DNA of 64,000 nucleotides from Allacma fusca (Eukaryota; Arthropoda; Collembola; Symphypleona; Sminthuridae): positions 72,279,067 through 72,343,066 of the forward strand of contig OX359245.1 of the NCBI GenBank assembly GCA_947179485.1. The letters run 5' to 3'. Below the pieces are notes generated by a model that was not told the DNA's origin, searched no databases, and saw only the letters and a list, made by a program, of their open reading frames with translations. Shown piece by piece: positions 1 to 64,000 of the stretch. Made by a program: the position numbers and the translations under genes. Numbering within the stretch: position 1 is the stretch's first letter; every line of letters begins with the position of its first letter.

Positions 1-792
1 TATGCAATCCAAAAGGTTCATGTACAGAAATAAAAACCTAATCTATTGCATCTAGCGTCATTAGTGTCTATCAGAAACAAATTCTGACACAATAAAAGAG
101 GAGAGAACGGTTATGAGTTTTCTCCCCATTATTTTGATAAGAATACCCAAGAAAGTATCTACAAGTAGAGTAGAACGAAGAAGAGAGTAGAATCCAAAGG
201 AAGTAGTTCTCTGTAGAAGAGAGAAGTAGAAAATATAGACGAGTTAATGCTGATTTATTCAAAAATTCTACAAAAACTATAATTTTCACTGTTATCGGTT
301 GATTCAAATGGATTGCAGAATCTGATACTTTTAAATAAATTTAAAACTGTGAGGAAATGTGAGCCAAAGAAATGTATTACAACTGGAATAATTGAACTGT
401 AGGGATGCCTTATCGATGGATTTAATAATAGCGTGGTTTTAATCCAACAGCATATATTTTTTACCTATTGACAAAATAATAAAATGGACCGCTATTGTAG
501 GCTTAAATTATTATTATTATAGTTACTATAATAATTATTATAATAATTATTATAATAATTATAAAAATATCCACATCTTTTTTTTCGGTAAATCCGACTA
601 GGAAGGTTAAAAAACCGAAAAAACTCGAAAACTTCAATAATTTATTGTAGCTTTACCGAGTTGAATATTAAAAATTGGGCTATCTGAAACACATTGTCTA
701 ACCAACTACTACACTCGTGATTTTTTTGGTATCGTTGAATCAAAATTTCGGATTTTTTCAAAAAATCACATGGACCATGTCGATTTTTTTTT
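1..792. other. AT-rich non-coding stretch
   Basis: No convincing gene is visible. Open frames here are short and lack splice signals. Positions 508-575 are a run of TTA/TAA-type repeats that fold back on themselves. The rest is ordinary AT-rich sequence. Confidence 0.5.
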
Positions 793-901
793 ACTGCCGG
801 CACACGCAAATCTGCACTTTTTAAAAACTCTAAACTCAAGGGAAGCACAAAGATTACATTGTAAAATTTTTAAAAAGTGCAGATCTGCGTGAGCCGGCAG
901 T
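793..901. repeat. 35-bp inverted repeat (foldback element)
   Basis: Arms at 793-827 and 867-901 are complementary over 35 bases with about two mismatches, starting ACTGCCGGCA and ending TGCCGGCAGT in the reverse sense. They are separated by about 39 bases. This may be a small MITE or foldback. I see no clear target duplication. Confidence 0.6.
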
Positions 902-1446
902 CAAATTGGGGAAAATCCGAAACGAGTAATTTATATACATACCTATAGTTAAGGCGTTGTGCACATATTACCATGCACGCATGGATTGTATGCGTACGCA
1001 TACAGCCAGCATGCAAGCATTGTTTGCTCGCTGTAGTGGACGAGGAGTGGTGGTTCCTGCCAAGGTAATACCAGGCTGCGGTAAACACAAAGCCCTATCA
1101 CGCTCCATTCTTTGGGACCGTGTCGCAGCTCAACTAGTCCCAAATTCTTTTTTTTTAATAATTTGTAATTGGTTGGTTATATCCCAATAATATTTGGCCT
1201 CAATATTACCCACACTATTTAAAATGTATGTATATACATTATATGTACATACTCAAAAACATTTTTCACTATGGGAATGGCTGTATTGAAAAAAACAGAC
1301 CCAGGTATATACGGATACATACTAATTTGAAAACACATCACATTTCCTATAGATAAGCATTGAATTGCAAGAATATGCATTTTAGCACCACAAAAGAGAA
1401 AAAACGAGAATATTGGGATAAAACAAAATATGAAACTTAATTTAAC
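902..1446. other. non-coding, several short palindromes
   Basis: No supportable gene. The segment has short perfect palindromes such as TATGCGTACGCATA at 989-1002 and stretches of ATGTAC-type repeats. Confidence 0.4.
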
Positions 1447-1602
1447 AAGTTTTACAACCACGGAATGAATTTGAAGTGCATATACAATGGATTGAAATGT
1501 GGATCCTCCAAATGAATATCTGTTCATTGTCCGAGGTAAGGTTTTGAGGAATGTCTCTACAGGAAGATTATTTAGAAAGGCATTTATTTCTCCAATACCT
1601 GA
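1447..1602 (-). pseudogene. Stray exon of the secreted coiled-coil family (exon-4 type)
   Basis: Read on the minus strand, a TTCCAG acceptor is followed by a 52-codon open exon. It matches exon 4 of the plus-strand gene at 50074-57904 from its first bases (both start TCNG after TTCCAG). The shared core is SFGGSTF, then a hydrophobic stretch and a Val/Lys-rich end. Homology runs on into the intron, but the GT donor of the plus copy (TTTGGTAAAT) is TTGTTAAAT here, so splicing is probably lost or moved by one base. No other exon of this copy was found in the neighbouring 1.5 kb. It is most likely an orphan relic, or the edge of a minus-strand gene broken by later insertions. Confidence 0.6.
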
Positions 1603-2029
1603 CTGGAATTAAATTAATAATATCAATTTGAAATTATAATTCCAAAACTTTTGCCTAAACACATTCTCCCACTTTGTTCCAAATTTCTTTTCAGATTTAA
1701 TCTAGCCTTTATACTGACGTCAATTCATTTCTGCTTCAGGAGATAAACTAAAATATTCTTGAAGTTGTTAGTATTTCAAGCTTAATTCGCCCACGAAAAT
1801 AAATTTTCAATGCTTTGGACGTGTGAGATATTTATTCGGAAATTATGTCTACCGAATTTCATCGCCGCAAGTAAAAACCACAGCCGCAGCAAACAAACGA
1901 GCGTTGTGACTCAACATCCTGAATAATATCAAGCGTTTAGGCCGCTCTTTTCCAACTCAGACCGAATAACAAACCGTCGGGTCTGGAAAAAGTTCCAAAC
2001 ACCCGACTAATCAAAATTGGGACTTCCCC
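1603..2029. other. non-coding
   Basis: No exon-like open frame or element ends were recognised between the stray minus-strand exon and the minisatellite. Confidence 0.4.
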
Positions 2030-2650
2030 GACTCAAACCCGAAATTTCCCGACTACCATTTTCAAATTTTTTCCGACTTCGTCGAGTTTTCCTGGTAACC
2101 CCGACAACCAAATTTTCGAAAATTTTCCGACTGCGTCAATTTATACCACAGCCCCGCCAGGGAAAAATTTAAAAAATTATCGACTCCGTCAAGTTTTACC
2201 GCGACTCCGCCAGGGAAAATTCAAACAATTTTTCAACTTCGTCAGTTTTCCACGCCTCCCCGCCAGGGAAAATTCCAAAACTTTTCCAACTTCGTCGATT
2301 TTTTCCCGCGACCCCGCCAGGAAAAATTCCAAACAATTTCCGACTTCATCGAGTATTCCATGCGACCCCGCCAGGGAAAATTTCAAATAATTTCCTACTT
2401 CGTCGAGTTTTCCCCGCGACCCCGTAAGTACAAATTGCAAAACTTTTCCGACTTCGTCGAGTTTTTCAAGCCTCCCCGCCAGAGAAAATTCCAAAACATT
2501 TCCGACTTCGCCGATGTATTCCTGCGACCTCGCCAGGGAAAATTCCACAAACTTTCCGACTACGTCAAGTCTTCCCTAGGACCCCGCCAGGGAAAACTCC
2601 AAAATATTTTCGCCTTCATCTAAATTTTCCGACTACCCCGCCAGCCCAAA
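2030..2650. repeat. About 57-bp minisatellite, CCGACTTCGTCGAG / CCCCGCCAGGGAAAA
   Basis: About ten imperfect head-to-tail copies of a unit of 55-60 bases. Each has a CCGACTTCGTCGAGTTTTCC part, a GCGACCCCGCCAGGG part and an AAAATTCCAAAAC part. Long open frames on both strands are by-products of the period. It ends exactly where homology to units B and C begins (2651), so it marks the left edge of unit A. The CCAGGGAAAATT part recalls the inner repeats of the CAGGGG elements at 11 kb and 42 kb. Confidence 0.8.
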
Positions 2651-2727
2651 TAGTTTCTTACTCTACATTTTATGAACATAGATGTCTGATAGGATGGAGT
2701 TAAAAAAGCTGCTTTATTGAATGGGAC

Positions 2728-4365
2728 ATGGAGCTGGAAGAACTAGAAAAAAGTAACTTAAAGGATTTCAAGGAAGGAAGGAATGTTTCTTCGCCACCCT
2801 ATTTGGACCACTCTTTCGCCCACATTTCCTTTGCTCATTTTCTGCTATGTGTTGTATCAGTTGGAGTAAGTCTTATGGTTTTCGTGTCCGCCTGGTGGTG
2901 CAAGAAGCCTATTTTCACTGGGTTATTTTTAAATATGTCTCTCGTTTTAGCTAACCTATTGATGGGAATTTTGGTAATGGCTGAATTATTGTTGGATGAT
3001 GCCATACCTGGTTTATTTCAAAACAGCGGAAATTATTTCTGTTTTGCTGTGAATTTACGTATCCTGTGTCAGGGCTGTACTTTAATTTCGGCACTTCATT
3101 TTCCTGCCATACAAATCAATGCCTGGATGACCCTAGCAAAAAGAAATTACAGGAGTGTTATGACTCGTGGAACAGTTCAAAAACTGGTTTGCATGATTTG
3201 GGTTGCTGTAATTGTTGAAATAGTTTCTTATTTCTTCGCATCTGGAGTTTTCGCTGCACGTGCTGAGGAGTGTTTGGGCCTTGTTGTTTTGAAAAGATTG
3301 TCATGGAAAATTATTTGTTTTTTCTACTGCTTCGGTTCCTTCATAGCAACACTTGTGTTTTTTTTCCAACTGCAAAAACTTGTGAGGAGCCGTACAAGGA
3401 CTACTTCCCGCTATCAGGTACACAATCATTTTTTTCATGGCGACGATATTAAAAGAAAAAATTCTCTCCTATAGTTGTACACGTACCCTTGATCATTTTT
3501 GGGGCAATTTCTGGTTACATTACAGGGGAGCCGGTTTTTCCATTTGACCCTAAACTAGAGATTTTAATGTCCTCGATTCAGGGACGTAATTCCATTTTCA
3601 GGGACGAAACCACTAATTTTGAATTGACGATTCCTGGTGTTGTTGAGCAAAAAGCAAATTTTCCCCAAAATTGTTTTGAAAAACCCCTGTGAGGACGATT
3701 AAATATGACGGGAGTTCACAGCCCCACAGAATTCGGAACCCTGGCTGCAGATACCAGGTATCAAAATATAAATGAGATGCAGCTAAAAAAATATTTGACA
3801 AGTTAATATGTTTACGTATAGATACGATGGGTGGTTTCTAATGTTAAAGTATACTCTTTTTGTGGGGCTTTGAACAGGTCTAAGGACAATATTTTGTACC
3901 CCTGCGAGGTACTAGTTCTAATGGCATTCAATTTTCTTCGATTTGGGGGTTCCTACATAAAGAGCGCGTTGTAAATAAATATGAATTGTGCTAGTATATA
4001 TGTATGTTGACTCTTTGTATGACACTATTGATGACGCTGGCAATTCCTGTTATATTTGTTGTGCAAATCTCCGATGTTGCGGTGGGTTTTCAAGTATTTT
4101 TGAATTGCAACATAACTTTGCAATATATTTGTACCTTATTACGATTCACAGTATTTTGAGACAACAGTATGCACTTATTTTGTACTTTTTATCTGTATTT
4201 GGCTACATTTTGATATGTAATTCGCTACAACAGGCTGGTCTTAAACAGATGACATGTGGTTTCCTACCTGCTTCATGCAGATCATGCACATCAAAAAATC
4301 ATCCTTTAATTTTATTACTATTTGAATGTGAAGATTCATTTGGAGATTCAGCGCATGGAATTTAA
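2728..4365 (+). pseudogene. Divergent class-A 7TM receptor, unit A copy, lacks TM6
   Basis: Exon 1 (2728-3417) is open for 230 codons and nearly identical to the intact unit B gene, with TM1-TM5 and a GT donor after RYQ. After intron 1 the unit B sequence jumps: about 300 bp, including the whole TM6 exon and the first half of the TM7 exon, are missing at about 4026/4027. Only the end of exon 3 (4027-4093, TLAIPV region) remains. The C-terminal exon (4234-4365) is open and has a longer tail than in B. Without TM6 the product cannot form a normal seven-helix receptor, so I call it a pseudogene. A truncated product cannot be excluded. Confidence 0.8.
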
Positions 4366-4438
4366 AGAAAATCAACGGAACTTGTTATCAAAATTTACAA
4401 AAATATTCTGATACGGGAAGTACCAGTCCAGGTGTAAT

Positions 4439-4679
4439 TTAGCAAATGAAATTATCAGGTGTCGGATTATCGTAAATCCCCCTGCAAATACATAATTTTT
4501 GATTTCCTCCCACTGGAAATGTTAAAGCTCCCTCTCTTACTCGAGTGGAGTAGTGTAGGAGTAGGTAAACGACAAAGGAAGCAAAATGCTTTTGCAAAGC
4601 CCATGAGTGTTGATTTTCCTCAGAATAAAGTTGAAAGTCTTTTTTATCAAAAAGCGGCTTTTCCCTGGCAACACGCATA
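4439..4679. other. shared 3' spacer of units A and B
   Basis: Nearly identical to 17335-17570. Minus-strand open frames here are shared only because the DNA is shared. No splice-supported exon was seen. Confidence 0.4.
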
Positions 4680-4733
4680 TATACAATAGAAATATAATAA
4701 GTAATAATAAGTAATACATAATAATAATAAATA

Positions 4734-4783
<50 letters not shown>

Positions 4784-5177
4784 AATAATAATAATAAGTA
4801 ATAAATATAATAAGTATCAACTGTGCTCCGTTGAGCACCATGGATATTGAGATGTAGCCATCTCTTTTCCAAAAAACAAACATTGAATTATTTCGAGCAG
4901 CAATTGAAGTTGAGAAAATAATATTTTTATTTTCTACGTCAATCTTCATTCTGCCACTGACGGTTCACGAAGTCAGTCGCTAGTCATTTTTTTCTGTTTG
5001 CGCTGTACTGACGAGTCCCAAATTGGACGAAACACCGGTGTCTGCAGCTAACAAGGTTTCTGGTCTTAAGTATCAACTGTTAGTGGTCGCCAGAATTAAG
5101 CCTTTTGTGGAAACAGTTTGTTTCTATCATGGTATCACGTAATCCAGTTTTAAATTATTAAAATTATACAATAGAAA
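4680..5177 (+). mobile_element. Hammerhead-ribozyme retroelement insertion
   Basis: A 472-bp insert (4693-5164) is flanked by 13-bp direct repeats TATACAATAGAAA (4680-4692 and 5165-5177). Unit B has the uninterrupted site at 17578-17595, so this is a real insertion with a long, retroposon-like target duplication. The insert starts with a (TAA/TA)n microsatellite (4693-4813; pure TA at 4738-4782). A 14-bp direct repeat TAAGTATCAACTGT occurs at 4811-4824 and 5067-5080, and a hammerhead ribozyme lies between them. It has no coding capacity. Hammerheads are known from Penelope-like elements, retrozymes and some SINEs. Which of these it belongs to cannot be decided here. Confidence 0.85.
5002..5048 (+). 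ncRNA. Hammerhead ribozyme
   Basis: All core parts are in order. The stem I 5' strand is GCTGTA (5002-5007), then the conserved CTGACGA (5008-5014). Stem II is GTCC/GGAC (5015-5018 with 5025-5028) around the loop CAAATT. The conserved GAA is at 5029-5031. A very short stem III, ACACC/GGTGT, closes on itself (5032-5041) and holds the A15.1-U16.1 pair. C17 at 5042 is the cleavage position. The stem I 3' strand TGCAGC (5043-5048) pairs fully with GCTGTA, including one G-U. The minimal stem III is typical of mobile-element hammerheads, which usually act as dimers or in long repeats. Predicted cut: after 5042. Confidence 0.92.
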
Positions 5178-5810
5178 ATTCAAAACATCGTTTGGAATGA
5201 AAGCTTCGGTGGGTTACAGTGTAAAACTGTAGTACCAATAGGTAAACCATGTTGCTCTATGGATTATGAATGCCACCATTAGGTTTGTTGTAATCATCCT
5301 GTAATTTAAGAGGCATGCCTGTGCATAAAACACGCTTAAAATGTAGTTGCTAAATTTCATTATTAAACTTGCTTCACGATTTTGGCTCATGTTATCTCGC
5401 ATTAGAATTACTTATTCTGCTCACATTACATACAACATAATCAGCAATAAAATTGAGTTTATTACAACTCTTGGTAATGTAGACATTGTGTTCAATGTAA
5501 TTAAATACTTTTAAGCAATGAGTTTATTTCATGTGAAATTTACTATCCTGAAATTTAAAACATTTTAAAAATTGATCCTTCGTTTTACTCAGCGCAGTCA
5601 TTGTAACAAAATCAATTTTTTTACCGTTCAAGAAATTGGAAAAAACTGAGAAAGGATGTAAACATGTATTTTAAGCAAAAATACTGTTTACTAGCTAGTT
5701 TCTGAAAAGTATTACACTAAATATTCTATATAATGCTTTCCTCTTATAAATAATTCCCTTTTATTGGTCAAGAATATTTTAACAATAAAGACAGAGTTTT
5801 TCACCTTTTA

Positions 5811-6047
5811 GGAACTACTATAAAGAAAATTTGATGTATTTACAACATCATTTTGAAAGATTATCTTAATAAGCCCCAACATGTGTGGTGTAGTATTGTT
5901 GGTTTAATATTTATAATGGTTTGTATTTGCTGTGGAATTTCAAGGTTGACAGTTGTACTATTTGTGGCTATAATAATGGTTGGCATTACACTGGGATCTC
6001 CTCCAACACCAGGGCCACCTATTGACGGAGTAATACAATTATTTTAA
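5811..6047 (+). CDS. Hydrophobic ORF with PPTPGPP tail, unit A (uncertain)
   Basis: The open frame from a TGA at 5832 to 6047 encodes two hydrophobic segments (around VGLIFIMVCICCG and LFVAIIMVGITLG) and a proline-rich end. It has no ATG near its start. It could only be an internal or last exon of a gene whose other exons I cannot see. A TTTTAG acceptor-like site lies at 5810 but leads into a different frame. Unit B has the same frame with three amino-acid changes. Sharing may reflect recent duplication rather than selection. Product unknown. Confidence 0.2.
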
Positions 6048-6437
6048 AAATAGCTATAACGAAAGTATATATTATTTATTTACAACAATTTCATTAGGCC
6101 TAAAATAAAATTGTTTGATTTAATGGACCATGCAAACCTACAAGTGACTTCTGCGTTACCAACTTTGAATGTTGCAGCAGATATTGTGACAAAAGTTCTC
6201 TACACTGCGTGAAATGGTGAAGGAATTGCAGTACCAATATCGTGACGTATCTATCTTACTTCCAATTCTAACGGAATTTGAATAGCCATACAATTTAAAA
6301 TTTTGCGAATAAATAGGTGAATCTCTAGTTGACAAGGAATTATTAAAATTAAAAACACGGGATAATAAAAGTAAAGCTGGGCATATACAAACAATTTGTT
6401 TATTTTGCACATACGTCTGTTTTCCAAAAAAGTCTTG

Positions 6438-7679
6438 TTTGCAAGTAGTGGTCAACCAGTTCAGTTCAAAACTGAAAATTTCAGTTCGGTTCCGTTCAGT
6501 TCAGTTTGATTCATACAAATTTTAGTTCAGTTCGATACACAAACTAAACTGAATCGTTCGGTTCCCGCGTAAAACGGAACTGAACTGAATCGCTTGAACT
6601 GATTGTTACGCATGCACAATAAAGCCTGTTTCTGTCGTTCTGCATGACGCACTTCTCATCTCTGACTATTACTTTTTAAGGAATATCTACGCAAAATGTG
6701 ATTGAATTTGCAGTGCTAGAACAGTACTTGATTGAACATATTTGAAATCGGAATAAAGTGGGATACAAAGAACTGTATACCCCTTATTTAAAAAGTCTCT
6801 CTATATGTTGACATATTCAGTTCATTTCAATTTCAGTTCATAGAGAGAACTCAACTGAACTGAACCGAAGAGCAGCTAACTGAACTGAAATTTTGATTTT
6901 CGATGCAGTTCACTTTGTGAACCAAACTAAACTGAATTTTACGAACCAAACTGGTCTACTGTAGTAGTATTATTTGGGGTTTATACTCCGATTTCTTGCC
7001 CTTAAGGCCTTACAGAGTTTTCTTTACCTCCTTTATTCTCTTTTTAATTTATTTACAAATTGGAGCCATTTTGGCCCATTAGCTGCGTACTGTGAAGTGG
7101 GGCGGCCGCCCATTCCACACTTACTCAACCACAGGCCTGCATGTAAACTCGTCATCATATGACTAATAACCGAAGGTAGAGGTCTAGGCCCCCGCTACGT
7201 GTGCAGTCCGCTATACATTAGCACATACTGTTTCAAAGCACATACCTGCAGTCTTGCAAGCATGTATATCACCACACACATACGCAGACTTAGCTATAGA
7301 GAGAAAGAGTGAAATGTGAAGCTACAGGTAGAGACAGAGGATATGCAGACAAGGGAGGAGACACGGGACATGCCACGGACACAATCCTATCCGAGATATC
7401 AGCAGTCGAAGTATATACAAATACACCAATTCATCTTACGAATCATTATCAGTGTACGGCACACACTACTCCTGCTGATACTCTTCCAAGAATGCGCAAC
7501 ATGCCTCCAGACCTCATTTGCATATCGATAGTGTATAGAGAAAGATAGAAATAACGGAAATTATTTTGGGGTGAGCTAGAGTCGAAAGCCGACTCTTCTG
7601 CAACCTTACAGATTCACTACACCACCAGACCGCAGGCCCGGTCGACTACTGTAGTAGTAGTCCGACCACTATTTGCAAG
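6438..7679. mobile_element. hAT-like element (TAGTGGTC ends) with a nested retroposon
   Basis: The 8-bp direct repeats TTTGCAAG at 6438-6445 and 7672-7679 flank an element whose ends are TAGTGGTC and GACCACTA (6446-7671). Unit B has the empty site at 18670-18690. The left half (6450-6955) is dense in TTCAGTTCGGTT / GAACTGAACTG motifs in both directions. Without the nested insert the element would be about 536 bp and non-coding. The 8-bp duplication and YAGTGG ends fit the hAT superfamily. Confidence 0.85.
6956..7659 (-). mobile_element. Nested retroposon, possibly a tRNA-derived SINE
   Basis: A 676-bp segment (6970-7645) is bounded by 14-bp direct repeats CTACTGTAGTAGTA (6956-6969, 7646-7659) inside the hAT-like element. 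Long target duplications suggest target-primed retrotransposition. Its minus-strand head resembles a Pol III promoter: TGGTGTAGTGA (about 7613-7626, box A-like) and CTTTCGACTC (about 7580-7590, box B-like). No coding frame. SINE identity is a guess from these boxes. Confidence 0.55.
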
Positions 7680-9000
7680 TCAAGGTATGCACGCTGTTTT
7701 TAAGTAGCACTTTGAACGCAAAACAAAAACTTCAATCAAACGGCATTTGTGTTGCAATACGTATGAAAAATTATTTTACGACAAGGCATTTCTACAGGCG
7801 AGATACCAAATAAAAAATTAATGTGGTTAACCAAGGCAAAAAGAAAAGGGTCAAACACATTGCAACGTCTTCTAAGAGCCTTTATAATTTGATATCCGAA
7901 GGCTGCAGCAGTCTTTTCATAACGACATTAAGAATCTAACGAAATTAATTGAATGTACTGCTGTTAGGAATTCCTCTACATTTGGAGCAACATTCATATT
8001 GCAGCATCTCTCTTTGATGAGAGCAATAATTCTGGAATTTTTGTTACAAGTATTTTGTAATATATGTTATTACACATTCAATTATTTCCCCAATGGTGTT
8101 TCCGAAAATGCGTGAAATATAGTGACACTCTATTAAATTTTGTCGGAAAACGAAGTTCTGCTGCAGCCACCATACATTTATCTACATCCAAAGTTTGAAG
8201 AAGAACTAGTTTTTACAGGAAAATCACACGCATATACATATGTATACATTTAATATTGTATAATTACATAGTTTGTTCATAACACACTCCTTATAAGGAA
8301 TTTCTCCTTAAATTCAAATTGTTTGGCATCGTTGTCAGCCTATTATATGTCGCCTTATTATGTTTAATAATTTGGCATGCCTCTTTTATAATATTATTAA
8401 ATAATATTACGGAGATCCATGTGAAATAATCGGGAAATATCGTGTACTAGTCTTAAATGGATACATACAAACAATTCAGAGAATTCCGCCTGGTTGCAAG
8501 CAGTTAGTATTCAACTAAACCCCGAAAGAACGAAACTTACGAAAACGCATCGGAATCACAAGTTTAGTTATTCAGCTACGAAGTTACATGTAATTACATG
8601 TGCAGTAATCTACACGACGTACTATAACGGACTTCAAATCCATCCTAGCTGTGTTCACGAAGTACATTGCAATGTGTATTGCATTAATCTTTGCGTAGGT
8701 ATAATTACCGCGTACTAATTTTTTGGGGTTCATTTTACCTCGCCGGAGTATACCTTTAATCTGATTCTTACACATGGATTTCCAGATAAATAATTACATA
8801 AATTGTGTGGAACAGCTCGTGTTTTCAATGATTTAGATACCAAAGTTGAGATAATCACTGATGTTTATAAACTTGCCGAGAAAAAACAAATCAGTATATA
8901 CGTATAGTTATACCAGTAATTAAAAATCCAAGTCATTATTTTTCAGTCTTTGGACAGATCCGAGACAAATTCTTTTATTTAGTGTGGCACTAGCAATGAG
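7680..9000. other. shared spacer, no gene seen
   Basis: Collinear with 18692-20925 in unit B apart from insertions there. Only short open frames, with no shared exon-like pattern. It supplies the empty sites for the elements at 19540-20415 and 20928-21104. Confidence 0.5.
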
Positions 9001-9293
9001 TGGCCGGCAGTGGTTGTAATATTGTAAATCACCCCGGAATACCATTTTTGAATATCCCTCCTGAATCTTGTGTCCCTGCAGGAAGGTTCTCAAAGGTCTT
9101 AAAAATTCCTGCTTAAATAAGGTTTCAAAATCCGAATTGGCAAAAAAAATTTCCTTACAGAACAACAAATCGCTGCTGAATGAGTTCAGCAATTTTAAAA
9201 ATCCCTGCCAAAAAAGGTCAATGAATTAAAAATAAACCTTCCCCGTGAGGATTTCCTTGCCGGAAATATTTCCCCCCTGGGGCTCCTGACATA
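9001..9293 (-). mobile_element. Old CAGGG-repeat element, unit A copy
   Basis: On the minus strand this shows the internal repeat CAGGGATTTTTAAAATTG and a GTGATTTACAA end like the CAGGGG elements at 11 kb and 42 kb. It also occurs in unit B (21120-22350), where it is broken by a large hAT-like insertion. Ends are not well defined. Confidence 0.5.
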
Positions 9294-10752
9294 TAGTACG
9301 CATTTCCAACAATATATTAACTAAACTAAAGACTATCCATCAGATTACAAAATTCAACAATTTCGTTCCATGAGTTCAATCAAAATACCGAATTTTCATT
9401 GCTAAAAATTTCCCAAAATATCAAAGCGAACTGATATTAGAATTAAACCAATATCTCAGTATGCCAGAGTTTCATTCGCACAGGACGACGCTATATTCAT
9501 CCCGATAACACAATATCATACCGATTGCTAGTACGTACATCTAGTACTACCTACAATTTCTATCAATTGTTTAAAAGCACAGTACTGATCCCGTTCTACA
9601 CACTGGCATAATTTGATATGCTGCAACGATGACAAAATGTTGGAGGTAATCTGTTTAAACATCTTGGTAAGAAGTTTCAAATCGAACCCTGTACATGATT
9701 AAAGACTATCTCTAAGACTACATCCCAACAAGTGCTTGGAATTCTCTGGTGTGTTCCAAGATTTCTAGTCTAGTTTGTTCGACCAGCAGGATGACTCAAA
9801 ATTATCTATTTCTCCTAAACCAATAAACTTGGCCTGGCAACTTTGCTGAGATGCAGGCTATAAATCACGCAATTTGTACGGTGGTACAAGTTAACCGTTA
9901 CAACATGCAGGCAGAAAAATTATATAAATATGTACATTAATAGCAAAATAACTTGTTTGTTGCTAAGTTTGAAATAAAAGTAACTCCAAAGTTGCATAAT
10001 TGAATCACAGCAAATATTATCGTTCCTTTAAATGATATCAAAATATTCTCCTACTTATCCGGTATTTACTCCAAAAGCCAGGCAAGAGCACTACATACGT
10101 ATATGCATAAATTCTAATATCGTGGACAACTCTGCTTTCCTATATTTCTATACACATATTAAAGGTTCTATATAACACTGAGTCAATGTTTGGCTATTTC
10201 AGTTTAGACGCAGTGACAAAAAAGTATACGTGTAAGTCTATATACATATGTATGTATATTTCGATAGAAAATAAATGCATTTGTATGTATAGCACTGGAA
10301 AATTTCGAATGCAAGAGCACCCCTAAATAAACGAATTTTGACTGAAGAATTGATGAAAGATTACTCTTTGATTAACTTCACGTGTAGTAAACCTCTTATT
10401 CAGGAATTGCTCTCAATATGAAAAGACACATTGTATTGTTGTAACTATATATGAAGGACAAAACTAAAATAATTTTTCAAAATACATAAATATATTTATC
10501 GAGCTTCCCAATCCAGAATTAAAAACATGAGTTCAATAGCTCGCAAACATGTCACAAAATAACTGTGTTACAAGTTTTGCCCCAAGCACATAAGTACAAA
10601 TGCATAACTTGGCTGAACAGAGCATACAGTCTGACAACTAAAAGTGTTCATATTCTGGTGAGAACAATAATAATAAAGAGGACGGCACAAATCTCGGTTG
10701 TATCTCTTCTTTTAATTTTCTTCGAATCACAAGGACTTTGTATCCCGAATGG
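9294..10752. other. spacer shared by all three units, no gene seen
   Basis: Closely matches 22350-23540 and 36975-37960. No splice-supported exon was recognised on either strand. Confidence 0.5.
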
Positions 10753-10848
10753 TCACGTTTTAACACAAGGAATCAGAGGATGACGTTTAGAAATGCATGA
10801 TCCACATGCCCGAGGTAGCTGCTCATTGGTAACTCATTTAACACCATC
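10753..10848 (-). pseudogene. C-terminal exon of a minus-strand receptor paralogue, unit A relic
   Basis: On the minus strand, a CCCAACAG acceptor is followed by 96 bases. They align without gaps to the last exon of the plus-strand receptor (17007-17099), sharing LP, the Cys-x-Ser-Cys pair, SK and HP, and ending in TGA. Codon 5 is an in-frame TGA here and in unit B, while unit C has TGG. The matching TM7 exon is absent from unit A. It is therefore a decayed fragment of an inverted receptor gene. Confidence 0.7.
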
Positions 10849-10998
10849 CTGTTGGGAATCACAGTTTTGAATATTAGTTTAGTTTTTGTAAAATAAAATA
10901 AAATTTATTTTTAAATTTAATTTCATGCACCTACAAAAATAGATCCTAGGAGACACTATTTAATTAACATTTGATTCTAATTTGTTTAGGGACAGTGT

Positions 10999-11787
10999 TC
11001 AATAAGTTGGGGGGTTGGAATTTTGTAGGAAGACAGAAAGGATCTTCCCAGGGAAACAAATATCTGGAAGGGAAAAGCTCAAAAGCAGGGGTCGGATTTA
11101 TGTGGGAAGACGGGAAGAATCTTCCCAGGGAAAAAATTTTTTCAGCAGGGATATTTTGAAACGGGATTGCAAACAGGGATTTTCAAATCTGTTGACCTTT
11201 TTTTTGGCAGGGATTTTCAAACTTGTTGAGGTGTTTTATCAAAAACAATTTTTGTCAGCAGGGATTTTTGAAATTGTTGTGGTGATTTACGAAAATAATT
11301 TTTTGTCAGCAGGGATTTTCAAATTTTTTGACCTTTTTTCAGCAGGGATTTTTGAATTTGTTGGGGTGTATTTCGAAAATAATTTTGTCAACAGGGAATT
11401 TTACACTTGCTTCGAACAGGGACATCATGACCAGCAGGGAAAATGAAAATAATATTCCAGGGAGATTTACAAAAATCCGACCCCTGCTCAAAAGTAGGGG
11501 ATTCTATCTTGATAACAGGGAATTTACAATTCGTCGATTTTGTTACTGGCAGGGATTATCAAATTTATTAGGTAAACACGGATTTTTAGATTGACCTTGT
11601 TTGACAGGGATTTGACGTCTTGTTGGGAAATTATTTTTGCCCACATGGATTTTTAAAATTGTTGGCCTTTTCTCAGCAGAGATTTCCGAAATTGTTAAAG
11701 ATCTTCTAAAACCTCCTAATATTCAGTAGGGAAATTAGGAAATAAATGTCCAGTGAGATTTACAAAACTCCGGCCCCTGTAAATAAG
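10999..11787. mobile_element. Outer CAGGGG-type hAT-like MITE, unit A copy
   Basis: Degenerate ends (TTGGGGGGTTGGAATTTTGT at left, CCGGCCCCTG at right; element about 11007-11779) are flanked by TCAATAAG / TAAATAAG. The same insertion sits at 40291-40649 in unit C, so it predates the duplication. The inside consists of repeats of CAGGGATTTTCAAATTTGTT with a period near 60. It is interrupted by the nested copy at 11086-11486. Confidence 0.7.
11078..11494. mobile_element. Nested CAGGGG hAT-like MITE
   Basis: The 401-bp element (11086-11486) has ends CAGGGGTCGGATTTATGT and ACAAAAATCCGACCCCTG and a perfect 8-bp duplication CTCAAAAG (11078-11085, 11487-11494). It jumped into an older member of its own family. 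Inside are five or six repeats of the type CAGGGATTTTCAAA. The unit C copy of the host element lacks it. Confidence 0.9.
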
Positions 11788-13405
11788 TAACAATTGTACT
11801 ACGTGCATAAAAAGCTTAACTCAACAAACTTTGCGCGTTTAGGATCTCTATATAACGACTCTCCTTAATTGTAATAACAATGATATAAGCTTGAATTATA
11901 TCAATAGCTTGATGTAATTCAAGTTCATAATCACAATTAGCTTTCTTGAAGATTAACGCTTCTTTACAATCTCGCACTCTGTAAAACAAACAAAGTGGAA
12001 GTCATGTAAGACCATGCCTGTATAATGTAGATACGTAAGTACATATGTGGTGAATGTGTTGTCACTCTCCCCCTGAGAATATTCCCTCAAAACGAATCCT
12101 CTTGTAGGGAGCGGAAACTGTGGAAATACATCCCTCGGGAAAACATGTGCACGACATACCCGGCTGCAATAGGTCTGGAACGAATGCATGTTAAAATCAA
12201 TCAAAACGTACATAGTTGATCCCAAACTAAACTACATCCTACCATTTCATAAAAAATGGGCTAAATAATTTTCAGGCATAATACCAATCAATGTATATTA
12301 CTCACATTTTACTGAAAAAAAATTCCAGGCTCGAAGTACACTGAATATATTATTAAAGAACCATACGCAGGAATCTAGCCAAATCCCTGCAAAAACTTTT
12401 GAATCTTGCACTTGATAAAAACTTTTGCTACTTGTTAATATATTATTAACTGACTGGAGAATATAGACAATTTGAAGTTTTTTCGAGGTCATTTAAAAAT
12501 GTCATAAAAAACAAAATTACCTTCTTGCGAGCAGTAATCCTTTTACAAATGGCCAAGTTCTGGCAGATGGAAGCAAATAGCGAGTGTTGTTACGAAGAAA
12601 ACTAAGAAGAACCTAAAAACTTCCTATCCAAAATAAGCGAAACAACGTATTAAATGCGATGCGAATTATTTTTAGTAATACATTTTTTAAACCCACCAGG
12701 TTTCGGGTGACACTCAAGAGAAAAACTTTCCTGTGACTTGTAATCCCTGGCACTAATAGCACATTTCTGTTGACTAAATTCGTGAATGTATACTGAACGA
12801 CTGAATGTAAAACAATGGCTTTGCACAAATATTCTCACAAGCGGCGCAAAGCTACACTATCAATACAGAGTTCGTTAAAACATGAGTGAAATAGGTAAAT
12901 ATAATCCAATTAAAGGGGGAATTGAGAAAGTTGACCCCAAATAGAAATCGAGTAAATCCAATTCCCATGACATCACTGGATGCAGTTTGTAGTACTCAAA
13001 TATCACTTTCGCTTTCTATTGGGACGCAGTCCCCCGAGATATAGAGTGATTTAATGCAGTATGCACACGATATTACTGACCCATATTAAGGCAGTGTGTA
13101 ATAATCGTATCTACATTAAAACATAGTTTTTCCAGGGCTGCTCTTACAGAAAGTATGCTCTGTATTTTCTATTAAACAACATTTCACCATCCGTTCGCAC
13201 TATTTTGTCAGGAAAAATTCAATTGTTTGCTCTGAAGCCTATCTGACACCATAAATCAATTACATTACAATCTCTGTTAAAAAAACATGACAATTATGTT
13301 TAATTTTTGTCAAAAGTGATTGCGTTTATTTGTTTGTAAAGCAAAATATCTGATGACCCTTTTTATTGGTTCATCCCAATTAACATCTGCATTTCACTCT
13401 TGTAG
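11788..13405. other. no supported gene
   Basis: 11830-12240 corresponds to 41280-41730 of unit C. It holds a stretch (11953-12225, minus strand) with acceptor-like TTGCAG and TTTTACAG sites, but the reading frames are not maintained between the two copies. 12241-13405 is unique. I see no convincing exon there. Confidence 0.4.
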
Positions 13406-13584
13406 TGGCTTACAACTATTTCTGTTATTGGAGCAAGCAACACGAATTTGTTGTCCGACACGAACCCGTTTATCGAACCCCTGTATTGGAGATTCTTATT
13501 TTACAGTACTTACTTAGGTGTAATCCCCCAGGGTGCATCAGTTTGAAGGAATTTATCTCTTGTATTTATGGAGGATGTACAGAC
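13406..13584 (+). CDS. Isolated exon with winged-helix-like pattern
   Basis: A strong acceptor (pyrimidine-rich tract ending CTCTTGTAG) opens a frame of 59 full codons, closed by a strong GTGAGT donor at 13585. The exon enters in phase 2 and leaves in phase 0. The product segment has TPVLEILILQYLLRC, PPG, and ISLKEFISCIYGG. The spacing recalls the helix-turn-helix-wing order of OmpR-type C-terminal domains, but a 60-residue match by eye is weak. Neighbouring exons were not found. It lies 1.2 kb upstream of the intact receptor on the same strand and outside the duplicated unit, so it probably belongs to another gene. Confidence 0.4.
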
Positions 13585-14590
13585 GTGAGTATAGAGATTA
13601 CTATCAGCCCAGCAGTTCTTTCATAGAACCGTCCTGGTACGAATGTATGCAATTTTAACTTGGTCATCTGAATCACGGTGATTGCCAAATATATTTGCAT
13701 GCTCCAACTTCAGTACCAGCTCTTTTTTAAAGTTCTACTAAAAGAATCAAAGTTTGACTTTTATACTTCGCAAGTAAATATTGTGCAATTAAATTTATAC
13801 ATTCTGTATATATCTATGATATTCCATGCATGTATATATGTATAACTACCCAAAATCACGTTGTTCTCACTAGATGTGTGCATATGTAGATGATAAACTA
13901 ATTGCAATCCATGCCGTTTAGAACAAAATTAAATATTTCCTGCATAAAATAAGTAAATGGTCAAAGCAACAAAATAGAGTGCTATTATAAAGTAAACATA
14001 ATTTATACTGCATGTAATGGGATTGTAAACCGACTGAAAATAAAAGATGAAATTCAATCGCAGCAACTGCAAATAGTCATATCATGGGACTAGGGTTGAT
14101 TCCTTTTGTATTTGTGACTGCCTTTAACAGCTGTCCGTTAATTGGGAATGAATTTACCTCCATGCTTTGTGTTATAATTAACTGCAAAATAATGTGCTGC
14201 TTCAGTTTCACTCTGTCTTTGAAAATGTGCACTTATCATCGGTAATCCCAGATCATCATCAGATCAGAAATTTCACCAAATACAAGCATTCAGTTATTGG
14301 AAGTGCTTAGTAGAAAATTTCTCATTTACATTGACACTGAAATTCCAATATGGTAAGGTTTTAAAAATTTTGTTGGGGAAATAATTTTTATTATTAATTT
14401 TTATTTTTCACAAAATATTTGTTTTGACTAGTTTACAGTAAATTATCTTAATATTGTATCTCTACAGTTCAAAGTCTGGAGTTGCAGGGTCCACGGAAGT
14501 AAATCAAAGACATGTTTTTAACAATGTATCAGTGCCTGAAATTTTCCTGACCGTGCGTTTCATATTGCCCCCGGCCAAAATAAGGAGTCA
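13585..14590. other. no supported gene
   Basis: No exon with paired splice sites was recognised. From about 14590 the sequence matches the region before the unit C receptor (35693 on). Confidence 0.4.
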
Positions 14591-14765
14591 CATATACATA
14601 ATGCACTAACGATAATTTTGAAGGAATTCAAATGTAAAAATTGTCTGATAAATCTTAAGAAATGTTGATTTTCCTGAATTGAAGAGTGTCTTGAAGAGTT
14701 TTAGTTGTTGGGTTTTTTGTTGTACTTTGAATTATCATATTTGTAGTTTCTTACTCTACATTTTA

Positions 14766-14854
14766 TGAACATAGATGTCCGATAGGATGGAGTTAAGAAA
14801 GCTGCTGTATTGAATGGGACATGGATCTGGAAGAACTGGAAAAAAGTAACTTAA
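14766..14854 (+). promoter_or_regulatory. Upstream ATGs in the receptor leader
   Basis: Three short upstream reading frames precede or overlap the receptor start: a 6-codon frame from the ATG at 14766, a second of 8 codons ending TGA about 8 bases before the start, and an ATGGGACATGG frame that overlaps the true ATG in another frame. Unit A and C leaders keep all three. They could dampen translation, or the real transcript may begin downstream of them. Confidence 0.4.
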
Positions 14855-17099
14855 AGGATTTCAAGGAAGGAAGGAATGTTTCTTCGCCCCCCTATTTGGA
14901 CCACTCTTTCGCCCACATTTCCTTTGCTCATTTTCTGCTATGTGTTGTATCAGTTGGAGTAAGTCTTATGGTTTTCGTGTCCGCCTGGTGGTGCAAGAAG
15001 CCTATTTCCCCTGGGTTATTTTTAAATATGTCTCTCGTTTTAGCTAACCTATTGATGGGAATTTTGGTAATGGCTGAATTATTGTTGGATGATGCCATAC
15101 CTGGTTTATTTCAAAACAGCGGAAATTATTTCTGTTTTGCTGTGAATTTACGTATCCTGTGTCAGGGCTGTACTTTAATTTCGGCACTTCATTTTCCTGC
15201 CATACAAATCAATGCCTGGATGACCCTAGCAAAAAGAAATTACAGGAGTGTTATTACTCGTGGAACAGTTCAAAAACTGGTTTGCATGATTTGGGTTGCT
15301 GTAATTGTTGAAATAGTTTCTTATTTCTTCGCATCTGGAGTTTTCGCTGCACGTGCTGAGGAGTGTATTGGCCTTGTTGTTTTGAAAAGATTGTTCTGGA
15401 AAATTATTTATTTTTTCTGCTGCTTCGGTTCCTTCCTAGCAACATTTGTGTTTTTTTTTCAACTGCAAAAACTTGTGAGGAGCCGTACAAGGACTACTGC
15501 CCGCTATCAGGTACATAATCATTTTTTGCACGGTGATGATATTAAAAGATCCGAGAAAATATTCTCTCCTATAGTTGTACACGTACCCTTGATATTTTTT
15601 GGACAATTTCTGGTTACATTACTGGGGAGCCGGTTTTTCTATTTGACCCTAAACCAGAGATTTTAATGTCCTTGATTCAGGGAAGTAATTCCATTTTCAG
15701 GAACGATATCCCTTATTTTGAAATGACTGGTGTTGTTGAGCAAAAAGCAAAATTTCACAAAAATATTTTGAAAAACCCTTGTGGGGACGATTAGATATCA
15801 TTGGGACCGGCAGTTCACAGTTCCACAGAATTGGGAACCCTGGCTGCAGTTACCAGGATTTAAAACATAGATGACTGCAGTTAAAAAAATATTAGACAAA
15901 TTAATATTTTTACGTTTAGATACAATAGGCGGTTCCTAATGTTAAAGTATACTCTTTGTGTGGGTCCTTGAACAGTTCTAGGGTCACTATTTTGTACCCC
16001 AAAAAGGGACTAGTTCTAACGGCATTCAATTTTCTTCGATTCGGGGGCTCCTATATAAAGAGCGCATTGTAAATAAATATGAATTGTGCTATTATATTTG
16101 TATGTTGACTCTTTGTATGACACTTGCAGGGCTCTGGGACTCCAACTAGACGAATGCACAGCGACCTAAAGTTTACTTGTGGTTTATTGCTTCTAACATT
16201 TGTAATTGGGATTCTACCAGAATCCCTATGGAATTTGCTTATTTGCGAGAATTGCTTGTTTCAGCATTCTCAGGTGAGAAATTTTATCATTAACAATAAT
16301 ATTATTTGTATCCTTAATTTGATACAGATTTAATTTGATTTAATCAACCGGTTCTAATATTTTATTCACCAGATTCCAGAGGGCGTGCAAAAAAATTTAC
16401 ATTTAATTTTTCGAACAACCCTGATATTGATGACGTTGGCAATTCCTGTTATATTTGTTGTGCAAGTATCCGATGTTGCGGTGGGTTTTCAAGTAATTAT
16501 TTTTAAATTGCAACACAACTTTGCAATATTTTTGTACCTTATTACGATTCACAGTATTTTGAGACCCCAGAGTGATTAATATTTTCAAGTCAGCAATCGG
16601 TGTGCACGTATTTTGTACTTTTTATTTGTATTTGGCTAAATTTCCCAGTATACAGGATTTCAGACCAATTTCACAATTTTCATAATCACTCCTAAGGTTA
16701 AACTTCCTAGGAGCAGTGGTAGGGTTTCCCGAGTCTCACCTAAATTTCTCAAGGATATTTTAAATTTTTTAAGTTAAAGAAAGGCCTTAAAGTTAAACTT
16801 GAGTGTAGTTTGAATCGTGAGTTTGCACTTGATGGTGCATTAAAACTGAAATTAGAACTCAAATTCTATTTGAAACCCAAGTTTGAACTCAAGTGTAACC
16901 TGAAACATGACAGTGAACTCGGAGTCAAACTTGAAATTTTTGAAATTTACTTGATGAAAACTATGATGGAAGTAATAACATTCTATTATGTAATTTGCTA
17001 CAACAGGCTGGTCTTAAACAGATGACATGTGGTTTGCTACCTGGTTCATGCAGGTCATGTACATCAAAAAGTCATCCTTCAATTACTATTTCAATGTGA
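14821..17099 (+). CDS. Divergent rhodopsin-like 7TM receptor (intact copy)
   Basis: Four exons: 14821-15510, 16130-16273, 16373-16492, 17007-17099. All introns are phase 0 with GT-AG ends (GTACAT, GTGAGA, GTAATT donors). The 348-aa product has TM1 about 35-57, TM2 65-89, TM3 104-134, TM4 150-175, TM5 190-216, TM6 243-268 and TM7 287-310, and a Cys-rich tail (Cys-x-x-Cys) fit for palmitoylation. Family-like marks are a short N-terminus with an NVSS glycosylation site at N19, Cys105 at the top of TM3 with Cys182 in the second outer loop, NMSLVLANLL in TM2, and conserved prolines in TM6 and TM7. DRY, CWxP and NPxxY are not conserved. It is therefore an orphan, divergent class-A-like receptor in the plasma membrane, ligand unknown. 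The ATG in GACATGG is chosen because it opens exon 1. An unspliced frame runs to 15666. Exon 1 is shared with units A and C, but only this copy keeps all parts. Confidence 0.85.
16644..16982. mobile_element. Insert in receptor intron 3
   Basis: About 340 bp present in unit B but not in unit A, between TTTGGCTAAATTTCCC and TGTAATTTGCTAC. It is rich in GAACTCAAGTTTGAA-like motifs, resembling the ACTTGAAC-type elements at 62.6 kb. Clear inverted ends were not identified. Confidence 0.4.
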
Positions 17100-17334
17100 A
17101 TATTCATTTGGAGATTCAGCGCGTGGAATTTGAAGAAAATCAATGGAAGATTATAAACCAAATAGTTTCATCCTAAACAATAACTTCAACCCGTGATGCT
17201 CTGTTTGATGTATTCACTTGTGTATGTTATATATTTTGATCAACATTTAAACTTTAAACTCGGATTAAATTGTAAACTTGTTATCAAAATTTACAAAAAT
17301 ATTCTGATACGGGAAGCACCAGTCTAGGTAAAAT

Positions 17335-18230
17335 TTAGCAGATGAAAGTATCAGGTGTCGGATTATCGTAAATCCCCCTGCAAATACATACTTTTGGATT
17401 TCCTCCTGCGGGAAATGTTAAAGCGCCCTCTCTTACTCGAGTAGAGTAGTGTAAGAGTAGGTAAACGACAAAGGAAGCAAAATGCTTTTGCAAAGCCCAT
17501 GGGTGTTGATTTTCCTTAGAATAAAGCTGAAAGTCTTTTTTATCAGAAAGCGGCTTTTCCCTGGCAACCCGGATATACATATACAATAGCAAATTCAAAA
17601 CATCGTTTGGAATGAAAGCTTCGGTGGGTTATAGTGTAAAACCGTAGTTCCAATGGGTAAACCATGTTGCTGTATGGATTAGGAATGCCACCATTAGATT
17701 TCTTGTAGTCATCCTCTATTTTAGGAGGCATGCATGTGCATAAAAAACGCTTAATATTTAGTTGCTAAAATTCATTAATAAACTTCCTTCACGATTTTGG
17801 CTCATGTTATCTCGCATTAGAATTACTTATTCTGTTCACATTAAATACAAAATAATCAGCAATAAAATTGAGTTTATTACAACTCTTGGTATTGTACACA
17901 TTGTGTTCATTGTAATCAAATACTTTCAAGAAATGAGTTTATGTCATGTGGAATTTAATATCCTGAAATTTAAAACATTTTTAAAATTGTTCCTTCGTTT
18001 TACTCAGTGCAGTCATTGTAACAAAATCAATTTTTTTACCGTTCAAGAAATTGGAAAAAACTGAAAAAGGATTCAAAACAGGTATTTTAAGCAAAAATAC
18101 TGTTTATAAGCGAGTTTCTGAAACGTATTACGCGAAATATTCTATATAATGCTTTCCTCTTATAAATAATTCCCTTTTATTGGCCAAGAATATTTTAGCA
18201 ATAACGACTGAGTTGTTCACCTTTTGGGAA
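17335..18230. other. shared 3' spacer of units A and B
   Basis: Collinear with 4439-4679 and 5178-5810. Unit B shows the site uninterrupted by the hammerhead insertion. No exon recognised. Confidence 0.45.
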
Positions 18231-18253
18231 CTACTATAAAGAAAATTTGATGT

Positions 18254-18457
18254 AATTGCAACATCATTTTGAAAGATTATCTTAATAAGCCCCAACATGT
18301 GTGGTGTAGTACTGTTGGTGTAATATTGATAATGGTTTGTATTTGCTGTGGAATTTCAAGGTTGACAGTTGTACTATTTGTGGCTATAATAATGGTTGGC
18401 ATTACACTGGGATCTCCTCCAACACCAGGGCCACCTAGTTCTCTACACTGCTTGTAA
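18254..18457 (+). CDS. Hydrophobic ORF with PPTPGPP tail, unit B (uncertain)
   Basis: Counterpart of 5832-6047, with the same two hydrophobic stretches and proline-rich end, and a different last few residues because about 150 bp present in unit A are missing. It has no ATG start and the acceptor-like site of unit A is changed from TTTTAGG to TTTTGGG. Probably not a gene by itself. Confidence 0.15.
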   Translation, partial: NCNIILKDYLNKPQHVWCSTVGVILIMVCICCGISRLTVVLFVAIIMVGITLGSPPTPGPPSSLHCL

Positions 18458-19531
18458 TGGTGGAGGAATTACAGTACCAATATTGTGACGTGTCTTACTT
18501 CCAATTCTAACGGAATTTGAATAACCATCCAATTTGAAAATTTGCGAATAAACAGGCCAATCTCTAGTTGACGAGGAATTATAATAATTAAAATCATGGG
18601 ACCATAAAAGTAAAGCCTGGCATATACTAACAATTTGTTTATTTTACACATGCGTATGTTTTCCAAAAAAGTCTTGTTTGCAACTGAAGGTATCCACGCT
18701 GTTTTTAAGTAGCACAAGGCTTTGAACACAAAACGAAAACTTCAAACGCACAGCGTTTGTGTTGCAATACGTTTGAAAAATTATTTAACGACAAGGCAAT
18801 TCGACAGGCGAGATATTAAATACACAATAAATGCAGTTGACCAAGGCAAAAAGAAAAGGGTCAAACACATTGCAACGTCTTCTTAGAGCCTTTATAATTT
18901 GATAGCCGAAGGCTACAGCAGTCTTCTCATAACGACATTACGAATGTAACGAAATAATTGAATGTACTGCAGTTAGGAATTCTTCTTCATTTGGAGCAAC
19001 ATTCATATTCCAGCATCTCTCTTTGAGGAGAACAATAAATCTTGAATTTTTGTTAGAAGGATTTTGTAATATATGTTATTACACATTAAATTATTTCCCC
19101 TTTGGTGCTTCCGAAAACGCATGAAATATAGTGACACTCTATTAAATTTTGTCGGAAAACGAAGTTCTGCTGCAGCCACCATACATTTATCTACATCCCA
19201 CGTTTGAAGAAGAACTAGATTTTACAGGAAAATCACACGCATCTACATATGTATACATTTACTATTGTATACATAGTTTGTTCATAACACACTCCTTATA
19301 AGGAATTTCCTCCTTAAATTCAAATTGTTTGGCATCGTTAATTGTCAGCATTGTCGCCTTGTTATGTTTAAGAATTTGGCATGCCTCGTTTAGCGGTGCA
19401 GCTACAAAGTGTGTATTTTACAGATAGCATTCACCATATTTTCTGAACCCCGTGAGGCTGAATGGGAACGAGATTTTCGGAGCAATACTCATTTTTTAGT
19501 CAAATAATATCCCGGAGATCCATGTCAAATA
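18458..19531. other. shared spacer, no gene seen
   Basis: Matches 6180-6445 and 7680-8430 of unit A with the hAT-like insertion of unit A absent. No supported exon. Confidence 0.45.
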
Positions 19532-20423
19532 ATCATGGATAGTGGTCCCAGTCTTTCAATTCAATTCAAAAATTTCGTTTTGATTCAATTCAACTTATGA
19601 ATTGAATGAAATAAGTGTGATTCGATTCAATTCACGATTCACAGGATTCAATTTGATTCATTTCTGTGTGCTGAATTGAATCGAATGATGATTCAAATCA
19701 TTCAGACAGTAAAAGGTGGTAACATAAACATTTTATTTATGAATTTTATAATGACTACATAAAACAGCGGAAGAATATGAGATAAACAGTTTCACACTCT
19801 CACTAAAATTGTCAATACAGTGACATTCGCTATAAGGGATACACTTACAAGGGATTTTTTGATATAAGGGATTGGGATTTACAGTCCCGATTCCCATTTA
19901 CACAATGTATAACACTGCTTATAAGGGATGTTTATAAGGTACAAATTTGGCCGGTCTCGTGATCATCCCTTATAGCGAGAGTTGACTGTAACATTACCAA
20001 ATTCGAGTTGCATATCCTCCTAATTAATTGTCCCATTATGACCTAAATTCTACCGTTAGTAAATGCTGTAATAATAATTTATAATAATTTATAAATTTAA
20101 AAAATAAAAATTTTTATTTACGAAATAATTGATAAGTCGGTTTTCCAACAAAAATGTCTATGAAACACGTGCGAGTGTTTTAATGTGATTCGTTACTAGA
20201 TACTATTTATAAGCGGGATATGCAAACAAATTGGATGCACGTGAATCATTTGAATCGCGATTCCAGGCATTTTGCGTGATTTCATTCATGAAGTGAATTG
20301 AATGAAATGATTCAGTTCATGTTTTGAATTGAATCGAAAAATGATGAATCAGAATTGAATTGAATTGAATCGAATAAAGTTTTTTTGATTCAGAATTGAA
20401 AGATCGGGACCACTAATCGGGGA
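19532..20423. mobile_element. hAT-like element filled with GATTCAATTC motifs
   Basis: Ends TAGTGGTCCC and GGGACCACTA (19540-20415) are flanked by ATCATGGA / ATCGGGGA (6 of 8 match). Unit A has the empty site near 8425-8435. Both flanks carry many GATTCAATTC / GAATTGAATC copies. A pogo-like MITE is nested at 19818-19988. Non-coding. Confidence 0.8.
19816..19990. mobile_element. TA-flanked pogo/Tc1-like MITE (nested)
   Basis: 171-bp element with ends CAGTGACATTCGCTATAAGG and the complement of CAGTCAACTCTCGC, both next to TA. It holds repeats of TATAAGGGAT. Same family as 20928-21104. Confidence 0.75.
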
Positions 20424-20925
20424 ATATCCTGTACTAGTCTTAAATGGATACATACAAACAATTCAGAGAATTCCACCTGGTTGCAAGCAGTTAGTGTTCC
20501 CTTAAACCCCGAAAGAACGAAACTTACGAAAACTCATCGGAATCACAAGCACAAATTTAGTTATTCAGCTACGAATTTACATGTAATTACATTTGCAGTA
20601 ATCTACGGGCTTCTAATCGTTCTATAACGGGCTTCAAATCCATCCTGTGTTCTAACATACACAAACATTGCAATGTGTATTGTATTAATCTTTGTGTAGG
20701 TATAATTACCGCGTACTAATTTTTTGGGGTTCATTTTACCTCGCTTTAACCTGATTCTTACACATGTATTTCCAGATAAATAATTACATAAATTCTGTGG
20801 AACAGCTCATGTTTTAAATGATTTAGATAATGGATGGAGATAATCCCTGATGTTTATAAACTTGCCGAGAAAAAACAAATCAGTTTATATGTATATTTAT
20901 ACCAGCAATTAAAATTCCAAGTCAT
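20424..20925. other. shared spacer, no gene seen
   Basis: Matches 8436-8940 of unit A. No exon-like frame with splice sites. Confidence 0.45.
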
Positions 20926-21106
20926 TACAGTCAACTCTAGCTATAAAGGATACCCTTTAAGGGATTTCTCGATATAAGGGATCAGGATTGGCAATCTCGA
21001 TTCCCATTTACACAACGTTTAACACTATGCTTTTAAGGATTTAGTGTTTATAAGGGACAGATTTTGCCGGTCCCTTGAGCATCCCTTATAGCGAAAGTTG
21101 ACTGTA
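20926..21106. mobile_element. TA-flanked pogo/Tc1-like MITE
   Basis: 177 bp (20928-21104) with ends CAGTCAACTCTAGCTATAA and the complement of CAGTCAACTTTCGCTATAA, flanked by TA. Unit A shows the empty site with a single TA (GTCATTATTTTTCA near 8932). The 2-bp TA duplication and CAGT ends fit the Tc1/mariner group, pogo branch. Confidence 0.88.
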
Positions 21107-21119
21107 TTTTTCACTTTCA

Positions 21120-22350
21120 CCACTTTTGAATATCCCTGCTGAATCTTATGTCCCTGCATGAAGGTTCTCAACGGTCTCAAAAATTCCTGCTTAAATAAGG
21201 TCAACGATTTTCAAAATCCCAATTGGCAAAACTAATTTCCTTACAAGACATCAAATCCCTGCCAAATAAGTTCAACAATTTTAAAATTCCCTGCCAATAA
21301 ACGTCAACGAATTTACCGAACAATCAGGTTTAAGCATGAGATCGGTTCGGTTTAACGCGGTTATCCGACCATCGGTTAACCGAAACCGGCGGTTTGGATA
21401 GACCAGTCGTAACCGAATTGACATAACCGAACGGTTCGGATACGTCAATTCCTAACCGGTTATCGGTTTCGGATCGGTTCGGTTTTAAATATGAATTTAT
21501 CCGTTCGGTTCGGATTAAGTAAATGCAACCGCTCGGTTAAACCGACGGATAACCGATTTTGAATTTCGTTCCTAAAATGTTTACCAAATCGTAATCGAGA
21601 ACGGCTGTAGCATGAATTTCTCGAGACAAATGATTGTTTCATTATGTATGTGCAATATATTTAGAAAGCACAACGCATGGACCACGGGCAGGGATACATT
21701 TGCTGATCACATCGCAATTATTTCTCACACTGTTATTTAATTTTTAGCTTAAATTAAATAAGTGCCTTATTACTACAATAAATATGTCATGCGTGGAAAC
21801 CTCTGACTACGTAATAACAGCAGAAGCTAACCAGGAGTAATGAGCCTCCAAAAAAAAGATGAAAATCTAGGTTTGTGACCATTTCGTCTTACTGGAGATT
21901 TGGTCCTTAGATTTTTAGTTGGCATTTGAAGTTAAATAATAGATAGAATTTGATAAAAATTAGTGAAATAATTATTTTAAGTTTAAACGACATTTTATTA
22001 AAACAATAATTTTCAGAAAAGATATTATTAAATACATATTTGATTCGAATAAAGTTTTCACTGGTAAAATGTGCAATACTGTTTCGGTTATTCGGATAAC
22101 CGACAAACGGTTCGGTTATAAAAATCATCCGAACCGATGTATGGCGGTTCGGTTTCGGATAGGAGTATTTTTTTATCCGAACAAAACGGGTTGGTTCGGA
22201 TTTTGACAAAAAATTAACCGAAAACTTCGGTTCGGTTCGGTTACGGTTCGGATTTGTGTTTTATCCGAACCGATCTCATGCTTAATCAGGTTCGGTAAAA
22301 ATAAACCTACCCCGTGAGGATTTCCTTGCCGGAAGTATTTTTCCCCGGGG
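21120..22350 (-). mobile_element. Old CAGGG-repeat element, unit B copy, split
   Basis: Same element as 9001-9293, with minus-strand CAGGGATTTGATGTC-like repeats. It is split by the GGTTCGG element at 21331-22284. Confidence 0.45.
21323..22292. mobile_element. hAT-like element filled with GGTTCGGTTA motifs
   Basis: A 954-bp element (21331-22284) with ends TAAGCATGAGATCGG and CCGATCTCATGCTTA and a perfect 8-bp duplication ATCAGGTT (21323-21330, 22285-22292). Unit A lacks it. Both flanks are packed with GGTTCGG / CCGAACC and AACCGAT motifs. The core (about 21600-22080) is AT-rich and non-coding. Confidence 0.9.
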
Positions 22351-23550
22351 CTCTTGACATCTAGAATGCACTTCCAACAATACAATAACTAAACTGTAAA
22401 CTATCCGGCAGATGACAAAATTCAACAATTTCGTGCCATGAGTTCAATCAAAATACCGAATTTCCAAAAATATCAAAGCGAACTGATATTAGAATTAAAC
22501 CAATATCTCAGTATGCCAGAGTTTCATTCGCACAGGACGACGCTATATTCATCCCGATAACACAATATCAAACCGATTGCTAGTACGTACATCTAGTACT
22601 ACCTACAATTTCTATCAATTGTTTAAAAGCACAGTACTGATCCCGTTCTACACACTGGCATAATTTGACATGCTGCAACGATGACAAAATGTTGGAGGTA
22701 ATCTGTTTAAACACCTTGGTAAGAAATTTCAAATCGAACAATGTACATAATTAAATACTATCCCTAGGACTACATCCTAACAAGTGCTTGGAATTCGCTG
22801 GTGTGTTCCAAGATTTCTAGCCTAGTTTGTACGAACAGCAGAATGATTCAAAATTATCTGTTTCTTTTAAGCCAATAAACTTGGCCTGGCAACTTTCCTG
22901 GGATGCAGGCTATAAATCACGCAATTTGTACGGTGATACAAGTTAACCGTTACAACATGCAGGCAGAACAAATATTATAAATAAGTACATGAATAGCAAA
23001 ATAACTTTTTTGTTGCTTGGTTTAAAATAGAAGTAACTCCAAAGATGTATAATTGAAACACAGTAAATATTATGCTTCCTTTGAATGATATCAAAATATT
23101 TTCCTACATATCCGGTATTTACTCCAAATGCCAGGCAAGAGCCCTACATATGTACATGCATATATTCTAATATCGTGGACAACTCTGCTTTCTTATATTT
23201 CTATACATATATTAAAGGTTCTATATAACACGGAGTCAATGTTTGGCTATTGCAGTTTAGACGCAGTGACAACAAAGCGTATACTTGTAAGTCTAAATAC
23301 ATATGTATGTATAATTCGATAGAAAATAACTGCTTTTGTATGTATAGCACTGGAAAATTTCGAATGCCAGAGCACCCCTAAAGAAACGAATTTTGACTGA
23401 AGAATTAAAGAAAGATTCCTCTTTGGTTAACTTCACGTGTAGTAAATCTCTTATTCAGAAATTGCTCTCAATATGAAAAGACACATTGTATTGTTGTAAC
23501 TATGAAGGACAAAACTAAAATAATTTTTCAAAATATATACATAATTATAC
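22351..23550. other. spacer shared by all three units, no gene seen
   Basis: Collinear with 9294-10490 and 36975-37960. No gene recognised. Confidence 0.5.
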
Positions 23551-24116
23551 TGTTAGCGGATATTTAGGTTTATGACTTTTAATACATGTAGCAATGATAT
23601 CAGCATACATATCTATACTACCCAATTGTAAAAACATATGAAATTACGTTAGGTACCTGCCCTAACTTAATATTATTGGTTAAAATGAAATCTACAGAAA
23701 ATACTGGAGGTGGGCTCTTGTGAGCTCACCTCCGGATAAAACTTCGTGCCTAAATAATAAACCTTCGAAGGTACGAAGAAGAGAGTAACTTCAGATCTCG
23801 TGCTAAACACAAGCAAGAGCACACGCAAGAGACGAACGAAGTGTATCAAATCTACGCACTATAGATAAATAAAGTATATCACGTGAGTAACTACATATAC
23901 GCACATACGCGTCTTATTTCTCGTATGCTGAGACATAAACCCGCAATCCCTCACAGCCAGCAAATGAATCTTTGCCAGCTACACATTTCCCCTTTACACT
24001 CATTCTCTCTCTCAATTCTATTAATATTCCCCATTTAATTTCCATTATTTGTGTTTACTATCATTTTTTCTCCGTGGGCACACTGATATCGCACCCCCAC
24101 AAATTAATTATTAACA
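23551..24116 (+). repeat. 5' LTR
   Basis: Starts TGTTAGCGG and ends TTAACA. A strong hairpin lies at 23706-23733 (GGAGGTG paired with CACCTCC around TTGT). AATAAA-type polyadenylation signals lie near 23872. Confidence 0.93.
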
Positions 24117-24134
24117 TGGTCGAGGTGCGGTTTT
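24117..24134 (+). other. Primer-binding site
   Basis: TGGTCGAGGTGCGG follows directly after the 5' LTR and would pair with a tRNA 3' end finishing in CCA. The tRNA was not identified. Confidence 0.6.
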
Positions 24135-24310
24135 TGACGGTTCTCACAAAAGTAAGCCCATTATAAAACTATTTTCCCTTATTTTTCGAACAATTCTGTG
24201 CAAAAATACTTGTGGCGTAAGCCGCTAAACAAAACTCTGCCCAAATTTTTCATTTTGTCCTATCACATTACCAACCAAAATCTTAGTGGCGTCAGCCGCA
24301 GCCGAAGGCT

Positions 24311-26994
24311 ATGCAGGATTTTTCTAGAAATTGTCTCGTTTCCCCGTGCCACATGTCACCTCACGATATCCGATTCATTAGAGTTATAGAACTAGACAAT
24401 CATCCAGAATTTATTAGCTGCAATAACCAAAAATATATAGCTCTATTACTAAGTGAAGGAGCACTTGTTGAACTTACTCCTGACGACCAGATCCGTGCAC
24501 GTGCCAAATATAGTCATCTCTCATCTACGAGAGCACTATACCTTTACAAGTTTTACAAACTGTTTAAGCAAAAGCTGCCTCGATACGTTAACTCCAACAT
24601 TGAGCCCCAACCAGTTGATCGAAGTGACATTAAAGTTATCCGGAAAAATCCTAGCCGAACTCCTCGATCAATAAATAGTTCGACCACGACCCTGTCTGAA
24701 ACCACCGTGGTGACCGTCCCAGACGACATCCTCACCCACGTACCATCCAGTGAAGGCGAAACTGACACCGAAGGACCAACACCAGAACCTACAACACCTC
24801 TTGGAGGCTTTGCGAGTTGCAACCCCAGTAGGACATCTACCCCTGCTGTCTCATCTGGTCCAGCAACTCATGAATCGATTTTCGATCAACGTCACAAAGT
24901 AAGTACAAACTTTAATTTGTCAAATACTCATACTATCACGGAGACACCCGTCGCTCCCCATACAAAACCCACGTCATCTCGCCTGTTCACTTCCCGAGAC
25001 TACCTCGAAGACATTGCACAGAAATTAGTGGACGACATAAAAACCAAGCAGGAAATCGACTCTTCAGGGACTAGTATCCTTACCTACGCTCATTACCAAC
25101 AATTGCTGTATGATCTTAAATTAACCACAGAAGTTACATCTGACGGTCGATTCCTCAACACAAGAGAAACATTTACAAGGATTGTAGCCCGAATTCTCCG
25201 CATCTTTACACTTTGGCAAACAAATTCCACCGAATTTGCATCCATCATCGAAGAACTTGAGGACATACAAACGTCCCTACTAGCTTCAGAATTTTTTCCA
25301 ACCGTCATTACTACTCCAGTCACAACAACTACTTCCGTGTCCACCACTAAGACCGCTACCTTTGTTATCCAAACACACAGCTACACGCCTGTAATACACG
25401 GCTCCAAGCAGCACAAAATTCCACTCAGGACATTACCCATCTTCTCAGTTACGCATATTACTTGGGATTAGTCCAAGAATTTCAGTTAGTCTCAAAATAT
25501 ACCCACAACCATTGTCATTTTTCATCTCAGCAAGCCTACAAAGATGGACTCTTTCTTTTAGACCAGGAGTTCATTTCAATCGCCACTACTACCTATCCTG
25601 ACATTTTCTCTGCTACCGTCACTATTCCAGACACTCATAACACTACTCATTCTCATACAGCTCCACAGTACAACACAGCCGTCCTTATCCCGGACGCTGA
25701 AACCACAGCCGCATACGATAGTGACAATCCCATCTATAACATCAACATAACTCCTCCACCTCTTTCTGACTCTCACTCTGACTCAGGGTCACTCCATTCG
25801 GAGTCTCTCCATTTCACCACCGCTACGAATAGCTCTTCCTCTTCTCGTTCCACTTCTCCTATTCCGACTCCTCCACCTATTCCTCCACCTATTCCTCCAC
25901 CTATTCCTCCACCAGTTCCTCCAAAAACCACAACCATGGACTATAACCGTTTCCTTTTCGATAAGCCAATTTATCCTTCCTCCAAAATCTCATCCGAAGA
26001 CCTTTCTGAATTCTTATTACGTTGTGATGATTTTTTCAACACCTTTCAAACTGATGACAACATGAAAAAATCATGTCTATCGCAAACTCTCCGACGCTTG
26101 TAAAACTGGAAAAGACTTTCTCTACCACTTCTACAATCTCACATCAACCTCTCATCAAACATATGCTCAGTTTCGAGATGCACTCCTCAACAAAATGCCA
26201 CGAGATGTTCCCGACAGAAAGAGTAAACTTTTAGATGCATTGTCCATGTCACGATATCCACATGAACAGCCAACCAAGTTTGTATTAAGAGTTAAGTCTG
26301 CTGCAAGCACAGACTGGTCCACATTTCCAGAGGCCACTACAGTTAAAACATTGTTGGAAAAACTCGACACCACTGTCAAGATTTTTATAACAAGCAAAAA
26401 TCTGAAAATTAAAAATTTCAATCATCTCTTGGATGCCTTACGCGACTTTGAATCATGCACTACTCCCCATACAGACCACAGTGCTGTTACTCTTGCAACT
26501 CCAGTCCTTCCTACATCATTGGAAAAACCCTGGCCACGCTTCTAGAGAAAATCGAGAAATTGGAAGCTAAGGAAATTCCCATTATGGCAGTCACTCAACA
26601 TGCTCAGCCACAGCGCTCACAGTACAACAATTTTCAACCTGGACTAAGTTCTAACATTCAACGAACCTACACGTGTTACAAGTGTAACCAGACCGGCCAC
26701 ACGGCACGATATTGTCCAACACGGCTAACTCAGCCTCAGAATCCAGCTTCTCAATCCCCCGAAATTTGCGGTCGTTGCTCCCGTCCGGGACATCATGCAA
26801 ACCGTTGTAGACAGTCCGTACCGATGCATTATCAACGCTTTCCACAATACCTTCAACAACGGCGTGAAGAAAGAGAACAGCAACTACAGAGTCAGCCTTT
26901 AAACTCCAACGGGCAGGCTCCACAAGGCCTGCCCCGACGCCAGCTTCTGCCTATACAAGCTGCAGACCACCAAAACTCACAAGACAGCCACTAA
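24311..26994 (+). pseudogene. gag region, frames interrupted
   Basis: Gag sequence is spread over successive open frames: 24311-25471, 25462-26103, about 26075-26545, and 26540-26994. A Pro-rich tract (repeated PPIP) lies at about 25858-25923. A capsid-like stretch continues across 26065-26070 in a new frame. Two CCHC zinc knuckles (C-x2-C-x4-H-x4-C) are at about 26674 and 26767, typical of a nucleocapsid that binds RNA. Frame changes fall at A-runs (26065-26070 and 26523-26527). The 25460 overlap may be another break or a natural junction. The function in the family is particle assembly. Confidence 0.75.
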
Positions 26995-27464
26995 TAATTC
27001 CTTCCATTACTACAGAATGTACAATTCACACCAGTGTACATTCCTTATCATGCTCACTTAAAATCATTGTCAATATTAACGGCAACTGCCTCCCGTGTCT
27101 TATCGACAAAGGGGCAGCTGCCTCCTTGATTCATCCTTTGTACGTACCTCATGGTACACAAATCACAAAGAACAATCTCACACTCATAGATGCCTCAGGA
27201 AATAACATGTCCAATACAGGACTCGCCCTTGTAAAAATCAAGATAGGCAAATGTACATTTCTACACCCTTTCATCATTGCTCTTTCCACAGCTATTCGCT
27301 GCATCCTGGGAACAGATTTTCTATACTCCAAAGGAGGTTTCGTTATCAATACTCAACAAAATACCATTATCAACAAGTTTACGAGACACTTCCCGTTATC
27401 CATACGCTCCTACAACACGATAATGCACTTAAGGAACAATGCGAAATTCCAGTGGAACCCATAG
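26995..27464 (+). pseudogene. Retroviral-type aspartic protease, altered active site
   Basis: The frame follows the zinc knuckles by a shift. Around 27060-27320 there is a protease-like order: LPCLID, then GAAAS, and later a hydrophobic ILGTDFL flap-end motif. The catalytic Asp (27105-27107) is followed by Lys-Gly where the family has Thr or Ser-Gly, which would be expected to harm catalysis. The frame ends at 27464, while another frame carries on from about 27380. Confidence 0.6.
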
Positions 27465-28530
27465 AAAACTCATCAACCAGAACACAACTGTCAAATAAAT
27501 CTCATTCTGACAAAGACCAGCAAACTACCTTCCTGCCCAACCCTTGGTTAGCATCTCCTACACCACCTGTGACCTCTTTTCCAGTCTCTACGTCTACCCA
27601 AACTCTTCCCAGTTTTCAAGACACTGCTTCTCAAACGTTTCCAACAACGAAATCAAAATCTATACATGGGAATAAATATTCCCCACCTCAAGGAAAATAT
27701 TCTCCAACTCCAGACATGTCTTCTGATGAGCCAGACCAGGAATACTTCCATCGCTCAACCCATCCACTCCGCCGACGTATATCTACCTCCAGAAGACTTA
27801 CTCTGAAAACTCCACCTACTCCCATATCATCCGTCTCAGTTATACCTTCTAAACCGTCCAAATTCCCAACAATTCCTATTTTGTGTGTCTCCAACACCAT
27901 AACTGACGATGTTCTAAGAGTAAAAGGCACACAGGTCATTCAACCCAGGTCTCATGTAACCATTGCAACCATACACTCAATTGAACAAACTTCGCCTTTA
28001 TATTTCCAACCTCATGACTCCTTACATACACAATTACATATCCTTGCTCCTCATGCAATACTCAGTCCTGACTCTAAATTCTTCCTTCTCACAAACCCAT
28101 CTTCTATGATTGTTACCTTACCAGACGGTTTGGGTCTCGGCAATTTAACCCCTTTTGACACACACGATAATTCTATGAACCCCACACATATCAATGCGAT
28201 CGATACATCCCAATTGGAAACTGAAATAGCATCATTTAAAATCAATCCGGATCTACACACTGATGATCAAACTAAACTCCGTTCATTGTTAAGAGAATAC
28301 AGGAGCTCTTTTGCATTCCACCCTCATGAGCTCGGCAAATGTTCCACAATACCATTCAAAGTCGAACTTCAACAAGGAGGTATAGTAGCTCATAAGCCCT
28401 ATAAGACCTCCTCCTATCAGGACTCCATCATCAACGCCGAAGTCAAGAAATTACTCGATAATGATATTATTGAGCCCTCCACGTCACCTTTCTCAAGTCC
28501 TGTCATCATTGTTTTCAAAAACCAAATGAC
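27380..28530 (+). pseudogene. pol linker and start of reverse transcriptase
   Basis: Open in one frame from about 27380 to 28520. A Ser/Pro/Thr-rich linker is followed by the first RT blocks (VKKLLDNDIIEPSTSPFSSP at about 28440-28500). The RT continues in a different frame after the A5 run at 28517-28521. Together with 28552-31500 it forms the polymerase. Confidence 0.7.
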
Positions 28531-28551
28531 CAGGGAATACGAAAACCTCGC

Positions 28552-31500
28552 ATGGTCATTGATTTTCGGTCACTCAACGCCATCACTAAGCCTATGCATT
28601 GGCCCCTGCCCAGCATTGACGAGATTCTCCTTCGCCTGCAAAATCAAAAGTATTTTTCAACTCTAGATCTCGCGTCAGGTTTCCATCAGATAGAGGTCGA
28701 CCCAGCCTCCAGAGAAAAACTTAGCTTCATAACAAGAAATGGACAGTATCAGTATAAGGACATGCCATTCGGGACGCGAAACTCACCCTCGCATTTTTGC
28801 CGGGTGATAGACGTTATTTTGGCAGATCTCAAATACAACACCGCTCTGGCATATGTTGATGACATTGTCATTGCTAGCCAAACCATTGACGAACATATCT
28901 CTAAACTAAGAAAAATATTCATACGCTTCGCCCAGCATAACCTCAAATTTGAACCCACAAAATGTAAATGTGGTTACGAACAAATAAATCTGCTCGGCTT
29001 CACCATCAATGCCTATGGAATTCAGCCCTACGAGGATAACCTTAATGGTTTACGGATGATGCCAGTTCCAACTAACATTACTACAGTCCAGTCTTTTCTT
29101 GGAATGGCTAACTTCTTTAGAAGATTTGTCCCAAATTTTGCACATATAGCAACACCGTTAAGAGAACTCACGAAAAAGAACACACCATTCCTGTGGACTC
29201 ATGAATGTGATCAAGAATTTAAAGCCCTAAAAAATCTCTTATTATGCAAACCAGTCTTAGCACACTATGATCACCAAAAGGAAACATTTTTATACACAGA
29301 CGCCTCCTACCAAGGACTTGGCGCTTACACGACACAACTTCACCCCGACAGTCTAGAACATCCAATTTTCTTCCTCAGCAGGCGTTTAAATAAATATGAG
29401 GCTAAGTATCATATACGACTTCTAGAACTTCTGGCCATTACATGGTCAGTCATGAAGCTAAAGAAGTATTTGCTTGGAATACACTTTACAGTACGAGCAG
29501 ATCATCACAGCTTATGCTACATCATGAAGAGTAAAGATAGCTTGGACCCCAAGCTACAACGACTGCAACTTCTACTGATGCCCTACGACGTTACAATAAA
29601 ATACGTCAAAGGCACAACTCATAAGGTGGCAGATTGCCTCAGCCGCAATCCTTTCCAAGAGCCCACACACTCCCAGACCGACGATGAAGCACGCCTCTCC
29701 GTTCATACAATAGACATTGGTACTCTCCAGAACGAACAAGCAAAAGATCCAGCTCTCATGGATATAATTAACAAACTTCCAACAAATTGGAGAGTCCGTT
29801 CAAAGTACGCTCTCTATAATAATATTTTGTATAAGCATAACAAAAAACTTGGAGAAAAATCACTACTGATGATCCCTCAACAGATGATACCAGATATAAT
29901 TAAACGTTATCACAATCCAGTGTCCCATACAGGACACACCAAAGCTCTGAAGGAAATAGCACAGAGCTACTACTGGAAAACAATGAGTAAAGACATCAAG
30001 GAATTTATACAATCTTATAAATTTTGTCAAGAACGCAAAACTCCACGTGGACACAAGGAACCCGGCGAGTTTCAATTTATTCCCATTCCTCTCCGACCCT
30101 TTGAAAGAATACAACTCGACGTACAGGGTCCATTAGCGAATGAAGAAGGACGCTCACGATATATCATAACCGCCATTTGCTATCTAACAAAATTTTTAGT
30201 AACTGAAGTTGTGGCAACAGCCGATGTTAATGCTATAGCAAAATTTATTTTCAACAAAATAACCGCAGTCTATTCCCTTCCGGAAATCATACAATCAGAC
30301 CAGGATACAGAATTCAACAATACAGTCCTTACTGAACTTTCAAAACTCTTTGATTTTAAGATGCAGTATTCCACAGCCTTTCATCCCCAAAGTCAGGGCC
30401 TCATCGAGAGGACCCACCAAACCCTAGGCGACTGTATTGCCATGTATAGAGCTGAAAATAAGGCCGACTGGCCCCACACAATTCCCGCAATTACATTCCA
30501 CATCAACAATACATCTCACTGCTCCCACGGTTTTACACCATTCTATGTGCTGCATGGTTTTCATGCACGCACCCCGTTGAGAAATGCATTCCCTACCTTT
30601 ACTCCCGAAAACCGGAACGTCCAAGACATGACTTCTCTTTGGAAAACTACTCATGACATTTTGACACGTCACAGAGTAAAATATGCTGCCCGTGTAAATA
30701 AATCCAAACGAACCGTCACCTACGAAATTGGAGACAATGTCCTCCTTGAACACACGTCCATACAGCCTGGCACAAGTGCAAAGTTACTTCCCAGATGGAA
30801 AGAACCATTTTCTGTTATTGATCGGCCCTCAGAAATCAATTATACTATTCGTGGATATGTTGGCAACACGGTCAAAATTCTTACAGTTCATGTGTCCAGA
30901 CTAAAAATATTCCATGAACGCCCCAACATGTTCAACACTAAATCTCTACTCAATAATGAATATGAGTCTCCCGAACAGGAGCCGTCTACAAATCTACAGG
31001 ACATTCCTCCAGAACTCACTAAATCTACAGGAGAACTAATCTCTCCGGAACCTGATATAATCCCTGAGATTATTTCTGAGGAACCCTTACGTCCGAACCC
31101 TGAAACTGCTCCTGATCCAGATTTACCTACACCTCAAAATCATGCATTTCCACTACGGGATACCGTACCCCCATTTCCAGCGCAACATATTCCTACTATT
31201 ATTCCAGAAATTCAAGAGCAACCTCATAAACCTACATATAAAGAAGCACTATTGTCCATGCCACAAAATTCCACTATGGAAATTCCTCATTCCTCCTCTA
31301 TAACAATTCCTAATAAACGTATTAGGAGAACCCAGCAACAACTCTTGGAACAGGAGTCTCAACAATTATTACCCACAGATTTTTATTCCCGTACAGATTC
31401 GGAATTTAGACGTAGCACCCGGACTAATATTCATGCTATGGATAGTTTATACCACTATGCAACGGTTCAGCCTACCAATAATCACAGTTATCAGCTATAA
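28552..31500 (+). CDS. pol: pol: reverse transcriptase, RNase H, integrase
   Basis: 982 codons. RT: FRSLN near the start and YVDD at 28852-28863. RNase H: TDASYQG, a later conserved Glu and RADHH. Integrase: an N-terminal His-His-Cys segment in which the first Cys of the usual Cys-x2-Cys is Tyr, then the DD35E triad with Asp at 30118-30120, Asp at 30298-30300 and Glu at 30406-30408 (35 residues between the last two). A C-terminal EPFSV module resembles GPY/F. A long Pro-rich tail of about 180 residues follows. The true polyprotein begins upstream in other frames. The domain order is that of Ty3/gypsy. Confidence 0.9.
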   Translation: MVIDFRSLNAITKPMHWPLPSIDEILLRLQNQKYFSTLDLASGFHQIEVDPASREKLSFITRNGQYQYKDMPFGTRNSPSHFCRVIDVILADLKYNTALAYVDDIVIASQTIDEHISKLRKIFIRFAQHNLKFEPTKCKCGYEQINLLGFTINAYGIQPYEDNLNGLRMMPVPTNITTVQSFLGMANFFRRFVPNFAHIATPLRELTKKNTPFLWTHECDQEFKALKNLLLCKPVLAHYDHQKETFLYTDASYQGLGAYTTQLHPDSLEHPIFFLSRRLNKYEAKYHIRLLELLAITWSVMKLKKYLLGIHFTVRADHHSLCYIMKSKDSLDPKLQRLQLLLMPYDVTIKYVKGTTHKVADCLSRNPFQEPTHSQTDDEARLSVHTIDIGTLQNEQAKDPALMDIINKLPTNWRVRSKYALYNNILYKHNKKLGEKSLLMIPQQMIPDIIKRYHNPVSHTGHTKALKEIAQSYYWKTMSKDIKEFIQSYKFCQERKTPRGHKEPGEFQFIPIPLRPFERIQLDVQGPLANEEGRSRYIITAICYLTKFLVTEVVATADVNAIAKFIFNKITAVYSLPEIIQSDQDTEFNNTVLTELSKLFDFKMQYSTAFHPQSQGLIERTHQTLGDCIAMYRAENKADWPHTIPAITFHINNTSHCSHGFTPFYVLHGFHARTPLRNAFPTFTPENRNVQDMTSLWKTTHDILTRHRVKYAARVNKSKRTVTYEIGDNVLLEHTSIQPGTSAKLLPRWKEPFSVIDRPSEINYTIRGYVGNTVKILTVHVSRLKIFHERPNMFNTKSLLNNEYESPEQEPSTNLQDIPPELTKSTGELISPEPDIIPEIISEEPLRPNPETAPDPDLPTPQNHAFPLRDTVPPFPAQHIPTIIPEIQEQPHKPTYKEALLSMPQNSTMEIPHSSSITIPNKRIRRTQQQLLEQESQQLLPTDFYSRTDSEFRRSTRTNIHAMDSLYHYATVQPTNNHSYQL

Positions 31501-33260
31501 CCACACAGATATTGGGTCCGACTTCATTTGCAAATATATGCTCTATGCTACACAAAATTCATGGACAGCCCTTCAGTTACAGTAGAGTTTTATTCCACAC
31601 ACAACACTTACAACTCCCATTTCGGAGTCGTTTACAAATCAGAAATTCAATACACTACATCATGCTACTATAGGTTCACTGACCTCTCTTGACCTCAAAA
31701 TTTTCTGTCTTTATTCACGAAAAAATTTGGCGTGACCCGTCTACGACAGGACCACCCGAGGGTTTCCCCCCCAACCCCCCCTAAGTGGAAGGCCACCCCT
31801 CCCTCACGGAGTGACACTTCCCCCTTGAGTATCAGCCCTTCTAAAGGTATCACATGATGTCCTGTCTTCTTCAACTAACCAGAAGTACTGTATCAAGAAA
31901 AACTACAGAAAATTCAAAACAATAATCTGTGCCTTTTCAAAGGTCACATCCTCGGTAATTTGTCTAAGTCCCAAGTGTTATTAAAATTGACCAACGTTAT
32001 TAAACACACACACAACCATCCTATGGCAGGGGTTCCCGACCCTCTCAGGTGCCTTGAACTACCATTGAACGCTTCGGACCAACAAGTCTCTGTGTGCTCA
32101 TAACGTTGGCCACCTCAATTACACTATAACCGACCATCATTAACAAATTACCTGGATCTACGAATTGCAAGGGCAAGACAACCGCAGACCCGTACTCCTA
32201 ACAAAAATAAAAAAAAATACAAGAAAGAAAAGAAGAACATTGTACGAAGAACAAATAATATTAACTGGAACTTCACAAATTTTTCAATGGTGATCAGCAC
32301 CAGCACACAGATTTCCGTTGTCACCCTGTAACATTACAAACCCTGCATTATAATTTTATTCTGAGAAAAAATACTAATGTTCAAATTTCTTTCTGAGTTC
32401 CAGCAATTTACAACTCACTTTTGCAGACTTCACAACATGACCCACATTCACGGATGTTCAGGTCAGCACCCTCTATGATGACAACTCCAACTGCAACCAC
32501 ACATGGGACGCCATGACATTTGCAAGTCATCCATCAAGAAAATTACAAAAAAAAATATTATATTTCATTACTAACATTTTTTTCTAGCTTCACTAACACT
32601 AATTCTCACACATCACACTCTTATATTACACACATAGGAATTTTTATTTTAGCTTTATACATACGTACTATGAGCTGCAGCTCCCAACACATTTTTCTTC
32701 ATTTCCAGAAATTGTAATTGATCACTACATTTCGCCACTTCCCCTTAGACACCCTGTATACACACAAAAATTCTGTAAAATCTATTATACACACACTTAA
32801 ATTTCATACTATAAGCTCTTTTTCAATTTCAATCTCACTAATCCAATAGAAAAATTGTTACTCACCGTGTATAAACTCTCCATCTTGCGAATCCCCTCTC
32901 CACATTTTGCTCAATATTGTCTTAAGAATTCTGGGGACAGAATTTTCTGCCACTCCAGGAAGTATATACTAACTGTTTGTGTCTAAAACTAACACTGTTC
33001 TAATGCAAATGCACATTTTAATACGAATATTGTATGTTGAAAAGATAATATTTCAAAGACTAACCTTTGTGGAGAATAGTTTTCGAGTTCAAACTCCAAC
33101 AGCAAAGAAGACGAGTGCAAAAAGAAACTACGTCGTCCCGGCCCAAATTGGAAGCGGCCAGAAATACCAACAGCAACAAAAAATTCCATGACAAAGTTCG
33201 ACATTTTTCATTGCCTAACATTTTAAACGATGAGGACATCGTTTCCCATTCCTCCTATAA
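31501..33260 (+). other. 3' untranslated part of the LTR element
   Basis: 1.76 kb without a convincing frame and no envelope-like gene. A C-rich stretch lies at 31760-31800. The sequence just before the 3' LTR (TTCCCATTCCTCCTATAA) is not the usual purine tract. Confidence 0.6.
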
Positions 33261-33826
33261 TGTTAGCGGATATTTAGGTTTATGACTTTTAATACATGTA
33301 GCAATGATATCAGCATACATATCTATACTACCCAATTGTAAAAACATATGAAATTACGTTAGGTACCTGCCCTAACTTAATATTATTGGTTAAAATGAAA
33401 TCTACAGAAAATACTGGAGGTGGGCTCTTGTGAGCTCACCTCCGGATAAAACTTCGTGCCTAAATAATAAACCTTCGAAGGTACGAAGAAGAGAGTAACT
33501 TCAGATCTCGTGCTAAACACAAGCAAGAGCACACGCAAGAGACGAACGAAGTGTATCAAATCTACGCACTATAGATAAATAAAGTATATCACGTGAGTAA
33601 CTACATATACGCACATACGCGTCTTATTTCTCGTATGCTGAGACATAAACCCGCAATCCCTCACAGCCAGCAAGTGAATCTTTGCCAGCTACACATTTCC
33701 CCTTTACACTCATTCTCTCTCTCAATTCTATTAATATTCCCCATTTAATTTCCATTATTTGTGTTTACTATCATTTTTCCTCCGTGGGCACACTGATATC
33801 GCACCACCACAAATTAATTATTAACA
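33261..33826 (+). repeat. 3' LTR
   Basis: Identical in length to the 5' LTR. I see three differences: A/G in CAGCAARTGAATC, T/C in the TTTTTYCTCC stretch and C/A in GCACCMCCAC. It is followed by TATATATATAACATATG microsatellite sequence. Confidence 0.93.
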
Positions 33827-34141
33827 TATATATATAACATATGATGGTATATATATATTATTAACATATATATATAAATGTATGTATCGAGTTTCTAAAT
33901 TTAGAACTAAAATCATGAGTTCAATAGCTCGCAAACATGTAACAAAATAACTGCGTTACACGTTTTGCTCCAAGCACATAACTACAAATGCATAACTTGG
34001 CTGAACAGAGCATAAAGTCTGATAACTAAAAGTGTTCATATTCTGGGGAGAACAATAATAATAAAGAGGACGGCACAAATCTCGGTTGTATCTCTTCTTT
34101 TACTTTTCTTCGAATCAAAAGGACTTCGTATCCTCGAATGG

Positions 34142-34237
34142 TCACGTTTTAACACAAGGAATCAGAGGATGACGTTTAGAAATGCATGATCCACATGCCC
34201 GAGGTAGCTGCTCATTTGTCACTCATTTAACACCATC
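34142..34237 (-). pseudogene. C-terminal exon of a minus-strand receptor paralogue, unit B relic
   Basis: Same 96-base exon as 10753-10848, with the CCCAACAG acceptor, the same in-frame TGA at codon 5 and the conserved LP/CGSC/SK/HP pattern. The intron to the TM7 exon is 34238-34472. Confidence 0.7.
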
Positions 34238-34472
34238 CTGTTGGGAATCACAGCTTTGAATATTAGTTTAGTTTTTGTAAAATGTAATAAAATTTGTCTT
34301 TAAATAAAATTTAATGCAGCTTCAAAAACAGATCCTAGGAGATACTATAAAATTAATATTTGATACAATATTTGTTATAGGAAAGGCATGGAATAAGTTT
34401 TATTGTACCAGTCATCTAGCTGTAGTTGAAACACACATTTCGTACAAAATAAGTAACCACTATAAACCCCAC

Positions 34473-35682
34473 CTTAATATCAGATATTTGTCCAGCAAAG
34501 ATTTTTGGAAGGTCGTCAGTGCCGTAATTGTTTCGAAAATCAACAGTGCATATTTTCGCATGCCCACCAGAGCTGTTTTCAAGTCATGTCTTTACGCTGA
34601 CCCGACCATGGACTTGACTTGGAATTGAATATCACGTCCAAAAATATTTTCAACCCGGACTTGATATTTTGACTTGAGACTTGAACATGAATTTTCAAAT
34701 CAGATCCCTTCACGTCGTTTATTATATGACTTGGACATGAATAGGACTTGGAATGTGTGGTTTCAAATGACGTGACTTGATCATGACTTGAGACGTGACT
34801 TGATCATGACATGAACATGGGACTTCAAGTCAATCAAGTTGTATTTAATCATGTTATTAATCATTAAATGACTAAAGTACCAAATAACGTTTAAATATAT
34901 CAACGAGTATTAAAAAATATTATGCAATTCAGTCATCCGTCTCTCCTAAAACTTTTTTAGCAACAGCTTCAGCTCAAACTTGATCAAAATGCTGCAAATG
35001 GGATTTTAATCTTAGCCATGCATCTAACTATTTTCATGCACAGCTGAATAGTTTCATCCATCATTCTTGATAGTCTCTTTTGGGTTAAAAGACCGGTTCC
35101 CATTGAAAACAAGCATTACATTAAAACTATAGTAGAAGTAGAAGACACTTAAATTGTCCAATAATGTTTGTCAATCCTAACACTACACTTTTAACGACAG
35201 ACAAACGTCTAATAAAAAACGCTTTCTCGAAGGTTTAGGGCTCCTTGATGGTTCCTGCGAATCTTAGTCAATGTTTCTCAGGTTGGGTAAGATTTAAAAC
35301 ATGTGAAACCATCACTGCCACGACAGTAACGGTAGGGAGTGCGATTTCTGTAGGAATTTGCATCACGTGAGTAAACGTCAACTGCTCGTTTAGACATGGG
35401 AATTGAACTTGAGAAGTCAAGTCATTTCTCAAGTCACGTCATGTCGTTTAACTTGAACATGAAATAGACTTGGTTATCAAGTCTTTTAGAAGAACATGGA
35501 CTTGAATAGACTTGAACATGAGTTCGTGTTCAAATTTCGTTACGGAATTGACCCTCTACTTGAAATTTCAAGTCAAGATTTTCGTTTGCACGAACATGAC
35601 TTGGACTTGGGACTTGACTTGAATGAGCCAAGACAAACATGGACTTGAAAACAGCTCTGATGCCCACGGATTTCTAATTTAC
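34473..35682 (-). pseudogene. TM7 exon of the minus-strand paralogue, split by a transposon
   Basis: On the minus strand this corresponds to exon 3 at 41151-41251 of unit C. The donor side is at 34473 (AAG then GTGGGG) and the acceptor side at 35682 (AAATTAG then AAATCC). A 1.1-kb hAT-like element (34568-35659) sits within the first codons. The exon cannot be used in this state. Confidence 0.7.
34560..35667. mobile_element. hAT-like element filled with GACTTGAACATG motifs
   Basis: The 1092-bp element (34568-35659) has ends CAGAGCTGTTTTCAAGTC and GACTTGAAAACAGCTCTG and a perfect 8-bp duplication ATGCCCAC. The empty site is in unit C at 41238-41245. Both flanks carry dozens of GACTTG / GAACATGA units, with an AT-rich core (about 34850-35350). 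Non-coding. Confidence 0.93.
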
Positions 35683-35909
35683 AGAAATGTTTAAGAATTA
35701 TATCAGTCGATAATTTTGATGGAATTCAAATGTAAAAATTGTCTAAAAAATCCTATTAAATGTTGATTTTCCTGAATTGAAGAGTGTCTTGAAGAGTTTT
35801 GGTAAATGTTGTACTTTGAATTATCATATTTGTAGTTTCTTACTCTACATTTTATGTACATATATGTCTGATAGGATGGATTTAAAAAAGCTGCTGTATT
35901 GAATGGGAC

Positions 35910-36600
35910 ATGGAGCTGGAAGAACTAGAAAAAAGAAACTTACGGGATTTCAATGAAGGAAGGAATGTTTCTTCGCCACCCTATTTGAACCACTCTTTCC
36001 TCTTTCACATTTCCTTTGCTCGTTTTCTGCTATGTGTTGTATCAGTTGTAGTAAGTCTTCTGGTTTTCGTGTTCGCTTGGTGGTGCAAGAGGCCTATTTC
36101 CCCTGGGTTATTTTTAAATATGTCTCTCGTCTTAGTTTACCTCTTTATGGGAATTTTGGTAATCGCTGAATTATTATTGGATGAGTACATACCTGGTTTA
36201 TTTCAAAATAGCGGAAATTATTTCTGTTTTGCTGTGAATTTACGTATCCTGTGTCTGGGCTGTACTTTAATTTCGGCACTTCATTTTCCTGCTATACAAT
36301 TCAATGCCTGGATGACCCTAGCAAAACGAAATTACAGGAGTTTTATGACTCGTCGAACAGTTCAAAAACTGGTTTGCATGATTTGGGTGGCTGGAATTGT
36401 TGAAATATTCTCTTATTTCTTCGCATCTGGAGTTTTCACTGCACGTGTTAAGGAGTGTATGGGCCTTGTTGTTTTGAAAAGATTGTTCTGGCAAATTATT
36501 TATTTTTTCTGCTGCTTTGGTTCCTTCATAGCAACACTGTGTTTTTTTCCAACTGCAAAAACTTGTGAGGAGTCGTACAAGGACTACTGCCCGCTATCAG
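35910..36600 (+). pseudogene. 7TM receptor, unit C copy, exon 1 only and frameshifted
   Basis: Matches exon 1 of the intact gene through TM1-TM4 with more substitutions and two extra residues after NHSF. Near 36537-36548 two bases are missing in the TTGTGTTTTTT stretch of TM5, which puts the end of TM5 out of frame and stops the frame at 36611. The TM6, TM7 and tail exons are absent because of the unit C deletion, so it is a clear pseudogene. Confidence 0.88.
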
Positions 36601-36611
36601 GTACACAATAA

Positions 36612-37956
36612 TTTTTTCATGGTGACGATATTAAAAGAAAGAATTCTCTCCTATAGTTGTACACGTACCCTTGATCTTTTTGGGGCAATTTCTGGTTACA
36701 TTACCGGGGAACCGCTTTATCCATTTGACCCTAAACCATAGATTTTAATGTCTTAGATTCAGGGACGTAATTCCATTTTCAGGGACGAAATGTAAAATTT
36801 TGAAATGACGATTCCTGGTGTTGTTGAGCAAAAAGCAAAAGTTCCCCAAAAATGTTTTGAAAAACCCCTGTGAGGACGATTATATATCATTGGGACCAGG
36901 GGTTCACATCCCCACAGAATTCGGAACCCTGGCTGCAGATACCAGGATTTAAAATATAGATGAGAGGCATACCAAATTTTCATTGCTCAAATTTTCCCAA
37001 AATATCAGAGCGAACTGATATTAGAATTAAAATAATTTCTCACTGACACAATAATATACCGATTGCTAGTACTTACATCTAGTGCTACATACAATTTTAA
37101 TCAATTGTTTGAAGTACAGTACTGATCCCGTTCTACACAGTGACATAATTTGACATGCAGCAACGATGAAAAAATGTTGGAGGTAATCTGTTCAAACATC
37201 TTGGTAAGAAATTTTAATTCGAACCCTGTACATATTTAAAGACATCTCTACATCTCTAAGACTAAATCCCAACAAGTGCTTAGAATTCTCTGGTTTGTTC
37301 CAAGATTTTTAGCTTAGTTTGTTCGCACAGCTAGATGATTCAAAATTATCTATTTCTCTTAAAAGTATAAACTTGGCCTTGCAACTTTCCAGGGATGCAG
37401 GCTATAAATCACGCAATTTGTACGGTGGTACAAGTTAACCGTACCAACATGCAGACAGAATAAATAAGTACATGAAAAGCAAAATAACTTTTTTGTTACT
37501 TGCTAGTAGTAAATCCAAAGACGCAGGATTGAATCAGAGTAAATATAATGCTTGCTTTGAATGATACCAAAATATTTTCCTACATTTCCTGTATTTACTC
37601 CAAATGCCAGGCAAGAGCCCTACATACGTATTTATATGCATATATTAAAATATCGTGGACAACTCTGCCTTCCTTCATTTATGTATATATATTAAAGGTT
37701 CTATATAACACTGAGTCAATGTTTGGCTACTTCAGTTAAGACGCAGTGATAACAAAGTGTATACTTGTATATGTATGTATGTTTCGATAGAAAATAAATG
37801 CATTTGTATGAATAGCACTGGAAAATTTCGAATGCAAGAGCATCCCTAGAGAAGCGAATTTTGACTGAAGAATTGATAAAGATTACTCTTTGGTTAACTT
37901 CACGTGTAGTAAATCTCTTATTCAGGAATTGCTCTCAATATGAAAATACACATTGT
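36612..37956. other. intron-1 remnant and common spacer
   Basis: 36612-36970 matches the start of intron 1 in A and B. From 36971 it matches 9390-10440. No gene seen. Confidence 0.5.
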
Positions 37957-39685
37957 ATTGTAACCAGTGCTCGGACTGGGTACGGGTAATACTCGGGTAA
38001 ATGGGTACGGGTACAGGTATGGGTACTACCCGGGTACAGAAGTTGCGTACTCGCAAGTACGCGGGTACTACCCGGGTACTCTTGATTTTAGACAATAAAG
38101 TGGGTACAGGTACGGGTATGGGTACTCACTCAGTGGAAATCGGGTAGTACCCAATGGGTACAGGTATCACTATATAAAATTCCTGTACCCGTGTTTGCTG
38201 TACCCGAGTATTTTTGGGTACTTCAAAGATTCCTGATGGGATGGATTACTATGGCTAACAATAAGACCTACCGACCGTGGAGTTGCTTATTTCGTAGTAT
38301 GCAGATACTTGCGTTAGTGACAGAGCCAAGTGGCTTCGTCTCATTTATGATTACGTGGTAGTTGCAATCTAACGCTTCTAATAATTCATCCATGGGATCT
38401 AATAAAGAAATAGAGTGTATAGAGCCAGTGAAATCATTTGTTTATCGACTTAAATAGTGAAGCTCATCAACGAAGAATTTCAAGAGGGAGGTTCTTGGGA
38501 TTCAATTTAATTAGCTTCATTGGGAGAGTAACATTACAATTATTTGAAGACGTATTACGAGATAAGATCGGAATAAATATACATTTATTAGCAGATACAT
38601 TTCTTAACGTTACAAGTACCCAGGGTTCCCCATTTGAAAACGCCAAGGCATTTTATGCAAGCAATTTGAGCATTTTCAATTCTGGGTATTTATGACATTT
38701 TGAGTATTTATTGAGGTGAATATTTATAACATTTTAGAATGAAAAATATCATTCCTTGCACGCAATATTTATATTTCAGCCCCTTTGATTAATCTTGATA
38801 ATTTTGATGTTAAAAGAACTTGACAAACATTTGAACTTGGCGTTCAAAACTTCCATGGGGTTGCATTTTAGTCCTATTTTACCTGCATCTTTCGAAAATC
38901 TCCGTCTCAGGCTTCATAAATGTGAGAGACAGTATATGTTTGTTTTATAAAGCTGTAATATAAAATGAATATTCAATATTACCTCCCACATTTATTTCCT
39001 GAAACCGCAATATTTGACTTGGAAAAATTATGATCAACTCAATTTTTTCGTATAACATTTTCTATACACAGAGTTCGATTAGCCGGAAAAATTTTTTTCT
39101 TGTTCTCCAAGTTAAAAAAAAGCAAGTTATGGAGAGTTTAGTATTAAAGAATCCGTCCCAATTAAAATCAGCGAGAACACATTTCATTTTATTCAGCACG
39201 TTATTATTTTGGGGTAGTAGGATTTGAATTTCGTCAGTGTTTATTAAAAAATCACAAAATGCCTTAAATAATTTTTTCAAAAAATTCAAATAGGATGTGT
39301 TTAACGCCTAGGGAAAATTCCCAAAATCCTGGACACTTTTAATATAGGTCAAAAAATTGACAAATTAAAATTTTTCAGCTGGGCAGGCTAATGTTGTCGG
39401 GGATTTTAAATCGACCAAACTTCCAGTACCCGAGTAATACCCGGGTACACACAATAGACACTCGGGTATGGGTACAGGTTTTGGGTACATTACGGGTACG
39501 GGTAAATTGTGGGTACAGGTACTACATTGTATTTTTAGGTACGGGTACGGGTACTGAAATAATTTACCCGGGTATTCGGGTATGGGTACGGGTATAGGTA
39601 CAGCATTTTGTAGTACCCGATATTCGGGTACGTGTATGGGTACGGGTACACGGTTTCTGTACCCAGTCCGAGCACTGATTGTAAC
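37957..39685. mobile_element. hAT-like element filled with GGGTAC motifs
   Basis: The 1713-bp element (37965-39677) has ends CAGTGCTCGGACTGGGTA and TACCCAGTCCGAGCACTG and a perfect 8-bp duplication ATTGTAAC. Units A and B have the empty site. Both flanks carry CGGGTACGGGTAT arrays. The 1.2-kb core has a few short frames, none recognisable as a transposase. Confidence 0.93.
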
Positions 39686-40042
39686 TATGAAGGACAAAGC
39701 TAAAATAATTTTTCAAAATACATACATATCTACATATATCGTGCTTCCAAATTTAGAATTAAAAACATTGAGTTCAATAGCTCGCAAACATGTCACAAAA
39801 TGACTGTTTTATACTTTTCCTGTGTAGAGTACATGGTTTTAGAATAGCAAGTTCATAAAGTCCCGCAAGCATATAACTACAAACACATAACTTGGCTGAA
39901 CAGAGCATACAGTCTGACAATTAAAAGTGTTCATATTCTAGTGAGAACAATAATAATAAAGAGGACGGCACAAATCCCGGTTGTATCTCTTCTTTAGCCT
40001 TTCTTCGAATCACAAGGACTTCTTATCCCCGAATGGTCACGT
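39686..40042. other. common spacer, no gene seen
   Basis: Matches 10455-10750 and 33890-34140. Confidence 0.45.
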
Positions 40043-40129
40043 TTAAACAGAAATGAAAGGATGACGTTTAGATATGCATGATCCACATGCACGATGTAGC
40101 TGCTTATATGTCACCCATTCAAAACTTTC
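40043..40129 (-). pseudogene. C-terminal exon of the minus-strand receptor paralogue, unit C
   Basis: An 87-base exon after a CCCAACAG acceptor, 28 codons then TAA. It keeps ACGSCISKRHP, equivalent to SCRSCTSKSHP of the plus-strand receptor tail. Codon 5 is Trp (TGG), so unlike A and B it is open. The upstream TM7 exon ends in phase 2 while this exon reads in phase 0, so a clean splice is not obtained. Called a relic, with less certainty than in A and B. Confidence 0.6.
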
Positions 40130-40282
40130 CTGTTGGGAATCACAGTTCTGCATATTAGTTTAGTTTCTGTAAAATAAAATAAAATTTATCTTTAAATTTA
40201 ATTTAATGCAGCTACAAATACAGACCCTAGGAGATACTATTTAAATAATATCTGAAACAATATTTGTTTACAGGGACAATGT

Positions 40283-40657
40283 TCAATACGTTCGGGGTTC
40301 GGAATTTTGTGGGAAGACGGGAAGATTCCTCCCACGGAAAAATATTTCTGGAAGGGAAAATCGCAAAAGGAGAGGATATTATCTTACGACCAGGGATTTT
40401 ACAATTCGTTAATTTTTTTTGCATGCAAGGATTATCAAATTTGTTATAGGTAAGCACGGATTTTTAGATTGACCTAGTTTGACAGGGATTTGAAGTCTTG
40501 TTGGGAAATTATTTTTTCGAACTGGGATTTTGAAAATTGACGACCTTTTCTCAGCAGAGATTTTCGAAATTGTTAAGGATTTTCTAAAACCTCCTAACAT
40601 TCAGTAGGGAAATGACTTTCCAGTGAGATTTACAAAACTCCGGCCTCTGTAAAATAG
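40283..40657. mobile_element. CAGGGG-type hAT-like MITE, unit C copy
   Basis: Element about 40291-40649 with ends TTCGGGGTTCGGAATTTTGT and CTCCGGCCTCTG, flanked by TCAATACG / TAAAATAG. Same insertion as 11007-11779 in unit A but without the nested copy. Confidence 0.7.
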
Positions 40658-41150
40658 AAACAATTGTACTACGAGCATAAAACGCTTAACTCTATAACCT
40701 TTGCGCGTTTAGGATCTCTATATAACGACTCTCTTTAATTGCACAGTAATATCTCTATAGCTCCACTATTGTGTTCGACACGAGAATTTTCACCTTTGAA
40801 CTTTTAGGTTATGTCCTCACAACAGAACCAAAAGAAGCTTCTGTTATGCTGTCATATTATTACTGTACTCCGCGTATTCTTCAAATGTTATTTCCTAACT
40901 TTAGTTAATTAGTTTTTAGGGTCAATATAGGCTTTTGGGGCCGTACATATTCTTTTGGATTTTCCAGCTGCAAAGTTAAGTTCAAATTGATTGAAGTCTT
41001 TATAACGATCATTCCTTACAACAACAGAATTGGTAATTTTGTTGTAATCTTGTTAAAGGAAAGGCATAGAATAAATTAAATGGTACCAGTCATCTAGCTG
41101 TAGTTGAAACACACATTTCGTACAAAATAAATAACCACTATAAACCCCAC

Positions 41151-41251
41151 CTGAAGATCGGATGTTTGTCCAGCAAATATATTGGGAATGTCGTCAGTGC
41201 CGTAATTGTTTCGAAAATCATTAGTGCATATTTTCGCATGCCCACGGATTT
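41151..41251 (-). pseudogene. TM7 exon of the minus-strand receptor paralogue, unit C
   Basis: On the minus strand, an AAATTAG acceptor starts 101 bases that align to exon 3 of the plus-strand receptor (16373-16492): VGMRKYALMIFETITALTTF corresponds to EGVQKNLHLIFRTTLILMTL, including the Pro that follows. The donor is CAG then GTGGGG. It lacks several residues at its end compared with the plus gene. No TM1-TM6 exons on the minus strand were found upstream. Confidence 0.7.
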
Positions 41252-41895
41252 CTAATTTACAGAATTGTTTAAGAATTATACCAGTCGCTTGATGTAATTC
41301 AAGTTCCTAATTAAAATTTAGCATTTATGAAGGCTAACACTTCTTTACAATCTCGCACTCTGTAAAACAAACAGAGTTGAAGTCATGTAAGACCATACCT
41401 GTATAATGTACATAACTAAGTACATACATATATTGTTAATGTGTTGCCACTCTCCCCCTGAGAATATTCCCTCAAAAAAATCCTCTTGTAGGGAGCGGAA
41501 ACTGTGGAAATACATCCCTCGGGGACACATGTGCACGACACACCCGGTTGCAATTGGCCTGTAATAAATGCATGTTAAAATCAATCAAAACGTACATAGT
41601 TGATCCCAAACTACACTTCATTCTGTCTCTATTGTTGTACAAACAATTTCTGTCAACCAAAATACCATTTCATAACAATTGGGCTAAATAATTTTCAGAC
41701 ATAATACCAATCAATGAATATTACTCACAATTTCTACAGAAATGTTCAATGCATAGATACGCACACAGTATTTTTTCACAACAAGGAAACCAAAATGATT
41801 GCAGGATGAAAGACTTAATCCCTTGACGTCGAAAGCTCTCTGCACTTATCCATACTCAATAGAAAAGCCATTCCTATACTTTCCTTGACAGCTCC
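41252..41895. other. end of unit C, no supported gene
   Basis: A minus-strand frame at 41390-41575 has an acceptor (TTATTACAG) and is partly shared with unit A (12010-12190). The frame is broken in unit A. No homology recognised. Confidence 0.35.
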
Positions 41896-41973
41896 AGTCT
41901 GAGAAGATCAGAAGCTACTTCTTCCCAAATTTTAGTAACTGAATATCCATTTAATTAATTATTGAAGTAGGAG
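41896..41973 (+). promoter_or_regulatory. Conserved upstream block of the secreted family (decayed copy)
   Basis: About 40-120 bases upstream of the first exon at 42013 lie TCTGAGAAGATCA and TGAATATCCATTTAATTAATT. The same blocks in the same order precede the intact gene (49933-50004). TAATTAATTA is a typical homeodomain-type site. Regulatory meaning is inferred from conservation. Confidence 0.45.
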
Positions 41974-42012
41974 GTGCCGGTGGCTGACAAATAAGTACGA
42001 AGTGTTGTCACT

Positions 42013-43435
42013 ATGAAGCCCTATTTGAGGAAGATGCTCGTCGCTGGTCTATTTTTTCGGTCTTTCCATACGTCCGTGCTAATTCTAGAACTGGATCAAT
42101 ATTTTCGGAGGAGACCATGGACAGTTCTGAAAATTACGCAGGTATTACTTTTTACGATTAAAAATATAATTAACTGGAGAAGTCGGATGATTTTTATTTA
42201 TACGACTCAAATATCTCCCATTTTAGACTGACTGGCTATAAAGTCAATCACTCGTCATCCAGCAGAATAACCGGATGAAAATATGTGACCTAGCGTAACT
42301 TCTAATATGTACATATGTGCTACAGTAAGGGTATACCATACCAATTCCCAGGGGTCGGATTTTTGTCGGATGACGGGAAGATTCTTCCCAGGGAAAAGAT
42401 ATTTCTCTGAGGGAAATATCAAAGTTAAGAGATTTATTTTTTCAATCACTGATTCTGAAATTTATTGACCGACTTTTTTGAGCGGCAGCGATTTTCAAAT
42501 TTGTTGGTGTGTTTCCGTGAAACGTTTTATTCAAATAGGTATTTTACATTGGTTGACCTAATTTAGCAGGGATTTGAAGTCTTGTGGGAAATTATTTTTG
42601 CCAGCAGGGATTTTGAAAATTGTTGATTGTTTTTTCAGTAGGGATTTTTGAAATTGTTGAGGACATCCCTGCAGGGGCATAATATTCAGTAGTGAAATTC
42701 ATAAATGATCTTCCAGCGAGATTTACAAAAATCCGACCCGTGTCATTTCCCTTTACAATCCTGTATACATAAATATGTTATTTTGTATGTACTGCTTGAA
42801 TTTTTAGAGCAAAATATTGGGTTGCATTCTTTAATGTATGTACGTGCATACAGTTGCTACATATATATACAGTAACCATAGGCATTTTCCCCTAAGCTCT
42901 AGCTAACAAAAGGCAGTGAATCATAAAACATTGCGTTCTCTCTTGCGGGCAGGAAATTTAGTTCCAGATTTACTTCACGCACCTGTTATTATTTGAGATC
43001 ACAGGGGGAAGTCAGGTTTTCCGGAATTTAAGTTTCTGTTTTTTATCCTCACACAACGTTTAGTTGCAAAATCATTAAAAGCATTTAAAACATTTCTCGA
43101 GAGCTATTTCATGGGTTTTTAAGTTAAGAATTATGAGCACGGCCGGAAAGAAGCGGAATTGCTTTTATCACCTTCTGGTCTTCCATTATAAAAAGACAAC
43201 GTCATAAATTATTTTATTTAATGATTATCGGAATATTCGGTGAATACAGTGCTCAGCTACCAGTTGTATAAGTTATTATGAATTGAATATTATTTTAGAA
43301 TGTGAAGAGCCCTTCGCCACAAAACTGGAAGACAATTACAACGAGGCCTGCTACCAAATGTTGGAATTTTTTGAGTCAACCAACTCAGCCCTTACAAGAA
43401 TAAACAAAAGGCTCGATTGTATGGAAAAGCTGGAA
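42013..43435 (+). pseudogene. Secreted coiled-coil family, decayed copy 1 (exons 1-2)
   Basis: Exon 1 (42013-42141) aligns with exon 1 at 50074-50203 but is one base shorter, in a T-run near position 45 of the exon, so the signal peptide runs out of frame before the acidic end. Exon 2 (43299-43435) is intact and in phase: EEPFATKLEDNY, then LEFFESTNSALTRINKRLD, closed by GTAAGT. No exons 3-5 were found before the next relic at 48.7 kb. Confidence 0.7.
42341..42750. mobile_element. CAGGGG hAT-like MITE in the intron of copy 1
   Basis: 394-bp element (42349-42742) with ends CAGGGGTCGGATTTTTGT and ACAAAAATCCGACCCGTG. Flanks CCAATTCC / TCATTTCC match at 6 of 8. Internal CAGGGATTTTGAAAATTGTT repeats. 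Confidence 0.85.
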
Positions 43436-46348
43436 GTAAGTAATGCATTGGATGGTTTAAAATTACAAATTAATGGGGCTCATATAAAGATGTGATAATG
43501 CAAATCATATAATGAAGCTCAAGAAATTGCAATAATTATCGTTCATACAAATTTGTCTCTCCAGGTCGACACGCTGAATATTGTAGTAGTGAATGTCTTC
43601 TATAAATTCCGCATCCAATATTGCACATAAGTTACATGAAACAAATGCTTTTATGACCCGCTTTTACCGCTTTGAAATACTTAAAAACATTAATATGCGC
43701 GACCTTTTAATCCAAGGAGTTGATCACGGCACGAAATTCATGATAAAATAATAAAGTGGATAACTTGGCTCAAGTAAAACCGTACTTTGGACTTTCCTTA
43801 AAATATTATTGGAAAAGTTGTTCGTTCTTTAAAGTCTTCGTATTTCGGATTACTCAGAACAATATTATTTTGGAACAATATATTTTACGGTGCAATCTTT
43901 ATTTTTGTTTTTTTTGGAACGCATTTCATATAGCATGATTTTGACAACGCAGACAGAGTATTTTTCATATATGTATCTCCCTAAATATCCAATAATTTTC
44001 CATGTTCAAATTAAGAACCACCAAGCCCTGCAAAGTATTTCGACTTAATTATATTCCAATACTACTTCTAATTCATTATCTTTATGTTCTGCATGCAATG
44101 GTTTTAAATGTCTAAGTCTAAAGACGATTTTACCGCACTATTCTATAATATATAGAGTTTATATGCCGAAGAAATAATATTATGCACACATATTGGGCAC
44201 ACATTACATGATTCATTGTTGGGTATGTCCCGTGCTGTTCAAAAATGTCCCATAAGAACTGGTCCAACAGCAGGACAATTCTAAAGGATACGTCCTACAT
44301 TAACTAGCAGTCCTGTGAACAAGTCCCGGGGGTATTTTATGAACCAAAACTTTATGGCATGGTCCATCCGTAGGACCAGACCAAAAACTGACAATTCATT
44401 TGCACAACATAATATTTTCTGCAAATTGTTACCCCATTATTGTACACCCTCTAATCAATATTTATTCGTTCAAATTCCAATTTTACGATGATCTTGATTA
44501 AATAAGCTGTTTGGTTACCAATTGCTGGATATTTTTATGCTCTTGGATATTATTTCCTTGAGTATACCCGCTGTGTACCCCGAAGTAGATCCGTCTGTTC
44601 CTTACACAGGGACAGTCCTAATGGTTGTGTCTCATATTTTGGAACCGAATTTGTGGTACGACAGATTTTTGGAAAAAAAGATTTGCCAAAATTCTAAATG
44701 TATAAAATCCTTGGTTTACAGTCAAATTAAGTTAAATTTGTACTATTTTATAAAATACCATCGAGCATCAATTACGAAGTATTCTCGCAAATGAGTCTGA
44801 GTCTTGCAATTTGAATTCATAAATTTTTCAATTTGCCTTTTAAATCCATCCGTTACTTATTTTAAAGTTACTCATAACATCAAGTGACTGAATTGGTCTT
44901 AAACCAGAAGTTTAAAAATTGACGTTTGACCTTTTTCGTGATTCTGATTCCGAATCAGCTCCTTCCCGGCGTGATTTAGTATCTCTCAGTTTGTTGGTTA
45001 AAATCGTCTATCGACAAAAAAACGTAAAAGAAATTTGATTTGACTTGAATGATGGAGGAAAAGTGATGGAAAATATGAATTCGTGTAGAATGTACCAGCT
45101 ATTTGGGATTTTTATTTTCCCCGAAATTCTGCATTTGCTCATTTTCCTCAGTATTCATGAAAATCATTCCCGTGTGTGGACGTTCTGAATTATGATGATT
45201 CTGGAAGACCCAGTGATGATTCCCCCATTTATTATTCGTTTATATTTTTTTATAAAGTGAGCTGCCATGGAAGATTTTTCAGCGTGTTTCGTCCTTCTTC
45301 AGTTCCGTTCCTGCGACATATTTTCCACCAACCTCGCTTCACTTTCTCAACGCTCATATCAACAATTTTCAATGCAGAGACCTGCTGGACAATTCTTTGG
45401 AAAGCCCATAATATTTCCAAACAATGGGCGTTAAAAGATACACCAAATTTTTTATATAGGGATTTCGTCTTGAATGCCATTTCCTTTACATTGCCGCCTA
45501 TAAATTCTCCCTAGACTTACAACTACATTGTGTGGTTGAAAGATATAGGGGATCTCCATGTATTGGCAAGTATTTTGATATCCCTTGCGATCCATTATTA
45601 GTACACTGTGTACATATACAGTGAATCCCTCTTAGATATTTTCTCTCAATAATGTCCTCGTCAAATCTTCCCTTGAAATTTTTCATGCATAAGGCATTGT
45701 ATAATAATTGTGGTCATGACCGGTTAGAACAGGCGACCAGTTTGGGAAAATTCATCTTCAGGGGCAAAGACGTCTGCTGAATAACTCATCTGAGCACCCA
45801 TGAAATTATTTCTTACAGACAACGTAAAAATTACTTCAAACAAATCTAGAAATTTGACTGAATAATTTCATCCTTTGATGACCAAATTTGATTTCTTATT
45901 AAAAACGTGGCAATGATTTACTTCTTGATGTTACTAGAGGAATTAATTTAAAAATTATCTGTGATCAGCACTACGTACTAAGTCACCAAGGGGTGAAGCG
46001 CCGGCGGATTATGGCATCAAGGGATAATAGCAGTAATGTGGTGTGCACAAGGAAACGTGTATTTAAATTCCCCCCGTGCTGGTCACAGTTATACATATGT
46101 ACTGGGCAAAGATGTTAACTGAGGCAAAAGAAAAAAATGAATTATACATGTGCTTCCTTGCATGATGTATTATGTTTAGTACGTGTATAGTAAACTGTGC
46201 AAAGCGTTTCATATTCAAGTTAAAAACACCATTTACTAGTACTCCCGACCTCTACCAATCGTAAGAACACACAATTCAGTGTAAAAACAACAAATCATAC
46301 AATAGATGGCGCAAGCTGCACTCCTCAATGTGCGCACAAATGTATTAC
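43436..46348. other. no firmly supported gene
   Basis: Several frames are 75-110 codons long (for example 44522-44794 and 45176-45514 plus, 45250-45480 minus) but I cannot tie them to a family. The minus-strand 45370-45500 segment, with a CAG/GTCTCT donor, could follow the PH-like exon at 46.4 kb. Otherwise I see nothing. Confidence 0.3.
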
Positions 46349-46517
46349 CTTGAGTTTATACAGATACGTGACCTCATTTAATTTTCGGCTACTTGTTACT
46401 AATACGATGTCCTTCAAAAACAATAGGGTTCTTCCTTTGAGCATGATCTGTCCCGGTAAAAAATGTTTAGAGTGTAGTAGCAATGGTTCTGCAGATATTT
46501 CGCGGACAATACAGCCT
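46349..46517 (-). CDS. Exon resembling the PH domain of a RhoGEF
   Basis: On the minus strand, an excellent acceptor (TTTGCCTGTCTGTAG) opens 56 complete codons, closed exactly by AAG then GTAATA. The product has a pattern seen in PH domains that follow Dbl-homology domains: GQIMLKGRTLLFLKDIVLVT, then TYLYKLK (strand 1, strand 2 with LLFLKDI-LVT, strand 3). Upstream DH exons were not found on the minus strand to the right. One PH-like exon does not prove a RhoGEF. Alternatives are another PH-type protein or a gene fragment. Confidence 0.5.
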
Positions 46518-48672
46518 CTACAGACAGGCAAACTGCCAGACCTTTGCAATAGGGACTCTCGCTTCGCTTGGCCCCTAAAAGGATCTTAAATGTTGCAGAA
46601 TTGGAAACCCGTTCTGTTGAATATATAGGGAATTAGTATATTTTTCGGCCCTGCATGTACCGACTGCGTGAGAGCAAATAAATATGTAACTTAACACGCA
46701 TGTTTAGCATTTTTATTTTTTGGCAAAATTTGAAAATAAAGTTTTCTATATGGTTTAACATCTGAAAATTTATGTTGGACATCCTATCTCTCTTATCTTT
46801 TAAAAAAAATTAACGTAAATCCGGCCACCACCGGAAACAAGGGCGAGATGGCCCAAACCAAGTTTGCAATCATGCTATTATTGTGCTAAAAGGGATATTA
46901 TTATTGTGTCTCGCTGAAACATTGTGCCACGTACCTAATCTCCCACAAAATTTCATTCCAATCCCCAGTGGGCAAAGGTTACTAGTCAGTAAATTATCGT
47001 TTTACATGTGAAAACATGAGGGTTCCAATATAATTCTGCGTATTGTGGGAACGGCTCAAGAAAAATCAATTCAATGCGACAATAAACTTATTATGTGTGG
47101 CATTACGTATGTATGGCGTACTATTGCTGGTTTTGAGACTAAAATTGACTGATTTACTTATAAATTATTCCAAGGCTCACATTGCTTCGGTGGCTCCCTG
47201 TATATCAAAATCTGTGTCAGAAACCATAAAAGAGGTTCTGAACGGTTATGAATTATCAAAAAAGATGTAATCTCTACTAAACGATTTTGCGTTATCGGAA
47301 CTATTGCTGGCAGTGCTGACAAATTTTGAGGATTTGCCCAAACTGTCTGGTTGCACTAGAATTGTTCGTCTCTCCAAGAGGAAGGAAAAAACACTGCGGT
47401 ATACAAACTATAAATAATTAGTCCAAGCTTGTACAAATTGAGACAAGCTCCGGTATGTAGTTTCAATGTATTGCTTCGTATTCAATAGGGATATTTGCAT
47501 CTCAATACCACTAATTTCTTGACGCATACTAATTTTCAAAGGATTGCATAATTTATGAGATTTATGAGAAAGACCTAAAAGACGTGGTGCAATTTTGTAG
47601 AAATTTTTCGGGGGAACAAAGATTCTGAAATTGCCTGATCTTTTTCTTCAAGAATTTTCCCGATTGTTGAAGTTTTTTGCAAAAGTTAGATTTTTTAATT
47701 GGTTGACCATTTTAGCTGAGATTTTCAAATATGGGGACATGTGTAAAGAAAAACAACAAGGATTTAAAAAAAATGACGGGTTTGTGAACTTCCCTCATGG
47801 GACATGATTTGGCAGGGAAAATAAAAATTTATTTTGCAGGGTGATATACGAAAATCTGACCCTTGGCACATATATACTTCCCACTTTCTGTATGTATTTG
47901 CATGTGTTTGTATATGATCCCGTTTCATTTTCTTAGGTCAAACAAATGACTCGATCTTCTTCAAAAACAACTAGCACTGCACAGCCAGCTATTGCTGGCT
48001 CAGAATGGCAAATGTAAATAGGGAAGGCAGTAAATAGTTGCATGCAAAATAGCTAGCTGCGCACTGCCATGGTCGTGGATGAATCTATAGAGCGCGTAAA
48101 TTTGAATCTCAAATCCGTATTATATACACCAAGGCGAAGACGAAGACGGCCCACTATTTTAACTTAGTAGAGAGGATTGGCTTCTTACTAGGGTCTATCC
48201 GCTTCGCCCCTATAAAACTATGACTGTAGTGAACTTCAATTGTATTTATTAGATATTAAAATCAACTTTCTCAATCAATAATTAAGGCCACAGTATCCAA
48301 TAGTGTAAGGTTATAACTCGAAGTAAATTGAAATCTGTTACTCCCGTTTTCGATTGTAAATATTGTAAATAATTCTTAATCACCCTCGCCCACATATTTA
48401 GGTAGTGCGGCAGCAACTTCTTGCTGACGTCGTGAACCTGAAATTCTATTATAGCGATTGTCAGGATGTTGTGCTTCGTCCCATACTGACTTAGCACGTA
48501 GTGGTGATGACAGATGATATTTACTTTGAATTTTCTACGAGCCCGCAGTGCCTTGAAATGTTTTTGCAGATATTAAGAAAAAATTTAGTGAAACAAATAT
48601 TTTTAAAATGCCAGTAAACAATTTCACAGAAAGTTGATGATGCTAAATTCAATATTTTGATCAATATTTTAG
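46518..48672. other. no firmly supported gene
   Basis: A plus-strand frame at 47043-47270 continues after an in-frame TAA to 47427 with protein-like composition (for example ALSELLLAVLTNFEDLPKL). It could be a broken gene of unknown family. A degenerate CAGGGG-type element lies at about 47580-47865, its right end reading GAAAATCTGACCCTTG. Confidence 0.3.
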
Positions 48673-48813
48673 AATGTGAAGAGCCCTTCGTCAACAACTG
48701 GAAGACGACTACAACGACACTTTCATCCAAATGTCGGAATTTTTTAAGTCAACCAACACATCCCTTGGAAAAATAAATGAGAGACTCGATAATGTAGTTT
48801 TGAAGTTTTTAAT
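48673..48813 (+). pseudogene. Secreted coiled-coil family, decayed copy 2 (exon 2)
   Basis: TATTTTAG then GAATGTGAAGAGCCCTTCG matches exon 2 of copy 1 almost base for base. One base is missing about 20 bases in, and the donor is not conserved. No partner exons recognised. Confidence 0.7.
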
Positions 48814-49542
48814 TTTTTCAAAATAAGTAACGGCTCGGCATCCCCCCCCCTTGAATTCAAACCCTTGAATTTTCTAGTAAAACAATTCAGCACTTCCAAA
48901 TTTATAGGAAGGACTAGATCGTGCAGAAGTTAGTAATCCGTTGACTAGTTTACAATAAATTACAAAATACTGAAGAGTTGGTAATACGTTGTCCCCTCAT
49001 CCCATCTACACGGAGAATATTCTGATTGGATCATCTGTTCCAAAAAATCCGAGCCACTCTCTCAATCGTAGTGCATATTTTACATTTGTGAATATGTACG
49101 TGAGTTCATACTAATTTAACACTTGGAAAGTGGGGCTCTGACAATGACAAATATTAAGGTTCTTATAAACGAACTAACTCCTTAAAACAGCGTTGCCCAT
49201 TTAAAGAAAGTCATCTGAAAAGGTGTCAATCAAAGCGAGACTCTCATGTACTCGCGTGTATAACTTTGTAACATATCTCTTGACGCCCCGATTATTATAA
49301 CTGCTTCCAGTGGAATTCGGTCCGTTTAAAATAAATATCATCTTCAGCTTTTTTACCCTCTTCTTTACATGTAATGGTATAAATTGATGCACGGATGATA
49401 TTCTGTAGAACATCAAGTATGTACAGCTCTAATTTAGTTACAATCATGTGCTCTGCACTGCTTTCTTAGACTTCCGCAACGCAATAAAAAAGGTCAGAGG
49501 TTACAGATACTGTATTTAAATTACGTCTCGTTCAAATTCTAG

Positions 49543-49776
49543 GAAATTCATATTGATGGGATGTGTACACGGGCTGTCACTATCACGAAAATCCTGCCTA
49601 TACGTTCTTATCTAAAACTCGCAGGAGAAGTGACAATCGGAAGACAGATCATCTGCATGAAGAAAGTAGGTACAGATCTAATATATCTGGCTCATTTACA
49701 GTACTTCGATTTTGCATTCTCAGAAACTATGACGATTGCAGTGAGATCAAACAGGTCAAGTACTGCAGTTCCTTAG
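49543..49776 (+). CDS. Possible last exon of an unknown gene
   Basis: A pyrimidine-rich acceptor (CGTTCAAATTCTAG) opens 77 codons in phase 0, ending TAG. The start is EIHIDGMCTRAVTITKILP. No family recognised and no upstream exon identified. It could be chance. Confidence 0.25.
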   Translation, partial: EIHIDGMCTRAVTITKILPIRSYLKLAGEVTIGRQIICMKKVGTDLIYLAHLQYFDFAFSETMTIAVRSNRSSTAVP

Positions 49777-49932
49777 AATTTAGTGACGCTCATATTTAGT
49801 GGAATTGGAAATTGAATGTATGCGATCACACTATTCCACGCAAAGAATTACTTTAGTAACATAAATTATTGCAGGTCTGAAAGTTCTCTAGACTCAACAT
49901 CCAACTCACTTCTTCACTCTCATTCACAGTCG

Positions 49933-50004
49933 CGGTCTGAAAAGATCAAAAATTGTTTATCCTTAAGTTTCAGCATTTGAATATTCATCTAATTAATTAT
50001 TTCG
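49933..50004 (+). promoter_or_regulatory. Conserved upstream block of the intact secreted gene
   Basis: TCTGAAAAGATCAAAA followed by TGAATATTCATCTAATTAATT, ending about 70 bases before the ATG. The decayed copy at 42013 keeps both. Candidate core regulatory region. Confidence 0.45.
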
Positions 50005-50073
50005 GCTTTATTTAGATCCAGATTTTTATTCAGATTGGCTCAAAAATAAGTCTTTAACATAAATATTGCCAGT

Positions 50074-53000
50074 ATGAACCCATGCTTAGGGGATTTGTTC
50101 GTCGTTGGGCTTCTTTTTGCGGTAATTTCATACACCTGTGCAAATTCGGGAAATGGACCAACCGTTGAAGGTGAAACTAGAGACAGTCCTGAGGATTACG
50201 AAGGTAAGTTTACAATTAGTCAAAACTAAAGATATACTCAAATAAGGAGAGCGCAGCATTTTATTATAAAGATAATTATATATAATTGACGAAAATAAAT
50301 ATCTCCCACGTTTCTTCTATACGTGTTTACACAGGCTCAGGGTATACCCGTTGTATGTACATTCAAATATGATGATTTGGTAATAGATGTATTAAGATTT
50401 TGCATTATATAAGTTGCTTTGATGTATCTTTGAAGACAAATTTTTCTGCGGAAACGTTTTCGTATGCGCAGTCATAATGTGTAGATGATGACCTGAATTA
50501 GTGCATCGCATGGGTTCAAAACAGTCGAACCTGTACCTGAACCTGGACCCAAACTTTGGGTACCTCAAAAGCGTGAACCTGCACCTGAAAATGTACCCAT
50601 TTCACAGGTTCAAATTTTTCGATCCTGAACCTGACCCAATTGCGTTTTTGTAGTACCCGCACCTGATTAGTACCTGAACCCGAAAAAGTACCCAAAAGAC
50701 GACCTGAACCCGGGTATTTTTGGACCGGACCTGAATATGTTTGGGTACTTGAGAATCCAAATTTTTTTAAATTTTATCTTGTATTAAAAGTACAATTGGG
50801 TATTTGTAGTACAAAATATATTTAAAATGCATAAGAATGAAAGTTCACTGGTTCCTGGGACACCCTGCCATTGCTTTTGCGATGGAAATCATTTGGGAAG
50901 CTTGAATTCTCCGGCCTTTAACTTTCAATCAATGAACCCAAACATTTCAGGTCTTTTGCGATCAGGTTCAGGTATTTTATGTGTTGCACCTGGTCCTGAC
51001 AGGTAAAATCAAACCGGGTTTTTCTCTGTACCTGGTCCTGAACCTGAACCTGTACCCAATTTTAGGGGTATAAAATATTGTACCCAGAAAGGACCCAAAA
51101 TTATTGGGTCCAAAATAAATGAACCCATACTGAACCTGAACCTGGACCTGAACCCAAATACCCGGGTGCGACCTGAACCTATGCGATGCACTAACCTGAA
51201 TCCTTAGCAACAATTTAGCTCACAACAGGGAATGAATCATAAAAAAATACTGCAGATTTCCCCATGTTATTAGGAAATTTAGTTGCAGATTTTGTAAAAC
51301 TTATTTCTTTGACCTCTGCTAATATTTGAGATCACAGGGGTCAGTAGCCTGAAGCAAGGTCGGTTTTCGCATGATTCTGATTTCTTAGCGATTTTTCGTA
51401 TACAAAATCGCTTTAGGAAAATCGCCTGACACTTATCTGTAGAAACGTTTTAAGGGCTTTTCGGGAGAGATTTGGAAGGTCCTGAGAATTGTGGAAGTGA
51501 CCAGACAAACACTAAACAAGGTTGGATAAATTAAACTTGAGAAGAGCATTTCGAACTAATGCCAAGGAGGGGAAATTTGTTTTCATTTATTCAGGAAACT
51601 CCCGTCATTGTTAAAAAACTTCTACTCTCTGGGGTTTCCTACAAATTACATTGGGATTTTTTTTTGTTTAAAATTAGCCTACTGAACCTAGAATTTAGCT
51701 AGAACATCCACGAATGTGAGTATTTTTTCCGGATTTTGAATGTGAAGAAATACGTTAAATTATTTACTACGTTAGTTTGTTGCTGTCGTAATTTGTCATG
51801 ATATAATTATATAAGCGGTTACTGTAAACAAATCAGCACAATGAATTGTTACACAAACATATTGAATTGAAGTATTTTTATCACCACCCAGTCATTCATG
51901 ATGATCTGACAACAGCAAAATCTCCTCCGCCACTGCATTTTATTCCATTGCTCTTGAATTGATAAACTTTAAAGCTTAATTTCTGTAACCCTTTCCTCGA
52001 CACCCTTCGATTATGTTCACAACTCTCAACGTAAAAATCTTTTTCATAAAACTCACAAACCATTGTTTAGCTGTTTTCCGAAAGAATGTTTATGTAGATA
52101 TATTTATGTTAGTTCCTGCATTTAGTTTCAAAATACAGTGAATTTCCTTTGTAGTGGTTTCCTCTTCGACATCATTCCCTTTATATTGACATGCTTAAAT
52201 TTTCCCTGGGATTACATCAACATTACATTTTAGTAACATATTGTGGCATCCCCATATATTGACAAGTATTTTATCATCCTTGGAAACCACTTTATAGGAA
52301 ATTCACTGTATTACTCCGTATTATATGCGCATAGCTGTATCCGTGTACCACTAACTTCGTGACGCCTAATTACTTGTTTCCAAAAAAGTTGTTGGTACAA
52401 AAATCATTTATGTTTACAAGAGTTGTGTGTAAATGTCGTTTCCTTATTTGAACTTTTTCTCCTAAAGCTTTCGGCAGTTTTGGTTTTACTAACTTTCCCA
52501 TTGACTTCTGAGCTTCAATTTGTTGCTTTGATTATTTTTTTCAATTTACCAAATGTTGCTAAGAAAATTGCCACGAATTAGTATAAAATTGTTTAATTGA
52601 TTGATTAATGTTTCAGAAACTGAGGATCCGTTTGTCACACAACTACAAGATAATTACCGCCACGGCTTCGTCCAAATCCTGGATTTTTTTAAGTCAACCA
52701 ATTTAGCACTTTCAAAAATTAACGAAAAAATCGATCTTATGGAAGTATGTATTGCATTGGGTAGTTTAAAATGTCCAATTATTTTAGAGTAGTTCATACA
52801 AAATTTCCTTTGGTCCATCTATACGCCGAATATCGTAGTTGGGAATGTTTTACGTAAATTCCATATCGCTCATTGCACTTGAATAATATGAGAACACGCA
52901 ACTATTTTATGATTTGCTTTTACCACTCTAGGATTTTAAAAATTAATTATAACTTGATCATTCAAGTCCTGGTCAGGAAATGTATAAACTTGACCATGTT

Positions 53001-56000
53001 ACTTGAAGTCAAGTAAGCGTCATGGTCAGGCTGGAGAGTATTACTTGAGTACCAAGTATTGTTAATGGTCAAATCTCATATCTGCAATGTAAAAACTTGA
53101 CCGTGAACCATGAGTGTTTCAAAATGAAGTTGCGCATGTCAGCAACATGACACAAAACCTTTTAAAATAACATTAGCTACTTCTTATTGTTTTATTTTTC
53201 AACACGTTTCAGCTCCTGTTCGGTATGTAAATTAAATTTGTTACCGGTTGTAACAGCTTGCGTTAATATTATTTTCTTCAATGAGCATGTTTGTTTGATG
53301 AATCTTTTTTAAATAAAATTTGGTTGCATTTTTAGTTTGTTAATAATTATCTTAAACACTATCTATTACAAATTGAAGAACACGTGAAAACTAAAGATAT
53401 TGAGATAGTTTAGTTGTTTTATAAGTTGCACGTATATAATTATATACAAGCAAAGGTTCGGTTCAAGTCATGGTCAAGTCACTGTCAAGGCATGGTCAAG
53501 TCAAGTGTAGTTTTGGTTGTACATGATCATGTTCAATTGACGCAAGAAGTATATACTTGATTACTTCACCATGAAATTTCATGTAATTACCTGAACATGA
53601 ATCGTCATGGTTCAAGATCGTGTAAAAAAACTTTCGACTTTCATGGTCAAGTCAAATTCATGCTCAAGACTGGAATTTACTTGAATTGAGCGCAGCACTG
53701 ACAGCAAGAAATTCATGACAAGCTAAAAACATATTGGAAAACTTGGTTTTAGTGCAAAAAGCATTTCAGGAACAAAACTAGTTTGCTCTATCCTTAAAAT
53801 ATGACTACGAAGTTGTCTGTATTTTGAATTGAAGTGTTTTCGTATTGCTCAAAATGGAACAAAATGTTAACAAATAAACCAGCATATTTTCTTACACAAT
53901 TTTTATTTTGACTTGGTTTTGAGGAATGCATTTCTTACCATGTGATTTTGACAAAGCAGACCGCTTATTTTTTCCTGAAATTGAGGAAATAATTCCAAGA
54001 GTGAATGGGATCTAGATGTCCATCCAGGTTTCATAGTCAAAATAGCAATTAGTTACTTTCTTACGGTCAGACATTGGGAATATGAAATATCAATATAAAT
54101 TTCGTAACTGCAGAAGTGATATGCTAGAATTGTACCTTTGCAGCGAATGGAAATTCCTTTAGTGGAGATATTGCACGCATCATTTTCGTCGTTAAAGAGG
54201 CGAAATGGTCGAAGTGCTGTACAAAAGCATGCTTGTGGAGATTATGTTATCTCTTTAGCAATGATAGGAGCCATAATATAATAAAAAATATAGTTTGCTA
54301 CAATAAATTCAAGAAAAATTAAATAAATTAGAAAGTGTTAATGTCACAGTAAAAATTATAATTTTAATCCACCCATGGTTGTAGACTGTACAATCACAAG
54401 AAGATTGTGTGTCCACAATAAGCAATTCAAGAAAGAATAAGTAAAAGGAAAAGTTGTAATGAAGTATTGTTAATTAAATTGAATTTTCAATTACTTGTAG
54501 ATTTCCAGAAGTGAGCGAGATACCAATGTTCAGGCGAAGGTTTCGCAAATTGAAAAAATACTTGCAACCTTGGAAATAAATATCGCAAATATTACAACAG
54601 ATCTGACCAGTCTGAAAGGAAGAACAACAACGGTTGAGGCAAGCACTAGCTTAATTATTATTGACATATCAACCTTGCAAATTCAAAGAGTGGATTTAAT
54701 TTTTGAAAAAAACCTCTTAAAATTAATTCCTTAACAAATGCTTCTGTTGTCCTAAACTATTGTGTCCCGTAAAAGGGAAGGATGCATCAGTTATAAGTTA
54801 TAACTAAAGAGAATAAACTGTTATAACTTATAACAGTACATTCTCTACACAGTGGTTCTCTCTAAGATGGTTTTCTCTTTCAAGCGTCTCTGCCCAATCC
54901 TCAGCAGGAGTTTTCTTTGTGTACCGTATATTTAATATTGGTCCCCACATAATGATTTACTTTATATAGTCACGAAAATAGACGCAAGATTGATAGTCAT
55001 GAAACCCATGAAGCAATTTATCTTGTAATAAGCTTTTACAAGTGTCATTATTCTTAGCCATCGTGCTCTGCTTTAAACCCTTTGATGGAACACCACGGAC
55101 AATCTTGCAAGCTTACCAGTAAACCCCGATGCTTGACATTTATTCTTGTGGACCACAAAGTGGACGATTCCACCAACTACTTGATTCCTGGGGTTTTTAC
55201 CACAATTGAATAAAGGCTTCTATTTTAAGCGTTGGACAAAATTATAGGCAAAATATGGTTCACTGGTTTTCGTAGGAAATGCACGCCTGCGTACACGCGG
55301 TCATGTAATTATATGAGCGTAGGCAACACGAGAACACACTTCCTGTATGAAGGAAAATATGTGCATACGCAACATAGAAAATATTATGCCGGGTGCTGGC
55401 GTCTAACGTAAAATAAGTTTGAATTAGTGGGCAAACTGTTTCAGTTCGTTTTAAAACATTTGTTACGTTTAAGTTTGGACGCTGAAATGAGCCGATTTCA
55501 TAATTTCGTTTCAGTTCACAAAAAGTGTTTCAGTTCGTTTCAGTTTGCTCTATTAACTGAAACGAAACGCAAAGCAATCGTTTTAGGATCGAAAAAAATT
55601 TAAAATGATTGATATTAAACACTTCATGGCCCGCCATTCACATTCTAAATGTAAATCTAAAGCTTTTGCAAATGGAAGGAAAACTTAGAACCTTGGAAAC
55701 AAATATCACAACACTTGCAACAGATCAGACCAGTTTGATTGGAACAACAGCAACAACAATTGAGGCAAGCGCTCACATAGTTACTATTGGAATATCAAGC
55801 TTACAAATTATAAATGGGAATTTGATTTTTGTAAAAATTCAAAGTAATTCCTAAACAAAAGCTTTTGTTGCACTAAATTCTTGTGTCTCGCAATGGGAAC
55901 AATGGATCAATTATTGCTGTACACTCTCTACGCTCTTTACTAAAATACTTACCAGGATTTTTCTTTCCATAACGTATATTGAATAGTGACCCTACATGTA

Positions 56001-57904
56001 ATTACTGACTTTTTATAGTCGCGAAAATAGATCCAAGAGTGATGATCGTTTTTTTCCACAAAGTGAACGACTCTATCGCCTACTTGATTCCTACTGTTTT
56101 TATTACAATTGAATAAAGGGTTCTACATATGTCAAACGTTGGGCAAAAGTATAGGCCAAATTTGGGTGCACTAGCTTCTGAAAGAATTTTGCTTTTAAAA
56201 TAGAAAAGGTACGCCTGATACACGTGATTATACAGGCATACACGTATAGGCGGTTCTAGAACACGTTAGAATGGATGAGTAACGTCAATTTTGTAGAAGT
56301 AATTATTCAAAATCAGTTTGTTTAAAGATATGACTACATACGATAGTAACTACAGGTGACAATTGCGATTGTTTGCCGAGTAGTTGCAGCATAAGAGATC
56401 TTAGCCTGAATTTTATCTTAGCAAATGTTATATGTCTACAATAAATTGGCTGAAATAAAAACGGTAAAATACCACTATGAGCCTTAATAAAAAACGGTAA
56501 AATATCACTATGAGCCTTAATAAAAACAGAATTTATTTCTACAGCCCAGGGAAGGGTCTCACGTACGAAAGGGACCCTATATAGTCATAGGCGGAAATGT
56601 AGGCGGAGGGTAATGACTTCTTGTAGGCAAGGATATAGGCCCTAGCAATTACACAAATAGGCGAAAAGGAAGACCCGCCCTTAATGTATAGATAGAATGT
56701 AGGATAGGGGAATTATTTTATAAAATTCAGTCCAGCTTATAAAATAGACAAATCAGTCCATTAATTGAAATCCATGTTTCTGCCAAAAGTGAACCTAAAG
56801 TAGCTGATTTTAAAATTGAAATCCTTTTTCAATCTTATTTTAAACAGCCTTGTCAAAAATTTTAAGTTTCTAAAGTTTGAAATAAAAAACTTAAGCAAAC
56901 TTTAATTTAACGTTAGTGAAAGATTAATTAATTGGTAATCAACTACATATTTAACAAATGTTTGTCACCTACTATTCACTCCAAACTGTTTGGGCTTTAC
57001 AGAGGAGTATCCCCAATGTATGTCCCACCTATTACAAATTGGGTCTTCACCGATCAAATGAGAGCAATGATTGCAAAGTGTCTCTCCATCATCAAACTAA
57101 AAGCCAACGACAGAGATGATGATTGTTACAAAGGAACTTTCAAAAGGGAGTTGGAAATATGTTTTACAAGAATTTTATTAGGGTGTCTAAATTCATCCAG
57201 TATAAATAACTTCTGGAAAAAGTAACGGCATTAACTGCAGAAAGAGTGACCGCACAGAAGTTCTGGTCCCCGTCGAAAAATATCTTTTTGATTACGTGTT
57301 TTAAAATTTTGTTCCATGTATTATTATAACAATCGGCTGCAAAAACTTAACAATTTTAGATTTAGATTTTAGTTGAAAAGTAATTACAAGAAAATAGGCC
57401 GTCAAATTGGGAAAACTTTCACTTTATTGCAAAACGTTGTTGATTAGTATTTTGCATTAATCTGCTTAAAGGTTCCCAGAAAAGAGCATCACGCAGAATT
57501 CTAACGCAATTTTCAGGTAAACGTCAGGTGAACATATCTATTTTTATCTTTTTTCCAGTCGGATAATGTGAAGATAAAAAGGTATGTAACAAATCTTGCA
57601 ACCCCAGAATCATTTCTTAAAATGTTACCTCTACCGGCGAACGGAAATTCTTTTGGTGGATCCACATTTGAACGGATTGCAGCTGCACTTCCAACGCATT
57701 CAATGGCTGTTAAATTTGGTAAATTAAATTTCATTTTGTCTCTCACTTAAAGTCACTGGCACTTGAAGTTAGGTGTCTGTTCATCGCTACTTTTAAAGTC
57801 GATTCTAAAATTGTCCTTATTAAACTTCCTCAATTTTAGTCAAAACTGATACACAATGCGCTTTAATGTTTTTACATCGTCGTGAAACAACCGCTTGCTC
57901 ATGA
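50074..57904 (+). CDS. Secreted helical/coiled-coil protein, five exons
   Basis: Exons 50074-50203, 52617-52744, 54501-54638, 57559-57718, 57840-57904. Phases fit throughout (1, 0, 0, 1) and give 206 aa. Residues 1-23 are a signal peptide (hydrophobic FVVGLLFAVISYTC), then an acidic linker. Exon 2 is an amphipathic segment (EDPFVTQLQDNYRHGFVQIL, then STNLALSKINEKID). Exon 3 is a heptad-like coiled coil with N-x-T glycosylation sites. Exon 4 holds SFGGSTFERIAAALP, and the last exon ends Cys-Ser-stop. Exon 3 ends with a GC donor (GAG then GCAAGC). A second exon-3-like cassette lies at 55663-55764. Product probably exported. I do not recognise the family. Exon 5 is the least certain. Confidence 0.65.
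50491..51201. mobile_element. hAT-like element filled with CCTGAACC motifs
   Basis: 695-bp element (50499-51193) with ends TAGTGCATCGCATGGGTTC and GAACCTATGCGATGCACTA and a perfect 8-bp duplication ACCTGAAT. Both flanks are arrays of CCTGAACCTG / GGACCTGAACC. Lies in intron 1 of the secreted gene. Non-coding. Confidence 0.93.
52945..53700. mobile_element. CATGGTCAAGTC-type element, left end unclear
   Basis: Filled with CATGGTCAAGTCA / TTGACCATGA motifs. The right end GCGCAGCACTG matches that of the element at 60116-62032. Left inverted end and target duplication not recognised. Sits in intron 2 of the secreted gene. Confidence 0.6.
54790..54834. repeat. Perfect 15-bp inverted repeat
   Basis: GTTATAAGTTATAAC and GTTATAACTTATAAC separated by 15 bases. 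Confidence 0.7.
55425..55636. mobile_element. TTCAGTTCGTTTC-type element (ends tentative)
   Basis: Starts TAGTGGGCAAACTG and is dense in TTTCAGTTCGTTT / AACTGAAACG. GCCCGCCA at 55629-55636 may be the other end. It lies directly before the duplicate exon 3 cassette. Confidence 0.45.
55663..55764 (+). CDS. Duplicate exon 3 cassette of the secreted gene
   Basis: 34 codons in phase 0 from a weak AAATCTAAAG acceptor to the same GAG/GCAAGC donor as exon 3, with the same spacing of hydrophobic residues (LRTLETNITTLATDQTSL). It may be an alternative or additional coiled-coil exon. Its 5' part is shorter than that of 54501-54638, and a repeat lies directly upstream, so it may also be dead. Confidence 0.45.
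55765..57558 (+). other. intron of the secreted gene; one unidentified ORF
   Basis: A 36-bp tandem duplication lies at about 56457-56528 (AAAACGGTAAAATATCACTA type). A frame of 98 codons at 56932-57225 has no ATG and no recognisable family. Confidence 0.35.
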
Positions 57905-58495
57905 ATTAAAATTGCCATCTTTTTGTCTGTATGCTTATGCTTAACTGCAAGATTAGTTCCAGTTTACGAAAATTGCTGCTTACATTTTGGTGACCAATGT
58001 GAAGAATTCAATTTCGGAAGAATAGCTAAAAAAACAATCGGCGTAGGAGAGTTGGAATTTAATTACGTAAAATGTGACTGTTACAGAATATTCTCAGTAA
58101 TTAATTTAACACTGATTATCACAATATTACGAATTGGGGAAAGCAGATGTAAGTTCCATGCACATATTTTGCATAAACAATTATTTGTAAGTGTGAAATG
58201 CAAAAATAACAATTTGCTTCCCTGGTAGTAGTCTTTACTTCCCAATTGAGTTTCTTTACCATTTTTTAGAAAATATGTAGTGATTAGTCAACCTATCAAA
58301 TACGGAAGAGGCTGAGAGGAAGTAGAGCAATTTGGGATTTTTTTCGAATAAATAAAATTTGACAATTTTGGATATTCAAATCAAACTATAATTAATTAAA
58401 AGCTATTGCTTTAAAATTAAACGTGGATAAGGTTAAAATCTTCCAATAGTAATTCAATGCATTGTGTTTCACATTTTCCTTTACCTTTAAAATAT
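57905..58495 (+). other. 3' flank of the secreted gene
   Basis: A frame at 57923-58228 contains a Cys-rich stretch (ENCCLHFGDQCEEF) after an acceptor-like CTGCAAG and could be an alternative last exon. AATAAA occurs near 58348. Confidence 0.3.
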
Positions 58496-58907
58496 CAGGC
58501 TTTTCGGGTAGGGTGGCGTCAGCTACCCCCGTCAAAGTAGGATGAATTTCGAGTTTTTTTTCGAAATTTTATATTCTTTTTCGAAAAACCTATGGGGCCA
58601 ATTTCAACCACATAGACAGTAACTATTTACATACGCAATATTCACAAAAATTGCATTGAAATACATTTAGTAGTTTTGGAGATAACTATCATTTGACTTA
58701 AAGTCCAAAACTTTAGGAATTTTTGTCTAAAAAACTATCCGGCCGATTTCAACCAAATACAAACTCAGCCTTAATTTTGAAACAAGTAATGTCCATAAAA
58801 TATTTCATTGAAATCGGTTCCGTAGTTTTTAATTAATCGTGAGGAAGGACACACCGACGTACGGACAAGACTATTTTACTAGGGGGCTGACTCCACCCTA
58901 AAACCTG
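58496..58907. mobile_element. Element with GGGTGG/CCACCC inverted ends
   Basis: CAGGCTTTTCGGGTAGGGTGG near the left end pairs imperfectly with TCCACCCTAAAACCTG at the right. The interior has repeated ATTTCAACCAAATAC / AAATCGG stretches and CACACCGACGTACGG. No clear target duplication. Family uncertain. Confidence 0.45.
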
Positions 58908-60107
58908 GACTAGTGTTTAAATAATTTTAATGTGTTTATTACAAGAATCAGAAGTGCGTAAAAATAATTTTTAACTTTCATAGTTAGCTTAAATTTATAT
59001 TACCTTAGTACATGATTTTCGTTTCCTTTAAACGTTGGAGCAAAAGTGTGTTAAAGTATTTTTTGACTGGCCAGGAAGTAATTTCAAAGTAAATTAAAGT
59101 AAATTTTCTAAGCATAGATGAATATTCCCCCAAAATATAATTGAAAATCTCGCATTAAACTACGAATTTCGATGACTACGCGATTTTCAAAAACAAAAAT
59201 TTTCACGAGATTTAACACGAGAAATCGGAGAGCAATTTCCATGCGCTTAGGAATTGTAATTTATAGCAAACATTTCCGGCGCAAACTAGTGTAAGTTGGT
59301 ACGATCATGTGACATTGGACCATGTATTTGTGCGAGAACTGATTAAATTTTTCTATGTTGAAAAGGCAATTAAAATTTGAACAAATATATTCGAGCGTAA
59401 AAGTTTATTTTATAATATTAAATTCCGCATAAATTAATTGCAAAATAATTTTTCCAACATATTTTCAATGGTGAGTTTATATGCTTCTAGTGTTGTAGTT
59501 ATATGATATTTGAGGTAGTGGGATAAAGTTTGGTTTTATTTCGAAAATTGGCAATATAAAAACTAAAACTCTAAAACTACACAAATGCAACAAATAAATT
59601 AAACGAAAAATAACAATAAGCAAACAAAATAATTACATTTAAAAACGTTTTCCGTAATCAGTAATAAACCAGAGAGTTCTAAAGAGGAAAGCATTGGAAT
59701 GCAATAAAAGGGACGCTATAATTAAATTTGTTTGTAGGGAACATGAAATACAGTTTCTGTAAGCATGAATTTGTGCATTAAACGCGTTTATATTATTTTA
59801 ATAATTACTCACAAGGTATGTATTTCAGATGTCACAGCGGGATCATCACGAAACATTGAACGTGTTTTAGTACTTTTATTTTAGTTTCACAAATCAAGTA
59901 ACCCGAGCACATTTCGAGTTGTACCGTTAAGTGGTACCTAAAAATCTTCGACATAATTAACTGTACCACAAACACACATCGTGAGGACTTGTATACCTTC
60001 AGGTTATACATGTTAAATCACAACAATTTCGTATTACTCAAAGTCGGCCATTTATTCCACTGGAGATTTAACAGAGTAAATGAATAGTACGTTTAAAAAT
60101 GAATATT
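58908..60107. other. no gene seen
   Basis: AT-rich, only short frames, no element ends recognised. Confidence 0.4.
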
Positions 60108-60792
60108 CCATAGACCAGTGCTGCGAACAAGTTCATACTTAAGTTTTCAAGTCAAGTTCAAGTTCGGGTCAAGTTCAAGTAGGCCAATTATCTTATTTGA
60201 ATCTTTCGGGTCAAGTTCAAGCACGTACTCGGCTTGACCATGACATTTTATGACAAGTCAGGTTCAAGTACAAGTAAGGGAAATTTACTTGAACCTCAAG
60301 TCAAGTCCAGGGTCAAGTAATGAAAAGAAAAAATGTGACCATGAATCTGAGATTTCATGGCCAGTTCAAGTAATTTTAGATTGCGCATGCCATAAAGGAC
60401 GAAATTTCAAAATCACAATTTAATTTCGTGTCGTGTTTAGGGTATTTTGTTTACACATGTCATAAATCAAAGGACAAAATTCAAAATCAGAGTCGGTTTT
60501 ATAAAGGTCTTGTTTACCAGACGTTGTTAATTGTAAGTTGTTGCAGCAGATTCTCCATGAAATGAAAGTATTATCTTGATAATCATATTGTGGCTCAGAA
60601 ATATTAGTTTCCACTTGTAAATAAATTCCAATATAAAATGAGCTTGGATGGCACTTTACAAAGAGCGTTTAATTAATAAGTAAGTAATAGTTTTTGAAAT
60701 ATTATATTAAGAGTACTGGTGATACTCAAATCGGTATATTAGGTATTTACATGTAATTATATATCAACATTAAATAAAACTCGTCCGATATG

Positions 60793-60951
60793 CAGTAAAA
60801 GTCCGTTATAAGGGCTCGGCTTATAAGGAATGTATCGATATCAGTGATGCTTTTGTGTGACTCTAACTTTCATTTACATAACGCTTTAGACATTTTATAT
60901 AAGAGAAATTATTTTATAAATTGTTTGGTCAATTATATCGGATTTTTACTG
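60793..60951. mobile_element. Diverged pogo-like MITE (nested)
   Basis: Ends CAGTAAAAGTCCGTTATAAG and the complement of CAGTAAAAATCCGATATAA. TA on the right, TG on the left. Internal CTTATAAGG as in 19818-19988. Confidence 0.6.
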
Positions 60952-61107
60952 TATTCACTTACAGTATACACTCAAAGATGTCATGGAATGGTTTTAAATA
61001 AAAAACAGTAGTAAATTGTTTTCTGAATGCGTTTGGATTTTCAGTCTAAAGGAAATAATTAATGTTATTGTGGTCATGTTTTATTTTGTGTGATACTTAA
61101 CTTGAAT

Positions 61108-61850
61108 TATCAAGTTCAAGTCGCGTTCAAGTCATAGTCAAGTCAAGTTCAAGTGGCGTTCAAGTCATGGTCAAGTCAAGTTCAAGTCGCGTTCAAGTCA
61201 TGGTCAAGTCAAGTTCGAGTGGCGTTCAAGTCATGGTCAAGTCAAGTTCAAGTCGCGTTCAAGTCATGGTCAAGTCAAGTTCGAGTGGCGTTCAAGTCAT
61301 GGTCAAGTCAAGTTCAAGTCGCATTCAAGTCATGGTCTAGTCAAGTTTAAGTTGCATTCAAGGCATGGTCAAGTCAAGTTCAAGTCGCGTTCAAGTCATG
61401 GTCAAGTCAAGTTCAAGTCGCGTTCAAGTCATGGTCAAGTTAAGTTCAAGTCAGGGTCAAGTCAAGTTCAAGTGGCGTTCAAGTCATGGCCAAGTCAAGT
61501 TCAAGTGGCGTTCAAGTGGCCTTCAAGTCTAGTTCAAGTCATGGTCAAGTGAAATTCAAGTCGCGTTCAAGTCATGGTCAAGTCAAGTTCAAGTCACATT
61601 CAAGTCATGGTCAAGTCAAGTTCAAGTCGAATTCAAGGCATGGTCAAGTCAAGTTCAAGTCGCGTTCAAGTCATGGTCAAGTCAAGTTCAAGTCGCGTTC
61701 AAGTCATGGTCAAGTTATGTTTAAGTCATGGTCACGTCGCGTTCAAGTCATGGTCAAGTCGCGTTCAAGTCATGGTCAAGTCGCGTTCATGTAATGGTCA
61801 AGTGAAGTTCAAGTCACGGTCAAGTCAAGTTCAAGCCAAGTTTGGAACTT
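61108..61850 (+). repeat. 33-bp tandem array
   Basis: More than 20 copies of a 33-base unit, GTTCAAGTCATGGTCAAGTC plus AAGTTCAAGTCGC, itself built from CAAGT pentamers. The long plus-strand frames (repeated VAFKSWSSQVQ) exist only because the period is a multiple of three. Not a gene. Confidence 0.9.
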
Positions 61851-62131
61851 TACCTACTTGATCAAGTTCGGATTTTACAAAAGTTACTTATTTATATGAA
61901 CTTGAGAAGTCAAGTAATTACACGAACACGAGTTGTCAAGTTCAGGTTGTGTCTTGAAAATTACTTGAAGTTTCGTGGTCAAGTTTAGTTCATGGTCAAG
62001 TTTTGAAATTACTTGACCCGATCGCAGCACTTGCATAGACTAATTGAAACAATTTCGTTGAGAAAATGTTGTAAAAGCCGACAAAACTTGACTCTATAGG
62101 AAACCAAACAAAACATTTCCCTATCAGCACC

Positions 62132-62427
62132 TACACTGGGGTGCTTTAGTGTTGGAACAACGTAAACTCTGAGATTCAGGGTATAAATAATCTTAGAGTT
62201 TAATACTTATCTATAGTGCTTTTGTTTGCTTTTATTCATCCGCTAAAACATTTTGTAAAAAAATATTTTTATATGAAAAAACGAACAAAAACGAAAAAGC
62301 ATCCAATCAGCATAAAAAACTGAATAAAAGCAAACAAAAGCACTATAGATAAGTACTAAACTCTAAGATTACTTAGACCCTGAGTCTCAGAGTTTACGTT
62401 GTTCCAACACTAAAGCACCCCAGTGTA
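62132..62427. mobile_element. Palindromic TA-flanked MITE
   Basis: 292-bp element (62134-62425). Ends CACTGGGGTGCTTTAGTGTT and its complement, TA on both sides. The arms pair over about 120 bases, with gaps, so nearly the whole element folds into a hairpin. Tc1/mariner-type by the TA duplication. Confidence 0.85.
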
Positions 62428-62620
62428 TGAGAGACAAAAAATATTCATTCAAGAAAATTTTGTTCTCACACGACTTAATTACATTATGAAACTCATACAG
62501 GGAGTACTAAAACGAGTGCAATATTTTGTTAGAATCCATGGAAAATACATACCCTGTCAGTAGACAATAAGAAACAATGAAATTGATTCGAGATTTATAC
62601 TCTAGTTCGCCTTCGTCATC

Positions 62621-63294
62621 ATTTCTACCAGAGCTACGTTCAAGTGAAGTTATTTTAGACAATTTGACTTAAACTTGACTTGAACCTGACTTGACTTGAA
62701 CTTGACTTGAACTTGACTTGACTTGAACTTCACTTAAACTTGACTTGACTTGACTTGAACTTGACTTAAACTTGACTTGATTTGAACTTGACTTGAACTT
62801 GACTTAAACTTGACTTGATTTGAACTTGACTTGAACTTGACTTGAACTTGACTTGAACTTGACTTGAACTTGAATTAAACTTGACTTGAACTTGAGTTCA
62901 ACTTGACTTAAACTTGAGTTCAACTTGACTTGAACTTGAGTTTAACTTGACTTGAACTTGAGTTCAACTTGACTTGAACTTGAAAAATTGTCTAAGCGAG
63001 GTATCCGCACTTGTAATTTATGAATCAAGTTTCTCAAGCAACTTGAGTATTCAAGTACTCGAATTTCCAGTTCATTTCATTGAACTTGAACTTGAATTTA
63101 TTTTGAAATTAAGTAACCAATTATGAAGTTGAACTTGATTGAACTTGAAAACTCAAGTTAAAATTATAATTTCACTTGAACTTGATGTTTAAGTTTAAAG
63201 TTACAAAATTGTCTGTACATGACTTGGCTTGAACTTGATACGCACTTGAACTATTCAAGTTATACTTGAATTTGAACGCAGCTCTGATTTCGAC
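62621..63294. mobile_element. hAT-like element filled with ACTTGAACTTG motifs
   Basis: 658-bp element (62629-63286) with ends CAGAGCTACGTTCAAG and TTGAACGCAGCTCTG, flanked by ATTTCTAC / ATTTCGAC (7 of 8). It is one long array of ACTTGAACTTG units. The CAGAGCT ends link it to 34568-35659. Confidence 0.88.
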
Positions 63295-64000
63295 ATCCAC
63301 AAAAACATGAACAATAAACCCCAATAGCTTACATAATATTATAAGGTTCCTTACATTTTCAATTCTGGCAAATTTAGTTTAACATAATAAAAACGTATTG
63401 GTTTTTTTTTTGTCATTTTCATTTCATTTTCAGTTCATTTTCTCAATGCAAACGGTAGTCCTAATTTGTCAATTCTGAATTTGCAATTTCATTTTAAAAA
63501 TATAACCCAAAACATTTGAACTGTTGACTAAATTCGTAGACATATGCACTATTTGTATAAAAAACATTATAACACGCCAGCTAACGTCATGCAATGACAA
63601 AAAACCTTTCTATGTTTCTGAATTTTGTCATACAAATATGAACTCTGGCTTAATCCTGAAAGATTTATCGGAATGATTTCGTCCCTGATTGATTCAAAAT
63701 TTAATGTTGGTTATTTTCTAGAGTCAATAAAATACGGAAGTTAAAATTATCAAAACACAAAAGTAATGTATTTTACAAGCCCTCGTCGGAGTTTGTTACC
63801 AAAATATTATTTTTTATTTTTTTATTGACTTTTCACAGCATATGGTAGAAGGTTCCAAGGTGTCATTACTTCTGGTTCTGTGCTAGGATTGAGGAAACAC
63901 ATTTTGTAAACGAATTTCATAACACAATTCAATGAAAGGAAATTATTTAACTGTTTTAAAAAAATTGAAATTATTAAAAGTTTTTTAGGAAATATGGTGA
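63295..64000. other. no gene seen
   Basis: AT-rich, no supportable exon, RNA gene or element end. Confidence 0.4.

Follow-up and report, generated by a model that had tools for sequence, protein, structure and literature searches.

Features of the locus

The window, by which we mean the whole 64-kb stretch of DNA analysed here, holds three paralogous gene copies (2728-3474, 14821-15666 and 35910-36611) whose products, of about 230-280 aa, resemble membrane proteins. Two of the three gave a sub-threshold match to DUF2189, and the 281-aa protein of the second copy had no homologue at E 0.001 among 698 candidates. Directly upstream of the first copy lies a tandem array of a 54-bp unit (2070-2644, about 10.7 copies). 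At 792-902, both strands gave matches to microRNA models that fell short of the gathering scores, a pattern that a long hairpin would produce, or else an inverted-repeat transposon of small size.

Further downstream, a Gypsy/Ty3-type LTR retrotransposon occupies 23546-33560 on the forward strand, with matches to a zinc knuckle, reverse transcriptase, RNase H and integrase. Its 305-bp LTRs (23546-23850 and 33256-33560) are 99.7% identical, so its insertion appears young. The polyprotein gave 694 matches, and the top-scoring among the matches listed had 35% identity over 82%. Animal names among its named relatives, together with the layout of the window, suggest that the DNA comes from an animal. 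Near the right end of the window, two minisatellite arrays (61110-61835 and 62664-62983), whose related 11-bp-based units run in opposite directions, together make long imperfect inverted repeats.

A 472-bp insertion and its empty site

The subject of this study is a short insertion in unit A, which has a paralogue in unit B. Its features, and those of the corresponding site in unit B, are as follows.

4693..5164, + (the strand of the ribozyme): 472-bp insertion absent from unit B, from flank comparison
4680..4692, no strand: left copy of a 13-bp target duplication, TATACAATAGAAA, from the sequence and comparison with unit B
5165..5177, no strand: right copy of the 13-bp target duplication, from the sequence and comparison with unit B
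17580..17592, no strand: empty site in paralogous unit B, a single copy with one mismatch, from flank comparison
4693..4810, no strand: leftmost 118 bp of the insertion, an A+T tract with 3.4% G+C, putatively part of an older outer element
5081..5164, no strand: right piece of the insertion, 84 bp, putatively part of the same older outer element

When unit A was aligned with unit B, the match of the left flank stopped at 4692/17592 and that of the right flank began at 5165/17580, with 92-93% identity in the flanks. The two flank matches thus overlap by 13 bp in unit B, which has one copy of the sequence where unit A has two. The two copies of TATACAATAGAAA are identical, the unit B version differs by one base, and no other 13-mer in the window recurs at a distance of 485. 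The flanks had no match in the third unit, near 36 kb. An insert with a 13-bp target duplication missing from unit B, as described in an earlier note on this DNA, is thus borne out by a perfect duplication and a matching empty site. Judged from this comparison, one insertion event at 4693-5164 is secure, and its plain reading is that the insertion postdates the duplication that gave units A and B. Since the 13-bp duplication encloses the A+T tract, the tract either arrived with the insert or expanded inside it; part of it may stem from separate microsatellite growth in unit A.

A complete hammerhead motif

The right half of the insertion contains a hammerhead ribozyme motif, whose parts can be read directly from the letters.

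5002..5048, +: type I hammerhead ribozyme (Rfam), predicted cut between 5042 and 5043
5002-5007/5043-5048, +: stem I
5008-5014, +: CTGACGA core
5015-5018/5025-5028, +: stem II
5019-5024, +: loop
5029-5032, +: GAAA
5032-5034/5039-5041, +: stem III
4995..5053, +: hammerhead with prolonged stem I, from a fold with enforced pairs; the unconstrained fold differs

The earlier note had placed every core part of a hammerhead at 5002-5048, and all of them are present. The covariance-model search proposed there gave the same answer: when the 64-kb window was scanned against 4227 Rfam families, the segment matched RF00163 over the whole model (1-45) with 42.2 bits, where the gathering score is 34, and an E value of 2.1e-7 for 64 kb. 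It was the sole match in the window to reach a gathering score. Seven matches had E <=1, namely the hammerhead and six microRNA models below their gathering scores. When 4680-5177 was scanned alone, the four other matches listed had 10.7 to 17.3 bits against gathering scores of 45 to 95. The pattern CTGANGA followed by 8-30 bases and CGAAA likewise occurs once on both strands of the window. Because the core is full and the E value was obtained against 4227 families, a chance origin of the likeness is very unlikely.

With the hammerhead pairs enforced, stem I is followed by an internal loop (4999-5001/5049) and then by another helix (4995-4998/5050-5053) that prolongs it. A prolonged helix I with an internal loop is described in PMC6155905 as a layout that allows contact between helix I and loop II. 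On this modelled structure, the looped stem I could possibly allow such a contact here. The preferred fold of 4975-5070 was -20.8 kcal/mol against -14.8 for the hammerhead, and that of the 47-nt core -11.1 against -8.4, under an energy model that leaves the special pairs of the hammerhead core uncounted.

A 14-bp repeat delimits a putative unit

An exact direct repeat flanks the ribozyme within the insertion and provides the putative boundaries of a smaller unit.

4811..4824, no strand: left copy of an exact 14-bp repeat, from a repeat search; putative inner target duplication
5067..5080, no strand: right copy of the exact 14-bp repeat, from a repeat search; putative inner target duplication
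4825..5066, +: ribozyme-bearing unit of 242 bp, 40% G+C, with putative boundaries taken from the 14-bp repeat

The repeat, TAAGTATCAACTGT, had been noticed previously as enclosing the ribozyme; its two copies are indeed exact, lie 256 bp apart and form the longest direct repeat in 4811-5164. Only 1 of 5000 dinucleotide shuffles of 4811-5164 had a direct repeat of at least 14 bp, and by this measure the repeat is unlikely to be due to chance. Such repeats were found in 32 of 339 real 354-bp stretches of the window, which contains tandem and simple repeats, and the 14-mer itself recurs with up to two mismatches at three further places in the window. Neither copy continues in register on either side, which disfavours a second tandem unit, and no unit-length repeat was found in the insert. 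We infer from these letters that the 242-bp unit may be nested in an older insertion, which is simpler than taking the repeat copies as ends of tandem units. Since we found no further copy of the 242-bp unit or of the outer element, nor a copy of the inner empty site, it is the 14-bp repeat that carries both the nesting and the unit length.

Predicted folding of the unit RNA

Folded as a circle, the 242-nt unit had a z score of -2.85 (200 shuffles) or -2.19 (60 shuffles). The 256-nt version scored better as a circle (z -3.42 and -3.35), the whole of 4811-5164 reached -2.90 when linear and -3.01 when circular, and for the 242-nt unit the minus strand gave -2.15. As controls, 90 stretches of 242 nt with G+C 30-48% were each compared with 40 shuffles; their z scores had a mean of -0.37 and an sd of 1.31, and four were -2.85 or lower, the lowest being -3.48. 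The signal is weak: the predictions suggest that the unit RNA pairs with itself, and they fail to single out the 242-bp unit, because 4811-5164 and the minus strand score similarly. The segment 5050-5110, which spans the right boundary of the unit, gave no structural signal (z -0.91).

The circular folds also contain an ACTGAC/GTCAGT hairpin, which lies in the 242-bp unit upstream of the ribozyme, at 4959-4982. It resembles the core letters CTGACG and CGAA, probably by chance.

Searches for relatives and coding capacity

Neither phages nor plasmids contained a match to the 354-bp stretch 4811-5164. A strict hammerhead pattern had no match in viral or genome contigs, nor did a pattern with stem III spacing find any; a looser pattern matched at least 120 viral contigs. 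Four sequence strings from the element were absent from the papers searched.

The ORFs overlapping the insert had no Pfam match. Of the 103 ORFs of at least 75 aa in the window, 85 were scanned (8 in their start-codon form and 77 others), and the remaining 18 lay in tandem repeats or overlapped the Gypsy element. No Penelope or GIY-YIG match was found in these 85 ORFs, and the only reverse transcriptase was of the Gypsy type. We also considered a tRNA-derived or pol III SINE, which was unsupported: ARAGORN (bacterial code) found no tRNA, and likenesses to pol III boxes had one mismatch and occurred on the minus strand only.

Origin of the insertion

The reading that we favour, and hold to be somewhat probable, is that the ribozyme sits in a single copy of a non-autonomous retroelement resembling the animal retrozymes, with a type I hammerhead, its 242-bp unit being nested in an older element. 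An older element, comprising the A+T tract and the 84-bp right piece, would have inserted first, with the 13-bp duplication; the 242-bp unit would then have entered this element and produced the 14-bp duplication. Duplications of 13-14 bp would be in keeping with a LINE-type enzyme and target-primed reverse transcription. A Penelope-type enzyme also suits duplications of such length by the same route. The copied template would have been uncleaved at the ribozyme site, either a circle or a longer uncleaved RNA, because the unit contains the complete ribozyme and terminates 24 nt beyond the cut.

The earlier note had suggested a non-autonomous element whose RNA is processed, perhaps circularised, by self-cleavage. 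A hammerhead-bearing retroelement is well supported, whereas circularisation from this copy is not: one hammerhead allows one cut only, a lone copy therefore releases no monomer and yields no circle, and where circles are concerned the single copy probably represents a dead end. More narrowly, and as a tentative suggestion that we think unlikely, the 242-bp unit may correspond to precisely one lap around an RNA circle made by the ribozyme, which integrated away from the cut and gained a 14-bp duplication of its own. If true, the unit would record reverse transcription once around a circle, and its two ends would be known to the exact base.

The same letters can be read as one element inserted once, either the whole 472 bp or 4811-5164 with a grown A+T tract, and of retrozyme- or SINE-like nature. 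The 14-bp repeat would then either be internal to the element or show that copying briefly overran a circular template of 256 nt. That a single insertion is secure from unit B agrees with this, as does the finding that the 242-nt unit folds no better than either the 256-nt circle or the 354-nt stretch. An overrun would however be expected in register or at the end of the insert, and the second 14-bp copy stops 84 bp short of that end, while structure across 5066 was no better than in shuffles (z -0.91); we regard one simple insertion as the less likely course, though one of appreciable weight. It is improbable, in our judgement, that the insert is a truncated-copy fragment of the pseudo-LTR of a Penelope-like element. 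Such elements bear type I hammerheads and prefer AT-rich targets, but the hammerheads described for them are minimal, without helix III or loop contacts (PMC11167929, PMC7761336), and the motif here has a modelled stem III and possibly a looped stem I; the scan of 85 of the 103 ORFs gave no Penelope or GIY-YIG match.

Two further explanations concern the ribozyme itself. Its predicted minimum-energy folds differ from the hammerhead, as they would in an inactive relic or a chance likeness that does not self-cleave; set against the full core and its E value, we consider this very improbable, although activity may have been lost. Even less credence goes to a host function in which the membrane-protein gene at 2728-3474 yields a transcript whose 3' part the ribozyme cuts. 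The ribozyme is on the strand of that gene, roughly 1.5 kb 3' of its reading frame, and hammerheads in the 3' UTRs of rodent Clec2 genes are on record (PMC6155905), but its lack in unit B marks it as young.

Comparison with known hammerhead elements

In PMC7229834, animal non-LTR retrozymes are described as dimers to multimers with units of 150-450 bp, G+C below 50% and target duplications longer than 4 bp. Their tandem units are transcribed and each hammerhead cuts, and circles of about 170-400 nt are probably closed by the host tRNA ligase; the authors propose that a LINE- or Penelope-type enzyme then copies the circles back. The return of retrozymes to DNA has so far been inferred, and the candidate partner enzymes named in PMC7229834 and in a review are not proven. 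The copy described here is younger than a local duplication, has its empty site at hand and perhaps has defined ends, which lets the reverse transcriptase and the form of the template be asked about; otherwise it is one more copy of an already described kind of element. Narrow literature searches, which show little, found nothing on nested retrozymes with a target site duplication and nothing from 2021 on retrozymes with Penelope in coral genomes.

The 242-bp unit shares with the retrozymes of PMC7229834 a hammerhead of type I whose stem III has few pairs. With its putative boundaries and 40% G+C it falls inside their range for size and G+C, and the coral units described there measure 220-245 bp. 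Like them it has no LTRs, no coding match and a duplication longer than 4 bp, 13 bp here or 14 bp if nested; duplications of 15 bp are reported for Nematostella repeats (PMC4918200). In contrast to the tandem retrozymes of PMC7229834, the locus has one unit and one ribozyme, and the apparent nesting is a further difference. Because the tandem arrangement is not found at the locus, we call the unit retrozyme-like and claim no membership of the family, which is not proven.

The insertion is also short and non-coding, and its hammerhead is of type I. One known class of short hammerhead elements is SINE-like in nature, and shares these traits; the insertion differs in that no tRNA was found in it and its likenesses to pol III boxes have one mismatch and lie on the minus strand. 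Penelope-like pseudo-LTRs (PMC7761336, PMC11167929) have the type I hammerhead and the AT-rich target in common with the insert. They differ from it in that the insert has a modelled stem III and possibly a looped stem I, and no reverse transcriptase or GIY-YIG match came from the ORFs scanned. The LTR retrozymes of plants are likewise non-autonomous retroelements with a hammerhead; as described in PMC4918200, they are unlike the insert in that their hammerheads are of type III and lie within LTRs some 350 bp long, and in making 4-bp duplications. The element belongs to a wider known kind, the hammerhead-bearing retroelements of animals.
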